Shown piece by piece: positions 1 through 64,000 of a stretch of DNA of 64,000 bases; position 1 is the stretch's first letter, and each line of letters opens with the position of its first letter. The position numbers and the translations under genes are program-made. Source of the stretch: Polyangiaceae bacterium (GTDB taxonomy: Bacteria; Myxococcota_A; Polyangia; Polyangiales; Polyangiaceae). The stretch covers positions 19,081-83,080 of the forward strand of contig JAQSWN010000023.1 of NCBI GenBank assembly GCA_029266615.1, in the 5' to 3' direction. A model generated the notes under the pieces. That model was not told the origin of the DNA, made no database searches, and was given only the letters and a program-made list of their open reading frames with translations.

Positions 1-167
1 CCTGAGCGGGCCGCTGTTCCGGGTGACGGCCGCCTTGAGCTTTTGGTGAAAATACCTATCCGAAAGCCAGGCGAAAAAAAGAGCCGAAGCACACATCCGC
101 CGACATTTCGCGCACTTGCGAGCGGCCGTATGAAGCAAAGAGAAGCAACTGCTCGGTGGACTCAACG

Positions 168-443
168 ATGGACCTTGCTAGAGTAAGCCCTGTGCAAGTC
201 GTGCTCCGGAAGCTCGGTCGCGGTTCGCGAGCCGTAGCCGGTCGCCTGGTGAGGGCCCCGCGCAAGGGCTCCGTCGTGGTGATCGAGTTCTCGGACGGCA
301 TGCACGAATACGTAACGACTCCGGTTAAACGCGTGCTGCGCGTCGCTGCGCGAGACGTCTTCTACATCGAGACGGTCAATAGCCGCTATCGGTTGGAAGT
401 GCGTGACCGCGAGCGCGCCCTCGAAGACGCGTCCAGCGGCTGA
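168..443 (+). CDS. Small hypothetical protein, 91 aa
   Basis: No family is recognised. The protein is short and basic, with an Arg/Lys-rich first third (KLGRGSRAVAGRLVRAPRKG) followed by a beta-rich stretch containing VVVIEFSDGMHEYVTTPVKR and ending in an acidic tail. It could be a small nucleic-acid-binding or regulatory domain, but that is only inference. The ATG at 168 is chosen because a GGTGG sits 9 bases upstream; a GTG at 156 in the same frame would add four residues. A perfect hairpin follows 10 bases after the stop, and another small basic gene lies just beyond it. Confidence 0.55.
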   Translation: MDLARVSPVQVVLRKLGRGSRAVAGRLVRAPRKGSVVVIEFSDGMHEYVTTPVKRVLRVAARDVFYIETVNSRYRLEVRDRERALEDASSG

Positions 444-452
444 ACCCCCCTA

Positions 453-471
453 GCGCTTCGCGGAGAAGCGC
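453..471 (+). other. Intergenic hairpin, possible terminator without U-run
   Basis: A 7-bp perfect inverted repeat (GCGCTTC at 453-459, GAAGCGC at 465-471) with a 5-base loop lies between two small genes. No T-run follows, so it may be a weak terminator, an mRNA processing site or a stabilising structure. Confidence 0.3.
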
Positions 472-487
472 AGTACTAGGGCCGGCC

Positions 488-640
488 ATGGGCAAATTCG
501 ACAGCCGTGCTTCCGTGAAGATGACCCGCCGCAAGGCGCAGGCGAAGAAGAAGGCGCGTCTCGCGCGCAAGGCCGAGGCGACCAAGGCCACGCGCAAGGC
601 CACGGCCAAGCCGAGCCGCAAGAAGACGGCGGCGAGCTGA
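488..640 (+). CDS. Very small Lys/Arg/Ala-rich protein, 50 aa
   Basis: An ATG-to-TGA frame encodes 50 residues, of which about 40 percent are Lys or Arg and much of the rest Ala or Thr. It begins MGKFDSRASVKMTRRKAQ and continues as Ala-Lys-rich helix-like sequence. The composition resembles short histone-like or ribosome-associated tails, so nucleic-acid binding is plausible but unproven. It lies directly after a hairpin and runs to 8 bases short of the convergent lipoprotein gene. GC-rich third positions support coding. Confidence 0.55.
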   Translation: MGKFDSRASVKMTRRKAQAKKKARLARKAEATKATRKATAKPSRKKTAAS

Positions 641-647
641 GCTACCG

Positions 648-1142
648 CTATTCGGTGACGGCCGCACCATCCTCGTGGATGGTGCGCGTCGCGAACTGCT
701 TGTCGGGTTGAGGCGGAGGCGCCGCCGGCATGGGCTCGCCGAGAAGCCCCACGTCGCCGCTGAGGCGCCGTTCACGCACCAAGCGCCAGCCGGCGTCGTC
801 CTTCCAGTGTTGCTCGACGCGGGTCGCTCGCATCGTCCCTTCGTTGCTCTTCACCCAGGCGTAGTCGACGAGCACGATGGCGCGGTCGGACTCGGGCAGG
901 GACAGACTTGCCATCTCGACGTCCACGATGCGCAGGCTCTGGCCCCACGCGGCGTGCCGACGCATGAACTCGCTCCGCTCCGTCTTGGCGGCGCGCGCGA
1001 CCGCGACGTCCAGTTGGTTGAAGCGCGCGGCGACGTTGAGCGCCATCGCCGCCTCCGTGATGCGCTCGGCGGGCGACGGCGGCGCCATGCAGCCGAGCAG
1101 ACCGAACAGAGAGGCCGCGGCGATGACCCGGAGAGTGCGCAT
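648..1142 (-). CDS. Predicted lipoprotein of unknown function, 164 aa
   Basis: The N-terminus is a lipoprotein signal: Arg-containing start, hydrophobic core and lipobox LLGC (Cys at residue 18), so the mature protein should be lipid-anchored in the envelope. The central part (about residues 25-130) alternates helix and strand and has WVKSNEGTMRATRVEQHWK, which recalls SnoaL/NTF2-like accessory domains; that fold is a guess. The C-terminal 30 residues are Pro-rich. The ATG at 1142 is the only sensible start because it places the signal peptide at the N-terminus. The gene lies 48 bases downstream of the large outer-membrane protein gene on the same strand and may be co-transcribed. Confidence 0.75.
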   Translation of the reverse strand: MRTLRVIAAASLFGLLGCMAPPSPAERITEAAMALNVAARFNQLDVAVARAAKTERSEFMRRHAAWGQSLRIVDVEMASLSLPESDRAIVLVDYAWVKSNEGTMRATRVEQHWKDDAGWRLVRERRLSGDVGLLGEPMPAAPPPQPDKQFATRTIHEDGAAVTE

Positions 1143-1190
1143 GGGGTGGGGCTAGCAGCCGGGGCGCGTTCCGGGAAAGTATTCGGCGAC

Positions 1191-4133
1191 TCAGAACGCG
1201 CTGGAGAGCACTAGGTACGTCTGAATTCCCGAGGGAGCTTCCGCGCTCAGCCCTCGCGCCGCGCCGAGCCTGAGGTTGCCGTACGTGTAGTAACCGACGT
1301 AGAGGTCGAGCCACAGCTCGGCGCCCACCGCCCCGTGGAAGGGCTTCAAAGGGTCGCGCAGATCGAGCCGGTTGTACGCGGCACCATAGTCGAAGAAAAC
1401 TGCGCCCGCGACCGAACGCAAGAACACCGGCAGCGTGCTGACTCCGCGATCTGCGTACCAGATGGGCGCGCGGTACTCCACGTTGAGCAGGTTGAAGTCG
1501 GTGCCGTAAAACTGCTGCGGCTCGTAGCCGCGCAACCTGAACGCGCTCTGGCGCAGGTTGTTGCGGAACGAATCCAAGAGCGGCATGTCGGCATAGCCGC
1601 CAATCGAGAAGCCGCGGCCGGGGTACGTGCCGCTCGCCGTACCGCCGGACAGCGCCGCCGCCAAGACGTGGTGGTGCAGCCACGGCATGAGCACGTAGCC
1701 GGTCGCGGTTGCCGTGAACGAGGCGAGACTCCTGTCGCTGCCTAGGATTCGATCGGCGTAGTCGAAGCCGAAGGCGAGCTCGAAGCCGCGCTCTTTGCTG
1801 ATGGCGTAGCTGCTGCTCTCGACGTTCGAGTAGCCGTAGCCGAGGTGAAGCAACCCCAAGAGGCCGCGGTACGGCTCCCGGCCGAGCGCGGAGTACGGAT
1901 CCGGCGAGGGGACCCGAAGCTGCTGATAGACCTGGACCACGCTGTAGCTGAGCGACGCGCTCTGCGATTCGTTGTCGCCCGGTAAAGTGGCCGATACACC
2001 CGTGCTCACGCCGGTCAGGTGCTCGACGGTCGCGAGCGGCGTCTCGTTGACGATGTAGTCATCTGGGTGCCGCGGCCTGGAGTTGCGAAAGCCGGAGAGC
2101 CGCAGGTAGTACGGTCGACGCGAGTACGCGTAGTCGAGCGAGACCGCCGGCTCCGTGCGCTCCTGCTGGCGAGTGACCGGCACGCTGATCGCGCCCGCAA
2201 CCCCGTGCAGGCCCGCGATGTCGTAGCCGCTCGTGGTGACGGTGAGCTGCTGCCCGAACGCGCCTGGTCCGTACTCGACGTAGTATTGGCGGGGGCGCAA
2301 CGTCTGCAGGGGATCGTACGGACGAATCGGGTAGCGGTAGAGAACCGAGTCCGGACCTTGGCCGCGCCCTCCCACGTAGGGCACGGCGGGCAGCCAGCGA
2401 GCGGGTTCGTTGTCCATGACGAATAGGTCCCACCCCCGCGACGTGTAGCCGGTGTAGACGAGCGTACGACCGTCCGCCGAAACTTCCGGAAAGTACGCGC
2501 CGTTGATGACGTTGGTGACTTGGGACAGCGCGCCCGTACCGAGCTCGTACGCGTACACGTTGGCGACGCCGCTCCGGTCGCTCGTGAAGTACAAGTACCG
2601 TCCGTCGCGGGAGAACGTCGGCTGTTGGTCGATGGCGCGATCGTGGAACAGCTCACGGAAGCGGCCCGTCGCGGCGTCTACGACTCGCACGTCACGGTAG
2701 CCTCCCGTCGTCCACGCGCTGTAGGCGACGCTACGGCCGTCGGGCGAGAAGCGCGGCGTGTACGCCTGCTCGAAGCGCGCGCTCGGCACCAAGGCGCGCA
2801 CGTTCGTGAGCTCGAAGCTCGGAGACAGATCCGCGATTCTGAGCGTGCTGGTGCTGCGATCGTTGGTGACGAACACGACGCGCCTGCCGTCGGGGCTGAC
2901 GTCGGCGTGGCGCGCGCGCAAACCTTGCGTGATGCGGGTCCGCGTGTCGCCTTCCTCGCGCGAGGAGGTGCCTGGCAATTGCCGAAACAGGTCTTGGAAA
3001 TAGTAACGGCGCTGCGAGACCGCGCCGCTGTCGAACACGATCGAGCAATCGGGGGCCAGGCTGACCTGCGCTCCGCTCGCGCGCGCCCTCAGCTTGCCTT
3101 CGGGGTGCGAGCCGTCGAGCGCGACCTCGTACACGCCCCCGATGGTGTTGCCGTCGTTGCGCTCGTAGAGCAGGCTCGGCTTGCCCAGCGTGGAGCAGCC
3201 TTCGGTCAGGCGTGCCCCAGAGGCGCTCTCACCACGCGCGGTGAGCCGTCGCCCTTCGCGCAGCCCCCGCGCCCGGATCGCCGCCGCTTGCGCGGCGTAA
3301 CGCTTCTCCAGTGTCTCGCGCCAGCCTTCGTACAGCTCCTCGTAGGTTCGACCCGTCACACGCCGGATCGAGCGGTTGATGCCCCACGGAGCGACCTGCG
3401 CGCCGTAGTCGTCCGCGACGGCCGCGAACGTGTTCGGCCCGTAGGTGTCGTTGATGAACGCAACGAAGGCGGAGCCGTAGAGGTACCAGACGTTGCCCCC
3501 CGGAAAGCGGCGCGGCGACCCGGACATCTTGTCGAGGCCAGCAAAGCGGTGCTCGAGCACGTCCGCGCGCAGGTACATGTCGAACTGGCTGGAGCGTAGT
3601 CGGCCGCCGCTCGTGTGCGCGGTCTCCATCGCCACCGCGAGGCCTTCCAAGATCCAGCGCGGCTGCCACTGGTTGGGGATCGCGGTTTTACCGATGACCT
3701 TGTTGAGCAGCGCGGGCAACCCGGACACGTTGTCCACGTGAAGGATGTGCGTGTACTCGTGGGTGAGCAGCTCGTTCAGCCAGTCGTCGTAGTCGCCGAG
3801 CGCGGACATGTCGTCCGGCGCCGTCGCGTACAAGCGGATGGTGTTGTACGGCACGGCGCCCGCGGAGCCGTTCGCGAAGTCCGAGTCGTCGGTCAGCAGG
3901 ACCTCGACCAGCTCACTCGGGACCTGGTCGAGGTTTTTCCCGAGCACCGTGTACGCGCGCTCGGCCATGGCCGCCGCGCGTCGCGCGAGTGGCTCGAGCC
4001 CGCCGTGGAAGCTCACCCGGAAGTGCGGCGTCTCCAGCGTGTACCACTGGAGACGCGGGTCCCCCGCGCGCGCGTCGCGCACCCCCGCACCAAGCGTGAG
4101 CGCAGCGAGCAAAGCGGTGAGGAGCTTCTTCAC
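1191..4133 (-). CDS. Outer-membrane protein: MA-type metallopeptidase + TolB-like propeller + BamA-like barrel, 980 aa
   Basis: Three modules follow a signal peptide (MKKLLTALLAALTLGAG). Residues about 30-280 are a peptidase MA-like domain with HEYTH at 125-129 and a downstream WILEG (Glu about 163), the zinc-ligand pattern of gluzincins. Residues about 300-600 carry repeated propeller blades, with SPDGRRVVFV, SPDGRSVAYS, SRDGRYLYFT and SADGRTLVYT. The remainder is strand-rich with an LRGYEP motif and ends in AF, as in Omp85/BamA-type barrels. The likely role is a surface or periplasmic protease anchored in the outer membrane; the substrate is unknown. The start is a GTG giving a clean signal peptide; a TTG at 4151 would add six residues. 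Confidence 0.8.
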   Translation of the reverse strand: MKKLLTALLAALTLGAGVRDARAGDPRLQWYTLETPHFRVSFHGGLEPLARRAAAMAERAYTVLGKNLDQVPSELVEVLLTDDSDFANGSAGAVPYNTIRLYATAPDDMSALGDYDDWLNELLTHEYTHILHVDNVSGLPALLNKVIGKTAIPNQWQPRWILEGLAVAMETAHTSGGRLRSSQFDMYLRADVLEHRFAGLDKMSGSPRRFPGGNVWYLYGSAFVAFINDTYGPNTFAAVADDYGAQVAPWGINRSIRRVTGRTYEELYEGWRETLEKRYAAQAAAIRARGLREGRRLTARGESASGARLTEGCSTLGKPSLLYERNDGNTIGGVYEVALDGSHPEGKLRARASGAQVSLAPDCSIVFDSGAVSQRRYYFQDLFRQLPGTSSREEGDTRTRITQGLRARHADVSPDGRRVVFVTNDRSTSTLRIADLSPSFELTNVRALVPSARFEQAYTPRFSPDGRSVAYSAWTTGGYRDVRVVDAATGRFRELFHDRAIDQQPTFSRDGRYLYFTSDRSGVANVYAYELGTGALSQVTNVINGAYFPEVSADGRTLVYTGYTSRGWDLFVMDNEPARWLPAVPYVGGRGQGPDSVLYRYPIRPYDPLQTLRPRQYYVEYGPGAFGQQLTVTTSGYDIAGLHGVAGAISVPVTRQQERTEPAVSLDYAYSRRPYYLRLSGFRNSRPRHPDDYIVNETPLATVEHLTGVSTGVSATLPGDNESQSASLSYSVVQVYQQLRVPSPDPYSALGREPYRGLLGLLHLGYGYSNVESSSYAISKERGFELAFGFDYADRILGSDRSLASFTATATGYVLMPWLHHHVLAAALSGGTASGTYPGRGFSIGGYADMPLLDSFRNNLRQSAFRLRGYEPQQFYGTDFNLLNVEYRAPIWYADRGVSTLPVFLRSVAGAVFFDYGAAYNRLDLRDPLKPFHGAVGAELWLDLYVGYYTYGNLRLGAARGLSAEAPSGIQTYLVLSSAF

Positions 4134-4193
4134 GCTCGAACGAGACCCCAATCGAACCCGCGCGCCGGAAACCCTTAGCCGGCGCCGTTGCCC

Positions 4194-5288
4194 TCAGAGG
4201 TCGTCGTGAAAGAGTGGCTCGCGGTTGCGAACGTAGCGATACACGAGCTGCCGGCCCTCGGGCGAAATCTGCGTGAACTGCGCGCCGAAGCCGGGCGGTG
4301 AATCCGAGCCGGAGAGCGCCGACTCACGGGTCCACCGCACGACGGCGAGTGCTTCGAACTCGTAGCCGCCCGGCATGGACACCCTCACCACGACGTTTTG
4401 CCCGATCTTCGGCAGCTGGTAGGTGGCGACGAAGATACCGCCGGAGTCGATGACGTCGTTGCCGCTCAGGCCCTTGTAGAAGTTCGTGGTGCTGTGCGCG
4501 CCGAGCTCTGCTTCCACGCGCAGCGGAGCGTTGCCGCCCGTGGGCTGCGGCGGCGGAGCGTAGGCGTTGGGCGAAGGCGAAGGCGCAGCCGCAGCCGCCG
4601 GTGCGGCGGCGGGGGGCGCTTGGTACGCGGCAGGAGCTGGCGCGGCCGCAGGTGGCGGCTGATACGCCGGCGGCTGCTGATAACCCGGCGCAGGCTGCTG
4701 ATAGCCTGGCGCAGGCTGCTGATAGCCGGGGGCGGGCTGCTGGTACTGCGGCGGCGCGCCCTGCGGGTAACCGGGAGCAGCGGGCGGCTGATATTGCGGC
4801 GGTGCGCCTTGCGGGTAACCAGGAGCCGGCTGTTGGTAGTGACCGGGTTGCGGGGGGTAGGCCGGCGGCTGTTGCGGCTGCTGTCCCCAACCCTGGGGCG
4901 GTTGCGCGGGCGCTGCACCGGGCGGCATCGCCATCGTCCCGGCGAACGCGGGATTCGGTTGGGCGGCGGCCGCGGGCGCTTGCGCAAGTTGGTGAATCAA
5001 GTTCAGCGAGCCCGCGATGGCCTCCAGCGCTTGATCCACGGCGGGGTAGCCGGGCGGTTGTTGCTGCAGCATCGCCAACGCTTGCCGCGCGGCGACGAGC
5101 GCGGCCGGACCTGCTTCCGCCTGCGCGGCGCCATGCGACGCCTCGACGCGGTGCAGAGCGCTCATGGCGCTCGCAATTGGCTCCGCAACGGCCATCACTT
5201 GCGGCGGCACGGAAGGGCCCTGCAGCGCCCCTAGGCCGCGAGCAAGATTTTCGCGGGCGGCTCGAGCCAGACTCACCGGATCAGACAT
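4194..5288 (-). CDS. PilZ-like domain protein with Pro/Gln/Tyr repeat linker, 364 aa
   Basis: The N-terminal 120 residues are helical. Residues about 130-235 form a low-complexity linker with tandem GYQQPAP repeats and many PPQY/QGAPP units. The last about 110 residues resemble the atypical PilZ domains common in myxobacteria: a SGGIFVATY stretch, basic-hydrophobic strands, and VVRWTRES followed by PGFGAQFTQIS. PilZ domains often bind cyclic-di-GMP, but the RxxxR and D/NxSxxG motifs are not clear here (DSGG is the nearest), so ligand binding is uncertain. The ATG at 5288 has GGAGG 6 bases upstream, which decides the start over an in-frame ATG at 5345. Confidence 0.75.
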   Translation of the reverse strand: MSDPVSLARAARENLARGLGALQGPSVPPQVMAVAEPIASAMSALHRVEASHGAAQAEAGPAALVAARQALAMLQQQPPGYPAVDQALEAIAGSLNLIHQLAQAPAAAAQPNPAFAGTMAMPPGAAPAQPPQGWGQQPQQPPAYPPQPGHYQQPAPGYPQGAPPQYQPPAAPGYPQGAPPQYQQPAPGYQQPAPGYQQPAPGYQQPPAYQPPPAAAPAPAAYQAPPAAAPAAAAAPSPSPNAYAPPPQPTGGNAPLRVEAELGAHSTTNFYKGLSGNDVIDSGGIFVATYQLPKIGQNVVVRVSMPGGYEFEALAVVRWTRESALSGSDSPPGFGAQFTQISPEGRQLVYRYVRNREPLFHDDL

Positions 5289-5346
5289 GAATCCTCCGAA
5301 GATACAGGCGTCGGAGTCTATCATCCGAGCCTCGGATTCCAACACT

Positions 5347-6234
5347 TTACGGCTGCGCGAGCCGCTTCAGTAGGTGAGCGACGTCCGCCGCCGTCGCGGC
5401 TTCCTCTTCCAACTCGGGAAAGAACGCGCGCGTGACCCGCACGGCGCCGTCACCCGTTCGCAAGCTCAGCTCGGCGGAAATGTGTGCTTCGCCCGGCAAT
5501 AGCGCGGTCAGATAGTCACGTTGGGCCTCCGCGCGAGTGACGAACAGCTCGACCCCCTCCACCGAAAGCGCCACACCCGGGGTAGGTGAAAGGGCGCGAA
5601 CCCTCCGCAGCACCCGCTCGGTCGTCCAGCCGAAGTCGACGCGCAGCTCGTCACCGCTCGGCTCTGGCGCCCAAGTCACCAGCGCCGGGTCTTGCTCCTC
5701 CTCGGGCACGGGCTCACCCTGGGAGAGTCGCGCGACCGTCGTTCGCAGGACCTCGAGTGATGGGCGGTCCAACGCGCGCGCCAGTTGCCAGGCGTCGCGC
5801 GAGCCGACCGGTATGCTCTTGGCGCCGAGCAGCCTGCCCGTGTCGTACTCCGCTTCGAGCCGATGGACGGTGACGCCCGTCACCGCGTCGCCCGCGTCGA
5901 TGCTCCAGAAGTAAGGATTGGGTCCGCGGTGACGCGGCAAAAGCGAGGGGTGCACGCCGATGGCGCCTCGCGGCTGCGACAGCCAACGCGACGGCAGCTT
6001 GCGCGTCCAGAACCAGGAGGCGAGTAAATCTGGCCGCTCGTCGGCGAGCGCGGCGTCTACCTGCTCTTCCAGCTCGGAGCCGAGCGCGCTTGCGTCCAGC
6101 AGGTGAGGGTACGCCCGCGTGAGCCGACGGCGGCCCGGCGCGTCGACCGGCGCGAGCACGACCGGGCCGAGCCGGTGGCCGTCCGCGGCGAGGAGGAGCG
6201 CGCCCAGCGGCAAACCGAAATACGCGATCTTCAA
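5347..6234 (-). CDS. Formyltransferase-family protein (Fmt-like), 295 aa
   Basis: The protein has the formyltransferase core: HPSLLPRHRG at about 95-104, IDAGDAVTGVTVHRLE, and YDTGRLL with the conserved Asp (about 131). Family members move a formyl group from 10-formyl-tetrahydrofolate to an amine, as in Met-tRNA or amino sugars. The conserved Asn two residues before the His is Gly here (GVH in place of NVH), so the classic Asn-His-Asp triad is incomplete. A C-terminal OB-like domain of about 100 residues follows. The TTG at 6234 is preferred: GAGGAGAGG lies just upstream, the next residues KIAYFG match family N-termini, and a longer frame would overlap ftsE. It is unlikely to be the main initiator-tRNA enzyme. 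Confidence 0.7.
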   Translation of the reverse strand: MKIAYFGLPLGALLLAADGHRLGPVVLAPVDAPGRRRLTRAYPHLLDASALGSELEEQVDAALADERPDLLASWFWTRKLPSRWLSQPRGAIGVHPSLLPRHRGPNPYFWSIDAGDAVTGVTVHRLEAEYDTGRLLGAKSIPVGSRDAWQLARALDRPSLEVLRTTVARLSQGEPVPEEEQDPALVTWAPEPSGDELRVDFGWTTERVLRRVRALSPTPGVALSVEGVELFVTRAEAQRDYLTALLPGEAHISAELSLRTGDGAVRVTRAFFPELEEEAATAADVAHLLKRLAQP

Positions 6235-6328
6235 GCGCCTCTCCTCTATCAGTGCCGGGCCGCCGCGGCACGGGGCGGTTCGCAGAAAAGTTTCCCGAAA
6301 GGCGCCAGCCTGATTAGCTCGGGGCGGC

Positions 6329-7126
6329 ATGGAACCGGCTGGCAAAAGTCGTCCGTACCGCCCCGCGCTGCGTGAGGGCGGCCGCTTCGACCCGCTCGCG
6401 GCTGGGCGGCCTATCCTCACCTTCGAGGACGTTCACAAGTGTTACCGCGTGGACGCGCCGGTGCTCAAAGGCTTGAGCCTGAGCATTGCGCGCGGCGAGT
6501 TCGTGTTCGTGACGGGCCCGTCCGGCGCCGGCAAGAGCACGCTGCTGCGCCTCTTGTATGCCGCGGAGACGGTGGACTCCGGTCGCATCTTGTTTTTGGG
6601 GCGAGAGGTGGGGCGGCTCACGGACGCCTCAATCCCGTTTTTGCGCCGCAACATCGGCATCGTCTTCCAAGACTTCAAGCTCGTGAAAAACTGGACGGTG
6701 CTGGAGAACGTTGCGCTGCCGCTCGAGGTGCTCGGCCTTCCGGAGCGCCTCGCGCGCGCGAGGGTGGGGGAAGCGTTGGAGCGCGTCGGCCTGGCGGGGC
6801 GCGGCTCCGAGCTGGCGGGCACGCTTTCCGGAGGCGAGCAGCAGCGCGTCGCCGTCGCGCGCGCCATCGTCGGCGAGCCGGCGCTACTCCTCGCAGACGA
6901 GCCGACCGGCAACCTGGATCCTCAGCTCGCCGTGGACATCCTGGGCCTGCTGGAAGACATCAACGAAACCGGCGTGACGGTCGTGTTTGCCACCCACGAC
7001 CGGAGCTTGCTCGACATTCGTCCGCGCCGCGTCGTCGTGCTGGACGATGGCAAGGCGACGGACGTGCCGTCCGGTTTGGACGACATGCTCGAGGCGCCGA
7101 GCGATGGCAGCCGGAGGGTGGCGTAG
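6329..7126 (+). CDS. ftsE: Cell-division ABC transporter ATPase FtsE, 265 aa
   Basis: This is the ATPase partner of FtsX at the divisome, coupling ATP hydrolysis to activation of cell-wall hydrolysis during septation. Visible motifs are Walker [10 protein letters not shown] (63-71), Q-loop QDFKL (114), signature LSGGEQQR (166-173), Walker [13 protein letters not shown] (186-197) and H-loop ATHD (His 223). [14 protein letters not shown] and VFQDFKLV are close to FtsE rather than general ABC proteins. A stretch of about 28 basic residues precedes the usual N-terminus, longer than typical FtsE. The stop overlaps the FtsX GTG start by one base. Confidence 0.93.
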
Positions 7127-8001
7127 TGGCGCAGAGCCCCGTACGGCGCGCTTTCCGCGGCGCCAAGAACGACTGGCGATTGCACGCGCTCAGCGTGTTC
7201 TCCGTCGCGGTCGCGTTCGTGTGTTTGGCGGCCGCGCTCTTGCTCGTGGTGAACGTGGGCAAGGTGCGAGCGCGCTGGGCCGAGAGCGGGCGCGCCTCGG
7301 TCTATCTGCGCAAGAACGCGACCGCCGACCAAGTGGCGGCCATCGAAAGAGCCTTGAAACAGAGCGAAGGCGTGACGGCAGTGCGCGTCGTTTCGAGCGA
7401 AGACGCTCGGCGCGAGCTCGTGGGGCTCACCAACGACCCGGTGCTGGATTCGCTGCCCACCGACGCGTTTCCAGCTTCTCTCGAGGTCGCGATCGAGAGC
7501 AGCGTCGCGACCGCGCGTCTCGGCAAGCTTTCGGCCCAGCTCTCCGCGCTGCCGGCGGTGGAAAGCGTCGAGACCTACGGCGCCTGGAGCGACCGCCTCG
7601 CGGCCCTCTTGACCGGCGGCGTCAGCGCATCCCTGCTCCTGGCCGGCGTCGTGCTTGCGGCGGTAGTCAGCGTCGTCTCCTCGACGATCCGGATGAGCCT
7701 GCAGCGACGTCGCATCGAGGTCGAGGTGATGAAGCTCGTCGGCGCCACCGACACCTACGTGCGAAGCCCGTTCGTGGTCGAAGGCGCGGCCCAGGGTGGC
7801 TTCGGCGCGCTCCTCGCGATCGCGCTCCTCGGCTGTCTGTTCGCCATCGTTCAGAGCCACTTCGACAGCAACTTGGCCGCGCTGCTCGGCGCGACGCCGG
7901 TGTTCCTGCCCTGGACGGCGATGATTGGCTTGATCACGGCCGGCGCGCTGCTCGGCGCGGTCGCGGCCTACGGAAGCCTGCGCAAGCTGCTGGTCGTATG
8001 A
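7126..8001 (+). CDS. ftsX: Cell-division permease-like protein FtsX, 291 aa
   Basis: This is the membrane partner of FtsE. It has a first TM (about 20-45), an extracytoplasmic domain of about 115 residues (WAESGRASVYLRKNAT onward, containing SSEDARREL), then three TMs near the C-terminus with the cytoplasmic loop SLQRRRIEVEVMKLVGAT typical of FtsX. It does not transport; it relays FtsE ATPase cycles to a periplasmic amidase activator. The GTG at 7126 overlaps the ftsE stop and has GGAGGG about 9 bases upstream. Its stop overlaps the next start in ATGA, so the three genes are translationally coupled. Confidence 0.93.
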   Translation: MAQSPVRRAFRGAKNDWRLHALSVFSVAVAFVCLAAALLLVVNVGKVRARWAESGRASVYLRKNATADQVAAIERALKQSEGVTAVRVVSSEDARRELVGLTNDPVLDSLPTDAFPASLEVAIESSVATARLGKLSAQLSALPAVESVETYGAWSDRLAALLTGGVSASLLLAGVVLAAVVSVVSSTIRMSLQRRRIEVEVMKLVGATDTYVRSPFVVEGAAQGGFGALLAIALLGCLFAIVQSHFDSNLAALLGATPVFLPWTAMIGLITAGALLGAVAAYGSLRKLLVV

Positions 8002-8960
8002 AGGCGTCGCTACTCCCGCCGCTCTCCGTGCTGCTCGTCGCCGTCTCCGCCTCCGCGGTCACGCTCGACGCGCCGCCAGCGCCGCCAGCGCCGCAAGATC
8101 CGCAAGGGATGGACGTGGAGCGCGAGCTTGCCGCACTGTCACGCCAAGAGGCGAGCGCCAAGGTGGAGCTGGAAGCGCTCTCGCGCGAGAGCGAGGTGCT
8201 CAAAGCGACGACGCTGGCGCGCGGTCGCGCCTACGCGCGCTTGGCGCGCGCGGGGCTTCTGCCGGTTGGCGGCGGGTTCCAAGCGTTCGTCGAGCACGCG
8301 GCGCGCCTCGAACGCCTGCACCGCTCTTTGGCTCGCGACTTGGCGCAGGAGCGGCAAGTCGCGGAGCGGCGAGCGGCGGTCGCCAAGCTCCTCTCCAGCA
8401 TTACCGCCAAGCGCGCGCCGCTCGCGCTTCAACAGCGAACGTTGGCGCAGGCCGAGACCGCGCTGCTCGCCGCGCGCGACCGTGATCAGGCGTTCCAGCG
8501 AGCTTTTCTCGGCGGCGGCTCTTTCGACGATCACACGGCCGTCTACGGCGCGCCATCGAGCAGCCTTGCGGCCCCTGCTTCCGGCTTCGCCGCGTTGAAG
8601 GGCAACATGCCGTTTCCGCTATCCGGACGAAGCGAGATCCGTTCTGCTCGCCGCAACGGTTCTGGCCCTGGCCTCACGATGCGCGCCCCCGGCGGCTCTG
8701 CGGTGCGCGCGGTTTTTCCAGGGCGTGTGGCGTTTGCAGACACCTATGCCGACTACGGTAGCACGGTGATTTTGGACCACGGCGGTGGCTACTACACCGT
8801 CAGCGCGAGCCTCGGCGAGATCGAGGTGAAGGTGGGCGAAGACGTGAAGGGCGGCGCGCGCATCGCCACGCTCGGCGGTGGTTCAACTGGCTCGACGCTC
8901 TACTTCGAGGTAAGGATTGGCCAGGAGACGGCCGACCCGGCGGAGTGGTTTGGGATTTGA
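7998..8960 (+). CDS. EnvC-like amidase activator with degenerate LytM domain, 320 aa
   Basis: A signal peptide (MKASLLPPLSVLLVAVSASA) precedes a coiled coil of about 130 residues rich in Glu, Arg, Ala and Leu, then a C-terminal M23/LytM-type domain (about 190-320). The domain keeps the fold landmarks GSTVILDHGGGY, VKVGEDVKGG and STLYFEVR, but the zinc-binding His positions are lost (VSASLGEI in place of a GH-type motif; LYFEVR in place of HLHFEV). EnvC-type activators show the same loss: they bind the FtsX periplasmic loop and switch on septal amidases rather than cut peptidoglycan. Its position after ftsEX supports this role. Confidence 0.85.
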   Translation: MKASLLPPLSVLLVAVSASAVTLDAPPAPPAPQDPQGMDVERELAALSRQEASAKVELEALSRESEVLKATTLARGRAYARLARAGLLPVGGGFQAFVEHAARLERLHRSLARDLAQERQVAERRAAVAKLLSSITAKRAPLALQQRTLAQAETALLAARDRDQAFQRAFLGGGSFDDHTAVYGAPSSSLAAPASGFAALKGNMPFPLSGRSEIRSARRNGSGPGLTMRAPGGSAVRAVFPGRVAFADTYADYGSTVILDHGGGYYTVSASLGEIEVKVGEDVKGGARIATLGGGSTGSTLYFEVRIGQETADPAEWFGI

Positions 8961-8973
8961 GCCGACGTATGTC

Positions 8974-9783
8974 TTGAGGAGACACTGGTTAGGGTGGGGG
9001 GCACGGTTTGCAGCGTTCGTGTGGGCCGCGTCGTCGTGGAGCGCGCACGCGCATGCCCAATCTTCGGGCAGCTTCCCGGAGCCCGCTCCACCTGCGACCG
9101 CGCCACGAGCAGCGCCACCGCCGCCGTCGCCACCACCGCCACCCGCGGTCGTCACGGCGTCGCCTCGGCCCGCGGCGCCCCCTCCTCCCGTGCCCCCTCC
9201 GCCCGCCGCCGCCACCGCGCCTTCGCCACTGCCGCCCGCTGCTGCGAACACGCCCGCCCCGGCAGTGCCGCAGTACCGCCCGCCGACTCCGTTCGATAGC
9301 CTTCCTCCCATCCTGCCCTACAAAAAAGGGCTCCCGGTGCCGCCGGGGTACCGCGTCGTCGATCGCACGAGCGGCCTGGTGCTCGGAGGCGGGCTCACGC
9401 TCTTGGCCGGCTATGCCGCGGGTTTGGGTCTCGCGGCGAGCCAAGACTTCGAACGGGGCACCGGCTACGTGGCAATTCCGGTGGTGGGGCCGTGGGCGGC
9501 CATCGGCGCGCGTAGCTTCTCCTGCAGAGTACCGATCAGCATCAACGTGGACGGCGCGACCGTGCAGCGTGAGCTCAACAAGTGCGTGGGCCAGGCTTTC
9601 GATGAAGTGACGACCGTCGTCTTCCTAACCGTGGACGGCTTGATTCAGGCGACGGGCGCGGTGCTCTTTTTCGTCGGGCTCGGGAGCAGCTACAAGGAGC
9701 TCGTGCGTGAGGATTTGCCGAAGACCGCCGTCACCGTGCTGCCCGAGGGCGGCATGGCGCTGAGCGTTTCCGGAAAATTTTAG
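8974..9783 (+). CDS. Secreted Pro-rich protein with hydrophobic C-terminal part, 269 aa
   Basis: No known family is recognised. From a TTG start the protein begins MRRHWLGWGARFAAFVWAAS and has a signal-like core ending in AHA-Q, followed by about 80 residues almost entirely Pro and Ala, a typical periplasmic spacer. The rest (about 110-269) has a Gly/Leu-rich hydrophobic stretch LVLGGGLTLLAGYAAGLGL and a second one GAVLFFVGLGSS, so it may be inserted in a membrane. It begins 13 bases after the EnvC-like gene and may share its transcript. The start is uncertain: an ATG at 8917 in the same frame would overlap envC. Confidence 0.65.
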   Translation: MRRHWLGWGARFAAFVWAASSWSAHAHAQSSGSFPEPAPPATAPRAAPPPPSPPPPPAVVTASPRPAAPPPPVPPPPAAATAPSPLPPAAANTPAPAVPQYRPPTPFDSLPPILPYKKGLPVPPGYRVVDRTSGLVLGGGLTLLAGYAAGLGLAASQDFERGTGYVAIPVVGPWAAIGARSFSCRVPISINVDGATVQRELNKCVGQAFDEVTTVVFLTVDGLIQATGAVLFFVGLGSSYKELVREDLPKTAVTVLPEGGMALSVSGKF

Positions 9784-10847
9784 CTGGGTGGGCTCGGCGC
9801 GGGCAGGGCTTCTTTGGTTGGCCCCCCTACGCGCACGTCGTCCGCTGTCCACGAGGCGTGACCGGTAGTGTGCACCGCGTGGAGCTGACGGCTGCTCGCG
9901 TCGCCGACGCGGCTCTCCATGTTGCGCATCCGAACCAGCAAGTCTTCCAGTAGGCGCCGGTTGGCGGCCAAAAGCTCGGCCAGCATCGCCACGAGGCCGA
10001 CCACGAACGCGAGGATGATCGCGGTCGTGCCGACCAACAGCGATTGAATCTTCCCGGCCGCGGTGCCGCGCGTCACGAAGTAGTACAGAAAGCGCCCCCA
10101 CGTCAGCGCGCCGATGGCAAACAGCACGAACGCGATGCGCGAGAACACCTGCACGGGCCGGTACATTGCGTAGGCGCGGAACATCACTCCGCCCGCCTTC
10201 TTCAGGTAGTCCGGGATGTTCTTGAACAAGCGGGACTCGCGCGTCTTGTGGTTCGTGCGCACCTTCACGTTTTCGACCGCGATGCCGGCGCGGCCCGCCT
10301 GGATCACGGTCTCCAGCGTGTACGTGAAGCGGTTGTGAACGAACAACCCGAGCGCTGCGCGCCGGCTGATGGCGCGGAAGCCACTCGGCGAGTCGGAGAC
10401 GCTCGTGGCCGATAGCTGCCGCACGACGCCGGAGCCCCAGCGCTGCAGCAGCTTCTTGATCGGCGAGAAATGGGCGATGCCATCGGTTTGGCGATCACCG
10501 ATCACGAACTCCGCGCGGCCGGCCAAAATGGGCGCGACGAGCAGCGCGATGTCCGTACCCTCATATTGATTATCCGCGTCCGTATTGACGATGATGTCCG
10601 CGCCCAGCTTGACGCACGCGTCGATGCCGGCGGTGAAAGCGCGCGCGAGCCCGCGGTTCTGCGGAAAGCGCAGCACGTGATGGACGCCCAGCTCTGCCGC
10701 GCGCTCGGCCGTGCCGTCCGTGCTCCCGTCGTCGATGATCAGCACCTCGATCTCGTCGATACCCGGGATGTGCCGCGGCAGCGCCGCGATTGTCTCCGGC
10801 AGCGTCTCGCGCTCGTTGAGACAGGGGATTTGGATGATGAGCTTCAA
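9780..10847 (-). CDS. GT2 glycosyltransferase, DPM1-like, with C-terminal TMs, 355 aa
   Basis: A GT-A fold catalytic domain (about 1-225) has IPCLNERETLP, IIDDGSTDGT, the metal-binding DADNQY (about 90) and a DSPSGFR acceptor loop. This matches polyprenyl-phosphate mannose/glucose synthases that load a sugar on undecaprenyl phosphate. Two TMs follow (about 235-255 and 275-300), then a helical cytoplasmic tail. The start codon is TTG at 10847, as only this places the first strand KLIIQIPCLNE at the N-terminus. The stop overlaps the convergent gene by 4 bases. It opens the polysaccharide region and is divergent from wecE. Confidence 0.85.
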   Translation of the reverse strand: MKLIIQIPCLNERETLPETIAALPRHIPGIDEIEVLIIDDGSTDGTAERAAELGVHHVLRFPQNRGLARAFTAGIDACVKLGADIIVNTDADNQYEGTDIALLVAPILAGRAEFVIGDRQTDGIAHFSPIKKLLQRWGSGVVRQLSATSVSDSPSGFRAISRRAALGLFVHNRFTYTLETVIQAGRAGIAVENVKVRTNHKTRESRLFKNIPDYLKKAGGVMFRAYAMYRPVQVFSRIAFVLFAIGALTWGRFLYYFVTRGTAAGKIQSLLVGTTAIILAFVVGLVAMLAELLAANRRLLEDLLVRMRNMESRVGDASSRQLHAVHTTGHASWTADDVRVGGPTKEALPAPSPPS

Positions 10848-11072
10848 GGCGACCCAGGCGGCAATTCTAACGGAGGTGCGTAGCAGGGGTTTACGGGACC
10901 GGCAAGCGCTGGCAACCCTTGACGACCGAACGTGGCCGGCACGACCGCCGCGGGAGGGCCGCGGGAAACCTCGCGAAGCGCCGCGTCAGGAGCGGCCTGC
11001 GCACCTTCCCTGCAGCCGCGTGATCAGTTTGCTTTGCGAGCGAACGGACGATGCGGTACCTGCTCTGCAAGC

Positions 11073-12212
11073 ATGATTGGCTTCAAAATCCCGTTCAACA
11101 AGGCCTCTTTGGAGGGCGACGAGATCGCGAACGTGCTGAAAGCGTTCAGCGACATGCACGTCGCTGGAGACGGCGGCTTCACTCGCCAGTGCCACGAGCT
11201 CCTGCAGGCTGCGATTGGAGCCCCGAAAGCGCTGCTCACCACTTCGTGCACCCACGCGCTCGAGATGGCCGCGCTGCTTTTGGATATTCAGCCGGGGGAC
11301 GAGGTGATCGCTCCCTCTTTTACGTTCGTGAGCACGGTCAACGCCTTCGTGCTGCGCGGCGCGCGTCCGGTTTTCGTGGACATTCGCCCCGATACGCTCA
11401 ACCTCGACGAGCGGCAGATCGAAGCGAAATTGACGGCGAAGACCCGCGCTATCGTGCCGGTTCACTACGCGGGCGTCGGTTGTGAGATGGATCTCATCTG
11501 CCGGTTAGCGTCGGCGCGCGGCATCGCGATCGTGGAGGACAACGCTCACGGTCTGTTCGGCAGTTACAAGGGGCGCAAGCTGGGGAGCTTCGGCCAGTTC
11601 TCGACGCTCAGCTTCCACGAGACGAAGAACATCACCTGCGGTGAGGGCGGCGCGCTGATCATCAACGATTCGAAGTTCGTGGAGCGCGCCGAGATCATCC
11701 GCGAAAAGGGCACGAATCGCAGCCAGTTCTTCCGGGGTCAGGTCGACAAATACGGCTGGGTGGACGTCGGCTCCAGCTACCTGCCGTCGGAGGTGCTCGC
11801 GGCCTTCTTGGTCGCGCAGCTCGAGGTGTCTGAGAGCATCCAGCGTCGCCGGCACGGCGCCTGGTCCCGCTACCAAACGGAGCTCCAGAGCTGGGCGGAT
11901 GGGCTAGGCGTGGGCCTGCCGTTCGTGCCGGCTGAGGCAGACCACCCGGCTCACATGTTCTACCTGCTCATGCCGACCTTGGCGCAGCGGCAGGCGTTCA
12001 TCGCGCACATGTGGGAAGCCAGGATCGTGACGCCGTTTCATTACGTACCGCTGCACACGTCCCTCATGGGTCGTAAGCTCGGCTACGTGGAGGGTGATTG
12101 TCCCATCACGGAAAGCGTGAGCGACCGTCTGGTCCGCCTCCCGCTCTACGCATCCATCTCGAGCGAGGACCAATCGAAGGTCATCGAACAGGTGTTGGCC
12201 TTCCGCGGCTGA
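11073..12212 (+). CDS. wecE: WecE/RffA-type dTDP-4-amino-4,6-dideoxygalactose transaminase, 379 aa
   Basis: This is a PLP-dependent sugar aminotransferase of the DegT family. It closely resembles WecE over its length: GDGGFTRQC, LTTSCTHALEMAALLLDIQP, VIAPSFTFVSTVNAFVLRGA, VPVHYAGVGCEMD and IIREKGTNRSQFFRGQVDKY. The PLP lysine is K185 in SFHETKN, and D156 sits in VEDNAHG. WecE makes dTDP-Fuc4N from dTDP-4-keto-6-deoxyglucose with glutamate as amino donor. Here the second catalytic-loop residues read ITCGEGGALI. The ATG at 11073 gives the family N-terminus IPFNKASLEG. Neither RmlA/RmlB nor an acyltransferase of this pathway is in the window. Confidence 0.88.
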   Translation: MIGFKIPFNKASLEGDEIANVLKAFSDMHVAGDGGFTRQCHELLQAAIGAPKALLTTSCTHALEMAALLLDIQPGDEVIAPSFTFVSTVNAFVLRGARPVFVDIRPDTLNLDERQIEAKLTAKTRAIVPVHYAGVGCEMDLICRLASARGIAIVEDNAHGLFGSYKGRKLGSFGQFSTLSFHETKNITCGEGGALIINDSKFVERAEIIREKGTNRSQFFRGQVDKYGWVDVGSSYLPSEVLAAFLVAQLEVSESIQRRRHGAWSRYQTELQSWADGLGVGLPFVPAEADHPAHMFYLLMPTLAQRQAFIAHMWEARIVTPFHYVPLHTSLMGRKLGYVEGDCPITESVSDRLVRLPLYASISSEDQSKVIEQVLAFRG

Positions 12213-12224
12213 CTCGGCGAGCTG

Positions 12225-12602
12225 TTACTTGGTGGGTACGAGCAGCGCGGTTCCCGTGATGATCAATACGGCTCCGAACCACATCTTCGGGGTCGGGGCC
12301 TCTCCCAAAAGGACCACGCTCAGGAGGGACACCAGCAAGGCGGAGCCACACGCAACGGTGTACGCGTAGCTCAGGTCGAGCTTGCTCAGGCAGGCCATCC
12401 ACGCCAAAAATCCGAACCCGACTCCTACCGCGAACAGGCCCACTTTCCACAACCGGGAGAGCACGAGGAGCTGCTGCAGCTTGCCCGCGAGTGTCTGCGT
12501 GCCGTCCAACTCCGTCATCAGAGACTTGAGAGCGACTTGCCCGATCGACGAGGACAGCACGGACAGACCGAGGAAGACGTTCCCCCAGAAGAACTTGGAC
12601 AT
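12225..12602 (-). CDS. Small SMR/EamA-type membrane transporter, 125 aa
   Basis: Four TMs occupy nearly the whole length: residues about 3-22, 40-62, 68-88 and 95-115. KLDLSYAYTVACGSALLVSLLSVVLLGE resembles the SMR/EamA core also found in ArnE and ArnF, which flip undecaprenyl-phosphate-linked amino sugars. A lipid-linked sugar flippase role would suit the locus, but drug or polyamine transport cannot be excluded. The ATG at 12602 is used; ATGs at 12608 and 12617 in frame would add a few residues. It is opposite in direction to wecE and the ATP-grasp gene, and no strong ribosome site is visible. Confidence 0.7.
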   Translation of the reverse strand: MSKFFWGNVFLGLSVLSSSIGQVALKSLMTELDGTQTLAGKLQQLLVLSRLWKVGLFAVGVGFGFLAWMACLSKLDLSYAYTVACGSALLVSLLSVVLLGEAPTPKMWFGAVLIITGTALLVPTK

Positions 12603-12781
12603 GGGCATACCAAGCATAGTGCAGTGGCCGTGAGCGGCGAGCCGCGCCGTTTGCCGGCCACGTGGCCAGGAAACCACTGATGTGTCGTGAAGCGCTCGAT
12701 GTCGTGGCGCATTTACTTTACCCTCCGCGCAGGCGGTGCGGGACAAACCAGCGCCGCCTTGATCCCGAGGCTCACGTCGAC

Positions 12782-13990
12782 ATGACGAAAACGGTGCTCT
12801 TTCTCGGCGGCTCCAACCAGCAACTTGCTCCCATCGAGTACGCGAGGCGGGCCGGCTATCGAGTCATTACTTGCGACAACCGACCGGAGAGCCCTGGGCA
12901 CGTGCTTGCAGACCGGTATCACGACGTCAGTACGACGGATATGGCTGGTGTCCTGCGCGTCGCCCGCGAGGAGCGGGTAGACGCTGTCGTTTGCTATGCC
13001 TCGGACGTCTCCGCACCCACCGCGGCCTACGTCGCGGAGCAACTGCAGCTGCCGGGCAATCCGTTGGCCTCGGTCCGCACCCTGACGGACAAGGCACAGT
13101 TTCGTCAGTTTCAAGCGGCGCACGGTTACTTCGTCCCGCGCCATTTGGCCTTCGCCGAAGCCCAGCTCACGGACGAGGCCGCCGCTTCGGCCACGGTCGC
13201 CGAGGCACTGCGCCTGCCAGTCATCGTCAAGCCGGTGGACGCGAGCGGCAGCAAGGGAGTCACCAAAGTGCGCCGGCCCGAGGAACTGGTGCCGGCCATG
13301 CGCAATGCCGTCGGCTATTCACTCACTCGTACGGTGATCGTCGAGGAGCTGATTGTCGCCGAGGGTTACCAAGTCTGCGGTGAAGGATTTTTGCAAGATG
13401 GTCAGATCGTGTTCCAGGCGTTCGCCAACGAGCACTTTTGCCCTGACATCGTGGTGCCCGTCGGCGAATCCTTCCCGTCAATGTTCGACGACGCGCAGGT
13501 GGCGAAAGGCGTCGACGTCCTGCAGAGCATATTTTCTCGGCTGGGTATGCGTCAGGGGCCCTTCAATTTCGATCTGATGTTTACCCCCGAGGGCGAGGTG
13601 TTCGTCATCGAGATCGGTCCTCGCAACGGAGGCAATCGTATGCCCGAGGCCATCCGCTACGCCACCGGTGTGGACACGATCGCGGCGACCGTGGAAGGGG
13701 CCCTCGGTCTGAGCTTCGATTTGTCCAAGCGGACGAATTTCTTCTACGCGACCTACTCCGTGCACGCCAAGCGAGACGGGACCCTGACGGCTATTCACTA
13801 TGCTCCCGAAATCCGAGCGCGGATCGTGGACGAGCTGACTTTCGTCATGCCGGGGCAGCCGGTGAAGCGATTCAACATGGGCAGCTTGATGCTGAGTAAC
13901 TTGATTCTCGCCTTTGATACATACGCGGAGATGCTGTCGACGTTGGACCACATGGATGACTACGTCACCGTCGACATCGAAGGAGCATGA
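12782..13990 (+). CDS. ATP-grasp carboxylate-amine ligase, 402 aa
   Basis: The fold order fits ATP-grasp ligases related to PurK/PurD and amino-acid ligases: an N-terminal Rossmann-like domain (TKTVLFLGGSNQQLAP), an ATP-binding segment with PVIVKPVDASGSKGVTKV (about 150-172), and the Mg-binding pair in LMFTPEGEVFVIEIGPRNGG (about 268-285). Such enzymes join a carboxylate to an amine through an acyl phosphate. Given the WecE-type aminotransferase next door, it could attach an amino acid to an amino sugar, but the substrate is unknown. The ATG at 12782 has GAGGCT about 8 bases upstream. Confidence 0.82.
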   Translation: MTKTVLFLGGSNQQLAPIEYARRAGYRVITCDNRPESPGHVLADRYHDVSTTDMAGVLRVAREERVDAVVCYASDVSAPTAAYVAEQLQLPGNPLASVRTLTDKAQFRQFQAAHGYFVPRHLAFAEAQLTDEAAASATVAEALRLPVIVKPVDASGSKGVTKVRRPEELVPAMRNAVGYSLTRTVIVEELIVAEGYQVCGEGFLQDGQIVFQAFANEHFCPDIVVPVGESFPSMFDDAQVAKGVDVLQSIFSRLGMRQGPFNFDLMFTPEGEVFVIEIGPRNGGNRMPEAIRYATGVDTIAATVEGALGLSFDLSKRTNFFYATYSVHAKRDGTLTAIHYAPEIRARIVDELTFVMPGQPVKRFNMGSLMLSNLILAFDTYAEMLSTLDHMDDYVTVDIEGA

Positions 13991-14108
13991 GGTTGCCCGC
14001 GCGTCCTCGCCCGTGTCGCACCGACGGTGTCGAGCCGACTCGCATTTGCGCGGTTAGGTCCGCGCTGCTAACTTCGCGTGCATCTGCACGAATGGCTCGC
14101 GAAGTCTG

Positions 14109-15116
14109 ATGTCTGCGCAAGGTGTCCAGCATCCTCCCGCGGTGGGCGCGGGGGAGGTGGTGTCGCTCTCGATCGTCGCGACGCTCTACCGTTCGGAGCC
14201 GTACGTAGTCGAGTTCTGCGATCGCGCCGCCGCCGCGGCCCGCGCCATAGGCAAGGACTTCGAGATCATCTTGGTGAACGACGGCTCGCCGGACGGCGCG
14301 CTTCGCGTTGCCAAAGAGTACGCAGACGTGCACCCCGAGGTGACCGTCGTCGACTTGTCTCGGAACTTTGGTCACCACCAGGCGATGATGGCGGGCCTCT
14401 CCCACAGCCACGGCTCGCTCGTCTTCCTCATCGACAGCGACCTGGAAGAAGAGCCGGAGTGGCTGATCGACTTCTCGAAGAAGCTCTCCGAGAGCGGGGC
14501 CGACGTCGTCTATGGCGTGCAAGCGGCGCGCCGCGGGGGGCTCTTCGAGCGTGTTTCGGGCTACCTGTACTACGTAGTCGTCCAGGCCCTTACCGGCTTG
14601 CCGATCCCTTCCAACCTCGTCACGGCACGCTTGATGACGCGGCGTTACGTGGATGCGCTCACCCGCTTCGAGGAGCGGGAGATTGACATCGCAGGGCTCT
14701 GGGCGCTCACGGGTTTTCTCCAAGTCCCTCACACGATCAAGAAGCATTCGACGAGCGCGACTACGTACACACTCGCTCTCAAAGTGAGGTTGCTCATCGA
14801 CTCTGTGTCATCCTTTAGTAGCGCCCCTCTGATTGGCATCTTCTACTTCGGAGTGCTCGTCTCGGCGCTCGCGGGGCTGTTCCTGTGCTACCTGATCTTG
14901 AATCGTTACTTCTTGGACACGCCGTTGAGTGGTTGGACCTCGGTCATGGCGTCCGTCTGGCTCCTCGGGGGGCTGCAGATTTCGTTCATCGGCGTCATCG
15001 GCATCTATCTGGCCAAGGTGTTCACGGAGGCGAAGCGGCGGCCGAACACCATCGTCCGCGAGATTTATGCGCAGCCGCAAACGCGGGCGAAGAGTGAGAG
15101 TGCAAATGCCGAGTGA
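14109..15116 (+). CDS. GT2 glycosyltransferase, GtrB/bactoprenol-type, with two C-terminal TMs, 335 aa
   Basis: A GT-A domain (about 18-235) shows SIVATLYRSE, EIILVNDGSPDGA, NFGHHQAMMAGLSHS and the DSDLEEEPEWL acceptor-metal motif, the pattern of GtrB/YkoT-type enzymes that charge undecaprenyl phosphate with a sugar. Two TMs lie at about 238-262 and 278-302, followed by the EAKRRPNTIVREIY tail usual in this family. It overlaps the next gene by 11 bases, so the two are co-translated. It would supply a lipid-linked sugar to a GT-C enzyme. Confidence 0.86.
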   Translation: MSAQGVQHPPAVGAGEVVSLSIVATLYRSEPYVVEFCDRAAAAARAIGKDFEIILVNDGSPDGALRVAKEYADVHPEVTVVDLSRNFGHHQAMMAGLSHSHGSLVFLIDSDLEEEPEWLIDFSKKLSESGADVVYGVQAARRGGLFERVSGYLYYVVVQALTGLPIPSNLVTARLMTRRYVDALTRFEEREIDIAGLWALTGFLQVPHTIKKHSTSATTYTLALKVRLLIDSVSSFSSAPLIGIFYFGVLVSALAGLFLCYLILNRYFLDTPLSGWTSVMASVWLLGGLQISFIGVIGIYLAKVFTEAKRRPNTIVREIYAQPQTRAKSESANAE

Positions 15117-15753
15117 CTATTTTACGCGCTACGAGGCGCTGCTAGCCGAGGTCAAGGCGTTCAACGGCGAGCAGCTGGACGAGCACGGCATCACGCCCCA
15201 GGGCGTGGGGTGGAATAGCGTGGAGGCTCAGGTCGTACGGTTCGACCAAGTGCTGAAGGTCCTCCCCGCCTGCACCGAATCCGTCGTGTCCTTGAATGAT
15301 ATCGGCTGCGGCTACGGCGCCCTACTCGACTACCTCGCGGAACGCGGGCAGAGCGTCGACTACCGGGGGTTCGAGGTGTCAGAGCGGACCCTGGCACGCG
15401 CCAAGTCGCTCCACGTGGAGTCGCCGACGTGCTCGTTCAAGCCGCTCGAAGAGCTCTCGCCGGCAGACTATTCGGTCGCGAGCGGTATCTTCGGTCTGAG
15501 CTTCTCGCACAGTGACGAGGCTTGGCACCGCTACGTGCTGGATACGCTGGATCTGTTCGACCAAAACAGCTCCAAAGGCTTCGCTTTCAACATGCTCACG
15601 TCCTACTCGGACGAAGACAAGAAGCGGAGCGAGCTGCACTACGCGGACCCTTGCGTCATCTTCGACCTGTGTAAGCGTAAGTTCTCGCGGAACGTCGCGC
15701 TCTATCACGACTACTCCCTGTTCGATTTCACGATCGTAGTCAGGAAGGCGTGA
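15106..15753 (+). CDS. Class I SAM-dependent methyltransferase, 215 aa
   Basis: The SAM-binding motif I is NDIGCGYGALL (residues about 64-73), followed by strands consistent with a Rossmann-like methyltransferase (VDYRGFEVSERTLARAK, ASGIFGLSFS). In a polysaccharide locus it most likely methylates a sugar or a linked amino group. The sequence around residues 120-140 (KSSKGFAFNMLTSY-like) recalls proteins annotated as type 12 methyltransferases. The ATG at 15106 lies inside the end of the upstream glycosyltransferase gene. Confidence 0.78.
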   Translation: MPSDYFTRYEALLAEVKAFNGEQLDEHGITPQGVGWNSVEAQVVRFDQVLKVLPACTESVVSLNDIGCGYGALLDYLAERGQSVDYRGFEVSERTLARAKSLHVESPTCSFKPLEELSPADYSVASGIFGLSFSHSDEAWHRYVLDTLDLFDQNSSKGFAFNMLTSYSDEDKKRSELHYADPCVIFDLCKRKFSRNVALYHDYSLFDFTIVVRKA

Positions 15754-15760
15754 GGCTGTC

Positions 15761-16687
15761 GTGACGCCCCCGCTGAGGGTGATCCTGACTGCCGATATCG
15801 GTCCGGCCGCCGCTGTGCTCGGGGCCGGGCACACGACGGACAGCCGTTGGGAGGAGACGCAGTCCGGACTCGCTGTCAGCACCGAGGTGCTGCGATCCAT
15901 TCAAGACCGCTTCCAGGTCGCCTTGCCAGTGACCTGGTTCATTCGGGCGGACCGGCTGATTTTGCAGCAGTTCGGAGACCGCTTGGCGATTTTCGACATG
16001 TTCGCGGACTTCACGCAGCAGGCGCTGAAAGACGGGCACGAGGTCGGCTGGCTTCCGCAGGTCTACGGAGGGGGCGACGCCGGAATAAGCTACGAGGACT
16101 TGTCGACGACGCACGGAGCGCTCACGAGGGCCGCGCTGGCGCCCCGAAGCGTGCGCATGGGCAATTGCTTTCACGACAATCGCACGATGGCGATCCTCGA
16201 CGAGCTAGGAGTGCGGAGCGACAGCTCCGCCATCCCGGGGCGAACGAAGGACGACCTCGGCTGGCGTATGGATTGGACCGGCACGCCCGCGGCGCCGTAC
16301 CACCCGGCCGTCGCCGACTACCGAGCTCCAGGAGCTCCGCAGCTAGGCATCTTGGAAGTACCGCTGACGGTGCGTCCGCTCAAAGCTCCGTACGACCAGG
16401 CGCCGCTGCTTCGCTACGTGAACCCTTGCATGCATCGCGAGTTTTTCGGCCAGAACTTGGGCGAGATCATCGAGTCTAGGTCGTACTTGCTCTGCATCTT
16501 CCACCCGGACGAAGCGGTACCACCGCGGAGTGGGAACGGACACCCGCTCGTCGCGTACGCGAAGGAAGAGCTCGCTTTCAACCTGGCGCAACTGTTCGCC
16601 CTCGCCGACTCGGCAGGGCGCGCGGTCACGTTCCACACGCTCGAGAGCTTCTCACGCACGGCCGTTGCCGACGCGTCGTGTCGCTGA
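15761..16687 (+). CDS. Polysaccharide-deacetylase-like protein, 308 aa
   Basis: The layout recalls the NodB/deacetylase barrel: a first Asp-bearing strand (VILTADIG), TWFIRADRL, GHEVGWLPQVY where family enzymes have an His pair, then RMGNCFHDNRTMAILDELGV and LCIFHPDEAVPP near the end. Key residues are present only in part, so metal-dependent deacetylation of a sugar is likely but not sure. The GTG at 15761 is 7 bases after the methyltransferase stop. It ends the plus-strand run that begins at 14109. Confidence 0.62.
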   Translation: MTPPLRVILTADIGPAAAVLGAGHTTDSRWEETQSGLAVSTEVLRSIQDRFQVALPVTWFIRADRLILQQFGDRLAIFDMFADFTQQALKDGHEVGWLPQVYGGGDAGISYEDLSTTHGALTRAALAPRSVRMGNCFHDNRTMAILDELGVRSDSSAIPGRTKDDLGWRMDWTGTPAAPYHPAVADYRAPGAPQLGILEVPLTVRPLKAPYDQAPLLRYVNPCMHREFFGQNLGEIIESRSYLLCIFHPDEAVPPRSGNGHPLVAYAKEELAFNLAQLFALADSAGRAVTFHTLESFSRTAVADASCR

Positions 16688-16714
16688 CGTCGTATCCACG
16701 CTCCCGCGTGGAAG

Positions 16715-17509
16715 CTATTTATCGAGATCGACGGAGTTGGCGACGTTGGGGTTGTCGAACAGCTTGTTCACGGCCAAAAGCGCCATCCAGCGTCCTTCGA
16801 ACGAGAGCCAGTCTTCTTTGGCGTCCGGATCGATGCGCAGGACCCCGTGCGGGATCTGCGAGTTGTAATAGATGATGTCGCCTTCATCGGCATAGTCGTC
16901 GAGAATGTATTTCTCGCCGTCATACCTTTCGATGAAGGCGCCGCCTTCTTGGAAGTGCTTGCCCTTCTTCGAACACACCACGATCGGTAGCGCCAGTTGG
17001 TGCTCGTCCGTCGAATCACGGTGCTTGTTCAGCTCCCCAATACCTTTGGGATAGAACTGGAAGGCGACTCTGGCGATGCAGTTGTCGTCTGCCTTACGAC
17101 CCAGGAACTTGGTTTTCGAATAACCGTTGAGCGTGTTTTGCGCGTGGAAGATTTTCTCGAACATCACGAAAAAGTCGAAGAAGTCCTGGTTCCACGGGAA
17201 GAACGCGAACTGGTGAAAACAACCCTTCACGTAAGAACGCTCGTCGATGCGGTTCAAGCGATGGAAATTGGGGCAGGACTGCTCGAGGCGCTGGTAGTTG
17301 GGTAGCGAGGCGCGTCCAACGCCCGCCAAGTAGTCGCGAATCTTGCCGATCGTCTCGCGGGGGACGTAATTCTTCACGATGAACGCGTCGCCATCGCGAA
17401 GCTGCTGGCGCATCTCCGCGACTTGGTCCGCATCATCCGCGATGCGGTCGTGGCCCTTCAAGACATGCAGTTTCCCCGAAAAAGCGGGTCTTTCGACAAC
17501 CGTGCTCAT
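16715..17509 (-). CDS. 2OG-Fe(II) dioxygenase-like protein, 264 aa
   Basis: A double-stranded beta-helix oxygenase is suggested by H163-R-D165 (ELNKHRDST), H221 (SQIPHGVL) and a following Arg (225 or 240) that could bind 2-oxoglutarate. Such enzymes hydroxylate or desaturate small molecules, sugars or peptides using Fe(II), O2 and 2-oxoglutarate. An N-terminal helical domain contains YLAGVGRASLPNYQRL and a Phe-rich FHQFAFFPWNQDFFDFFVMF segment. It lies within the polysaccharide region, opposite the deacetylase gene and separated by 27 bases. AGAGAG upstream of the ATG supports the start. The substrate is unknown. Confidence 0.72.
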   Translation of the reverse strand: MSTVVERPAFSGKLHVLKGHDRIADDADQVAEMRQQLRDGDAFIVKNYVPRETIGKIRDYLAGVGRASLPNYQRLEQSCPNFHRLNRIDERSYVKGCFHQFAFFPWNQDFFDFFVMFEKIFHAQNTLNGYSKTKFLGRKADDNCIARVAFQFYPKGIGELNKHRDSTDEHQLALPIVVCSKKGKHFQEGGAFIERYDGEKYILDDYADEGDIIYYNSQIPHGVLRIDPDAKEDWLSFEGRWMALLAVNKLFDNPNVANSVDLDK

Positions 17510-17823
17510 GATCTCTCTTTAGCTTCTTTATGGTCCATAGCAAACGCTCCAATCGAGAGCGGCGCGAATGTCATGAAGGAGCCTCGCCACTGGCGCATCG
17601 ACGCTCGTAGAGCCTCCGGAGCGCTCGAACCATCCCCTTCCGCCGCCAGTCTCGGCATGAGAGGACGAGCCCGAACCGGACCAAGTCGCCGAACGTCAGG
17701 GCTTTCCACGAAACGCTGACGGAGCGGTCGGAGCGCCCCTCGCCGGACGCGAATGAAAGACCATGTAGGTAAAGGTGTCTGTGCTCGTGCGAAACGCATG
17801 CGCGGATGAAGCCCGTTCGCGAG
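17510..17823. other. Intergenic gap, no gene seen
   Basis: No convincing coding sequence was found. It separates two minus-strand genes and should hold the promoter of the dioxygenase gene, though no clear -35/-10 pair was identified. Confidence 0.5.
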
Positions 17824-19542
17824 TCAACGGCAAGCGCCGCTCCGCCTTGCCGGCGGCTCCAGGATCTCGAAAAAGTCGTTGCTCCACGTCCGTTTGTAAT
17901 CGTGCTCTCGTAGAAAGGCTCCGATTACCTTGCGCACTCTCCGCTGAACGGTGCGCTTCTCCAAGCCGCGAGGATTTTGCGGCCACCCCGCTCCGCGCGT
18001 GCTTTGGCGCGTCGAAACGACGACTGGCAAGCAGCCGGTGCGCCTCGGCGCCGCGGCTGCGATACGTTTTATCTCGGTTGCCGACTCGGCCGCGCCCATG
18101 AGCCAGGCGCGGTTGAGGTAGGGGCGGGTGCGGGTCAGGTACTGGAGGAGAGGAGTGCCCTCGTAGGCAAGCAAGTAGTCGCCCGGCGCGACGCGTTGCT
18201 TGAGCGCCTGCAGGACCTCCGTGACTACTTTTGCGCGCGCGGGGGTGGTGAGCTGAGCGCGCAGTTGCCGGTCGCGGACACGCGCGACGAGCTCGATGCG
18301 AGGCGCGTCGCGATAGGTGTACGTCGCCGCCCGGTGTAGACCTTCGCCGCCGAGCACCAAGCCGGCGATGACCGCAAGCTTTGGTCCTTGCCCGACTAGC
18401 CACTTGGCGTGGACCGAGCCGATCACGGAGAGCACGAGCGGCAGCGCTAGCCACAGACCCACGTGCGCATTCAGGATGCCATTGTTGCTGCCCAGCGGCG
18501 CGATGACGAGCACGACGAGCGCGACGAAAGCGTGGGCGCGCAGCTCCGAGCTTCCGCGGCCGAGTCCCAACACGACGCCGCCCAGCAGCCAGTACGCGGT
18601 ACCCGGTACGACGACGCTCCAAAGCTCGTCCGTGCCGGAGAGACCGTACCCTCCGAGCGCGGAGACCACTGCGATCAGTAACCAGCCGACTCGCTTTGGA
18701 AGCACCGCCAACGCGCGTGCCAACACAGTGCCGGCCGCGCACGTCCCTAGCCCCCAGGCCAGCGCGCGCGCGTTGTCGCGGAAGAAGCTGACAATCAGCT
18801 TGTCCGTCCCGTAGCCGGCGTCCTCCATACCCGGCGCGAACAGATCTTTGATTGCCTGGAAGAAGAGCGGCGAGTGCCCCAGCGCGTGGATTAGTGACAG
18901 CATACCGGCGACTCCCAGCGCGACCCCTCCCAACATCACCGCCAAGTCGCCGACGAGCCGCTTGCGGCGTGGCGCCTCGAGGAGCGCCCCGAGCACGGGC
19001 GCGGCCAAGAGCGCGACGGCGAGCACGTTCGGAATACGCGCGAACGGAAGCACACCGATGAGCGCGCCAGTTGCCAGCAGCAGCGAGCGACGCTGGAGGG
19101 CGATGCCGCCAACCAAGCACGTGGCCGTGCCGACAAATAGGACGGAAGACGACGTGTTGTACGAAAACCAGGTTTCGCGGCGATCGCTCAAGAACACGCT
19201 CGCGGCAACCAAAGCGAGGCTGGCCGCACGCTCGCTGCTGACGCGTGCCACGAGGCGGAACGACAGCAGCAGACCGACGGAAGAGCAGGTCGCCCACAGG
19301 GCGCGCATCCCGACCACGCCGAACCTCCCCCAGACCCAGTCCCACACCGCTCCGACGAAGCTCGTGAGCCAGAACGTGCCCGCGTCTGGCGTCGTCTCAG
19401 GGTACCGCAAGAAGCAGCGGTACGTCGTAAGGAGGTAGCCTTGGTCGGTGAAGTCCAGCCCCTGCCAGATGAATAGCCACGGCACGATGAGGGCCAGAGC
19501 CAGGAGCGCTTCCGTGGTTCGGTCAGGCTTGCGAGCGTCCAT
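17824..19542 (-). CDS. Many-TM membrane protein, GT-C-like, 572 aa
   Basis: About 11-12 TMs spread over residues 10-410 are followed by a soluble C-terminal domain of about 160 residues. An early loop between TM1 and TM2 holds GLDFTDQGYLLTTYRCF, and Asp/Glu in this loop is typical of GT-C enzymes that use lipid-linked sugars. No closer family was recognised. The C-terminal domain has TPARAKVVTEVLQALKQRVAPGDYLLAYEGTPLLQYL, a segment shared by such proteins. The ATG at 19542 is 17 bases after the upstream GT2 stop, so the two form one unit. Confidence 0.7.
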   Translation of the reverse strand: MDARKPDRTTEALLALALIVPWLFIWQGLDFTDQGYLLTTYRCFLRYPETTPDAGTFWLTSFVGAVWDWVWGRFGVVGMRALWATCSSVGLLLSFRLVARVSSERAASLALVAASVFLSDRRETWFSYNTSSSVLFVGTATCLVGGIALQRRSLLLATGALIGVLPFARIPNVLAVALLAAPVLGALLEAPRRKRLVGDLAVMLGGVALGVAGMLSLIHALGHSPLFFQAIKDLFAPGMEDAGYGTDKLIVSFFRDNARALAWGLGTCAAGTVLARALAVLPKRVGWLLIAVVSALGGYGLSGTDELWSVVVPGTAYWLLGGVVLGLGRGSSELRAHAFVALVVLVIAPLGSNNGILNAHVGLWLALPLVLSVIGSVHAKWLVGQGPKLAVIAGLVLGGEGLHRAATYTYRDAPRIELVARVRDRQLRAQLTTPARAKVVTEVLQALKQRVAPGDYLLAYEGTPLLQYLTRTRPYLNRAWLMGAAESATEIKRIAAAAPRRTGCLPVVVSTRQSTRGAGWPQNPRGLEKRTVQRRVRKVIGAFLREHDYKRTWSNDFFEILEPPARRSGACR

Positions 19543-19559
19543 GGCGAGGAGTCGCAGCC

Positions 19560-20351
19560 TCACACGCGTCGGAACGCGTCGAATCCCTCGGCGCTGCGCC
19601 GCCAGAGAGCCTTCTCCCGCCACAGCGTCAAGTAGCCAAGCGCGGTGCGTGCGACTTTCATCTTGCTTTTGCCCGCGCGTCGGGACGTATCCAGCTTCAT
19701 GGCGACTTCCGACACGCTCATGCGCAGGTAGACGATTTTGAGGAGCAGCTCGATCATGCTCTCGAAGCCGCTGCGGTCGATGATTTCCGGGCCGAACGCG
19801 GCCTGCAGCCGCATGAAGGCTGAGCCGCGGTAGAGCCGGAAGAACGAGCTCATGGTCACGATGCCGTGAAGGCCCAGGCCTTCCTTGACGAACACGTTCG
19901 CTACGTGGCTCAAGAAGACTCGGTAGGCATTGGTGTTGGAGATGCCGCCTCCGTACAAGTACGGGCTCGCCAGGACGACGTCGAATCCTTCGGCCGCGCG
20001 CGTCATCATCTGCTGGAGGAGCTCGAGCCGGGAGGTGTTGTCACCCTCGATCGTGACGACCCAGTCCGTTTCGCGAAGCTGCGGCGCGAGGTGGCGGAAA
20101 GCGGCGGCGAAAGCGCGACCCGGGCCTTGGTTGACCGACAGACGCAGCACCTCTAGCGGCAGGCCTCCCGCGGCCTGCTTTGCGGCCTCGCTCGTGCCGT
20201 CGGTGCTGCCGTCGTCCACGAGGACGAACCGGACCGCGTGGCGCGCGCCGAGCTCGCGGTGGATGTCGGAGCAGGCGTCGAACAGGCGGTCCATGTTCGC
20301 CGCCTCGTTGAACACGGGCACGACCACGAACAGCTGCTGCAGGTCAGACAT
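19560..20351 (-). CDS. GT2 glycosyltransferase, 263 aa
   Basis: A GT-A domain runs over most of the protein: VVVPVFNEAANMDRL, FVLVDDGSTDGTSE, LSVNQGPGRAFAAAFRHL and WVVTIEGDNTSR. The usual DxD is EGDN. The Cys-free acceptor half has SSFFRLYRGSAF and RSGFESMIELLLK, and the protein lacks C-terminal TMs, so it is probably a soluble or peripheral inner-leaflet enzyme. The start overlaps the upstream epimerase stop by 8 bases. The GT-C-like protein lies downstream. Confidence 0.8.
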   Translation of the reverse strand: MSDLQQLFVVVPVFNEAANMDRLFDACSDIHRELGARHAVRFVLVDDGSTDGTSEAAKQAAGGLPLEVLRLSVNQGPGRAFAAAFRHLAPQLRETDWVVTIEGDNTSRLELLQQMMTRAAEGFDVVLASPYLYGGGISNTNAYRVFLSHVANVFVKEGLGLHGIVTMSSFFRLYRGSAFMRLQAAFGPEIIDRSGFESMIELLLKIVYLRMSVSEVAMKLDTSRRAGKSKMKVARTALGYLTLWREKALWRRSAEGFDAFRRV

Positions 20352-21345
20352 GCGGTAGGTCCGGCGTGGCGATGCCGAGCGCGCGGCGCCGCTCGACCTG
20401 CCAGCGAATCGTGCGCCGAAGGCCGTCCTCGAGGTCCACCTTTGGCTCGAAGCCGAGCAACGTGCGCGCACGCGTGATGTCCGGCACTCGACGCATCACG
20501 TCTTCGTACTTACCGAACGACTCGTAAGGACGAAGCTTGATTTTCGGTGTCTCCCCTGGCCGGACCATGCCCCAAATCAGCTCGGCCAAGCCCCGGATGG
20601 TGATTTCGCGGGTGTTGCCGAGGTTGAACACCTTGTCGTCCGCCTCCGGCATCTCCACGCAGCGGGTGATGCCGTCGACGTGATCCGACACGTAGGTGAA
20701 GGAGCGAGTTTGGGAGCCGTCCCCGTGCAGCTCGAGCTCTTTGTCGTCCAGCGCGCTGTCGATGAACACGGATTGCGGGCCGCCCCACCACGTGAGGTTT
20801 TGGTTCGGCCCGTAGCCGCCGAAGAAACGCATTGCGACGACGCGGAGCTGATGACGATCGCGGAACGCGAACATCGTCTGCTCTTCGTACATTTTCGAGA
20901 TGGCGTAGGCCCAGCGTTTCACGTCCGGGTTGCCGATCACCAGGTTCGAATCCTCCGTGAACGGCACGTTCGGGTTTTTGCCGTACACGTCCGAGGTCGA
21001 CGCCGCGACGAACTTGGCGCCGACGGTCAGCGCCGCCTCCAGCATGTTCTCCGACCCGTGAGCGTTGGTGCGCAGTGTATCCAGCGCGTCCGAGTAGCGA
21101 GGAATCTTGTACGCGGCCAGGTGGACGACCGCGTCGCAACCGGTGACGAGCCGCCGCATCGCGGCCGCGTCACGAATGTCTTCCTGGTGGAATTCGTACG
21201 CCGGGTGCTCGGCGAAGCTCGCCATATTCAGGCGCTCGCCTTGGGACAGGTTGTCCACGCCGACGACGGCGTGGCCCCGTTCTAGGAGGGCGTGGGTCAG
21301 ATTGGAGCCGATGAAGCCCGCGACACCGGTGACGAGCAACCTCAC
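20344..21345 (-). CDS. NAD-dependent sugar epimerase/dehydratase, 333 aa
   Basis: An extended SDR: GVAGFIGSN cofactor motif (7-15), AASTSDVYG (114-122) and the catalytic Y147-x3-K151 in AYAISK. FFGGYGPNQNLTWWGGPQSVF and SFTYVSDHVDGITRC resemble UDP-glucose 4-epimerase/dTDP-glucose dehydratase relatives. It likely produces or interconverts a nucleotide sugar for the locus; the exact substrate cannot be set from sequence alone. It heads a three-gene minus-strand group (epimerase, GT2, GT-C) with overlapping or close ends. The gap upstream is 145 bases. Confidence 0.82.
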   Translation of the reverse strand: MRLLVTGVAGFIGSNLTHALLERGHAVVGVDNLSQGERLNMASFAEHPAYEFHQEDIRDAAAMRRLVTGCDAVVHLAAYKIPRYSDALDTLRTNAHGSENMLEAALTVGAKFVAASTSDVYGKNPNVPFTEDSNLVIGNPDVKRWAYAISKMYEEQTMFAFRDRHQLRVVAMRFFGGYGPNQNLTWWGGPQSVFIDSALDDKELELHGDGSQTRSFTYVSDHVDGITRCVEMPEADDKVFNLGNTREITIRGLAELIWGMVRPGETPKIKLRPYESFGKYEDVMRRVPDITRARTLLGFEPKVDLEDGLRRTIRWQVERRRALGIATPDLPHV

Positions 21346-21490
21346 GACGATGACCTCTGAAACCGGCTCGCGAACGCCGCTTCTGAGCGTTCAAGCTCGA
21401 CTAAATTCCCGTAATTCATGCCCAATTCAGCACCACTCCTCGAGCCGTACGTAGCCTCGGGTAACCCCGCGGTCAAGGCAAGGCACGGGA

Positions 21491-23305
21491 TCAGCCAGGG
21501 CGAGGTTGCCTGCGGACCAACAGCTCTACCGGCCCATCCTTAATGACGTGAAAAGGCGAGCCGAGGCGCCGGAAGACGCGCGAGCTGCTGATCAGATCAC
21601 TGGCCTCGACCCACGGCGGCCAGCGACCTTCACGCCGGTCCTGCTTTCGATCGCCGGCGAGCACGAGGACGTAGTCCGCCTCCTGGATTACCCGTTCCGC
21701 CCACGCCGCGGGAGTGATGGCTTTGTCGCCGACCACCTTGGCGTCCCAGGCCCAGGGGTCGGCCACCAGCGGGGTTACGATGAGCGGATTGGTGGCGCGG
21801 CGCTTCGGTTGATAGTTGGGCGCTGCGACGCGCATGCCCATGTCCATGACGAGCGCGTCGATCAGCGCCGCGTCGTGCAGAGCTCCCCAGTGCACCAACG
21901 CTAGAGTGACTTTTTTCCGTCCCGCACCGGCGGCGTCTTGACGCATCGTCTCTAGCGCGGCGACGGTGGAGCGTTTGTTGTCTTTCGTGGGCGTGTGGTC
22001 CGCATGGAGGCGGCCGAGGAATGCCCAACAGCTGAAAGAACACGCCACCGTTAGCACCGCGGCGTAGCGACCGCGTTGCAGGGTCGCCACGGACTTCCCG
22101 AACGGAAAGAGCAAGGCGACGAACACACCGAACAGACAGGCGGCCCCGTAAGGTTGAAAGGTAGTGCCCATATGCGAGAGCACCGCCAAGGGGACAATCG
22201 CCGCCCAGAGCGCGCTGAAGTTGAAGTCCCGGAAGCGGCCTTCCCTCGCGAGAAGGCTGACGGCGAGCGGCCAGGTGAGCACGCACGCCAGCGCTAGGTT
22301 TTCGGCGAGCGCGGCTTTGGGAAACCTCAGCCACTGCCACATGCCGTTGCTGAAAGTCGCGTGGTTCAGCACCCCGGCGCTACCGTACTGAGTCGGGTAG
22401 GCGAGCAGCGCTTGCCAGTGCGCTCGCAAGAACCAGCCGCATATCGCGACGGCAGCGGCGAGCGCTATCGACCCGCCGAGCACGGACGCAAACACGTCCC
22501 GCCACGAGCGGCGCCAGAAGCAGGACAGCACGTATGGCAGCATCGCGGGCGCGATCACGCCGAGCGTGTACACACGGCCCAGGCACAGGCAGCCGAGGAA
22601 CACTCCCGTGAGCACGCTCGGAACGACGCGCTGAAAGCGATCGCTCAGCACGGTGCAGCAAAGCGCGCTCGTCCCCAACATGAAGCCGACCAGATTCGGA
22701 TCCATACTGGTGATGCCGTACTGAACGGTCGGGAGGAAGGGGTTTGCGACGAGGTAGGCGATCGTCAGGATCGCCGAGGTCGCCCATCTGCCGATGCGTG
22801 ACCAGAACAGTGTGTAGAGCGAGAGCGCCATCGCCACGAACCAGACGCCGTTGAGCAGCACCGCCATCGCCGGTCGCAACGGTAGGTGGTGACGGAGGAA
22901 CCAAGCCGCGAACGTTTGCAGCACGTAGACGCCGGTGCCGCCGTCCGACGTCGGCATCGGTGCCGGGTGGTTCACGATGCGGTTGAGGCGAAAGTCGTTT
23001 TTTCCGCTGACGACGAGCGACGCGCTCATGAGGTAATACGACGTATCCGAGGCGACGAGGCGCTTCTCGTAGTAGCGGTCGCTCGCGCGGAAAGCCAAGA
23101 ACAGCAGCCCGAAGCAGAACAACAGCACGACGATGATCCCCGGCAGGGAGCCTCGGGAGAGCACGCTGCTACGTGTGGGTTTCAGCGACTCGGCGAGGCG
23201 ACAGACACGCGCCAACGCTACCGAGGATGCACGCTTCACGAATCGCCGCCTTGGGCCGAGGTGAAGCACGGGGCCTAGGGGCTCCCGGGCGGCGACGTCG
23301 TCCAC
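21491..23305 (-). CDS. Polytopic membrane protein, GT-C-like, 604 aa
   Basis: One TM near residues 55-75 is followed by about nine more to residue 430, then a soluble C-terminal domain of about 170 residues with ATNPLIVTPLVADPWAWDAK. After TM1 comes RASDRYYEKRLVASDTSYYLM, a GT-C-style acidic loop. No specific family is recognised; it could be a glycosyltransferase or polymerase acting on lipid-linked sugar. The N-terminus is doubtful: a GTG at 23239 preceded by AAGGCGG would shorten it by 22 residues. It is divergent from the wbpI-like gene. Confidence 0.68.
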   Translation of the reverse strand: MDDVAAREPLGPVLHLGPRRRFVKRASSVALARVCRLAESLKPTRSSVLSRGSLPGIIVVLLFCFGLLFLAFRASDRYYEKRLVASDTSYYLMSASLVVSGKNDFRLNRIVNHPAPMPTSDGGTGVYVLQTFAAWFLRHHLPLRPAMAVLLNGVWFVAMALSLYTLFWSRIGRWATSAILTIAYLVANPFLPTVQYGITSMDPNLVGFMLGTSALCCTVLSDRFQRVVPSVLTGVFLGCLCLGRVYTLGVIAPAMLPYVLSCFWRRSWRDVFASVLGGSIALAAAVAICGWFLRAHWQALLAYPTQYGSAGVLNHATFSNGMWQWLRFPKAALAENLALACVLTWPLAVSLLAREGRFRDFNFSALWAAIVPLAVLSHMGTTFQPYGAACLFGVFVALLFPFGKSVATLQRGRYAAVLTVACSFSCWAFLGRLHADHTPTKDNKRSTVAALETMRQDAAGAGRKKVTLALVHWGALHDAALIDALVMDMGMRVAAPNYQPKRRATNPLIVTPLVADPWAWDAKVVGDKAITPAAWAERVIQEADYVLVLAGDRKQDRREGRWPPWVEASDLISSSRVFRRLGSPFHVIKDGPVELLVRRQPRPG

Positions 23306-23441
23306 TCGTTCCCTGACACGGGCACGGGCGTAGCTCTCCTCTTTCAGCGTGTCAACCGCGGAGCCGGCGCGCTAGGTGTGGAGCGCAGTGGCCTTCGCGC
23401 GCGGCGCGGGATTGCGGTAATGAGCAAGCTCGGAGCCTCGC

Positions 23442-24536
23442 ATGAAGATCCTGACCGTCGTCGGCGCCCGGCCGCAGTTCGTAAAAGCCGCTACCGTGAG
23501 CGCGGCCATCGCTGCTCACAAGAAGCGCGGCGCAGATTTGGAGGAGGTGATGGTGCACACCGGTCAGCACTACGACCCGAACATGAGCCAGATCTTCTTC
23601 GACCAGCTGGAGGTGCCGCGCCCCAAGTACAACCTCGCGGTCGGCTCCGGCTCACACGGCGCCATGACGGGCAAGATGTTGAGCGCGATCGAGCAAATCT
23701 TGGTCGACGAGAAGCCACGCTGGCTTTTGGTGTACGGCGATACGAACTCCACGCTGGCGGGCGCATTGGCGGCGGCCAAGTTGCACGTGCCGGTGTGCCA
23801 TGTGGAGGCCGGCTTACGCTCGTTCGACAAGGGAATGCCGGAGGAAGTCAACCGTATCCTCACCGATCATGTTTCGGAGCTGCTCCTGTGTCCGACCCGA
23901 GCCGCGCTCGTGAACCTAGCGAACGAAGGAGTGACGCGCGGGGTGCACCACGTGGGGGACGTCATGTATGACGCCGCGCGGATGTTCGCGCGGGCCGCCG
24001 ACGCTCCCGCACATGTTCTCTCTCGATACGGTGTCGCCGCGGGTCGCTTTCAGCTCGCAACCGTGCATCGCGCCGAGAATACGGACGACCCACGACGCTT
24101 GGAGGGCATCATGACCGCGCTTTTTGCGCTGGCCAGTGAGGCGTGCCCGGTGCTCTTGCCGCTCCACCCTCGGACTCGCGCCATCCTCGGAAGCGCGGGC
24201 CTTTGGCCGCTGTTCGAGCGAAACCCTGCGCTGAAGGTCGTGGAGCCGGCGCCGTTCCTCGACATGATCGTGCTGGAGCAGCAAGCCAAGCTCATCCTCA
24301 CGGACTCCGGGGGCGTCCAAAAGGAAGCCTACTTCCACGGCGTCCCTTGCATCACCTTGCGGGACGAAACGGAGTGGGTCGAGACGGTGGCAGCCGGCTG
24401 GAACCAGCTGGCAGGAGCCGACAGCGCGCGTATCCAGGAAGCCGCCGCCGTCGCCAAGCCGGGCCACGTCATCGACGAGTACGGTGACGGCAATGCGGCC
24501 GCCAAAGTCGTCGAGCTACTCCTCGCGCCGAGTTGA
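23442..24536 (+). CDS. wbpI: WbpI-type UDP-sugar 2-epimerase (non-hydrolysing), 364 aa
   Basis: The sequence begins MKILTVVGARPQFVKA and has VHTGQHYDPNMSQIFFDQL, GSHGAMTGKML, LVYGDTNSTLAGALAAAKLH, CHVEAGLRSFDKGMPEE and ILTDSGGVQKEAYFHGVPC, the catalytic core of UDP-GlcNAc 2-epimerases. The spacing HYDPNMSQIFF and a His-Gly pair before AMTG look closer to WbpI, which makes UDP-ManNAc(3NAc)A from UDP-GlcNAc(3NAc)A, than to WecB. This fits the WbpBD fusion and WbpE about 9 kb away. WecB function remains possible. GGAG lies about 7 bases before the ATG. The next gene begins close behind. Confidence 0.82.
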   Translation: MKILTVVGARPQFVKAATVSAAIAAHKKRGADLEEVMVHTGQHYDPNMSQIFFDQLEVPRPKYNLAVGSGSHGAMTGKMLSAIEQILVDEKPRWLLVYGDTNSTLAGALAAAKLHVPVCHVEAGLRSFDKGMPEEVNRILTDHVSELLLCPTRAALVNLANEGVTRGVHHVGDVMYDAARMFARAADAPAHVLSRYGVAAGRFQLATVHRAENTDDPRRLEGIMTALFALASEACPVLLPLHPRTRAILGSAGLWPLFERNPALKVVEPAPFLDMIVLEQQAKLILTDSGGVQKEAYFHGVPCITLRDETEWVETVAAGWNQLAGADSARIQEAAAVAKPGHVIDEYGDGNAAAKVVELLLAPS

Positions 24537-24562
24537 GCCTTGAGCTAGCGTCACGCGTGCCA

Positions 24563-25705
24563 ATGAAGCTCGCGTGCGTTCCCGTCTGCAACTATTTCAC
24601 CGCCGATAGCCGAGTGAAGCGGACGTGCCTGTTCCTGATGAAGCATGGCTTCGAGGTGCACGTGCTGGCCATCGGGCGCACGGACTTGCCGGAGCACGAG
24701 GTGATCGACGGCATTCACGTGCACCGCTACCGTTCGGGGGCGAAGCAACCGATCCGTCGCGGCGTCAACCTCACGGCCCTGCGCGCGTTCGACGCCTACG
24801 TGCGCGGCTGCGTACAGTGGGTGCGGAAGCATCGTCCGAGCGTCGTGCACTACAACGATTGGAATACTCTGTTCTTGGGGCCGCTGTCGCGCGTGCCGCA
24901 TCGCTCCATCTACGACATGCACGAGCTGTTTCAGGATCTCGACTACTTGAATTTCCCGAAGGCCATCAATCGGGTCATCGCGGGCGTGGATCTCCAGGGC
25001 CTGCGCCGCGCAGAGGCCGTCATTTGCGTGTCCGAGCCCATCGCGGCCGAGCTGCGCGCTCTGACGGAAAAGCCGGTCTACGTGGTTCGCAACGTGCCGG
25101 AGCCTCGGTTCAGCGTGGGCCCCGGGCGCGCCGACATCACGGCCCGGCTGCGGGACGGCCGCCGTCACTTGGTCTACCTCGGCGCGCTGCAGAAGGAGAA
25201 GGGCGCGCTCGACATGCTGCAGGTCTTGTCGCGCTTACCGGCGGAGTACGCTTTGGATTGCTTTTCCGGCGTCACGCCGAAGAACGCCTTCTTCCGCGAA
25301 GTCGCCGAGTCCATGGGTCTCACGAACCGGGTGCAAGTTTGGGAAACGCTGCCGCTCGACGAGCTCTACGCGAGCATTCGTCACGGCTTCGCGGGGTTGA
25401 GCTTCTTCGTGCCTAGCTCGCGCATCTACGAGTATGCGCTGCCGAACAAGATCTTCGAGTATTTCCTGGCCGGGCTACCCGTCGTCGTCTCGGAGGCGCG
25501 CGCGCAAGCGGAGCTCGTCGCCGAAACGGGGCTAGGGCTCGTCGTCGAGCTCCGTGATCCAGAGCGCGCCGCGGAAAAGATCCTGAGTTGGGCTCCGCCC
25601 ACCGTGTCCCGTGAGCTCGTGGAGCGGTTCGGGCTCACGTGGGAGCAAGAGGAAGCCGCGCTGGAGCGCGTCTACCGCGACCTGGGGATCATCCCCGCGA
25701 GCTAG
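24563..25705 (+). CDS. GT4 glycosyltransferase, 380 aa
   Basis: A GT-B fold glycosyltransferase. The N-terminal half has SRVKRTCLFLMKHGFEVHV and VVHYNDWNTLFLGPL; the C-terminal half has LVYLGALQKEKGALDMLQVL and the nucleotide-sugar-binding LPNKIFEYFLAGLPVVVSE (Glu-x7-Glu-like) near residue 300. It likely transfers a sugar from a nucleotide donor to the growing repeat. The ATG at 24563 gives the typical N-terminus KLACVPVCNYF; a TTG at 24533 overlapping the wbpI stop is an alternative. It ends convergent with, and overlapping by 17 bases, the next minus-strand gene. Confidence 0.83.
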   Translation: MKLACVPVCNYFTADSRVKRTCLFLMKHGFEVHVLAIGRTDLPEHEVIDGIHVHRYRSGAKQPIRRGVNLTALRAFDAYVRGCVQWVRKHRPSVVHYNDWNTLFLGPLSRVPHRSIYDMHELFQDLDYLNFPKAINRVIAGVDLQGLRRAEAVICVSEPIAAELRALTEKPVYVVRNVPEPRFSVGPGRADITARLRDGRRHLVYLGALQKEKGALDMLQVLSRLPAEYALDCFSGVTPKNAFFREVAESMGLTNRVQVWETLPLDELYASIRHGFAGLSFFVPSSRIYEYALPNKIFEYFLAGLPVVVSEARAQAELVAETGLGLVVELRDPERAAEKILSWAPPTVSRELVERFGLTWEQEEAALERVYRDLGIIPAS

Positions 25706-26768
25706 TGTTGCCCGGCGAGAATGACGCGAGGGGCGCGCCGGCCTCCAGGTAGCGCGTGAACCACTCGGCGACGTCCACGTTCTCCGCCAGGAGGCGCCGG
25801 TGACCTTCCGCGAGGCTCTCGCGCAGCTTGGCCTCGGCGAGCCAGATTTCCAGCTGGCTCATCAGCTCCGGCAGCTGGGTCGTCTTGTACTGGTACATCA
25901 GCCCGTAGCGCTGCTCTATTTCGCCCAGCAACGCCAAGCGGCCCGCCCAAGTCGACAAGTGCAGATTGGGAGTGCCGAGCACCGCCGCTTCCGCCGCCAT
26001 CGTCGCGCTGTCACCGATGAGCAGGTCGGCGAACGCGAGCGCGTCGTGCAGCTTGTCGGGGGGGAGGGGAAAACGGAGCTCTTCCAGCTCCTTCGGGAAG
26101 AGCCCTTCGTGGGTGATGAAGACGCGGCCGTGCTGACGTAACCGCGAGAGCAACGTGCGCTTCGCATCCGGCGTGAAGCCGCTCTCCCCGCCGTCGTGAC
26201 TGGCGACCATGTCGACGAGGCGGACCAGGAAGAACCGCTCGCCCGGCGAGACGCCGAGCGCGGGGAGCACGCTCGGATCCGGAGTGAAATGGTTGGGGTG
26301 GAGGTACGCCGTCTGCTTGTACCCCGGGTACTTCACGTGCTTGTGGCCGTAGCTTTCGGGCAAGCACGCGGGCGTCGTGATGACGTGCGCAAAGGGCGCC
26401 GCAGACCAAAAATGGATGCCCGCCGTCGCGCCGTTGTCCGTATCGAAGACAGCGGGGATGCCGAGCAAGCGCCCGGCTTGAGCCCCCGCCGGGTTCCGCG
26501 TGGCGATCACGTCCGGCCGGAAGTCGCGGGCGATTCGCGCGAGCGCGTAATCGCGCGTGAGCAGTTCCGCGGCCTGCGCGAAGTAGCTCTTCTTGCCGCT
26601 CTGCCCGACGGTTTCGTAGGGGAAGCCGAGGCGGTCCAGCAAGGTCGTCGTGACGTCTTTCTCCCGCGCGACGATGCGCGTCGCATGGCCGCGCTCTTGG
26701 AGCGAGCGGATGACATGCTTGAAGAAGTGAACATGGGCGGGATGAACGACGTCGAATAGAACCTTCAT
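25689..26768 (-). CDS. DUF354-family protein, GT-B-like, 359 aa
   Basis: The N-terminus MKVLFDVVHPAHVHFF is diagnostic of DUF354, a family related to UDP-GlcNAc 2-epimerase/GT-B glycosyltransferases and found in archaeal and bacterial surface-sugar loci. Other landmarks are IATRNPAGAQAGRLLGIPAVFDTDNG and DLLIGDSATMAAEAAVLGTP, resembling the nucleotide-binding half of GT-B enzymes. Its reaction is unknown. The ATG at 26768 lies 8 bases after the end of the broken GT39-like gene, so the two are in one operon. Confidence 0.8.
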   Translation of the reverse strand: MKVLFDVVHPAHVHFFKHVIRSLQERGHATRIVAREKDVTTTLLDRLGFPYETVGQSGKKSYFAQAAELLTRDYALARIARDFRPDVIATRNPAGAQAGRLLGIPAVFDTDNGATAGIHFWSAAPFAHVITTPACLPESYGHKHVKYPGYKQTAYLHPNHFTPDPSVLPALGVSPGERFFLVRLVDMVASHDGGESGFTPDAKRTLLSRLRQHGRVFITHEGLFPKELEELRFPLPPDKLHDALAFADLLIGDSATMAAEAAVLGTPNLHLSTWAGRLALLGEIEQRYGLMYQYKTTQLPELMSQLEIWLAEAKLRESLAEGHRRLLAENVDVAEWFTRYLEAGAPLASFSPGNTSSRG

Positions 26769-26776
26769 CTGACTGA

Positions 26777-28149
26777 CTACTTTTTCTTGGGCTGACAATG
26801 CCACAACCCGTGCAAGCCATCCCCCACCTCGAGGTGCTCAACTTGGGCGCACGCGCGGCGGGTACTGACTTCGACGGCGGAGTCCTTGCGCCTATCCGTA
26901 AGTAAGACCCAAAAGTCGTCCTTGCGACGAGCTTGCGCGGAAATGCTTTTAGCCAGCCGGCTGCCGACGCACTTGCCCGTGAACCGTTTGCGAATTTGGG
27001 GCGCGGTGGTCTTCTCCAGCCGAGAGTCGTAGCCGGAATAGAACTTCCACGGGCGGCAGCTGGAGTTCTCCATCAGCACGAGGGTGCGCCCGCGCTGCTT
27101 CGGAGTTTGGACCAGGGCTTCGAACACCTCGTCGAAATGGCCGGGCCGCGCGAAGGTGCCTTTTCGGAACCAGTCTGGGCGGAGCAGCAAGGGCGGCGCC
27201 ATCACCAGCAAGCCGCCCAGCGGTAGTAGTACGCGCGCCAGCCGAGGGCGGAGGCCGGTCGCTGCGTCCAGCCCGAAAGCGGCGAGAAACAGCGTGAACG
27301 GCACGATACCGGCATTCACACGGAATGCGCCCGCCGGCCACCGCCCGATGACGTTGAACAGCGTCATCATCCATAGAGGAGACCACAGCCACAGCAACTC
27401 TCGCAGCCGCCGCTGCCGGATGAGCCAAAAAATGCCGAGCCCATGCAAGCCGAGCCAGAAAACCCGGTCGACGTCCGCGATGCGCAACAGCGTTTCGTCG
27501 CTCACGCGCTTCGAAGTCCAGCGCTCTCGCCCGAAGTTCGGCAAGGTCGCGACCGCGACGTACTTCTTCGCGCTCCACACGGCGCGGCTTTCGTCAGGGT
27601 TGGGGACGTAGAAGACGTCGTACTTGCTGCCCCACTTCTTCTCGGCGCGACCCTTGTCGATGTGCCGCCAGGTGGTGAAGTAGATGGTGACGATCGTGGC
27701 GAGGCAGAACAGCGCCGTGCCGAGCGCGGCGAGCAACGTACGGAGCTGCTTTGCCTTGTAGGCATCCCACACGAGGACGCCGAAGAGGGCTGGATATAGG
27801 AATATGATGATGATCGAGAAGAAGAACGCAGCCCACGCGAGCGCCAACAAGAGCGCGAGGCGTCGCCCGCGAGCGACGCGATGAAGGGCAGCGCGCGAAA
27901 CGTGAAGTCGTTGGGCCCCAGCCAGGTGACCAAGCCCTTCGAGAGCAGCAAGAAACCCGGGGGGCGAAACGACTGAGTCAACACCGGCAGGGTGAGCGTC
28001 TTCCACGCCCAATACGCCTCGTCCTCCCACATCGTGGAGGAGCGAATAGCGTACAGATAGATCCGCAAGAACAGGCCCAGACCCACCGCCGCGAACGTCG
28101 CTACCCTCAGCGCGCGCTGTCCGTCGTCGGACCCTAGTCGTGCCCACAT
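26777..28149 (-). pseudogene. Frameshifted GT39/PMT-like membrane glycosyltransferase
   Basis: Two reading frames together form one protein. From about 28149 to 27870 the frame reads MWARLGSDDGQRALRVATF, then STMWEDEAYWAWKTL (the acidic first-loop motif of GT39/ArnT-like enzymes) and NDFTFRALPFIASLAG. Near 27870-27880 the good sequence continues in a different frame as LALLLALAWAAFFFS and runs as TM-rich sequence to the stop at 26777. In relatives about 100 residues and two or three TMs separate these parts, so a deletion of 3n+1 bases seems likely. Unless it is an assembly error, the gene is inactive. Confidence 0.72.
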
Positions 28150-28270
28150 CCTGCTTGGGCAGCTACTCACTTCTCCAGGGGGGCGCAAGGCAATGTGTGT
28201 GGCCCTCCAAGGGGAGGCTCGACGCTGGCTCCTCGAGACCATTTTGTCTAAGCTCCCGCGACCCTCCGTC

Positions 28271-30724
28271 ATGTTGCCACGGCTAGCCGTTTCTCCCCGG
28301 ATTCAAGGCCTAATGGCGGGGCTCGCGGCCACGCTCGTCTGCGGGGTCGGTACGTATCTGTTCGGTCAAGCCGTCGACGCGCGTTACCCCGTCGCGGAGT
28401 GGCTCGTGTGGCGCTTGGCTCCCATCTGGGGCTACACGCTCCTTTTCAATTTCAGCGCGGTCGCCTTCGGCGCGTTTTTGCTGCGCCGCTTGCTGGGTGA
28501 GCGCGAGCTACCAGCGCTCGAGCGGCTGCTGCAGAGCATGGTGCTCGGGCTGACCGGCTTCATCCTGCTTTGGTACGGCTTGGGCTTCGTCGGCTTGTTC
28601 AAGCCCTGGACGGCGATTGGCTTGCCGCTGGCACTTCTCCTCGTGGGGGCGACGGACGGGCGAGCGTTGGCGAGGGAACTCCTGGCGTGGCGGGCGAGTA
28701 TCGCGGTGCCGTCGGCGCTGCAGCGCGTTCTCGGCACGTTGGCGGCCATGGCCGGGGCCATCGCGCTGTGCTTCCTGTACTTGGAGGCGCTGGACGTCTC
28801 GGTCCTGAACTTCGACGCGGTCTGGTACCACTATCCGACGGCGCAGGACTACGCGCGCCTTGGCCGCATCGTTGCTTTCCCGGGCGAGCACCACCGCGCG
28901 TTTCCGCACCTCACCAGCATGGTGCACACCTGGGCGCTCCTGGTGCCCAAGCTGAAGTACTTGCCCCAGCATTGGATGCTGTCGCTCCACCTCGAGTACA
29001 CCATCGTGGTGTGGCGCATCGTCGGCGCGGCGGCGCTCGCGCGGTTTCTGCTCGGCGGGCGCGACGTGCGGGGGCTCTGGGCGGGCTTTTTCTTGTTTCC
29101 GTCCATCTTCGTCTACGATCAATCGATCGGGGGGTCGGCTGACCACTTCTTGGGCTTTTTCGCGGCTCCGGTGCTGCTCGCGGCCGCGCGTGCCCTCAAG
29201 AATTTCGACGTGCGTTGGGGCGTGTTGCTCGGCGCCGCGCTCGGCGGCCATTTGCTGGTGAAGTATCAGGCGGCGTACCTGGTCGCCGGGGTCGGAGTCG
29301 CGGTCGTGGCGCGCTTGGGCTGGCTCCTGGGCGTGCATGCCTACCATCGCGTACGCAAGACGAGCGTGGAGCCGGTTCCGGTGCGACGTCTCGCAAAGGG
29401 CGGGGGCGCCATCCTCGTCACGCTGCTGCTCGTCAGCGCGCCGCACTTCGCGAAGAACGTCGCCTTCTACAACAACCCCTATTATCCGTTCGCGCAGAAG
29501 GTCTTCAAAAGCAGCAATCCGAAGCCCACGCCCGGGTTCTACCAAGAAGCCCCCTCCACGGGTGTCTTCTCCCCGAAATCCAGCGGCTTGGGCCGGCAAC
29601 TTTGGGCGTTCAAGAAGGTGTTCACCTACTCCTTCACGACCGCGAATCGCTCGCTGACGAATCGGCGCCCCTACATGGGTTCGCTATTTTCCCTGCTCCT
29701 TCCGTGCGCGCTGCTCCTCAGCGGTCGTAAACGCTTCTTGGGTATTGCGGGCGTGCTGGTCGTCGCCTTCATGATGTGGGCGAACACCGCTGCCAACGAT
29801 CGCTACCTGCTCAGCTTCTACGACGGCTGCATCGGCATGGCGTTGGCTCTCATGGTCGCGGTGTGGGAGCTCAATTGGCTCGCGCGTCTCGGACTCATCC
29901 CGTTGGTAGCCTCGCAGCTGATTTGGGGCGGGGACGCGATGCTTTTTTACGGCCGGAAAGAGCTTGAAGCGGGCTTGGACCTCATCGGCCAGGGTTATAG
30001 CGGACGCTATGACGAAGCTCGCTTCGTGGAGCGAGGCGCCCAGAAGCAAATCACCGAAGCGACCCCGAAGAACGCGGTGATTCTGTCACGCAACTACAAA
30101 GGCCTCCTTGGCCTGAACCGCACCGTCATCAGCGACATCCGCGCTGCGAGTCACTACACGAGCTACTCCGGCTTGAAGGAGCCTCGCGACTTTTACGACA
30201 TGCTGAAGGCGCGCGGGGTGACGCACCTGATGTACCCGCCGGGACAGCGCCGACCCACGCGCTGGAACAACATCGTACTCTTCGACGAGCTGTTCGTTCA
30301 CTATGGGCAAAATGCGCGGCGGTTCGGCAAGCTGAAGCTCGCAGAGTTGCCGAGCACGCCGCCACCACGGCTCGGCCAATACCTCGTGCTCGTCTCCGGC
30401 GTCCGCGAGTACCCGGAAGGAATTTACGGCGTCGAGCAGCTGGACATCGACTCGAAATCGCCGGAGCTATTCTCGCCGAAGCCGAAGCCGCGGCAGCGCC
30501 TGCACGCGGACGCCATCGCGGAGCAGATGGCGGAGGTCAACGCCATCGCCGTCGGTCGGAACCGCTTGCCAAAGAACCTGCCCGCGGACATCCTCGCGCA
30601 GTTCGAGGTCGTCGAGAAGTGGGACGGGGACCAGCTTTACCTCCGCAAGCGCCCTGCAACCCCGTCCGCGGATTCGGACGCCACCGCGGGCGACGATCAA
30701 GCCGACGACGACTCCGACGACTGA
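28271..30724 (+). CDS. Large many-TM membrane protein, GT-C-like, 817 aa
   Basis: About 12 or more TMs cover residues 10-560, followed by a C-terminal soluble domain. One loop has DVSVLNFDAVWYHYPTAQDYARLGRI, with acidic and aromatic residues as in GT-C enzymes that use polyprenyl-linked donors, and IYDQSIGGSADHFLGF-like sequence follows. The last about 45 residues are strongly acidic (ADSDATAGDDQADDDSDD). No closer family is recognised; a ligase or glycosyltransferase at the outer leaflet is the best guess. The ATG at 28271 is preferred because it directly precedes a basic leader. It is divergent from the broken GT39-like gene. Confidence 0.72.
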   Translation: MLPRLAVSPRIQGLMAGLAATLVCGVGTYLFGQAVDARYPVAEWLVWRLAPIWGYTLLFNFSAVAFGAFLLRRLLGERELPALERLLQSMVLGLTGFILLWYGLGFVGLFKPWTAIGLPLALLLVGATDGRALARELLAWRASIAVPSALQRVLGTLAAMAGAIALCFLYLEALDVSVLNFDAVWYHYPTAQDYARLGRIVAFPGEHHRAFPHLTSMVHTWALLVPKLKYLPQHWMLSLHLEYTIVVWRIVGAAALARFLLGGRDVRGLWAGFFLFPSIFVYDQSIGGSADHFLGFFAAPVLLAAARALKNFDVRWGVLLGAALGGHLLVKYQAAYLVAGVGVAVVARLGWLLGVHAYHRVRKTSVEPVPVRRLAKGGGAILVTLLLVSAPHFAKNVAFYNNPYYPFAQKVFKSSNPKPTPGFYQEAPSTGVFSPKSSGLGRQLWAFKKVFTYSFTTANRSLTNRRPYMGSLFSLLLPCALLLSGRKRFLGIAGVLVVAFMMWANTAANDRYLLSFYDGCIGMALALMVAVWELNWLARLGLIPLVASQLIWGGDAMLFYGRKELEAGLDLIGQGYSGRYDEARFVERGAQKQITEATPKNAVILSRNYKGLLGLNRTVISDIRAASHYTSYSGLKEPRDFYDMLKARGVTHLMYPPGQRRPTRWNNIVLFDELFVHYGQNARRFGKLKLAELPSTPPPRLGQYLVLVSGVREYPEGIYGVEQLDIDSKSPELFSPKPKPRQRLHADAIAEQMAEVNAIAVGRNRLPKNLPADILAQFEVVEKWDGDQLYLRKRPATPSADSDATAGDDQADDDSDD

Positions 30725-30742
30725 ACGGGCTCGTCGCGCCGC

Positions 30743-32194
30743 TTACTTCGCGCTGCGGCGCGCGAGGAAGCTCGAAACCTCGCGCTTGGCGAACTCCCAG
30801 TCGAGGGCCAGCGCCAGCGCCGGTATGACGCCGCACAGGGCGAGACGAATCGGAAACGCCGTGCCCTCGGGCACCACGACGAGCGCGGTGGAGGCCAGCA
30901 ATAGGCATGAAATCGCGGCATATCGGAACGGTACGGCCTTCACGGCGCGAGCCATGGCCACCGTGAAGAGCAGGTTGAAGACCATCGCTACCGTGGTCGC
31001 CCAGCACGCGCCGAGCGCGCCCCAGCGCGGAATCCACCACACGTTGAGCCCGATGTTGATGACGGCTGCGGGCAGCGACGCGAGCCAGATGCGAGAGGAG
31101 CCCCTCTCGCTGCTGAGCACGGTCGCGCCCGCCGTCTGCGCACCGGTGCGTAGCAGGGTGCCGAGGCAGAGCACGCTCGTGACGGCGGCGGCGGTCCCGT
31201 AACCCCCGGGAGTGATGAGATCCACGACCTCCGGCGCCGTCAGAGAGAGGAGGGACACGAACGCGGCCATGCCGGCCATGCTCCAAAAGGAGAGGTGGCG
31301 CACGCTGTGCCACGCCTTCTCGTCGTTCAGGTTCGCGGCCTTGAAGAAGAAGGGCAGCCAGGCGCGCTGCATGCCGAGTCCGAGCATCATCGCGCCGGAC
31401 GCGATGCGCGAGCCGACGGAGTAGATTCCCGCCGCTTCCAAGCCGTGGCCTTCGGACGCGGCCAGCATGAACTTGTCGAGCGCTTGGAAAACGTACGCGG
31501 CCGCGAGGTGTGGCATGAGCGGTATGCCGTAGCGCAGCACCCGCTTGAGCAGAGGCCAGTCGATCATCGGCTTAAGCCCCCCGGGCAGCTGCCGCGCGAG
31601 CAGGGCGCTGGACAGCCAGTAGGAGAGCGACGCGGAGAGCAGGAGCGCGGTGACGCCGAGGTCCGTGAGCAACAGCAAGGGCACGCCGAACGCGATGTTC
31701 AGGCCCGTGCGCAGCGCTTGATAGACGGTGTGCCGGCGGGCCTGCCCTTGCACCTGAAAGTAGGCGGACAGAGACTGGAACGCGGCCATACCCGCCACCG
31801 TGGTGAGGGAGCACACGCCCGCGGGCCAAAGCGGGATGCCACCGAAGAGGCTACCCGCCCAAGGCCAAACGAGCGCGCCCAGCAGCGCGAAGGTGGCGCC
31901 GCTGATCACCATCCAGGTCGTCGTCGTGGAGACGAGGCGAAGCTGCCGTTCCGGCTCCTCGTGCAGATCCATCCCAATCTTGACCAGCGTCTCCATGCCT
32001 CCGGCCATGGTCAAGATGACGAGCAACTGTACCAGCTGCTCGAGCACGCCCAGCGCGCCGTAGTCCTCTTTGGACAGTGTGCGCAGATAAAGCGGCAGCA
32101 AGACGAGGTTGGCGAACCTCGTTGCCGCAATACCTAGGGTGTAGAGAGTCGTCTGCTTGACGAGTCGTACGCCGGCTCGTCCTTGCTCGGCCAC
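30743..32194 (-). CDS. Wzx-type polysaccharide flippase (MOP family), 483 aa
   Basis: About 14 TMs are spread evenly over the protein. It starts after a short leader with VKQTTLYTLGIAATRFANLVLLPLYLRTLSKEDYGALGVL, the first helix pair and Tyr-Gly loop of Wzx/MATE-like flippases. Later helices hold SLSAYFQVQGQARRH and LGLGMQRAWLPFFF. It would move undecaprenyl-diphosphate-linked repeats across the inner membrane. The GTG at 32194, with AAGGAC 5-8 bases upstream, is 8 bases after the wbpE stop, so it is coupled to the nucleotide-sugar genes. Confidence 0.85.
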   Translation of the reverse strand: MAEQGRAGVRLVKQTTLYTLGIAATRFANLVLLPLYLRTLSKEDYGALGVLEQLVQLLVILTMAGGMETLVKIGMDLHEEPERQLRLVSTTTTWMVISGATFALLGALVWPWAGSLFGGIPLWPAGVCSLTTVAGMAAFQSLSAYFQVQGQARRHTVYQALRTGLNIAFGVPLLLLTDLGVTALLLSASLSYWLSSALLARQLPGGLKPMIDWPLLKRVLRYGIPLMPHLAAAYVFQALDKFMLAASEGHGLEAAGIYSVGSRIASGAMMLGLGMQRAWLPFFFKAANLNDEKAWHSVRHLSFWSMAGMAAFVSLLSLTAPEVVDLITPGGYGTAAAVTSVLCLGTLLRTGAQTAGATVLSSERGSSRIWLASLPAAVINIGLNVWWIPRWGALGACWATTVAMVFNLLFTVAMARAVKAVPFRYAAISCLLLASTALVVVPEGTAFPIRLALCGVIPALALALDWEFAKREVSSFLARRSAK

Positions 32195-32202
32195 GAGGTC
32201 CT

Positions 32203-33291
32203 TCAGCCCAGCGACTTCTTCACGGCTTCCACGACCTTGTCTTGGTCCGCTTCGCTCAGGTAGGGGTGCATCGGCAGGCTGATGACCTCCCGCGACGCCT
32301 TCTCCGACTCGGGCAGCGTACCCCACGCGGAGGTCCCCGCGAACACCGGCTGCTCGTGCAGGCACTTCGGGTAGTATACCGCGCTCGGAATTCCCGCTTC
32401 CTTGAGCTTGGCGCCTAGGGCTTCGCGGTCCTTCACCCGGATCGTGTATTGCGCGTAAACGTGCGTGTTGCCGGCCATGACCTCCGGCACGACGCACACG
32501 TCGCGCAAGAGCTCCGAGTAACGAGCGCCGATACGGTTGCGCTCCGCGACCTCCCACTCGAAGTGCGGCAGCTTGCCGAGGAGCACGGCTGCTTGCAGCG
32601 TGTCGAAGCGGCCGTTGGTTCCCACCATGGTGTGGTGGTGGCGCTTTTCGCCGCCGTGGGTGCGAATCGCCTTCATTTTACCGGCGAGCGCGTCGTCGTT
32701 GGTGAACAGCGCGCCGCCGTCGCCATAGCAGCCGAGCGGCTTGGCGGGGAAGAAGCTCGTGCTGCCGATGAGCGTGACGCCGCAGCTGCGTTGACCATTC
32801 TGCGTCGCGCCGAAGCTCTGCGCGCCGTCTTCGATCACGGGGATCCCGTGCTTCTGCCCGAGCGCATTGATGGCGGCGTAGTCCGGCATTTGGCCGAACA
32901 AGCTCACCGGCATGATGGCTTTGGTGCGCGGCGTGATCGCCTGCTCCACCTTGCTCACGTCCAGATTGAATCCGACCGGCTCGATGTCCACGAAGACCGG
33001 CTTGGCGCCGACCACGGGGACGACCTCCGCCGAGCTGATCCACGTGAACGCGACCGTGATGACTTCGTCGCCCGGCCCGATGCCGAGCGCGCGCAGCGCG
33101 ATCTCCAAGCTGTGCGTGCCGCTGGACGTCGTGATGGCGTGCTTGACGCCGACGTAGCTAGCGAGCTGCTTTTCTACCTCCGCGATTTCCGGACCCATGA
33201 TGAACGCTCCGTGCTCCAGCACGGCGTTCATGCGGCCTTCGATCTCGGCCTTGTACTTTTGATGCGGGGTCTTGAGGTCGATGAACTGCAT
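32203..33291 (-). CDS. wbpE: WbpE-type UDP-3-keto-sugar aminotransferase, 362 aa
   Basis: A PLP-dependent DegT-family enzyme with close similarity in memory to WbpE of Pseudomonas: MQFIDLKTPHQKYK start, HGAFIMGPEI, AITPRTKAIMPVSLFGQ, IPVIEDGAQSFGA, SFFPAKPLGCYGDGGALFTND and SLPMHPYLSEAD near the end. PLP lysine is K184, in PAKPLG. WbpE converts UDP-3-keto-GlcNAcA to UDP-GlcNAc(3NH2)A with glutamate. It sits 2 bases downstream of the WbpB-WbpD fusion, which supplies and then uses its substrate and product. ATG at 33291. Confidence 0.9.
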   Translation of the reverse strand: MQFIDLKTPHQKYKAEIEGRMNAVLEHGAFIMGPEIAEVEKQLASYVGVKHAITTSSGTHSLEIALRALGIGPGDEVITVAFTWISSAEVVPVVGAKPVFVDIEPVGFNLDVSKVEQAITPRTKAIMPVSLFGQMPDYAAINALGQKHGIPVIEDGAQSFGATQNGQRSCGVTLIGSTSFFPAKPLGCYGDGGALFTNDDALAGKMKAIRTHGGEKRHHHTMVGTNGRFDTLQAAVLLGKLPHFEWEVAERNRIGARYSELLRDVCVVPEVMAGNTHVYAQYTIRVKDREALGAKLKEAGIPSAVYYPKCLHEQPVFAGTSAWGTLPESEKASREVISLPMHPYLSEADQDKVVEAVKKSLG

Positions 33292-33293
33292 GG

Positions 33294-34958
<1,665 letters not shown>

Positions 34959-35184
34959 TTACTAGCCTTTCCTCCACGTAGGTAGCGCGCGAACCATGGC
35001 GCAGAAAGCCACGCGCGTCCACCGCACCCCATTTGTCGGGCCGTCGCGCGGCAAGCCGCCGGTGGGCAGCGCAAAGGGCGAGCTTCGCCTTGCGCGCCCG
35101 CGCCCGCATCACTTCCCGCTAACTTTTTCCGCAACTGCCCCCGTCCCGGACCGAAGGGTGAGCCACCTAACCAAGGAGCATGCA

Positions 35185-35688
35185 ATGACGACCAGAATCG
35201 GGACGGGTGGGCCAGCGACGGGAGTTTCGACGACGGAGAGCGCGACGCGCGTCACCGCGCCATCCGGGCAGCCGTTCAGGGCGATGATGGGCACCGGCGC
35301 GAGAGCTATCCTTACTGGTGCCGAGCAGGCGGTCACTCGCTTGCCAGGAGGGCCGATTTTGGCAGCGGCGCTGCGTCCCACGGCCGGCCTTGGCGACCCC
35401 GGCGCCATCGGTCGCACTCCGGCAATGGTTTCGGCCGGGGGGGTGGGGGCGTCCACACCTGAAGGCGGAGCGGGGACCAGCGGCATCGCGGGCGGAGCTG
35501 CGGCAGCGGGCGGAACCGGGGTAGACGGCGGCATCGAAACTGCGCTGAGCCAATCCGCGAACCAGAACCTCTACTTTCTGGAGCTGCAGGAGCGCATGGG
35601 CGCGGAGAGCCGCAACTATTCCGCCATTTCCAACGTGCTCAAGGCGCGGCACGACACGGTCAAGAACGCGATCGGCAACATTCGCTGA
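35185..35688 (+). CDS. Hypothetical protein, Gly/Ala/Thr-rich with helical tail, 167 aa
   Basis: No family is recognised. The first about 120 residues are low-complexity Gly, Ala, Thr and Pro; the last 45 form an amphipathic helix (LQERMGAESRNYSAISNV then LKARHDTVKNAIGNIR). That shape (flexible N-terminus, helical C-terminus) recalls secretion-apparatus rod or chaperone-bound proteins, but no motif allows a call. The ATG at 35185 has AAGGAG 6 bases upstream, a strong ribosome site that decides the start over in-frame upstream codons. A second small gene follows 36 bases later. Confidence 0.7.
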   Translation: MTTRIGTGGPATGVSTTESATRVTAPSGQPFRAMMGTGARAILTGAEQAVTRLPGGPILAAALRPTAGLGDPGAIGRTPAMVSAGGVGASTPEGGAGTSGIAGGAAAAGGTGVDGGIETALSQSANQNLYFLELQERMGAESRNYSAISNVLKARHDTVKNAIGNIR

Positions 35689-35724
35689 ATCACGCTACAG
35701 TCCGCACACAAACGCGGGTTTCCC

Positions 35725-36075
35725 ATGAGCATCGACGGCATCGGTAAACGTGGCGGCGTCACGCCTGGAGCCCCTCTCCCCGGCGTCACGCCGGCGCAGG
35801 GCGACTTTCAAGTCGGCCTGTCATCGGCGCCCGCCGCGGACCCGTCGGCGGCCGTCGCCGGGAGCGACGCCTTTCAGGCTCTAGAACGGGGGGAGATCAA
35901 CGTCGCGCAGTACTTGGACGCGAGGGTGGAGGGCGCGGTGGCGCCGCTCTTGTCCAAGCTGTCTCCAGAACAGCTGGAGTTCGTGCGCGCGGAGCTGCGC
36001 GCCGCGCTCGAGACGGATCCGGTGCTGGTGGAGCTGGTCCGGAAAACGACGGCCGGCGCCGTCTCGAGCGGATGA
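35725..36075 (+). CDS. Small hypothetical protein, 116 aa
   Basis: The family is not recognised. The first 45 residues are Gly/Pro/Ala-rich; the rest is helical: DAFQALERGEINVAQYLDARVE and PEQLEFVRAELRAALETD. This organisation mirrors the gene just upstream, and both may be exported or regulatory partners. The stop overlaps the start of the pseudouridine synthase gene in ATGA, so the genes are co-translated. Composition matches the neighbours. Confidence 0.7.
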   Translation: MSIDGIGKRGGVTPGAPLPGVTPAQGDFQVGLSSAPAADPSAAVAGSDAFQALERGEINVAQYLDARVEGAVAPLLSKLSPEQLEFVRAELRAALETDPVLVELVRKTTAGAVSSG

Positions 36076-36977
36076 GCTCGCCGCTGTTTCGGTGGGTGGT
36101 CGCGTCGCCGCTGGACCTTTCGCGGCTCCTCACCGAGCAAGGGCTCGTCAGCGCCTTGCAAGACGGCCGTGTTTTCGTGGACGGCAAGCGCGCCGGGGGG
36201 GACCTGCCGCTCCCCGCGAACGCGGTCGTGGAGGTGTTCGCCCCGCGCCCGCGCGCCACCATCGAAGTTTTGGCCGAGGAGGAAGGCGTCTTCGCGGTCC
36301 ACAAACCGGCGCCGTTACCGACCGAGCCGGACAAGAGCGGCGCGGACTGCGTGCTGTCGCAACTTGCGCGCAAGCTGCGGGTGGAGCCAGAAGGCCTGTT
36401 CGCGGTGTCACGCTTGGACGTCGGCGTGAGCGGCGTGCTCTTGGTCACGTTGGGCGCGAAGAGCCGAGAACGCCTACTGAAAGAGCGTAGCGCGGGGCGT
36501 CTGCGGCGACGCTACTTGGCGCTCGCGAGCGGTGTACCCGCGCCGGCAGAGGGGCTCTGGGCGGAAGCGCTGGGTAAGGCGGGCCCAGCGCGTCGCGGTG
36601 TGGAAGGCAAAGACGCCCAGCGCGCCGAGTCGCAGTATCGCGTCGTGGCAACGGCGAGGCCGGCCCAGAGCGGCGGCGCGCGGAGCGCTCTGCTCGCGCT
36701 CACGCCTCTCACCGGCCGCACCCACCAGCTGCGCGTTCACGCTTCGGCGCACGGCGCACCCATCTTGGGCGATCGCAAATACGGCGGGCCCCCGCGCATG
36801 ACGACGGCTGACGGCGCGGTGCGCGCCTTCTCGCAAATTCTGCTGCACGCGGCGTGGGTGGAGTGGGGTGACGGAGAGCGGCGTTTGCGAGCCGCGTCCG
36901 AGCCCGTAGCGGAGCTGTGCGACTCCTGGCTCGCGCTCGGGGGAGATCTCGCGGACATTCAGCGCGCGCTCGACTGA
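36072..36977 (+). CDS. RluA-family pseudouridine synthase, 301 aa
   Basis: The RluA core is clear: VSRLDVGVSGVLLVT holds the catalytic Asp (about residue 116), with TGRTHQLRVHASAHGAPILGDRKYGG later in the chain, the usual substrate-binding motif. It converts uridine to pseudouridine in rRNA or tRNA. In most RluA proteins the sequence is HRLD; here it is SRLD, a small variation. A short N-terminal domain (RVFVDGKRAG) resembles an S4-like segment. It is coupled to the upstream small gene by an ATGA overlap. Target RNA cannot be told from sequence. Confidence 0.87.
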   Translation: MSSPLFRWVVASPLDLSRLLTEQGLVSALQDGRVFVDGKRAGGDLPLPANAVVEVFAPRPRATIEVLAEEEGVFAVHKPAPLPTEPDKSGADCVLSQLARKLRVEPEGLFAVSRLDVGVSGVLLVTLGAKSRERLLKERSAGRLRRRYLALASGVPAPAEGLWAEALGKAGPARRGVEGKDAQRAESQYRVVATARPAQSGGARSALLALTPLTGRTHQLRVHASAHGAPILGDRKYGGPPRMTTADGAVRAFSQILLHAAWVEWGDGERRLRAASEPVAELCDSWLALGGDLADIQRALD

Positions 36978-37010
36978 GCCGACGCACGAGGCTACGGTGC
37001 CTGCGCTTTC

Positions 37011-37700
37011 GTGAAACACGCCCCCTCGTTCGTTGCCCTGTTCATGATCGCCATCGGCTGCTCGACTGCGCGCTACTCGACCGAGCCCGGCGGTCCGTCT
37101 TTGGTGATGCCCGCTCACTTCGCCGAGGGCAAAGGCGAGCCGAGCGCCGCCCCCCGTGCTTCGGCGGCTGCGCGCCCGACTGCGTCCGCGACCGCAGCTG
37201 CGGTACCGGCAGAACCGGCGCCGGACGCGGCGCAGCCGTTGCCCACCCCGGCCACGCCCAGCACCTTGCCGGATCCGACCGCGCTGCGCCAAGCCGAACA
37301 GGTTGAGTACGAGCTGGAGCTCAAGGAAGGCAAAGTGACGGTGGTCTCCGTAAAAGCCGTGAAGCTGCCGGCGCCCATCGTCACTCCGCGTCGCATAGGT
37401 CGCTACGCCATCGAGCTCGGCATCGGGAAAGAGCTGATTGAGCGGCTGCGCTTCGACTTTCCCGGCACCGCGGCGGACGAGCCGCAAGTCGGTACGAAAA
37501 AGCCGTTGTACGCGCCGCTCACGCTGGGCGAGCGCGCCATCGCCCGGGTCAAGTTGCACGTGCCGCAAAGCCCGCGCGTGCGCCGCGCCCTGCTCGTCGA
37601 CCGCGCGCAGAACACCGCGACGGAGCTGGCGTGGCCACTACCAGAGGTCGTGAAAGCGCCGGCCAGCGCTGCAAAGCCGGCTAAGCTGCCTCAGCCCTGA
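37011..37700 (+). CDS. Predicted lipoprotein of unknown function, 229 aa
   Basis: A lipoprotein signal (basic start KHAPSFVALFMIAIGC, Cys at 17) precedes an Ala/Pro-rich spacer of about 70 residues. The C-terminal about 130 residues hold a beta-rich domain, for example VEYELELKEGKVTVVSVKAV and YAPLTLGERAIARVKLHVP. No family is recognised. The start is GTG at 37011, placing the signal peptide at the N-terminus. The gene ends by overlapping the convergent Uma2-family gene by 10 bases. Confidence 0.75.
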   Translation: MKHAPSFVALFMIAIGCSTARYSTEPGGPSLVMPAHFAEGKGEPSAAPRASAAARPTASATAAAVPAEPAPDAAQPLPTPATPSTLPDPTALRQAEQVEYELELKEGKVTVVSVKAVKLPAPIVTPRRIGRYAIELGIGKELIERLRFDFPGTAADEPQVGTKKPLYAPLTLGERAIARVKLHVPQSPRVRRALLVDRAQNTATELAWPLPEVVKAPASAAKPAKLPQP

Positions 37701-38425
37701 GTGCGCCGCAGCGCTTCCTCGAGCTCGCGGATGCGCCGCTCGGCGCGCTGCCGCGCTTCGGCTTCGGCTTGGCGCGCTTCGGCTTCGGCTTGGCGCGCTT
37801 CGGCTTCGGCTTGGCGCGCTTCGGCTTCGGCTTCGGCGGGAGTTGGGAAGAGCAGCACCCCGGCGGCGTCACGCGCGAGCCGTAGCGCAGGGCCGTACTT
37901 CGCGTGTTGGACGACGACCCAGTAGCCGGGCAACACCGTGCTCGCCCCGTTGCCGGGCTCACGCTCGAGCAAGTCGTCTTCGACCCGGTCCCAAATCCGA
38001 AGCCGCGGGGGCTGGCTCTCGCCGTCGAAGGCGACGAGCTCTCGCACCCCGATGTGGATGTACTTGACGACCTTCTGCTCGATGGTGCTCGCGTCCGAGT
38101 CGCTGAGGATCTCGATGGCGAGCTCCGGGGCGCCGCGCTCCCAAACCTTCCATGTTTTGAAGCGGTCGTCGGGCTGGCCGAGCCGCACGAAGGCGTCCGG
38201 GGCGAGGCACTGCCGCGGATCGCCGGCATCCCAATAAATGAACTGGTCGCCGCCGACGCAGTGCTCCTTTTCGAATGCGTGACGGAGCAGGGCGCGGAGC
38301 AACGCGCACAGGTCTTCGTGGAAGCGGCTCTCAGGCACTTCCGCCGAGTCCGGAAAATGAAGCGGCTTGGGCGCCCGCAGGTAGCGGATGCCTCCAATCA
38401 CGACGCCGCCGCTCGACATGTCCAT
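37691..38425 (-). CDS. Uma2-family (DUF820) nuclease-like protein, 244 aa
   Basis: The PD-(D/E)xK-like core of Uma2 proteins is visible: LAPDAFVRLG (Asp), APELAIEILSDSD (Glu) and EQKVVKYIHIGVRELVAFD (Lys, strand). These are nuclease-fold proteins, common in many-copy families, whose biological role is unsettled. An about 50-residue C-terminal helix built of repeated AEAEARQ heptads follows and is encoded by the tandem DNA repeat at 37753-37836; it would form a coiled coil. GGAGCGG lies about 6 bases upstream of the ATG at 38425. Confidence 0.8.
   Translation of the reverse strand: MDMSSGGVVIGGIRYLRAPKPLHFPDSAEVPESRFHEDLCALLRALLRHAFEKEHCVGGDQFIYWDAGDPRQCLAPDAFVRLGQPDDRFKTWKVWERGAPELAIEILSDSDASTIEQKVVKYIHIGVRELVAFDGESQPPRLRIWDRVEDDLLEREPGNGASTVLPGYWVVVQHAKYGPALRLARDAAGVLLFPTPAEAEAEARQAEAEARQAEAEARQAEAEARQRAERRIRELEEALRRTQG
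37753..37836 (+). repeat. 21-bp tandem repeat, about four units, inside the Uma2-family gene
   Basis: Units start at 37753, 37774, 37795 and 37816 and are identical except for the end of the last. On the minus strand each unit encodes one seven-residue AEAEARQ-type heptad. Copy number can change by slippage, altering the coiled-coil length without changing frame. Confidence 0.8.
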
Positions 38426-38749
38426 ACGGTACCGCTCCTCCGTTCATGCCACCACTCGGCCGGGCGCCGGGGCCGGTTGCGGGCGGTGCGGCGGTTCGGC
38501 AGCGCGGCGGATTGTTACGGATGCCCTGCCGTCGCCGACACCGCCTTACCCGTCAGCGAGCAACAAAGCCCGGAAGGAAATGCTGCAAAAGGCGCGGGGC
38601 TTCTTCCCGCGCGAAGCGAGCGGAGCGAGCGGAGCGTAGCGAGACAGAGCGCCTAGCTGGTTCGGACCAGGCTCCCTAGATCCGAGCGGGGCCTGGCGCG
38701 TCCAATGTTGGTGCTTCCGGCCGTCACTCATGCAAATCTCGGCAGCCTC
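38426..38749. other. Intergenic region between divergent genes
   Basis: It should hold promoters for both the Uma2-family and kinase genes. Visible features are a strong hairpin at 38592-38612 and an imperfect GCGAGCGGA-type direct repeat tract at 38611-38650. No gene is seen. Confidence 0.5.
38587..38612 (-). terminator. Hairpin followed by T-run on the minus strand
   Basis: A 7-bp perfect stem (GCGCGGG 38592-38598, CCCGCGC 38606-38612) with a 7-base loop is followed, reading the minus strand, by CTTTTGC. It fits an intrinsic terminator that would stop antisense transcripts coming from the kinase gene before the Uma2 gene. Confidence 0.4.
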
Positions 38750-40486
38750 ATGAAGTGCGATGCGTGCGGTCATGAAAATATCGATGGTGCGCGCTTCTGC
38801 GCCAAGTGCGGCGGCTTGATGCCGGTCGAGCCCGAGAAGGGGCAAGACGCGATGATCGGCCAGCTCATCGGCGGCCGGTACCGAATCACGGGCATCCTCG
38901 GCGAAGGCGGGATGGGCATCGTCTACGTGGGCGAGCAGCAAATGGGCTCGACCGTGCGCAAGGTCGCGATCAAGACCTTGCACCAGCACCTCTCCAAGGA
39001 CCCATCCGTGCTGGCGCGCTTCCACCGCGAGTGCGGCACCGTCGCGCAGCTGGAGCACCCCAACACCATCAAGTTCTACGACTTCGGCGCGACCGCGGAC
39101 GGCACGCTCTACATCGCGATGGAGTTCGTCGCCGGGAGGCCCTTGGCGGACTTGGTGCAAGAAGGGCCGATGCCGCCGGATCGCGTGATCAAGATCATGC
39201 GGCAGGTGTGCGGTGCGCTGGACGAAGCGCACATGCAGGGCGTCATTCACCGCGACTTGAAGCCGGAAAACATCGTCCTCACGAACCGGGCGGGGGAGAC
39301 GGATTTCGTCAAGGTGCTGGACTTCGGCATCGCTGCGCGCACGGAGTCGGCCGACGCCGCGAAGGAAGCGAAGCTCACTCAACAGGGCATGGTGCTCGGC
39401 ACACCGCCTTACATGAGCCCCGAGCAATTCACCGGCAAAGCGTTGGACGCCCGCAGCGACATCTACTCGCTGGCGGTGATGTCCTACGAGATGCTCACCG
39501 GAAAGCTGCCGTTCGAGGCGGACACGCCGTGGCAGTGGGCGACGCAGCACATGACCGCGCAGCCCATCCCGTTCGAGGTCTCCGCGCCGGCCAAGAACAT
39601 TCCGGAGGGAATGCGCCGCGCGATCCTCAAGGGCCTGTCCAAGGACCGCGACCAGCGCGAGTCGAGCGCGCGCGAGTTCTTCACGGACCTTTCGGACGGC
39701 GGCCGCATGACCGTGGAAGCGAACCCGGCGGAGACCGCCGCGGCCGCGCGCACCGGCACGGCCGCGATGGACGCCGTGCCTGCGTTCGTATCGTCTCCGG
39801 CTGCCGCGGGGCCACTGATGGGCTCGCCCCACCCGGCTCCGACGCCCATGGCGGTCTCAGCCGCTCCAGTACCGCGCGCGCCGCAACGAACGGCGGGCGG
39901 CGGCGGCGGCAGTGGCAAAGGCCTCATCTTCGGCCTCGTCGGTGTGGCCGCCGTGCTCCTCGGCGCCATCGGCATCATCCTCATGAAGGGCAGCAAGCAG
40001 GACAACACGGACCTGCCGCCCATCGCCGTCAACACCACGCCGGCGACCACCTCGGCCGCCGGCCCTGCCGAGATCAAGCCGCTCGACCCCGTTCCGGAGC
40101 CCACCCCCACCACGGATCCGGCGCCGAGCACGGGCGGCACCACCGGAAGCACGGCGGAGCCCAATAAGCCGGCCACGGGCGGCACCACTAAGCCGACGAC
40201 CCCGTCGACCACCACGCCCAAGCCTCCCGCTGGCGATCCGTGTGACGCTTGCAAGGCCGCCGCCGCGAGCGGAAACGCCACCGGGGTTCAAGCTGCCATC
40301 AACCGCTGCACGGACGCGGGCAAGCAGGCCGAGTGCCGCTCGGCGTTGTCCCGCACGGCGGTCAGCACCATTCAATCCACCGCCCGAAACGGCAATTGCG
40401 ACCGCGCCAAAGCGCTGGTTGCGGCGGCCGAAGCAGCCGGCGTTAAGGGTGCGGCCCGTGGGCTGAACGGCACGAGCTGCAAGTAA
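38750..40486 (+). CDS. Hanks-type Ser/Thr protein kinase with N-terminal zinc ribbon, 578 aa
   Basis: Residues 1-22 form a CxxC...CxxC zinc ribbon (MKCDACGHENIDG, FCAKCGG). The kinase domain (about 44-300) has GEGGMGIVYV glycine loop, VAIKTL (Lys75), HRDLKPEN (168-175), DFG (191-193) and GTPPYMSPEQ activation segment, so it should be active. A low-complexity linker precedes a single TM (about 393-415, GLIFGLVGVAAVLLGAIGII), followed by a Thr/Pro-rich extracytoplasmic stalk and a small C-terminal domain with paired Cys (DPCDACKAAA, NGNCDRAKALV). Such kinases are abundant in myxobacteria. The ATG at 38750 places the zinc ribbon at the N-terminus; an in-frame ATG at 38705 is an alternative. Confidence 0.9.
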   Translation: MKCDACGHENIDGARFCAKCGGLMPVEPEKGQDAMIGQLIGGRYRITGILGEGGMGIVYVGEQQMGSTVRKVAIKTLHQHLSKDPSVLARFHRECGTVAQLEHPNTIKFYDFGATADGTLYIAMEFVAGRPLADLVQEGPMPPDRVIKIMRQVCGALDEAHMQGVIHRDLKPENIVLTNRAGETDFVKVLDFGIAARTESADAAKEAKLTQQGMVLGTPPYMSPEQFTGKALDARSDIYSLAVMSYEMLTGKLPFEADTPWQWATQHMTAQPIPFEVSAPAKNIPEGMRRAILKGLSKDRDQRESSAREFFTDLSDGGRMTVEANPAETAAAARTGTAAMDAVPAFVSSPAAAGPLMGSPHPAPTPMAVSAAPVPRAPQRTAGGGGGSGKGLIFGLVGVAAVLLGAIGIILMKGSKQDNTDLPPIAVNTTPATTSAAGPAEIKPLDPVPEPTPTTDPAPSTGGTTGSTAEPNKPATGGTTKPTTPSTTTPKPPAGDPCDACKAAAASGNATGVQAAINRCTDAGKQAECRSALSRTAVSTIQSTARNGNCDRAKALVAAAEAAGVKGAARGLNGTSCK

Positions 40487-40522
40487 CCCCTCAGACTTAC
40501 GTGACAAATTAACGGTTGCAGT

Positions 40523-40539
40523 GTAGCTGGAAAAGCTAC
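40523..40539 (+). terminator. Possible terminator hairpin after the kinase gene
   Basis: GTAGCT at 40523-40528 pairs with AGCTAC at 40534-40539 around a GGAAA loop, 37 bases after the kinase stop. The 3' side reads TTCTGG, a weak U-run, so the assignment is tentative. Confidence 0.35.
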
Positions 40540-40723
40540 TTCTGGCCGTTCCCTTGACGGACTCGGGGACCTAGTCTTAACTCCAGCTCGTTAACCCGGA
40601 CATGGCCACCTGCCGTCCAATAAGTGTTCGAGAAACCGCCTCAATCCGCAGGTTTCTAGCGTTGTGCGCAGAGGGGAGTTCTGCCGCCAAGACGCGTCTT
40701 TCTCGCGAAGGTGATTCCCCTGC

Positions 40724-40996
40724 ATGACTAGCCGTATGACCTGGCCCGACCTCTGTAAGTCGGAGCGCTACAAGGGCCTCTGGGTCGCCATCGACAACTG
40801 TCGCTACGACCAATCCACCCGCCAGCCCGTCGAAGGGGACGTCGTGGATTCGGACGAAGAGCTCTCCGAGCTGTGCGCGCGGATGCGCGAAGCCGGCCGC
40901 TCATCCTGCACCATCGTGTTCTGCGAAAGCGCGGTCTACGTGTCCGAGCCGGCCAGCACTCGCCGCCCGACCGCTGACCGTCGCGCCGCTTCGTGA
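40724..40996 (+). CDS. Small hypothetical protein, DUF5678-like, 90 aa
   Basis: The pattern CKSERYKGLWVAIDNCRY, then an acidic DSDEELSELCARMREAG and CTIVFCESAVYV, resembles the short DUF5678-type fold of one strand pair, a helix and a final strand. Function is unknown. Four Cys residues are notable for so short a protein. The ATG at 40724 is preceded by GAAGGTGA about 11 bases upstream. A degenerate region with tandem repeats follows. Confidence 0.6.
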   Translation: MTSRMTWPDLCKSERYKGLWVAIDNCRYDQSTRQPVEGDVVDSDEELSELCARMREAGRSSCTIVFCESAVYVSEPASTRRPTADRRAAS

Positions 40997-41687
40997 TCTT
41001 CTCGTAGGGCAGTACGCGCCAGGCGCAAGCCTCATTCCCCCCTTTCTCGGGTAGGCCCAGTTTCCGTTCCTTACGGCCGCCGCCCAGCTGGGCAGCGTTC
41101 ACGCCGCCGTAACGAGCCCGCCCGGCCGTCGTCACGGCGCTTGGATCTTTAGCGCGCCACGCCCGACGTCGGCTGGCAGCGCACGGCTACTGACCACGCC
41201 CGGCGTCGGCTGGCAGCGCACGGCTACTGATCACGCCCGGCGTCGGCTGGCAGCGCACGGCTACTGGCCACGCCCGGCGTCGGCTGGCAGCGCACGGCTA
41301 CTGACCACGCCCGGCGTCGGCTCGCAGCGCACCGCCGCTGCCGCACGCTCCACGGGACTCGCTCGCTCGCTACGCCTCGCGCGAAAACGTTCGCTCGAAA
41401 AAAGATGCTCTGCGTGGACTCGGATCGCAGTCGCAGGACTGACGAAATCTCGCCGAACGATTTCGAGACCAGCGGCCCTCGGAGCCGACCAGTTGCAAGG
41501 GTGACCATCTCCAGAAGCATGCTCGGGTTGTCACCGTTGCGACTAAGTCGTGAGGTGCGGTCGCGCGCCCGAAATCATTCGGCTAATTTAGTCCGAATCG
41601 CGACATCGTCCCGAGTCTCGAACACCCCCTCTCTTTTCAAAGATGTCGAACGTGCTGTCGAGAAACGAGCCCACAGGCGGCGCCACC
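40997..41687. other. Long gene-poor intergenic region with tandem repeats
   Basis: About 690 bases lie between two genes that converge on them. The only clear structure is the 37-bp tandem repeat at 41157-41341. The rest shows no convincing coding sequence on either strand. Confidence 0.6.
41157..41341 (+). repeat. Five-copy 37-bp direct tandem repeat
   Basis: Copies start at 41157, 41194, 41231, 41268 and 41305, exactly 37 bases apart with no spacers. Copies 2-4 are nearly identical, copy 1 has one change near its start, and copy 5 diverges in its second half. Copies 2-5 contain the near-palindrome ACGCC-C-GGCGT, which could be a protein-binding site. Lack of spacers excludes a CRISPR array. 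Confidence 0.9.
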
Positions 41688-43271
41688 TCAGCGGACAATC
41701 GGTTTGACGACGGCTTTCCCGTCTTTGATCACCACGTCGAACTCGATCTTTCGATTCTTGTGCTGCTCGCGGAGCCTGGCCTCCGTGGCGCGAATCGACT
41801 TGGCGAGGCCCTCGAAGGAGACGTTCGCCTCCTTCGTTTGCTGCTTGGCCTGCTGAAGGCGCGAATGCAGATCGCGGAGGCGCGCGTCGTCGGCGTCGGC
41901 TCCTCCCGAGCTACCGCCGGGTGCAGGCTTGGGGGCGGGAGGTTTGACGGCGGACGTAGTCGTCGGTGCGGGGGGCGCGACGGGACGGGCCATGACGGGG
42001 TGTGCCGCCGCCGCGGGCGGGGCCGGCTGCGGCCTCGCGGCAGCAGCCGGTGAGCCGAGCGATGCGGGAGAGACCGCGGGTGAGGCTGCCGGAGGAGTGG
42101 GTTTCGGACTGGCGGGCGCCGACGGCATAGCCGCGACGGGCCTCGGCGGCGGAGGAGCGGCTGGCTTCATGGGCGACGTCACCGAGGCAGGCGCGGGCGC
42201 GGGAGCCGCGACGGGGCTGGTCGCAGGGGCGGCGACTGTCCGAGCCGCGGGGGGAGCGGCTGGCTTGGCCGCGGGAGGAATGCGCGGCGCCAGAGGGATG
42301 CGAGGGGACGCTGGCGTGCGAGGAACGAGCGGTGCTGTGGGAGGACGTGTCGACGTGGGGCGCGGCGGGGCCGCGACCGGCGACGGCGGGATAGACGCTG
42401 GGCGCGCCTCCGCACTGGGCGGCCGCGGCAGAGGCTGAACGCGGGGCGGGGCGCCGGGCGGGCTCGCGGGCGGAGTCGCCGCGGAAGGAGGCTTGGGCTT
42501 GGGGGCCGCGGCTTGCGGTTTCGCGGGGGGGGGGTGCGCGACTGGATCCCAGTCCCCCATGAAGTCCATGTCCAGATCCAGGCTTTCGAACTTAGCGCTG
42601 GGCGACGGCGCCAAGGGACGCGCGGGCGGGAGCGGCTTGGCAGCGCCAGTGGCTGGAGCGGGAGCAGGGCCCGCTGCTGCAGCGGCGGCGACCTGCGCGG
42701 TGGCCCCGACGGGAGCGGCGGTGAGCTCGCCGGGTCGTGAAGGAAGGGGCGGGCGGCGGGGGGGGAGCGGCGGTGCGCCGAAGGGGCGCGGCGGTGCGGC
42801 GGCCGGCGCCTCGGGTCGTGGAGCAAGCGGCTCACTCGGCGCCGGGGGCAGCAGCGCGGCGGGAGGCTCACTCCGCGCGGCCGGCGGCTGGCTGGGTACC
42901 GGCGCGGGCGACTCATTGGCGAACGCTTGCCTACCGAGCCGCTTGCGCGCGGCGATGGTCAATAGCTCGCCGTTCTTTTGGGCGCGGAGCAGGTGGCGCT
43001 TGTATGTCCCGTTCTCGATCTCGCGGCAGATGCGCTGCCAGTACTGCTGGAACGTGTTGTAGCGCTGGATGATCGTCTGCAGCTTGAAGCGCTTCGCGGT
43101 GTTGCGAATCTTCTCGCGGCGAAGCACGTAGATGCGGCGGTCGACGTCCTTGCGCGCGATCGCGGGCTCGATTTTTTCGAGGCCCATGAAGTACTGCTCG
43201 TAGAGCGCGCGCAGGCGCTCGAGCCGGGTCTCCAGCTCCTCCAGCGCTACGTCGAGCTCGGCCGCTTCCAC
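41688..43271 (-). CDS. Pro/Ala-rich protein with conserved helical N-terminal domain, 527 aa
   Basis: Residues 1 to about 115 are a charged helical domain: LEELETRLERLRALYEQYFM, RRIYVLRREKIRNTAKRFK and IIQRYNTFQQYWQRICREIE. This matches, from memory, the domain annotated in myxobacteria as MXAN_5187 C-terminal-like, whose function is unknown. A Pro/Ala-rich disordered region of about 330 residues follows, then a short C-terminal coiled coil (DARLRDLHSRLQQAKQQ). It may be a scaffold or regulatory protein. The GTG at 43271 has GAAGGAAGA about 7 bases upstream. It lies 18 bases downstream of a secreted protein gene. Confidence 0.75.
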   Translation of the reverse strand: MEAAELDVALEELETRLERLRALYEQYFMGLEKIEPAIARKDVDRRIYVLRREKIRNTAKRFKLQTIIQRYNTFQQYWQRICREIENGTYKRHLLRAQKNGELLTIAARKRLGRQAFANESPAPVPSQPPAARSEPPAALLPPAPSEPLAPRPEAPAAAPPRPFGAPPLPPRRPPLPSRPGELTAAPVGATAQVAAAAAAGPAPAPATGAAKPLPPARPLAPSPSAKFESLDLDMDFMGDWDPVAHPPPAKPQAAAPKPKPPSAATPPASPPGAPPRVQPLPRPPSAEARPASIPPSPVAAPPRPTSTRPPTAPLVPRTPASPRIPLAPRIPPAAKPAAPPAARTVAAPATSPVAAPAPAPASVTSPMKPAAPPPPRPVAAMPSAPASPKPTPPAASPAVSPASLGSPAAAARPQPAPPAAAAHPVMARPVAPPAPTTTSAVKPPAPKPAPGGSSGGADADDARLRDLHSRLQQAKQQTKEANVSFEGLAKSIRATEARLREQHKNRKIEFDVVIKDGKAVVKPIVR

Positions 43272-43289
43272 CAGTCTTCCTTCGACTAC

Positions 43290-44060
43290 TCAGCTCGGTA
43301 AAGGTTCTACGACTAGACGGTCGAAGCAGACCGGAGTTTCCCAATCGTTGAACGCAAAATGATCGTGCCCCGTTCCTTGCAAGGGTAGCGGATCCGTGAA
43401 GCTGAGCATCTCCACGTCGTCGACCCAGAAGCGTAGCGTGCGCCCGTCCGTGCGTTCCAGCTTCAAACGATAGCGGCGGCCTCGCGATACCGGCTGGAGG
43501 CGTGGGTCGTCGCTGCCCGGCACGATCCGCAACTGGGGCCTGTCCTTCGCGTGCTCATCCAAGCGGGCGAGCACGTGGTAGCGGTTCTTCCAGCCGCCAA
43601 AGATGGCAAGATAGCTCGTGGCGTCGGTGTAGGAGATGCGCGTCGCGGCGGCCTGACCGTCTCCCCACGCCTCGAGCTTGATGTCGCCGTCGTCGCTCCG
43701 GGCCTCGGCTTCCACCTGAATACGGGCGTTTCGGGGCAGCCGGTGGCGGAGCCAGAGGGGGTGATTGCGCGCGCCTTCGACGCAAAGCTGCCCCTTGTCG
43801 ATGCGGAAGTGGTCGCCGGTGGCGAAATAGTCATGGCCAACCTCTTCGCGCTCGAAGTCGTCTCGAAACGGAGCGCTCAACGTCGGCAGAAGGTCGACCG
43901 GTTCTGGGCCGGCTTCGAGCTCGCCCGTGACTTCTAGGGGCGTCAGCGCCGATCGAGGCTTGGCGGCGGTCGGCCGCGGAGAATCTTGCTCCGCCGGGCG
44001 CTCTGCGGGCACGCACCAGCACAGCGCGAGCGGGAAAGCGAAGGCGGCCGGCCTGAACAC
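43290..44060 (-). CDS. Secreted concanavalin-like domain protein, 256 aa
   Basis: A short signal-like N-terminus (MFRPAAFAFPLALCWC) with Cys at 14 and 16 could be a lipoprotein signal, though the lipobox is poor. Residues about 65-250 form a beta-sandwich: DDFEREEVGHDYFATGDHFR, RNARIQVEAEARSDDGDIKLEAW, and LRFWVDDVEMLSFTDPLP ending in HFAFNDWETPVCFDRLVVE, like LamG/DUF1080-type carbohydrate-binding folds. It may bind or process sugars outside the cell. Start codon is GTG. Confidence 0.72.
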   Translation of the reverse strand: MFRPAAFAFPLALCWCVPAERPAEQDSPRPTAAKPRSALTPLEVTGELEAGPEPVDLLPTLSAPFRDDFEREEVGHDYFATGDHFRIDKGQLCVEGARNHPLWLRHRLPRNARIQVEAEARSDDGDIKLEAWGDGQAAATRISYTDATSYLAIFGGWKNRYHVLARLDEHAKDRPQLRIVPGSDDPRLQPVSRGRRYRLKLERTDGRTLRFWVDDVEMLSFTDPLPLQGTGHDHFAFNDWETPVCFDRLVVEPLPS

Positions 44061-44310
44061 GGACGCGCGAGCTTAGCACGCGGGCTCGGAGGGTCGCCGG
44101 AGCCGGCCCACGCGGCTGGCCAGTCGGATGGCTCGGAGGCGCAAGAGCTCGGCGCGAAAAAAGTTCGCGGCCTTTGAACGATCCGTTTGAGGTGGGGCAC
44201 GGAGGCTCGAAGTGGCGGTCATGTCGCTTCGACCCGGTCCGCGTCATGCCCCTGGGCACTGCGCGCGGACCCACTGACGAGCGGCGGCTTGCCCGCTCCG
44301 GGAGTCGTGC

Positions 44311-46452
44311 GTGCGAAAGTACATTTTCCTCTCCAGCCTCAGTGTGGCCAGCGCGGGCTTGTGCTTCGCGCCGCCTCTCGGCGCGCAAGAGCCGCCGGCA
44401 GAAGCACCACGCGCGCAGCCGGGCGCTCCCGCGCCGAGCGACGCCGCTCCGGACGCGCCGGCTCCGTCCGCAGGGACTGCTGCGGCACCTGCGCCGACTC
44501 CCCCTGTCGAAGCCGAAGTCGAAGCCGAAGAAGAGCTCGAGTTCGAAGGCACCGCGGAAGTGGAAGCGCCGCCTCGCGAAGTGACGAAGCGCTCCGTCGA
44601 CGCCGAAGTCGTGCAGCAGATGCCGGGGACGCGCGGCGACGCGCTCCGCGCTATCGAGATCATGCCTGGCGTCGCGCGCACCTCGATCGGACAAGGCGAG
44701 CCGATCCTGCGCGGCGCTGCCGCGGGCGAGTCCCAAGTCTACTTGGACGGTATTCCGGTGCCGTTCATGTTCCACTTCGGTGGCCTCACCAGCTTCATGA
44801 GCTCGCGCCTCGTGAAGAAGCTGGACGTCTATCCGGGCAATTTTTCAGCGCGCTACGGCCGCGCCGTGGGCGGCGTCATCGACATCACGTCGCGGGACCC
44901 GAGCTCGGAGCGCTTCCGCGCGGTGCTGGACTTGAGCCTGATCGACAGCTCCGCGTTCGTGGAGTCGCCGATCACGGAGAAGCTGAGCGTCGCGGCCGCG
45001 GTGCGCCGCAGCAACATCGACTTCGTGTTCAAAAACTTCGTGCCGAAGGACACGTATAGCGTCGTCGCCGCTCCGACGTATTTCGACTATCAGGCGATGG
45101 TCAATTACCGATTCAACTCGGCGACCAGGCTGAGGCTGATGGGCTACGGCAGCCGGGACTCGCTGCAGCTCTTCTTCAAGGACGCGAACGACGACGACCC
45201 GGGCCTGGCCGGCTCGCTGCGGGGCGAGATCGAGTTTCATCGCATCGGGGTCGACTTGCGCAATCAAGGGACGGACGGCGTCTCCGGCTTCATCAACGTC
45301 ACGGCGGGGCGCATCGGACTTCTGCAACACATCGGCCAGGCCAAGCAGCGGTTCGACGCGACGGAGCTCTATGGCCGCGCGGAGGCGAGCTTCGAGCTCC
45401 ACCGCATGCTGCGCCTGACCGCGGGCGGCGACTTCTTTGGCTGGTTTTTGGCGGGGAAGTACCATGGTCCTCAACCCGGCGGGCTCGAGGGCGACCCCAC
45501 CGACGGCGACCCCCTCGCCGCCCAGCGCTCGATCACGGTCCGCGACGACAACGTGGTCATACCGCAACCGGCCGCGTACTTGGAGCTCGGCTTCCGCCCC
45601 GTGCCGGAGCTGCTCATCGCCCCCGGCGTGCGCGTCGACTATTACGGCGAGCTCCAGGACTCGAGCGTGGACCCGCGCATCGCGGCCCGCTACGAGCTCA
45701 CGCCGACTACGGCCCTGAAGGGCGGCGTCGGCTACTACAGTCAGCCGCCGCAGAGCTGGCAGTCGATCCCGGGCGTCGGCAACCCGGACTTGAAGCACTT
45801 TCGCGCCATGCAAACCAGCGCGGGCGTGGAGCAGAAGCTCGGCGACTCCGGCAAGCTGAGCGTCGAGGGCTTCTACAAGCGCGTCGACGACATCGTGATC
45901 GGTACCGAGAACCGTGAGGCCCCGCAGTTCGTCAACGCGGGCGAAGGGCGCATCTTCGGCGCGGAGTTGGCTGGGCAAAAGCGCTGGAAGAACGGCTTCG
46001 CCTACTTGGCGTACACCCTTTCGCGCAGCGAGCGGCGCCGCGAAGGGGCGGAGAATTGGCGCTTGTTCGATCAGGACCAGACCCACGTGCTCGCGCTCGC
46101 GGTTAGCCAGGGGTTGGGCCGCGGCTGGACGATCGGCGCGCGCTTCCGCCTCGTGAGCGGTAACCCGTCGACGCCCATCGCCGGCGCGACCTACGACGTG
46201 CGCACCGGCGTGTACCTGCCGACGTACGGCGCGACGAACAGCCGGCGCGACCCCCTGTTCAACCAGCTCGACGCGCGCGTCGAGAAGGAGTGGCAGATCG
46301 GTTCCGGAAAAATCGCAGCGTACCTGGACGTGCAAAACGTTTACGCCGCAAAGAACCCCGAAGGCTACCGCTACAGCTTCGACTACTCGAAGCGCGAGGC
46401 GGTGAGCGGCTTGTCACTGTTTCCCAATTTGGGTGTGCGAGGTGAGCTGTGA
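44311..46452 (+). CDS. TonB-dependent outer-membrane receptor, 713 aa
   Basis: A signal peptide (MRKYIFLSSLSVASAGLCFA) and an acidic Pro/Ala/Glu linker precede a plug domain with QQMPGTRGDALRAIEIMPGV, ILRGAAAGESQVYLDGIPVP and LDVYPGNFSARYGRAVGGVI, then a long beta-barrel to the C-terminus. It should import a substrate across the outer membrane using TonB energy. A TonB box is expected in the stretch before the plug, though the motif is not classic. The neighbouring ExbB/ExbD/TonB and a surface-repeat protein suggest a dedicated system. The start codon GTG overlaps nothing; the stop overlaps the next start in GTGA. Confidence 0.9.
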   Translation: MRKYIFLSSLSVASAGLCFAPPLGAQEPPAEAPRAQPGAPAPSDAAPDAPAPSAGTAAAPAPTPPVEAEVEAEEELEFEGTAEVEAPPREVTKRSVDAEVVQQMPGTRGDALRAIEIMPGVARTSIGQGEPILRGAAAGESQVYLDGIPVPFMFHFGGLTSFMSSRLVKKLDVYPGNFSARYGRAVGGVIDITSRDPSSERFRAVLDLSLIDSSAFVESPITEKLSVAAAVRRSNIDFVFKNFVPKDTYSVVAAPTYFDYQAMVNYRFNSATRLRLMGYGSRDSLQLFFKDANDDDPGLAGSLRGEIEFHRIGVDLRNQGTDGVSGFINVTAGRIGLLQHIGQAKQRFDATELYGRAEASFELHRMLRLTAGGDFFGWFLAGKYHGPQPGGLEGDPTDGDPLAAQRSITVRDDNVVIPQPAAYLELGFRPVPELLIAPGVRVDYYGELQDSSVDPRIAARYELTPTTALKGGVGYYSQPPQSWQSIPGVGNPDLKHFRAMQTSAGVEQKLGDSGKLSVEGFYKRVDDIVIGTENREAPQFVNAGEGRIFGAELAGQKRWKNGFAYLAYTLSRSERRREGAENWRLFDQDQTHVLALAVSQGLGRGWTIGARFRLVSGNPSTPIAGATYDVRTGVYLPTYGATNSRRDPLFNQLDARVEKEWQIGSGKIAAYLDVQNVYAAKNPEGYRYSFDYSKREAVSGLSLFPNLGVRGEL

Positions 46453-47330
46453 ATATCCTAAAAGTGCTGACGCTGGGCGTGCTCCTTTCGGGCTGCGAGG
46501 ATCCGCTCAAGTCCGTGGAGCTAGTGGCGGAGCCTCGCGTGCTCGGCGGACGCGTGGAGGTGACGGACGACGCGGGGCGCGCGGCCCCCGCCCCCGGCGA
46601 GAGCGCGACCGCGCGCTTCCTGCTCGCATCGCCTTCGCTGAACCAACCCGTCGGCTTCGCCCTGGCGGCGTGCCCGGCCGCGTCGCGTAACGGCTCGCGC
46701 GGCGAGTGCGCTGGCGACGACTTCGCGTTCGTCGCCCGCGGAAGTGGCGAAAATAGCGAGCCGAGCCTCCGCTTCACGGTGCCGAGTGAGCTCGACCCGA
46801 GCGGCCGGGTACTGCTCCGAGGCGTGATCTGCGCGGACGGCTCACCCACCGAGGACGGACAGCGCTGTGACGGCGCGGACTTGGGGATCCCGATTCAGCT
46901 CGAGCTCGAGCTCGCGCACGAGGACGACGTCAACCTCAACCCGGAGCTGCAACCCAGCGCCATCTTCTTGGACGACCAAGCGTGGCCGGAAGCGTCGCCC
47001 ATCGGCGGCGACTGCGTGGGGCTCGGCTTCCCGGAGGTGGACCCGAGCTCCGAGCACTCCGTCACGGTCGAGCTCGACGAGAGCGACCGCGACGCTTTGC
47101 CGCGGCCGAGCGAGCTGGATCCGGCGCGGGAGTCTTTGCAGCTGTCGCACTTCGTGAGCGATGGCGATATCTCGCGCGCGTTCGAGAGCATCGCTTGGGA
47201 CAGCGACGAGCTCACGCGCGCCGTCACCTGGAAGGCGCCCCCCACGGCCGGGCTCGTGCGGTTCTGGTTCGTGCTCCGTGACTTGCGCGGCGGCGGCGCG
47301 TTCACGGAGCGCGCGGTGTGCGTGAAGTAA
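46449..47330 (+). CDS. Predicted lipoprotein of the TonB operon, 293 aa
   Basis: The lipobox LLSGC (Cys at about 16) follows a hydrophobic signal (MNILKVLTLGV). The rest is rich in beta-strand, Asp/Glu and Ser (VRVRLES-like stretches absent; it has LELELAHEDDVNLNPELQ and EHSVTVELDESDRDALPRPS), consistent with a surface lipoprotein that helps the receptor capture its substrate. No family is recognised. The GTG at 46449 overlaps the receptor stop (GTGA), indicating translational coupling. Confidence 0.8.
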   Translation: MNILKVLTLGVLLSGCEDPLKSVELVAEPRVLGGRVEVTDDAGRAAPAPGESATARFLLASPSLNQPVGFALAACPAASRNGSRGECAGDDFAFVARGSGENSEPSLRFTVPSELDPSGRVLLRGVICADGSPTEDGQRCDGADLGIPIQLELELAHEDDVNLNPELQPSAIFLDDQAWPEASPIGGDCVGLGFPEVDPSSEHSVTVELDESDRDALPRPSELDPARESLQLSHFVSDGDISRAFESIAWDSDELTRAVTWKAPPTAGLVRFWFVLRDLRGGGAFTERAVCVK

Positions 47331-47362
47331 CGGAATTTACGAAGGATCAAGGAAGAACGAAC

Positions 47363-47995
47363 ATGGATATCATCGAACGACTCTTGGCAATTTCGGAGTA
47401 CGGCTCACGCTGGGTGATGTGGCTGCTCATCGCGCTCTCCATTGCCGCGCTCGCGGTCATGATCGAGCGTGCGGTCTTGTTCATCTCCTCGCGGGACGAC
47501 ACGGCGCGCTTGCGCGGCGAGCTCCGGCGCCTCTTGCGTGAGAACGACCTGGAGCTGGCGCGGCGGCGCTTGGAAGAGTCGCCGAGCTTCGAAGCGCGCG
47601 TCGCCGCCGCCGGCTTGGAGGCAGACGGCGTGGCGAGCGCCGAAGAGCGCATGCAAGGCGAAACCGAGCTATGCAAGCTCAGCATGGAGAAGAACCTGGC
47701 CCTGCTCGGGACGCTGGGCAACAACGCGCCTTTCATCGGCTTGCTCGGCACCGTGATCGGTATCGTGCGCTCTTTTCGCGAGCTACAGAGCTCGAGCGGG
47801 CAGGTGTCGGCGGGCTTGATGTCCGAGATCGGCGAGGCGCTGGTTGCCACCGCGATTGGCCTCTTGGTCGCCCTGCCCGCGGTCGCCGCCTTCAACATGT
47901 TTCAGCGCTTGATCCGCGCGCGCGTCGGCCGCGCCACCGTGATGGCGCACGAAATCCTGGCTTACCTCAAGGCGCGCCCGAGCGCGGCGGAGTGA
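47363..47995 (+). CDS. exbB: ExbB/TolQ-type proton-channel protein, 210 aa
   Basis: Three TMs: residues about 16-36, 115-137 and 160-182, with the family sequences LLGTLGNNAPFIGLLGTVIGIVRSF and ALVATAIGLLVALPAVAAFNMF. ExbB pairs with ExbD to use the proton gradient to energise TonB. Here the cytoplasmic loop between TM1 and TM2 is about 75 residues. The ATG at 47363 has GGAAGA 7 bases upstream. It lies 7 bases before exbD. Confidence 0.9.
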   Translation: MDIIERLLAISEYGSRWVMWLLIALSIAALAVMIERAVLFISSRDDTARLRGELRRLLRENDLELARRRLEESPSFEARVAAAGLEADGVASAEERMQGETELCKLSMEKNLALLGTLGNNAPFIGLLGTVIGIVRSFRELQSSSGQVSAGLMSEIGEALVATAIGLLVALPAVAAFNMFQRLIRARVGRATVMAHEILAYLKARPSAAE

Positions 47996-48002
47996 AGGAG
48001 TC

Positions 48003-48416
48003 ATGCAATCCTCCTCCAGCTCGGACGAAGCCATCACGGGCATCAACGTCACGCCGCTCGTCGACGTCGTGCTCGTGCTCTTGGTCGTTCTCATGGTCAC
48101 CGCGACTTACCTCGCTTCCCGCGCGATCCCCGTGGACTTGCCGACGGGCAAGACGGGCGAGGCGAGCTCGGCACCGTTCACCGTCAGTCTCACCAAGACG
48201 GGCGCCCTTTACGTCGACGGCGTCCCCTTCACGGAGCCGCAATTGCGCGAAAAGCTGCAAAGCGCGCGGAAGGTCGATCCGGAGCTGCGCGCCGTGATCG
48301 CGGCGGACGGCGCGGTCCCCCACCGGCGCGTGGTCGGCATCATCGACCTCCTGCGCCAAGAGCATGTCGAGCGCTTCGCCATCAACGTGGACGCCGATGA
48401 CCTCGAGAAGCGCTGA
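48003..48416 (+). CDS. exbD: ExbD/TolR-type protein, 137 aa
   Basis: A short cytoplasmic N-terminus precedes one TM with INVTPLVDVVLVLLVVLMV; Asp21 is the conserved protonatable residue of ExbD. The periplasmic domain is about 90 residues, containing GALYVDGVPF and REKLQSARK. It would form the ExbB-ExbD motor that drives TonB. ATG at 48003; the TonB gene starts 10 bases after the stop. Confidence 0.9.
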   Translation: MQSSSSSDEAITGINVTPLVDVVLVLLVVLMVTATYLASRAIPVDLPTGKTGEASSAPFTVSLTKTGALYVDGVPFTEPQLREKLQSARKVDPELRAVIAADGAVPHRRVVGIIDLLRQEHVERFAINVDADDLEKR

Positions 48417-48426
48417 GGCAGACGTC

Positions 48427-49167
48427 ATGAAGACTCGCCGCCTCTTGCCATGGACCGTAGCCCTCAGCTTCTTGCTCCACGGCGTCGCGTACGCGTCGCT
48501 TCAGGCGCCGCCGGCGAGCAAGAAGGCCGAGCATGGCAAGACGCAGCTCCGCTTCGAAGTCGTCAGCAAGCCCGAGCCGCCGAAACCGCTGGAGGCTCCG
48601 GAGCCGCCCCCGCCGGAGCCACCGAAGCCCGCGCGCGCGCAGCAGCCCAAGCCAGTCGCGAAGGCGGAACCGCCGCCGGTCGACGCGCCGCCCCCCGCCC
48701 GGACCGACGGCGTGACGCTCGCCAGCGAAGGCGCGGGCAACGCGTTCAGCATGCCGCTCGGCAACGGCGGCTCGCTGGAGCCGACGTCCCGACCGAGGCC
48801 CCCGACTCCCGTCAACGTGCCCGCACCGACGCTGCCGGCGCCGACGCGCGTGGTGACCGAACCGCCGGTCGTCGCAGTGAGCGATCTGTCCAGCCGCCCT
48901 TCGCCTCCCTCCCTGGCCGACGCGCTGCAGCGCAATTATCCAGCGGCTGCGCGCCGAAGCGGGCAGAGCGGGAGCGCCAAGGTGCGGGCCCGTATCGATC
49001 CGGACGGGGTGGTCCGCCGGGTCACCCTCGTGGAAGAGAGCGGAGCCGGCTTCGGCGCCGCGTGCAGCCGGAGCTTGAACGGCTCTCGCTGGGCGGCGCC
49101 AAAAGACAAAGCAGGGCGTTCCGTCGCGACCGAGATCCGCTACACCTGCCGCTTCGTGGTGCAATGA
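48427..49167 (+). CDS. tonB: TonB protein, 246 aa
   Basis: The N-terminal TM (LLPWTVALSFLLHGVAYASL) contains S14 and H18 in the SxxxH pattern needed for coupling to ExbBD. A long Pro/Ala/Glu-rich periplasmic arm follows, then a C-terminal domain of about 80 residues with YPAAARRSGQSGSAKVRARI and VRRVTLVEESGAGF, the TonB_C fold. It transmits energy to the receptor plug. The stop overlaps the next gene in ATGA. Confidence 0.9.
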   Translation: MKTRRLLPWTVALSFLLHGVAYASLQAPPASKKAEHGKTQLRFEVVSKPEPPKPLEAPEPPPPEPPKPARAQQPKPVAKAEPPPVDAPPPARTDGVTLASEGAGNAFSMPLGNGGSLEPTSRPRPPTPVNVPAPTLPAPTRVVTEPPVVAVSDLSSRPSPPSLADALQRNYPAAARRSGQSGSAKVRARIDPDGVVRRVTLVEESGAGFGAACSRSLNGSRWAAPKDKAGRSVATEIRYTCRFVVQ

Positions 49168-50837
49168 AGGCGGTCCGAGGTGCAATCTTTCTGACGGCGG
49201 CGCTCGTGCTTTCAGCGCCTGACGCGGCGCGCGCGCAGTCGCCCTCGGCCACGAGCGACGTGCCGGCCCCGTCGCTCAAGCTTTGGCTAGACGCGCGCGG
49301 CGCGAGCTTCGACGTCGAGAAGCTGCGCGCCTCGCTCGCCAAAGAATTGAAGCGCGACGTGGAGCTCACGAGCGACGCGGGGGCGGCCTCGGTACGAGTT
49401 CGTCTCGAAAGCGAGCAGCGCGCGGACGTGCGCTACACGACGCCCAGTGGCGAGGAGCTGTCGCGCAGCGTGGACCTCCCGCCGGACCGCGAGCGCTCGG
49501 TGCAAGTCGTCAGCTGGCTGACCGTCAACCTCGTTCGCGACGAAGCGTCCGAGCTCCTCAGCGAGCTGCGCGCGCGGCGTCGCTCCGAAGCGGAAGCGCG
49601 CGCCGCGCAAGAACAGGCCGCCGCCGACCGAGCCGCGGCCGACAAGGCCGCCGCCGACAAGGTCGCCGCCGACCAAGCCGCCGCCGCGAAGGCTGCCGCA
49701 GACGCGGCCGCGAAGAAGAGCGCCGAACAGGCAAAAACGGCCGAAAACGGGGCTGGTGGCCCCAAAGAAGAAGAAGGGATCTTACGGGATCCGAAGAAGG
49801 CCTTCGATGTCGCGCTCGCCACGCCCATCTCGTTGGTTCGTGACAGCGCGAAGCGTGAGCTCCACGTCCAGGCGGCGCTCTGGTACGGCGAGTCCGGAGC
49901 GCTGCGGGGTATCGGCGTCTCCCCGATCGCACTCCGCGTGCGCAAAGACTTGGAGGGCGTGCTCGTCGGGACCGCGGTGGCGCTCGTGGGGCGCACCGCG
50001 CGCGGCTTCGTGGTGAGCGCAGGTTATGCGCAGCTGGACGGCGTGCTCGAAGGCGTATTGGTCGGCGCGGGGGCGGCGGTGCATCGCGGCAAGCTCGGGC
50101 GCGGTATGGTGGTCGCGGCCGGCGGAGTCGTCGCGGGCGAGCTCACGGGAATCGTGGTCGGCGGCGGCTTCGCGAGCGCGAGAACGCTGCACGGAGTGGG
50201 TGTGGCGGGCGGTATCACGCTGACGCGCGGGCGCAGCGAGGGGTTGCTCGTCGCGGGCGGCGCGAACTTCTCGTCAGATCATCGAGGCGTGGAGGTCGCG
50301 GGCGGCGTGAACATCGCGCGAGACCTCGAAGGCATCGCGCTCGCGCCCGTGAACCTGCATCGCCGCGTGAAGGGCCTGCAACTCGGCATCGTGAACGTCG
50401 CGGAAGAGGTCGACGGTCTCGCGCTCGGCGTCATCAGCTACGCCAAGAACGGCCGCCTGCAGCCCACGTCGTGGACGTCCACGGAGGGGTCGGTGCACGT
50501 CGCGGTCAAGTCGATCGCCGGCTCTGCCTTCACTCAGCTCGGCGCGGGCATCGACGTGAAGGCGAATTCGTTCACGTACGACGGCGGCGTGGGCGCGCAC
50601 TTCCGGCTGACCGAGAGTTTGTTTTTCGAGCCGGGCGTTCACTACAGCGGCAAGCACCGGACCCGAGACCTCTCCGGCGCGCCCGACGAGCACCGCCTGC
50701 ACTACCTGGCCCAATTCGGGTACCGGGTCGGGAACAAGGTGGACTTTTTGGGTGCGGCGGGCGTGCGCAACGTCATCTCCGGTGGGACCGGTGCATCCAT
50801 CGTGCCCGAGCTGCGGGCGGGGATCGCATTCTTTTAA
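49164..50837 (+). CDS. Secreted protein with LA_2272-like surface repeats, 557 aa
   Basis: Signal peptide MKAVRGAIFLTAALVLSA is followed by a domain of about 110 residues (SLKLWLDARGASFDVEKL), an Ala/Asp/Lys coiled region of repeats such as AADKAAADKVAADQ, and a beta-barrel-like repeat region with GVLEGVLVGAG, GVVAGELTGIVVGGGF, LEGIALAPVNLHRR and LQLGIVNVAEEVDGLALGVISY, the pattern seen in LA_2272-type surface-repeat proteins. It is probably an outer-membrane protein. The overlap with tonB suggests that it belongs to the uptake system. Confidence 0.78.
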   Translation: MKAVRGAIFLTAALVLSAPDAARAQSPSATSDVPAPSLKLWLDARGASFDVEKLRASLAKELKRDVELTSDAGAASVRVRLESEQRADVRYTTPSGEELSRSVDLPPDRERSVQVVSWLTVNLVRDEASELLSELRARRRSEAEARAAQEQAAADRAAADKAAADKVAADQAAAAKAAADAAAKKSAEQAKTAENGAGGPKEEEGILRDPKKAFDVALATPISLVRDSAKRELHVQAALWYGESGALRGIGVSPIALRVRKDLEGVLVGTAVALVGRTARGFVVSAGYAQLDGVLEGVLVGAGAAVHRGKLGRGMVVAAGGVVAGELTGIVVGGGFASARTLHGVGVAGGITLTRGRSEGLLVAGGANFSSDHRGVEVAGGVNIARDLEGIALAPVNLHRRVKGLQLGIVNVAEEVDGLALGVISYAKNGRLQPTSWTSTEGSVHVAVKSIAGSAFTQLGAGIDVKANSFTYDGGVGAHFRLTESLFFEPGVHYSGKHRTRDLSGAPDEHRLHYLAQFGYRVGNKVDFLGAAGVRNVISGGTGASIVPELRAGIAFF

Positions 50838-51004
50838 GTAACTGATTCTAATCGACAATTTAAGTTTGAATAATTCGTGACCAATCCTTGAACGCGCCGC
50901 TTCCGACCGGGCACTGACGTTGTGATGACGAGCCCGAGCTCAGCTTCCCCTCGAACCGGACGCGCGGCTGCGTCCTGGGGGCGAGTCTGGGCGGGAGTCG
51001 GGGT

Positions 51005-51601
51005 ATGACCTACACGAGTCTCGTGCTTTCTCCGACCGCGCCACTCCAGGATGCTAGCGAAGACGAGCAGGGCTTGGTCGCCCGCTTGGTGGCGGCCGAT
51101 CCGGCGGCCGTGGGCGAGGTTTACGATGAGCACCACCGCGCGGTTCGCGCGTTCGCTTCGCGCCTGGTGGGCGACGCTTCCGCGGCGGAAGACTTGGTGC
51201 ACGAGGTGTTCGTCGCCTTACCCCGCGCGATGCGCGGCTACCGCTTCGAGTCCAGCCTGCGCACTTTCTTGATCTCCATCGCCGTGAACCACGCGCGGCA
51301 CCATGTGCGCGCAGCCACGCGCCGCCGCGCCGCGATGAGCCGGCTCGCGCTCGAACCGGAAGGCAACAGCCAAGATCCGGAGCAGATTCAACGCCGCAAG
51401 GAGCTGGCCTCGCTCTTGACTCGCGCGCTGGACGCCTTACCGCTAGACCAGCGAGTTGCGTTCGTGCTGTGCGAAGTAGAGGACCGCACCTCGCGCGAGG
51501 TCGCCGAGATCACCGGCGTGCCGGAAGGTACCGTGCGCACCCGACTTCACCACGCCAAGAAAAAGCTCCGAGAAGAGCTGTCACAGGAGGGGCTCGGATG
51601 A
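51005..51601 (+). CDS. ECF RNA polymerase sigma factor, 198 aa
   Basis: The sigma-2 region (about 20-95) has DEHHRAVRAFASRLVGDASAAEDLVHEVFVALPRAM and FLISIAVNHARHHVR; sigma-4 (about 135-190) has LDALPLDQRVAFVLCEVED and the helix-turn-helix TSREVAEITGVPEGTVRTRLHHAKKKL. It directs RNA polymerase to a small regulon, probably envelope stress. Its stop overlaps a membrane protein in ATGA, which looks like its regulatory partner. An AT-rich stretch at 50838-50885 lies upstream. Confidence 0.9.
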   Translation: MTYTSLVLSPTAPLQDASEDEQGLVARLVAADPAAVGEVYDEHHRAVRAFASRLVGDASAAEDLVHEVFVALPRAMRGYRFESSLRTFLISIAVNHARHHVRAATRRRAAMSRLALEPEGNSQDPEQIQRRKELASLLTRALDALPLDQRVAFVLCEVEDRTSREVAEITGVPEGTVRTRLHHAKKKLREELSQEGLG

Positions 51602-52299
51602 CCGACGACCTCCTGAAAGCTGCGACGCGAGCTCTGCAAGAAGAGACGGACGCCGACACCGCTGATGGTCGTTTCACCCGCGCGCGCGTGATGGCCAGCT
51701 TGCACCAGAGCAAGGTCAAGCGCCGCACGCGACTCGCGTTCGTGCTGCCCATCGCGGCGTGCTTGGCCGCAGGCACGGCGTGGGCGGGCGCGACCGGCAA
51801 GCTGCCGGCGGTGTTTCACGCCATCACGGAAGCCGTGAGCTTCGAAGGAAGTGCCCGGAAGCCGGCGCCGAAGAGCGCGCCGGTCGTGAACAAGCCCGTC
51901 AGCGCGCCCGTGGCGACGCCCCCGGCCCCGCCCCCGCCCCCGATCGTGGAGCCAGCCGCGGAACCGGAGCCGCCCAAGCCGGCGAGGGTCGAACCGGCCA
52001 AGCCCGCACCCAGCTCGAGCGGAGCCTTCTTGGATCGGGACGGCGACTTGTATCGGCTGGCGCACGAAGCGCACTTCGCGGGGCACGATTACGCGAGAGC
52101 CCTCCCAGCGTGGGAGGCGTACTTGCGCGCGGCACCGAGCGGGCGGCTGGCGACGGAGGCGCGCTACAACCGTGCGATCTGCCTGCTGCGCCTCGGTCGC
52201 ACGGAGGAGGCGCGCACCGCGCTCAAGCCGTTCGCGCTCGGGGCGATGGGTTACCGCCAGAGCGAAGCGCAGCTGCTGCTGAACGAGCTGCCCGAGTAG
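51598..52299 (+). CDS. Membrane protein, probable sigma-factor partner with TPR-like tail, 233 aa
   Basis: An N-terminal cytoplasmic part of about 45 residues (MTDDLLKAATRALQEETDAD) precedes one TM (RLAFVLPIAACLAAGTAWAG) and a Pro-rich arm. The C-terminus has a TPR-like helical pair, EAHFAGHDYARALPAWEAYL and ARYNRAICLLRLGRTEEARTAL. The position right after an ECF sigma gene, with an ATGA overlap, is the usual place for an anti-sigma factor, but no zinc-binding or other anti-sigma domain was recognised. Confidence 0.75.
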   Translation: MTDDLLKAATRALQEETDADTADGRFTRARVMASLHQSKVKRRTRLAFVLPIAACLAAGTAWAGATGKLPAVFHAITEAVSFEGSARKPAPKSAPVVNKPVSAPVATPPAPPPPPIVEPAAEPEPPKPARVEPAKPAPSSSGAFLDRDGDLYRLAHEAHFAGHDYARALPAWEAYLRAAPSGRLATEARYNRAICLLRLGRTEEARTALKPFALGAMGYRQSEAQLLLNELPE

Positions 52300-52341
52300 G
52301 CCGAAACCCGGCCGAAACTCGCGACCCGTAACGTCACGCCC

Positions 52342-53769
52342 ATGGCTGACGCAACGTTGCCGGCATTCGGCGTTCCATCGGGCTTCAAGGCAGAGCGCAC
52401 GCAGGTCACCGCGACCAAGGCGAAGCTCGTCGAAGCGGGCGTGAAGAGTTGCTTTGCCACGTTCGTGGACGTGCACGGCATCCCCAAGTCCAAGCAGACG
52501 CCCATCGAAGCCTTCGAGCACATGTGCGATGGCAGCGAGCTGTACACGGTGGGCGCTTGTGAGGGGCTCGGCCTCGCCGGACCGCAAGAAGACGAGTGCG
52601 CCACCGTCCCGGATCTGGCGAGCGGCGTCGTGCTGCCGTGGGACAGGACGCGCGCCTGGTTCGCGAGCGACCTTTGGTACCACGGTGAGCCCTACGCCGG
52701 AGACCCGCGCGGCATTCTCCGCCGCGTGCTCGCCCGGGCCGAAAAGCTGGGCTTTCGTTTCAACTTGGGGATCGAGCCTGAGTTCTACGTGCTGAAGCAA
52801 GACGCGCAGGGGCGCCACGTGCCCATCACGCAGAGCGTGTTCCAAGGTCCAAACGCTTGCTACGACGTGACGCAAGCGACCGAGAGCGCGCCATTTTTGG
52901 AGCCGCTCGCCGGCTACCTGCGCGAGCTGGGCTGGGGGCTTTACTCGTACGATCAAGAATGCGGCAAAGGTCAGTACGAGTTCGACTTCGGCTACACGGA
53001 CGCGCTCACCATGAGCGACCGCTTCACCTTCTTACGGTACATGGTGAAAAAGGTCGCGGCGGACGTCGGCGCGGTGGCTTCGTTCATGCCAAAGCCGTTC
53101 GCGGGTGATTTTCGCAGCGGCGCGCACTTCAACATGTCTTTGGCGGACGTGGGTACCGGGGAGAACCTGTTCGCCCCCGCCATCGGACGGGCCAGCAAGC
53201 TCGCGTCGCGCTACAGCGCCAACTGTTCGGACCTGGCGCTGCACTTCATCGCCGGCCTCAAGCTGCATGCACCGGCGATCACGGCCGTCACGTGCCCCAG
53301 CTACAACTCGTATCAAGGCCTGATCGCGCAGGGGGACTTGGCCGACTTCTCGTGGGCGCCCGTGCTCGTGGCCTGGGGCAAGAACAACCGCAGCGCCATG
53401 CTGCGCTTGCCCGGCAACCGTTATTGCGTGGAAAACCGCGCCGTGGACATGTCCAATAATCCCTACTTGGCGGCCGCGATCACGCTCGCGGCGGGGCTGG
53501 ACGGCATCGAGCGTGAGCTGGACCCGGGCGAGCCGCTCAACGACGACCTGTACCGACGCGGCCGCAAAGAGCTGAAGGAAGCGGGCATCGGCTTGCTGCC
53601 GCGCACCCTGCTCCATGCGCTGGAAGCCTTCGAGCAGGACGGCATCGCGCAGAGCGCCTTCGGCGGCTTTTATCGAGACGTGTACCTCGCTCACAAGCTC
53701 CGTGAATGGGAGCAGTGCTTTTACCCGGTGTCGGACGAGCAGCGCCGCAAGTACCTCACCTTCCTTTGA
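52342..53769 (+). CDS. Glutamine synthetase family protein, GlnT-like, 475 aa
   Basis: The GS catalytic domain is present: NLGIEPEFYVLK, DQECGKGQYEFDF, FMPKPFAGDFRSGAHFNMSL, TCPSYNSYQGLIAQGDLADF and CVENRAVDMSNNPYLAAAI. The layout and absence of a type I adenylylation loop place it near GlnT/type III-like and gamma-glutamylamide synthetases. The reaction is ATP-dependent amide formation on glutamate; ammonia or another amine as acceptor cannot be told. A conserved NNRSAMLRLPG and ATP-site residues look intact. It overlaps the convergent downstream gene by 14 bases. Confidence 0.82.
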   Translation: MADATLPAFGVPSGFKAERTQVTATKAKLVEAGVKSCFATFVDVHGIPKSKQTPIEAFEHMCDGSELYTVGACEGLGLAGPQEDECATVPDLASGVVLPWDRTRAWFASDLWYHGEPYAGDPRGILRRVLARAEKLGFRFNLGIEPEFYVLKQDAQGRHVPITQSVFQGPNACYDVTQATESAPFLEPLAGYLRELGWGLYSYDQECGKGQYEFDFGYTDALTMSDRFTFLRYMVKKVAADVGAVASFMPKPFAGDFRSGAHFNMSLADVGTGENLFAPAIGRASKLASRYSANCSDLALHFIAGLKLHAPAITAVTCPSYNSYQGLIAQGDLADFSWAPVLVAWGKNNRSAMLRLPGNRYCVENRAVDMSNNPYLAAAITLAAGLDGIERELDPGEPLNDDLYRRGRKELKEAGIGLLPRTLLHALEAFEQDGIAQSAFGGFYRDVYLAHKLREWEQCFYPVSDEQRRKYLTFL

Positions 53770-54733
53770 CGAGCAGCTCACGGATCGCGGCTTCGACGAA
53801 CGCGGTGTCTTCCGCGATGCGATTGGGGCCGCCCGCGACATGGCCGAACTTGGACTCGAGGACCCGCAGCTCCGCGCGCGGCAGGTGCTCGACCTCCAGG
53901 CGGCTGTCTTCCGGCGGAAAGTACAGATCTGTCCGGCACGGCATGACGATGGTGCACGCCGTGATCGCACGCAGCGCGCTCGGCAGGTCAGCACGGAAGG
54001 TCGGGTTATTGGAGATGTCCGCGCCTTGCCAGCTCTCCAGCACACACAAGAGGTCGCGCGGGTCGTAGCCGAGGTGGTCCTCTTCCCAGGCTCGTAGCAA
54101 CGCTTCCGGGCTTGCGTGCCCTAGGCGCTCGTAGAGCCGCTCGCGGAAAAAGGCCTGGCTGTACGCCCAGCCGGCGTACACGCGGGCGAACGCCTTGAGG
54201 CCGCGCTGGGGCGGCTCCGTCGCGTCCGCGAGCAGGGCCGCTTTCACTCCTTCCAAGAACACCCAATTGTGAGGTGACGTGCGAGCCGAGCCACACACCG
54301 CGAGCAAAGCGCGCACGCGCTCCGGAAACAGCGCCGCGTGGTGGTATGCCTGCTGGGCCCCCATCGACCAGCCGTAGGCGAGCGCGAGCTGCTTCACGCC
54401 CAGTGATTCGAGGAGGCGCCACTGGAGAGTGACGTTGTCGCGCAGAGTGACGGCCGGAAAATTTGCGTAGTTGCTGGGAGACGACGACTGGCCGTTCCCC
54501 AGCAGATTCACGATGACGATGAAGTACTCATTCGGGTCGAGAGCACGCCCGGGCCCGATCATGGCCAAATTCTCGCGATGGGTGCCGGTGTAGTAGCTGG
54601 GAAAGAGGACGGCATTGTCGCCCGCGGCGTTCAGCTTCCCGCGGGTGACGTAGGCGAGCCGGGCCGAGCGCAGCGTCCCGCCACTTTCGAGAGCGACTTC
54701 CCCCACTGCGAACAGCTCCGGGCTTTCGACCAT
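53756..54733 (-). CDS. MetX-like alpha/beta-hydrolase, 325 aa
   Basis: The fold of homoserine O-acetyltransferases is visible: nucleophile elbow GWSMGAQQ (in place of GGSMGG), TAFPSNY-type loop SPSNYANFP, a catalytic Asp in PCRTDLYFPPEDS and a His in KFGHVAGGPN. MetX acylates homoserine in methionine synthesis, but this subgroup is often only homologous and may act on other alcohols or esters. It is about 40 residues shorter than typical MetX. The ATG at 54733 is the start, since an upstream in-frame ATG lacks supporting sequence. Confidence 0.75.
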   Translation of the reverse strand: MVESPELFAVGEVALESGGTLRSARLAYVTRGKLNAAGDNAVLFPSYYTGTHRENLAMIGPGRALDPNEYFIVIVNLLGNGQSSSPSNYANFPAVTLRDNVTLQWRLLESLGVKQLALAYGWSMGAQQAYHHAALFPERVRALLAVCGSARTSPHNWVFLEGVKAALLADATEPPQRGLKAFARVYAGWAYSQAFFRERLYERLGHASPEALLRAWEEDHLGYDPRDLLCVLESWQGADISNNPTFRADLPSALRAITACTIVMPCRTDLYFPPEDSRLEVEHLPRAELRVLESKFGHVAGGPNRIAEDTAFVEAAIRELLVKGR

Positions 54734-54898
54734 CGCGGCGCAGCTTACCCGGCGAGCCGTCTTTTGGGCGTGCTGACGAACGCTGACTTCACCAGCCGCG
54801 CGAGCCGCGCGCCCAGCCGATTGCATCGCCGCCGTCGCCGGGAAACCATCAGGCCGGGAGCTCTCCAATGACGGACAGCCGGCTCGCTGACGGCCCAC

Positions 54899-55531
54899 TT
54901 ACAGCCCGAAGTTGAAACGCGCAAACGCCCCGAACGCGCCCACGCGCGCGCTGCGCTCGAGGTGCGTGGTCCGGATCTCGCTTCCCAGGTTGTCGCCCCC
55001 GCCCGCGACGAGTAGCTCCGCTCCCAAGTCGAGCGCGAGGCGTGGCGCGAGCCAAACGCGCACGTGGGGGAGCAGCCCGAGATGCACGCCGCTAAAGGTA
55101 TGATCGCGGAGGTTGCCGGAGTCGTCCGGTACGTTCGCCATCGTCACCCACGACCAGCCCGCGCGCAGACCCAAGCCAAACTCGATCGACGCGGTGAGGG
55201 GCACGTGAAACCGAAGGGCGAGGGTTGGTATGTAAGCGCGGCGCGGGTGGTCCGCGTCCGGAACCGCCAAAAAGTCGAAGCCGCCTCCGAGATCGACGCC
55301 CCGCGTCGCCAAGCTGTAGCCGATACCCAGACCCGTATAAACGCCGTTGCGATCGTAGTGGCGCTCGATGTCGCCGCCGAGCCACGCGGCCCCGCCGCGC
55401 AGGGTCGCTTGCACGAGGTGCCGTCGGTGAGTCGGGCTGCTGTCGATCGGAGCCGGCTCCTGCGCCGATGCCGGTCGAGCCGTGAGCAGCACGCCGAGCA
55501 AGGCGCAATAGACGAGGACCGGGACCGACAT
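54899..55531 (-). CDS. Outer-membrane beta-barrel-like protein, 210 aa
   Basis: Signal peptide MSVPVLVYCALLGVLLTARPASAQ then about eight alternating strands rich in Gly and aromatic residues: LRGGAAWLGGDIERH, GLGIGYSLATRGVDLGGGFDF, IEFGLGLRAGWSWV and GLLPHVRVWLAPRLALD. It ends with FARFNFGL, as in OmpA/OmpW-like small barrels. Function unknown. The ATG at 55531 puts the signal peptide at the N-terminus; an ATG at 55555 adds eight residues. Confidence 0.75.
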   Translation of the reverse strand: MSVPVLVYCALLGVLLTARPASAQEPAPIDSSPTHRRHLVQATLRGGAAWLGGDIERHYDRNGVYTGLGIGYSLATRGVDLGGGFDFLAVPDADHPRRAYIPTLALRFHVPLTASIEFGLGLRAGWSWVTMANVPDDSGNLRDHTFSGVHLGLLPHVRVWLAPRLALDLGAELLVAGGGDNLGSEIRTTHLERSARVGAFGAFARFNFGL

Positions 55532-55686
55532 GCGATGCCTTGATGCTGAGCGCAAACGGCAGGCTACTCCAGTCCATTCAAGGCCGGGCCGCTCGGCACC
55601 TCGCAGGCGCCGCGTAGCGAAATTTCCCGCGTCCGCTTCACCGCTGACATCCGCGCGACCTCGTCGTTGCTAGGCTCGGCGCTTCC

Positions 55687-57192
55687 GTGCTGCCGCTTCG
55701 TCCCGCGCCTTCATTTTGGCTGGTCCGCGCCGCCCTGCTGCGGAGCTTGGGGCTAGTTTACGTTGTCGCCTTCGCGGTCCTCGTCCGGCAAGGGCCTGCG
55801 CTCATCGGCGAGCATGGCCTGCTGCCGGCAAATCGGTTTCTCGACTTCATTGCGAGCTCGCGAGGAGCCGGGTTTTGGCAGCTGCCGACCGTGTTCTGGC
55901 TCTCCGCTGGCGATGCCTGGCTCACGTGGGGAGGGTGGATCGGCCTGGTCGGCGCGCTCTCGGTCGTGGCCGGGTTCAGTAACGCACCGCTCCTGTTTCT
56001 GCTGTGGGGGCTGCATCTATCGTTCGTGCACGTAGGGCAGATTTTCTATGGCTACGGCTGGGACATGCTGCTGTGCGAGGCGGGGTTCTTGGCCGTCTTC
56101 CTGGCGCCTGCGCTTCGCCCTGCAGAGCTCGATGCGCGCTCGCCGCCCTCCACGGTCGTGATCGTGTTGTTCCGCTGGCTCGCGTTTCGCATCATGTTCG
56201 GCGCCGGACTGATCAAGCTGCGCGGCGACTCTTGTTGGGTCGATTTGACCTGCCTGGCTTATCACTACGAGACGCAGCCCAACCCGGGGCCGCTCAGCCC
56301 GTGGTTTCACGCTGCTCCGCTCTGGTTTCATCGGCTGGGGACGGCGTTCAATCACTTGGTGGAAGTGGTCGCGCCATTCGGCGTCTTTGGCCCGCGCCCC
56401 GTGCGCCTCCTCGCGGGCGTGCTCATCGTCGTGTTTCAGACGATCTTGATCCTGAGCGGTAACTTGTCGTTCTTGAACTGGCTCACCCTGTTCATCGCGC
56501 TCGCCTGCTTCGATGACGCGGCGTTCGTGCGGTTGGTGCCTCGTCAGTTCCGCGTGGCCGTGCAGGCTCGGCTCGCCTCGCTCACGGAAGCCAAGCCGTC
56601 TCGCGCCCGCCTTGCCACGAGCGTGGCGCTCGCGATCCTGGTTGGCGCTTTGAGCTTGGACCCTATCGTCAACTTGCTGTCGCCGAGGCAAGCCATGAAC
56701 GCTTCCTTCGAGCCGTTCAACCTCGTCAACACCTACGGCGCGTTCGGCAGCGTGAGCCGTGAGCGCTACGAGGTCATCATCGAAGGCACCGGCGCCGAGA
56801 CGATTGACGAAAAGACGGGATGGAAAGAGTACGAGCTGCCGTGCAAGCCCGGCCCCGTGGAGCGGCGCCCGTGCTGGATCACGCCGTTTCACTATCGGCT
56901 AGATTGGCAGCTGTGGTTCGTGCCGCTCGCCCCCGACTACCAGCGTCGGTGGTTCCTTTCACTGACGAATCACCTGCTGCGCGGCGACTCCGAGGTGCTG
57001 GCGTCGTTCGCCGTGAACCCATTCCCTGAGCGACCGCCGCGCTTCGTGCGCGCCTCCTTCTATCGCTACCGCTTCGCGCCGCTCCGCTCCGGCCAAACCT
57101 GGCAGCGTGAGCCTGCCGGCACTTACCTGGCGCCGGTGTCGCTTGCAGACCCTGAGTTTCGCGGGGCGCTGCGGAGCTACGGAGTGGACTGA
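55687..57192 (+). CDS. Lipase-maturation-factor-like membrane protein, 501 aa
   Basis: About eight TMs cover residues 15-325, including GEHGLLPANRFLDF, FYGYGWDMLLCEAGFLAVFLAP, and RIMFGAGLIKLRGDSCWVDLTCLAYHYETQPNPGPLSPW, the pattern of LMF1/DUF1222-type proteins. The soluble C-terminal half has NTYGAFGSVSRERYEVIIEG, LPCKPGPVERRPCWITPFHYRLDWQLWF and RYRFAPL. In animals LMF1 aids lipase folding; bacterial members are uncharacterised. The GTG at 55687 is the start. It converges with the Cys-rich sigma-factor gene. Confidence 0.85.
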   Translation: MLPLRPAPSFWLVRAALLRSLGLVYVVAFAVLVRQGPALIGEHGLLPANRFLDFIASSRGAGFWQLPTVFWLSAGDAWLTWGGWIGLVGALSVVAGFSNAPLLFLLWGLHLSFVHVGQIFYGYGWDMLLCEAGFLAVFLAPALRPAELDARSPPSTVVIVLFRWLAFRIMFGAGLIKLRGDSCWVDLTCLAYHYETQPNPGPLSPWFHAAPLWFHRLGTAFNHLVEVVAPFGVFGPRPVRLLAGVLIVVFQTILILSGNLSFLNWLTLFIALACFDDAAFVRLVPRQFRVAVQARLASLTEAKPSRARLATSVALAILVGALSLDPIVNLLSPRQAMNASFEPFNLVNTYGAFGSVSRERYEVIIEGTGAETIDEKTGWKEYELPCKPGPVERRPCWITPFHYRLDWQLWFVPLAPDYQRRWFLSLTNHLLRGDSEVLASFAVNPFPERPPRFVRASFYRYRFAPLRSGQTWQREPAGTYLAPVSLADPEFRGALRSYGVD

Positions 57193-57213
57193 CCGAAACG
57201 CCAGACGCCGCAG

Positions 57214-57783
57214 CTACGCGGGAGATGCCGGCGCGTGGCAGGTGCAGTCGCGGCAGCCGTCATCCGCGCAGCTACCGCAGCAGCGCCGGAGCTGGACCTT
57301 CAGCGCCTCGCGCGCGCGGAAGACGCGCACCGCCGCGTTGCCACTGGTGATGCCCTGGGTCTCGGCGAAGTCTTTGACCGGTACGCCTTCGACCTCGACC
57401 GCCTGCAGAGCGGCGGCGTATTCAGGCTTGAGGTTCCGCGCGAGCCCCGTGATGCATTGGCACACGGCCGCGTCCGTCTCCGGCGCGACTTCCGTCGTTA
57501 GCTCGTTGGAAAACGCCTCCAAAGACCGGGCCGCGACGCCGCTCCGGCGCTGGTAGTCGGTCACGGCGTTGCGGAGGATGCGGTAGAACCACGCCACCGC
57601 TGACTCCTCTTGCTCGAGCTGTCCCACCTTCGTGAGGCTGCGGGTAAACGCCTCTTGCAAGATGTCCTCGGCTACGGCCCGACTCCCGACGCGGCGCTCT
57701 AGGAAACCCAGGAACTCATGGCGTTGGGCCACGAGGCGGGCCAACACGTCTGGTGACGGAGCTGATTCGCTGACTTCGGACAC
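57214..57783 (-). CDS. Sigma-70-family factor with Cys-rich C-terminus, 189 aa
   Basis: Sigma region 2 has FLGFLERRVGSRAVAEDILQEAFTRSLTKV and AWFYRILRNAVTDYQRR; region 4 holds LKPEYAAALQAVEVEGVPVKDFAETQGITSGNAAVRVFRAREALK. The final 25 residues are Cys-rich (RRCCGSCADDGCRDCTC), likely a metal- or redox-sensing tail. It is separate from the upstream reading frame that happens to be open. The GTG at 57783 is the start, giving SEVSESAPSPDVLARL. No anti-sigma gene is adjacent. Confidence 0.85.
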   Translation of the reverse strand: MSEVSESAPSPDVLARLVAQRHEFLGFLERRVGSRAVAEDILQEAFTRSLTKVGQLEQEESAVAWFYRILRNAVTDYQRRSGVAARSLEAFSNELTTEVAPETDAAVCQCITGLARNLKPEYAAALQAVEVEGVPVKDFAETQGITSGNAAVRVFRAREALKVQLRRCCGSCADDGCRDCTCHAPASPA

Positions 57784-58007
57784 CGAGCTAGTTTGCGGCT
57801 CGCAGGCAAGCTTTTCAAGGGAGCCTACGAGCTCATGGTGCGGCCCAGCCGACAGCGTCGGGCATATTCGTCGGCGTCGTGCGGCCGGTCGTGTCGCCCA
57901 GGCCTCTGGGTGAGCGTGCCGCGACGAGGGAGCGAGTCCCATCTCTCGGCGCCGAATTTGGGCGCTGTAGCTCAGGGAGCTGCCTGCCACCAAGCAGCAA
58001 GCGCTCG

Positions 58008-58338
58008 TCACCGCCGCAGCGGACCTCGGTTCGCCCAGTAGCTCGGACGTCGTCGTGGGTGCATGAACGCAAGCACGTGAACGGTGTCGCCATGAATCAT
58101 GTACACGATGAGATGCGGAAACCGCCCACGCATGAGCGCACCGGACGTCTGCGATGCCGCCGAAAACCGAATAGCTAAGCGGAGCCTTTGCAAGCTCGAG
58201 CGTGCGTTCTCGCATCTCGAGTAAGAACGCAAGGCCTAGCCCGGGTACGCTCTCCTCGTATCGATCGCCAGCCTCTTCGAGCTCGGCCTCGGCCTCGGCC
58301 TCGGCCTCGGCCTCAGGCCCGACGATCAGCTCAGCCAT
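58008..58338 (-). pseudogene. Frameshifted RelE/ParE-type toxin
   Basis: The first half reads MAELIVGP, then a repeated acidic AEAEAEAE, LEEAGDRYEESVPGLGLAFLLEMRERTLELAKAPLSYS-type toxin sequence (start at 58338). Near 58141 the conserved end continues in another frame as GALMRGRFPHLIVYMIHGD and VHVLAFMHPRRRPSYWANR, the ParE C-terminus. One extra base in the minus-strand reading (CGGTGCG) accounts for the shift. The toxin is therefore probably inactive unless the frame is restored. Its ATG overlaps the antitoxin stop in ATGA, as in intact pairs. Confidence 0.8.
58282..58311 (+). repeat. 6-bp microsatellite in the toxin gene
   Basis: Five CTCGGC units in a row; on the minus strand it encodes the (AE)n run at the toxin's N-terminus. 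Six-base slippage would change length in units of two residues without shifting the frame, so it does not explain the frameshift at about 58141. Confidence 0.75.
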
Positions 58339-58568
58339 CAGCGCGCTTTGAGTCGAGCCTCGAGTCGGTCAAAAACCTCGTTGGCAGGTTTGCCCACGGA
58401 CTGCCCCGTGCGTACCCGCTCCGCGCGTCGTGCAATCTCGACTTCCCATTCGGCGGCAAGACCGGCCACGGACTCCTGCGGAGCGATGGCATCGACCACA
58501 ACGCGCCGTTCCTCGTCGGAAAGCTCGGCGGCAAGGGCAATCACCTGGCGGACGGCTGCGGTCGACAT
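58338..58568 (-). CDS. Antitoxin, addiction-module protein (ParD/RelB-like), 76 aa
   Basis: A short acidic helical protein, MSTAAVRQVIALAAELSDEERR, then WEVEIARRAERVRTGQS and VFDRLEARLKAR. It matches the addiction-module antitoxins that pair with RelE/ParE toxins. It would bind the toxin and its own promoter. The stop TGA at 58338-58340 overlaps the toxin ATG. ATG at 58568. Even with a dead toxin it may still be expressed. Confidence 0.8.
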   Translation of the reverse strand: MSTAAVRQVIALAAELSDEERRVVVDAIAPQESVAGLAAEWEVEIARRAERVRTGQSVGKPANEVFDRLEARLKAR

Positions 58569-58937
58569 GACGGCGATAGAGTAGCTCGAAACCTCGGCGT
58601 CCTCTCGCAGGTTCAGATCCAGGACCCGGGCGAAAGCGTTCGATTCCCCGACGAAAGGCGCGCTCAGCTCAGGGAACTCCCTGAGCGCCATTTGCGCAAA
58701 AGACGAAAACCCCACCATCGTTGGGGGGCTTCTCTTGACGCGCCGGGAATTGAAGACGACGCAGGCGTCGCGCCGAAGGCCATCGTCTATTGAGTTCTGT
58801 GGGCGAGAGGAGCGTGGCGAGGGTACGCGTTCTTTTCGCTCTGCGTCGCATTTCGTCGGCACGATTCAGGGGACGGCCTGACCACGTTGCGCGGTTCACA
58901 TCGACTAGGTCATCGCGCTGGGCCTTCTTGTCGGTCT
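58569..58937. other. Intergenic region before the antitoxin gene
   Basis: No convincing gene. It should contain the antitoxin promoter. A hairpin with a short T-run on the minus strand lies at 58706-58726; the rest shows no structure. Confidence 0.5.
58706..58726 (-). terminator. Possible minus-strand terminator
   Basis: CCCCA at 58710-58714 pairs with TGGGG at 58722-58726; read on the minus strand the stem is followed by TTTTC. It lies about 210 bases downstream of the 148-residue protein gene. The 5-bp stem is short, so confidence is low. Confidence 0.3.
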
Positions 58938-59384
58938 CTACATCCCATCGAGCAGCGAGCCGGCCAGCGCGAGCAAGCGACGGGTCGCCGGCACCACCTG
59001 GCTCGCATCGTTTCCCAGCGTGTCCTCGAACGAAAGCTGCACGAAGCCTTCACCAAACGTTAGATACGCTTTGTCTGGCATCCCAGCGAGCGCCGCGTCG
59101 GAGGGCTGACCGCTCTTCAGCTTCGGGTGACGCAGCCGCAGCACGATGCCGCGACCAATTCGCTTGGGTGTGATAGTCCACGTCAGCTCGAAGTGTTGTA
59201 CCGCGCCGTGAAATACTTGCTCGCTGCTCCACCCGCTTCTCGGCTGTTCCGAGAGCCCGAACGTAGCGGCCGCCTGCTGCAGCTCGCCCAGTCCCGCTCG
59301 CGTGGCATCCCGATCCAGCAAGTACGAAGTAACGGCGACGACGAGGAAGGTCGAAGCGAACAGGCCACCCAAGAGCCAAGTCAT
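58938..59384 (-). CDS. Small membrane-anchored hypothetical protein, 148 aa
   Basis: An N-terminal TM (TWLLGGLFASTFLVVAVTSYLL) is followed by about 120 mostly soluble residues with VFHGAVQHFELTWTITPKR and RHPKLKSGQPSDAALAGMPD. No family is recognised. The C-terminal part has a strand-helix pattern with AYLTFGEGFVQLSFEDTLGN. The ATG at 59384 fits the TM at the N-terminus. Upstream is a mostly empty region, so its promoter probably lies there. Confidence 0.6.
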   Translation of the reverse strand: MTWLLGGLFASTFLVVAVTSYLLDRDATRAGLGELQQAAATFGLSEQPRSGWSSEQVFHGAVQHFELTWTITPKRIGRGIVLRLRHPKLKSGQPSDAALAGMPDKAYLTFGEGFVQLSFEDTLGNDASQVVPATRRLLALAGSLLDGM

Positions 59385-59786
59385 GTTCGGCTGTTCAATC
59401 TAGCATCCGCTGTGCCGCGGGCCTCGGCTCGCCCAGTAGGCCGGACATCGTCGTGGAGGCGCCTGCAACCAATTCGAACCATCTCCCGGCTCGACCTGGA
59501 CTTCGCGGTCCTTCACGCAGGACGCCTTTAGATTCCACGCAATCCAGGCGGAGGCGAACACGATGCGCCGGCTGGGGATGACCCTTCGGGAAATTGGCGC
59601 CGTGCTCGGCGTCGACGAGAAGACCGTTCGCAAGGCGCTTGCGGGTCTGGCGTCCTGAAGCGTCGTGCCTCGGCAGCCGTCATGACTCTTGCATCGCGGG
59701 ACAGCTGGGATGTCCCGCCCGCCAACAGTCATGCCGGCCGCCGGTCGTGCCCGCCTTCGAAAATGGCTGGCGCACTCGGAAGAAGG
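59385..59786. other. Intergenic region with degraded sequence
   Basis: About 400 bases with no full gene. It contains a helix-turn-helix scrap at 59563-59658. Such scraps often mark former mobile or recombinase genes at island boundaries. Confidence 0.5.
59563..59658 (+). pseudogene. Helix-turn-helix fragment, possible recombinase/regulator relic, 31 aa
   Basis: A short ATG-to-TGA frame reads MRRLGMTLREIGAVLGVDEK then TVRKALAGLAS, which matches the recognition-helix pattern of resolvase-type or sigma-like HTH domains. It has no other domain, so it is a remnant or a chance match. No ribosome site is evident. Confidence 0.35.
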
Positions 59787-61667
59787 TCAAACGGCTCGCT
59801 CCTCGTCGCCGGCCGTGGCGGAGATGGCAGTCGCCGCGGGATCCGAATCTTGGGACAATGCGGCGAGTGCGCGCCTAACAGCCTCCTCGTGGGACTTATT
59901 GCGATAAAGGCGGAGATATTCGATAGCATCTATGCCGGACACCGACGCCGCCTGAATCAAACTCCTGGAGTCAAATGTATTGTCTAGAAGAGTCAAAGCG
60001 GCCTCGGCGAACTCATCGATTTCCCCAACCAAGTATCCGAAGGTTCCAGCGGGCTCGTCGACGACGGGTAGCTTGCCAGCAGCAAGATGTGCCAGACCAT
60101 ATTTAACCTCTGCAAAAGGTTCTCGATTGCTTCGTGCAAACCATGCCGAGATCGCCATTTGCATTGATCTGCGCCAGAGATCCAATGCTTTCGTGGCATC
60201 GGTTTCGAGGCGTGACGCGAAGAAGCCGCACCGAATGAGGAACCGACTAGTTGACCACGCATCCCGTTCGCAGCGCGTCTCGGCGCGCCGCAGACGTTGT
60301 TGTCGTAGAGCTTGCCATGCCGCCTCCAGCTCCGCGGTAGATTCGTTGTTCGCGGCCAGCGCCAGACCACCCAGCCGTTCAGTCCATTGCACGGTTGGCG
60401 AGTATCGCTCCGCGATACCAGGGTCGCTGGCACACAAGATTTCCAGGAGCCATGGCCAACTATCGCGAAGGATATGGGTAGCCTCCTCCCTCTCCTGCGG
60501 AAATTCACGCTCGGCTCTTGCTGGTGCAAGCAACCAAAGCCCAAGCAGGCTTCGCGAGTGATCGCAGACCGCTCGCGTGCGCGAAAGCCGCAGCAAATCA
60601 GACAGTGTGCCGATGAAGCCAGAATAGGAGATGCCGATGGCAAGCTGTAGATCTTGTCGCAGCCGAGCGCCCTTGGACTCCGGATTTCCCGATTGTGCTT
60701 TGACTAGCGAGCGAGCGGCCAGCTCGATGAGCAGGGTTTCGCCGTCTACTCGTCCCTTGATTGCTGTCGCAAGCTCGCGGCGATATTCTTCGCCCGCGCT
60801 GATCGCTGAACCGCCATTCCCCTCCGTCCAAGAGAGACGCTCGGCGGCGGATTCCAGGAGTCCGACCGCTTTTCGCTCGAGGATGAAGACGAGCGCACTG
60901 GCCGTGCGCGCTCCGCTCTGATCATAAGCCGATGGCGCGAGTCGAATCCAGTCGAGGACTGACTCGGGGGTGCGGTCGAGTTGTGTGTACCAAAGCAACG
61001 CCTCAACCAAAGTTGGAATCGGCAGCGCGTCCAAAAATTGAAGCCAAGCCTTGACATCCAGGGCTCGGAGGACCGCTGACGCGAGGAGCTCTGCGGAGCC
61101 ACCGAGTCCAGGAAAATTGCCTTCATGCCAAGAAGGCACCGGCCGTTTAAGCTCCGTCTGCCAGCGTTCTAGCTCGTCGGACGCCTGGTATTCGTCATCA
61201 TTGATCGAACCGAGTTTGAAGTTGAGCTTCCGCAGTAGAGATAGCCAATCGCCCGCACGCTCACTTCGCGCGATAAGGTCTGCGACGACGTCAAGGTCAA
61301 CGTAGAACTCCACTTTGGCGGCAGCGGCGAGTACTTCGAGGCTCGGTTCGTGGCTGCATATAAATTTGGCTATTGCACCGCTCACGACAACGGTGACTTC
61401 TGGGTCACTTAACTTCGTGACGACTTGGCCGTCATTCGCGTGCGGTCCACCGACTATGTTTTCAACCAGCTCTCGAAGCTCTTCATGGTCAGGAAGCGGC
61501 AGGTTTTGGCCGTAGGCGTCACCAAGCGTGACGGCCAGGGAATGAAACAGCTCCTGATCACCGAGGGCTGCAATGCGCCGACTGGCCTCCAACTTCTTGC
61601 GAAGCCATTGCTCGTGCTGCTCGTCTGATCGAGCTAAGTCCGCAAACGGGCGGCCTCCGGTCGTCAA
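59787..61667 (-). CDS. Large protein of unknown function in the right-edge cassette, 626 aa
   Basis: No domain is recognised. It is mostly alpha-helical, with several Leu/Ala/Trp-rich segments: ELVENIVGGPHANDGQVVTKL, LPIPTLVEALLWYTQLDRTPE and RQALLERKAVGLL-like helices; no nuclease, ATPase or TM motif was seen. It resembles helical-repeat scaffold or sensor proteins. The TTG at 61667 is chosen since GGAAAGGA lies 6 bases upstream and it overlaps the previous stop in TTGA; another TTG at 61685 is possible. It is the last gene of a tightly coupled cassette. Confidence 0.72.
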   Translation of the reverse strand: MTTGGRPFADLARSDEQHEQWLRKKLEASRRIAALGDQELFHSLAVTLGDAYGQNLPLPDHEELRELVENIVGGPHANDGQVVTKLSDPEVTVVVSGAIAKFICSHEPSLEVLAAAAKVEFYVDLDVVADLIARSERAGDWLSLLRKLNFKLGSINDDEYQASDELERWQTELKRPVPSWHEGNFPGLGGSAELLASAVLRALDVKAWLQFLDALPIPTLVEALLWYTQLDRTPESVLDWIRLAPSAYDQSGARTASALVFILERKAVGLLESAAERLSWTEGNGGSAISAGEEYRRELATAIKGRVDGETLLIELAARSLVKAQSGNPESKGARLRQDLQLAIGISYSGFIGTLSDLLRLSRTRAVCDHSRSLLGLWLLAPARAEREFPQEREEATHILRDSWPWLLEILCASDPGIAERYSPTVQWTERLGGLALAANNESTAELEAAWQALRQQRLRRAETRCERDAWSTSRFLIRCGFFASRLETDATKALDLWRRSMQMAISAWFARSNREPFAEVKYGLAHLAAGKLPVVDEPAGTFGYLVGEIDEFAEAALTLLDNTFDSRSLIQAASVSGIDAIEYLRLYRNKSHEEAVRRALAALSQDSDPAATAISATAGDEERAV

Positions 61668-62218
61668 GATTCCATCCTTTCCCAAAGGCGTTCGAAGAAG
61701 TCAACGGCGTTCGTGTTGATCTCCGGCCAGGGACCAGAGGCGGCCGAGAGGCAGTTGCCGCTACCACAAGATGCATATCCGAAATGCCACAGGTTGTCGT
61801 CGACGATGACGAAGCGATCGTGAGCGAAGGGAAAGACCGGTGGCCTCCGCGTCAAGCGGTCCAGCCACTGCACGCGTGTGGGAGCCATTCGCATCGCCCC
61901 CCGTGGCCGCCCCCGGCTCCAAGCAGCATCGGATGTCGCCCTCATTTTTTCTAGTCTGCTGTGCTTGTCTTGTATGCGCTCACTTACTATTCGTACGTCG
62001 CGAACCACTGCGCCTGCCAGCGCTCGAAGCAGCCCTTGGTAGCCGTGCTCGATGAAATGCTGGTCCAGCACCCAGATCCGCGTCGTCGCCCGCCAAGCGT
62101 GCTCAATGAAGGTGCTCAAATATGCAGGGTTTGGTAGTGAGCCGAGGCGTTGCAGCTCATCTCGATTTGGAAATCGAGAAAGCGCGCCGTCCGGACCGAG
62201 GAAGTGGAGGTCGGTCAT
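61664..62218 (-). CDS. PLD-like protein with HxR motif, 184 aa
   Basis: The PLD-type active-site region is H133-D-R135-F-V-I-V-D140 (HDRFVIVDD), in which the usual Lys of HxK is Arg. WVLDQHFIEHGY and VRDVRIVSERI form the earlier strands, and HFGYASCGSG follows. There is a single half-domain, so a dimer would be needed for a full PLD-type active site. PLD-fold proteins in similar contexts are nucleases or phospholipases. The ATG at 62218 overlaps the upstream stop in ATGA; the stop overlaps the next start by 4 bases. Confidence 0.78.
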   Translation of the reverse strand: MTDLHFLGPDGALSRFPNRDELQRLGSLPNPAYLSTFIEHAWRATTRIWVLDQHFIEHGYQGLLRALAGAVVRDVRIVSERIQDKHSRLEKMRATSDAAWSRGRPRGAMRMAPTRVQWLDRLTRRPPVFPFAHDRFVIVDDNLWHFGYASCGSGNCLSAASGPWPEINTNAVDFFERLWERMES

Positions 62219-63828
62219 TTGCCTCCCCCCGCGAGCTCTTGAATACGCTCCATCAATCCTACCGAGGCGTCCGGATTCTTCCAAACGCTCTCTATTTCAG
62301 CAGAGACCTCGCCTGGCGCTGGCAACGCGACGAGCATGGTGCCGCGCGAGCCGAATTCGTTCAGCGATGATCCGAGCAGCCATGCTCGGCCGTCAGCGAG
62401 GATGAACCTGTCGTGAATCGCGGGCTTGCCCCGCATCAGCCGCAGGGTTGTCGGATTCAGCAAGCGATCGCGTTGGCTAGTCACGATCTCTGATCTTAGA
62501 CGTTCAAGGTGCAAAGCCTCGAGAGCCGTTCCCTTCGCTGACTCGCCCGTGATTGCAATCTGCTGGAGCCCTTTGCTAGACGTGAGGACCCGTACTTCGG
62601 CAGCCTGACTGGTGATGGAAGGCAGCCACATCTTGACATCATCCGCCGAGAAATACGGATCGACGACGAGAGCACTGCGCTTCGCTGTCGCCAGAATATT
62701 CTGAATGGCTTTTTCCGCTTCCATGACATCACCGCGGAACCACATCTGTCGTTCCCTTGCTCCGGCACCGCTGGCAAGACGATGTTGAACCGTTTGCAGC
62801 ACCTGCGCTGCAGAGTTGACGACGTCACCTCCTCCCACCACGATAGGGCGGTCGCTCTCACCTACAGGGATTCGGCGCGTTGTCGACGGTCTTCCCTTGC
62901 GAGCCGGGAGTGGGACACGGCGCTCGCCTGAAATCAGGTTCATTTCAATGTGGATGCTCCGTAAGAAGGAGTACGGTCCTTCTTCCACGAGCAGGCCGAG
63001 TTCTTCGTGCATGACTTTGATAGCGATCTGCTCGACGTCTTCCCGCACCTGCATGCGGCTAAATGGCGCACGAGGTTGCGTCCTGCAAAGCAGACGGTTG
63101 CCGGTCGAACGCTCTTCGAAGATCTCGACGATGAGCTTCTCAATACGACTGCCGCGCCTGGGTACGAGGTCGATCAACACAGCGCGATCTGGGCCGTCGT
63201 CGGGAGCGTCAAGCCGCGTCGACACGGACCGCAGCACCGGCAAGGGCTCGAAGAAGTGGGCGGATTGAAGTAGCTCCGGGATGGGGCCGAAAGCAATTCC
63301 GAGCTGTTGTTGCAGCGAGCCGATCAACTTGCTGCGTTCGTCTTGCCTGAGTAGGTCGATCTGGGAACCATCTTCTGTGAGGAGATGATTGCCACGAGTT
63401 GCTGCCTCAAGCGCGCCTAAGATGGGTAAGGCAGCGGGCTTGTGAATCGTCACGACGCCAGGCCACTTCGGCTCGTTCAATCGAGCTTCCAAGGCAATGG
63501 CACTGCTCAGCGGTGACTGCCTCCAGGGTGGTGCCCAGGTACCCTGCGCCACCAGTGCCTCGTACCAACTGTAGGCGGATTGCGCGGTCGCTTCCCAACT
63601 CTCAAAGTAAACCGTCCACTCGCTATCCCGACCGAGGCGCTGGTCCCACGTCGGATACCGGTCAACTCGCGGCACTTCGTCAGGCACCAAATTGACTTGA
63701 GCATGCACGAGGTATGAACTCTTGGTCGTGCGATTGAAGACCCACGTCAAGCTGACGACTGCCCGGGAACAGCCAACTAGTGACACCGTGGTCGAAGTGC
63801 TCTCGATTTCCGTTCTGGGATCGTGCAT
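62215..63828 (-). CDS. Two-domain protein with C-terminal PLD-like domain, 537 aa
   Basis: The first about 350 residues form an unrecognised domain with WTVYFESWEATAQSAYSWYE, EPKWPGVVTIHKPAAL and RAVLIDLVPRRGSRIEKLIV. The C-terminal part (about 365-515) is PLD-like: SALVVDPYFSADDVKMWL, VRVLTSSKGL and the motif H472-D-R474-F-I-L-A-D479 (IHDRFILADG), followed by WLLGSSLNEFGSRGTM. The same HxR form and DxxF strand recur in the small protein, so the two probably share an origin. It may be a nuclease-like effector with a sensing N-terminus. ATG at 63828, 18 bases after the upstream stop. Confidence 0.78.
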   Translation of the reverse strand: MHDPRTEIESTSTTVSLVGCSRAVVSLTWVFNRTTKSSYLVHAQVNLVPDEVPRVDRYPTWDQRLGRDSEWTVYFESWEATAQSAYSWYEALVAQGTWAPPWRQSPLSSAIALEARLNEPKWPGVVTIHKPAALPILGALEAATRGNHLLTEDGSQIDLLRQDERSKLIGSLQQQLGIAFGPIPELLQSAHFFEPLPVLRSVSTRLDAPDDGPDRAVLIDLVPRRGSRIEKLIVEIFEERSTGNRLLCRTQPRAPFSRMQVREDVEQIAIKVMHEELGLLVEEGPYSFLRSIHIEMNLISGERRVPLPARKGRPSTTRRIPVGESDRPIVVGGGDVVNSAAQVLQTVQHRLASGAGARERQMWFRGDVMEAEKAIQNILATAKRSALVVDPYFSADDVKMWLPSITSQAAEVRVLTSSKGLQQIAITGESAKGTALEALHLERLRSEIVTSQRDRLLNPTTLRLMRGKPAIHDRFILADGRAWLLGSSLNEFGSRGTMLVALPAPGEVSAEIESVWKNPDASVGLMERIQELAGGGK

Positions 63829-63846
63829 TGGGAGGGCCTCGGAAGG

Positions 63847-64000
63847 CTAGAAGCCGAAGTCGGGGTCTGCATCCATCGGGATGGTGAGATTCGTGATGAC
63901 GAGCAGGTCGAGTAGCTCGCTCCGATCCATGAAGATCACCTGCCGGCGTTGCTCGTTGCCGAGCTGCTCGATGAGCAGCTTGCGAGCTGCCTTGGTGATC
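63847..64000 (-). CDS. Partial gene at the window edge (C-terminal 50 residues seen)
   Basis: Only the end of the coding sequence lies in the window, and its start is beyond the right edge. The visible part reads ITKAARKLLIEQLGNEQRRQ then VIFMDRSELLDLLVITNLTI, ending DADPDFGF and TAG. The helix and strand pattern is not enough to assign a family. It belongs to the same strand and cassette as the PLD-like gene downstream, separated by 18 bases. Confidence 0.65.
   Translation of the reverse strand, partial: ITKAARKLLIEQLGNEQRRQVIFMDRSELLDLLVITNLTIPMDADPDFGF

Follow-up and report, generated by a model that had tools for sequence, protein, structure and literature searches.

The window, that is the whole stretch of 64,000 nucleotides analyzed here, ends on its right side in three complete minus-strand genes (63828-59787) and the tail of another (Table 1). 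An 18-base gap separates the cut gene from the ATG of gene 1, while genes 1 and 2 overlap by four bases (ATGA), as do genes 2 and 3 (TTGA); the TTG start of gene 3 agrees with the starts in close homologues. A first-pass annotation of the same DNA had described four minus-strand genes with 18-, 4- and 4-base junctions, and our coordinates and junctions agree with it. Its remark that the stretch is less GC-rich was also borne out: GC is 0.589 for 59787-64000 versus a minimum of 0.608 and a mean of 0.663 in the 4.2-kb windows of positions 1-59786. The fourth gene, noted there as cut by the window edge, is cut by the end of the contig as well. As the contig stops at window base 64000, no sequence can be read further to the right.

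Table 1. Genes at the right end of the window (window positions).
Feature	Position	Strand	Remarks
Cut fourth gene	63847..64000	(-)	C-terminal 50 residues; cut by contig end
Gene 1, VPA1262-N protein, 537 aa	62215..63828	(-)	ATG start at 63828; NF040700 match
Gene 2, small PLD half-domain protein, 184 aa	61664..62218	(-)	HDRF-x3-D-x6-G motif
Gene 3, large protein, 626 aa	59787..61667	(-)	TTG start; modelled all-helical, solenoid-like

The product of gene 1 passes the model of the VPA1262 N-terminal domain (VPA1262_N_dom, NF040700) with 142.6 bits over residues 153-517, well beyond the curated cut-off of 80. The earlier guess that the N-terminus of the larger PLD protein might be VPA1262-like was therefore correct. 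At 537 residues it fails the full-length model (VPA1262_fam, NF040699), which has 1026 positions: it reaches 31.8 bits over 130 residues versus 325 bits. The family definition (NF040699/NF040700) comprises no partner gene. Its name derives from a gene of the Vibrio island VPaI-6, and this founding gene is located in a genomic island (PMC1464126).

Gene 1 consists of an N-terminal beta-rich part, a beta-sandwich (about 197-291) and a PLD half-domain (about 351-535) that holds the motif H472-D-R474-F-x3-D479-x6-GSSLN490. On the structural model, this C-terminal part is predicted to adopt the PLD fold, which fits membership in the PLD superfamily of phosphodiesterases, and to lie near nucleases: SauUSI (Z 13.1, rmsd 2.8, 148 aligned), NucT (Z 12.9, rmsd 2.9, 141 aligned), Nuc (Z 12.6, rmsd 3.1, 144 aligned), the NgoAVII R protein (Z 10.7, rmsd 3.8, 155 aligned) and BfiI (Z 9.8, rmsd 3.2, 149 aligned). 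Searches for solved relatives by sequence returned two matches at chance level (E 0.18), and profile searches returned none.

The PLD superfamily is defined by the motif HxKx4Dx6GSxN, and its enzymes bring together two histidine motifs per active site, either within one chain or across a dimer. Genes 1 and 2 carry one motif per chain. Both read HDRF, hence HxR in place of the version with lysine; the His, Asp and Gly are retained in both proteins, the Asn in gene 1 and not in gene 2. The PLD region of gene 1 is homologous to that of gene 2 (hhalign E 1.2e-12), in line with the earlier description of one half-domain shared by two genes. That description had called the HDRF motif unusual. Within the family it is not, since HDR is kept in 34/34 VPA1262 genes read, together with most of the remaining motif. 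As a side observation, the cluster that contains the small PLD protein at 90% lists a contig of 140,812 bases (the window's contig has 83,080), and the locus may therefore exist in a longer version.

The motif lysine is absent from all 34 VPA1262 genes, which is compatible with a reading in which the PLD proteins are no enzymes: the HxR half-domain would bind nucleic acid or be structural, a nearby nuclease or helicase would cut, and the cassette would act as sensor or adaptor. TrmBL2, a DNA-binding protein of the same fold, tops the Foldseek list for gene 1, and the upstream partners in L006, L034, L035, L038 and L043 have helicase or nuclease parts of their own. We nevertheless regard this reading as rather unlikely, as pure binding would not need the invariant HDR and the other motif positions that are kept, and as L047, L049 and L051 have no such partner annotated directly upstream (plasmid gene tables are incomplete). 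Moreover, the same Lys-to-Arg change also occurs in a PLD domain involved in defence, that of the BrxL-HKD nucleases of BREX, and is called likely activity-preserving there, which is argued and not demonstrated (PMC12839542). In BREX, the BrxL-HKD domain shares one polypeptide with an AAA+ protein (PMC12839542), whereas the half-domains described here belong to a separate cassette. Whether an HxR PLD domain cuts DNA is a question common to both.

Gene 3 encodes the large protein, which is predicted from its structural model to fold as a solenoid-like, all-helical protein. It has no Pfam, NCBIfam or PADLOC match at E <= 1, in keeping with the first-pass description of a 626-residue helical protein without a recognisable domain. 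We asked how well large genes from different loci recognise each other using leave-one-out profiles, each of which could still contain near relatives of the held-out gene (for example L006 and L008); two background rows representing the truncated L038 large gene were set aside. The held-out gene beat the best unrelated ORF in 22/27 cases, by 9.8 to 197 bits, and by a margin of only 3.6 bits in L030; the large genes of L013, L043, L049 and L053 did not score above it. Of the two loci added later, L058 has a large gene recognised by one of the existing profiles (1.4e-10), and L057 has one that no profile recognises at E <= 0.1. Profiles of the window clade and of the other Myxococcota-type clade match each other with E 1.9e-18. 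The large genes of Bacteroidota and Bacillota match the two Myxococcota-type groups weakly (hhalign 0.0036 and 0.041), and the match at 0.0036 falls in the corresponding region. We saw no sign that genes 1 and 3 are fused in full-length VPA1262 proteins (1026-position model): 0/23 large proteins match NF040699 at E <= 0.1, and the VPA1262 family is absent from all 14 control genomes.

Whole-genome profile scans of 183 genomes of the window's order revealed 11 VPA1262 genes in 10 genomes and 11 large genes in the same 10 genomes. Every VPA1262 gene adjoins a large gene (11/11) and every large gene adjoins a VPA1262 gene (11/11); one of these matches is cut by a contig end (G176) and one is a fragment (G011). 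A PLD-motif match in another protein (G080, L039) was excluded from the counts. The large-gene profile was partly built from these loci and was hence certain to recover them, but it could have found solitary copies, of which there were none at E <= 0.001 in the 183 genomes. The small-PLD profile gave three full matches (over 200 bits), all within cassettes, and its remaining 11 matches are the PLD domains of the VPA1262 genes themselves. The first-pass annotation would have counted PLD-like genes lying apart from the large gene as evidence against the set; in the order, VPA1262 (11/11) and the small PLD gene (3/3) are instead linked to it. These data show that, within these 183 genomes, the VPA1262 gene and the large gene do not occur apart.

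The same arrangement is seen beyond the order. Of the 34 loci read, 30 have a large ORF of 505-748 aa after VPA1262 (28/32 plus L057 and L058). Contig ends (L009, L036) and truncated frames (L004, L038) account for the four others, and in L004 the locus lies beside a transposase-like gene and VPA1262 itself is in two frames. The 34 loci include L048, a near copy of L047 that is outside the 27 used above. They leave out L045 (genome G475), a 140-residue VPA1262 piece on a 5.2-kb contig with no large frame, and L031 was dropped before counting because it is the same place as L002. Small HDR genes between gene 1 and the large gene were found in the window and in L003, L029, L030, L047, L048, L049 and L058. 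The core thus consists of VPA1262 and the large gene, with the small PLD gene as an optional third. Two copies deserve a remark on their reading frames. In an Azospirillum plasmid (L046 11086-11768) the small PLD gene is annotated with 160 aa and its HDR stretch lies in a different frame. In Chitinophaga sedimenti (L013 8927-10564) the VPA1262 gene extends over three overlapping frames and looks frameshifted, while the adjoining large ORF is whole.

The cut fourth gene behaves differently from genes 1-3. For its 50 C-terminal residues, matches were found at the ends of 326-332-residue proteins in plasmids (39 records) and in one other genome of the order; it is the tail of a protein of about 330 residues. 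In three of the plasmid records (L061, L062 and L063, from Ensifer, Klebsiella and Rhodococcus) no VPA1262 is annotated within the 16-18 kb shown, and whole-genome scans of the sole other match in the order (G013, L064) found neither VPA1262 nor the large gene. Because homologues occur elsewhere without VPA1262, the cut gene probably lies outside the core cassette, although in the window it could be co-transcribed with gene 1. The first-pass expectation of a gene order conserved near defence genes is thus met by genes 1-3 and probably not by the fourth. The three plasmid homologues have no convincing Pfam family; they contain an EYGKD...QxKKGK pattern that we take to read like a PD-(D/E)xK (Mrr-type) nuclease. 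The idea that the cut gene is a piece of an upstream helicase was not supported by the homologue search.

We compared the cassette with known systems. The best PADLOC match of gene 1 (1.3e-8) and, weakly, of gene 2 (8.1e-4) is PDC-S05, in the part containing HDRF. This match covers the PLD stretch only (positions 153-285 of 306, 32.4 bits). PDC-S05 presumably is a single-gene candidate without partner, judging by the S-number convention. The PLD-type restriction enzymes and ATP-dependent systems NgoAVII/CglI, SauUSI and BfiI differ from the cassette in having HxK where HxR is found here, and the constant partner here is a helical protein and not a helicase. Genes 1-3 match no PADLOC model of Hachiman, Druantia or DISARM, and the pair also occurs where no gene of these kinds is directly upstream. 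Specifically, the PLD protein DrmC, which accompanies DrmA/DrmB in DISARM, gave no match for genes 1-3 at E <= 1, and 1/23 large proteins matches it weakly (0.018). HamA, HamB and DruE were not seen in the window operon, which the contig end cuts before any upstream helicase would come into view. The VPA1262 family label and the involvement of PLD nucleases in defence are already known. Full-text literature searches, whose coverage leaves out most subscription papers, found the name VPA1262 in two papers on Vibrio parahaemolyticus and no description of the VPA1262/large-gene pair; neither VPA1262 nor PLD occurs in one further text (PMC13092281).

Genes next to the cassette point to defence. 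In L035 it directly follows PDC-M23A (298.6 bits) and PDC-M23B (1354 bits), which are HamB-like by lower-scoring PADLOC matches, and in L043 a DruE-like helicase with an MZB domain (DruE 350 bits), with NsnC (344.7 bits) and RtcR (452.6 bits) among the farther neighbours. Directly upstream elsewhere are a PDC-M27C-like helicase (L034, 156.5 bits, with a Dsr1-like protein farther off), PDC-S02 with a 4-base overlap (L038, 418.6 bits), a PLD-SNF2 helicase (L006), an SMC-like ATPase (L046, with AbiJ at 73.6 bits farther off) and RloB with an AAA_21 protein (L005, which also has an AbiLi match of 346.8 bits). Farther neighbours include DruA in L010 (396.1 bits) and, in L007, TmtA (487.5 bits) and an Argonaute-associated REase-type protein. 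In the Methylorubrum plasmid pCMU01 two SIR2-family proteins, one of them Dsr2-like (600.6 bits), stand behind the cassette (L052 13278-19371). Altogether, among neighbour proteins chosen by eye, a PADLOC match of at least 70 bits was found in 9/15 loci scanned; none reaches 70 bits in L006, L029, L037, L049, L053 and L058. As a control, 1/10 long ORFs from the rest of the window has a PADLOC match of such strength, and this one is kinase-like. It lies at 38705-40486 (+) and matches PD-T4-6 with 320 bits, which likely reflects generic kinase similarity.

The cassette seems to need no fixed upstream partner, because the pair in L051 (Rhizobium) stands behind sugar-transport genes with their regulator and L049 has no gene annotated within 900 bases upstream (both gene tables are incomplete). 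A conserved upstream helicase as a fourth member was ruled out, as the upstream genes vary between loci. In these small numbers, helicases were seen directly upstream solely of the two-gene form (identified by Pfam/PADLOC in L006, L034, L035 and L043, and by eye in L008 and L036). The three-gene loci showed no such gene (L003, L029, L046, L047, L049, L058, and also the window and L030, where a contig end limits the view).

A role in defence, which the first-pass annotation had proposed, is therefore likely from the neighbourhood: the pair is often found near known or candidate defence genes, although the role itself remains inferred. Near L047, L048 and L050 there are genes for an SOS peptidase or for ImuA/error-prone polymerase, which would suit a stress or DNA-repair module without any anti-phage role. 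This we consider very unlikely, given how common defence families are among the scanned neighbours and given the patchy spread over phyla and plasmids, which better suits mobile defence.

Cassette loci were read in five phyla, namely in Myxococcota, Elusimicrobiota, Bacteroidota and Bacillota and on plasmids of Pseudomonadota. Eight plasmid records (Azospirillum, Burkholderia glumae, Klebsiella variicola, Bradyrhizobium, Rhizobium, Methylorubrum, Gluconobacter) match VPA1262 and 8/8 show the large ORF after it; some of these plasmids are typed as conjugative. In the gene-1 tree L030, from the window's order, groups with Bacillota loci. The three-gene form is scattered on this tree, and its distribution takes a minimum of 2 gains or losses to explain; a single gain followed by losses is possible on a tree with several open forks and several long branches. 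Phage records had no match to gene 1 or to the Klebsiella VPA1262, viral contigs scanned with one or two short patterns had none, and no E. coli copy was found at megablast sensitivity with the Klebsiella cassette as query.

Plasmid homes, a tight two-gene core with short overlaps and broken copies (L004, L013, L038, L046) are also what a toxin-antitoxin-like unit might present, with a PLD toxin, a large helical neutraliser, a function in plasmid or island upkeep and defence as a by-product. However, the putative neutraliser is bigger than the toxin and was not found alone in the order, and L038 has an intact VPA1262 frame next to a truncated large gene, which would be costly with an unrestrained toxin. 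We judge such a unit improbable.

We lean, with little more than even confidence, towards the conserved cassette, which occurs on chromosomes and plasmids, acting against phages, with PLD subunits that are predicted to cleave DNA or RNA while docked on the helical protein. As PLD half-domains work in pairs and there is one motif per chain here, gene 1 would form a pair with gene 2 or, in cassettes that lack gene 2, with a second copy of itself, and the paired half-domains would form one two-histidine phosphodiesterase site with Arg replacing Lys. Since gene 3 is the constant partner, it would most simply be a scaffold or restraint that holds and restrains the enzyme, or it might present the target. 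The trigger could be infection or whichever helicase or ATPase is encoded upstream. A more specific proposal is possible but doubtful: a stand-alone anti-phage system in which a split PLD nuclease, its two HxR half-sites located in separate proteins, would be under the control of a dedicated alpha-solenoid, and which would also plug in as a ready-made effector behind Hachiman-like, Druantia-like and SNF2 helicases. If the effector is portable in this manner, it would explain part of the nuclease trading among helicase-centred defences. In either case, a VPA1262 label without function and a set of hypothetical proteins become one testable unit with a fixed partner.

Two further features lie beside the cassette. 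An antitoxin-like frame ends at 58338 and is followed by a ParE/RelE-like toxin split over two frames (window 58008-58565, -), which looks broken as judged from the reading frames; the first-pass annotation had remarked on a broken toxin-antitoxin pair and an HTH scrap here. Next to it, the C-terminal part of the 57214-58338 ORF (window 57214-57760, -) resembles, by eye, an ECF sigma factor whose tail is rich in cysteine.
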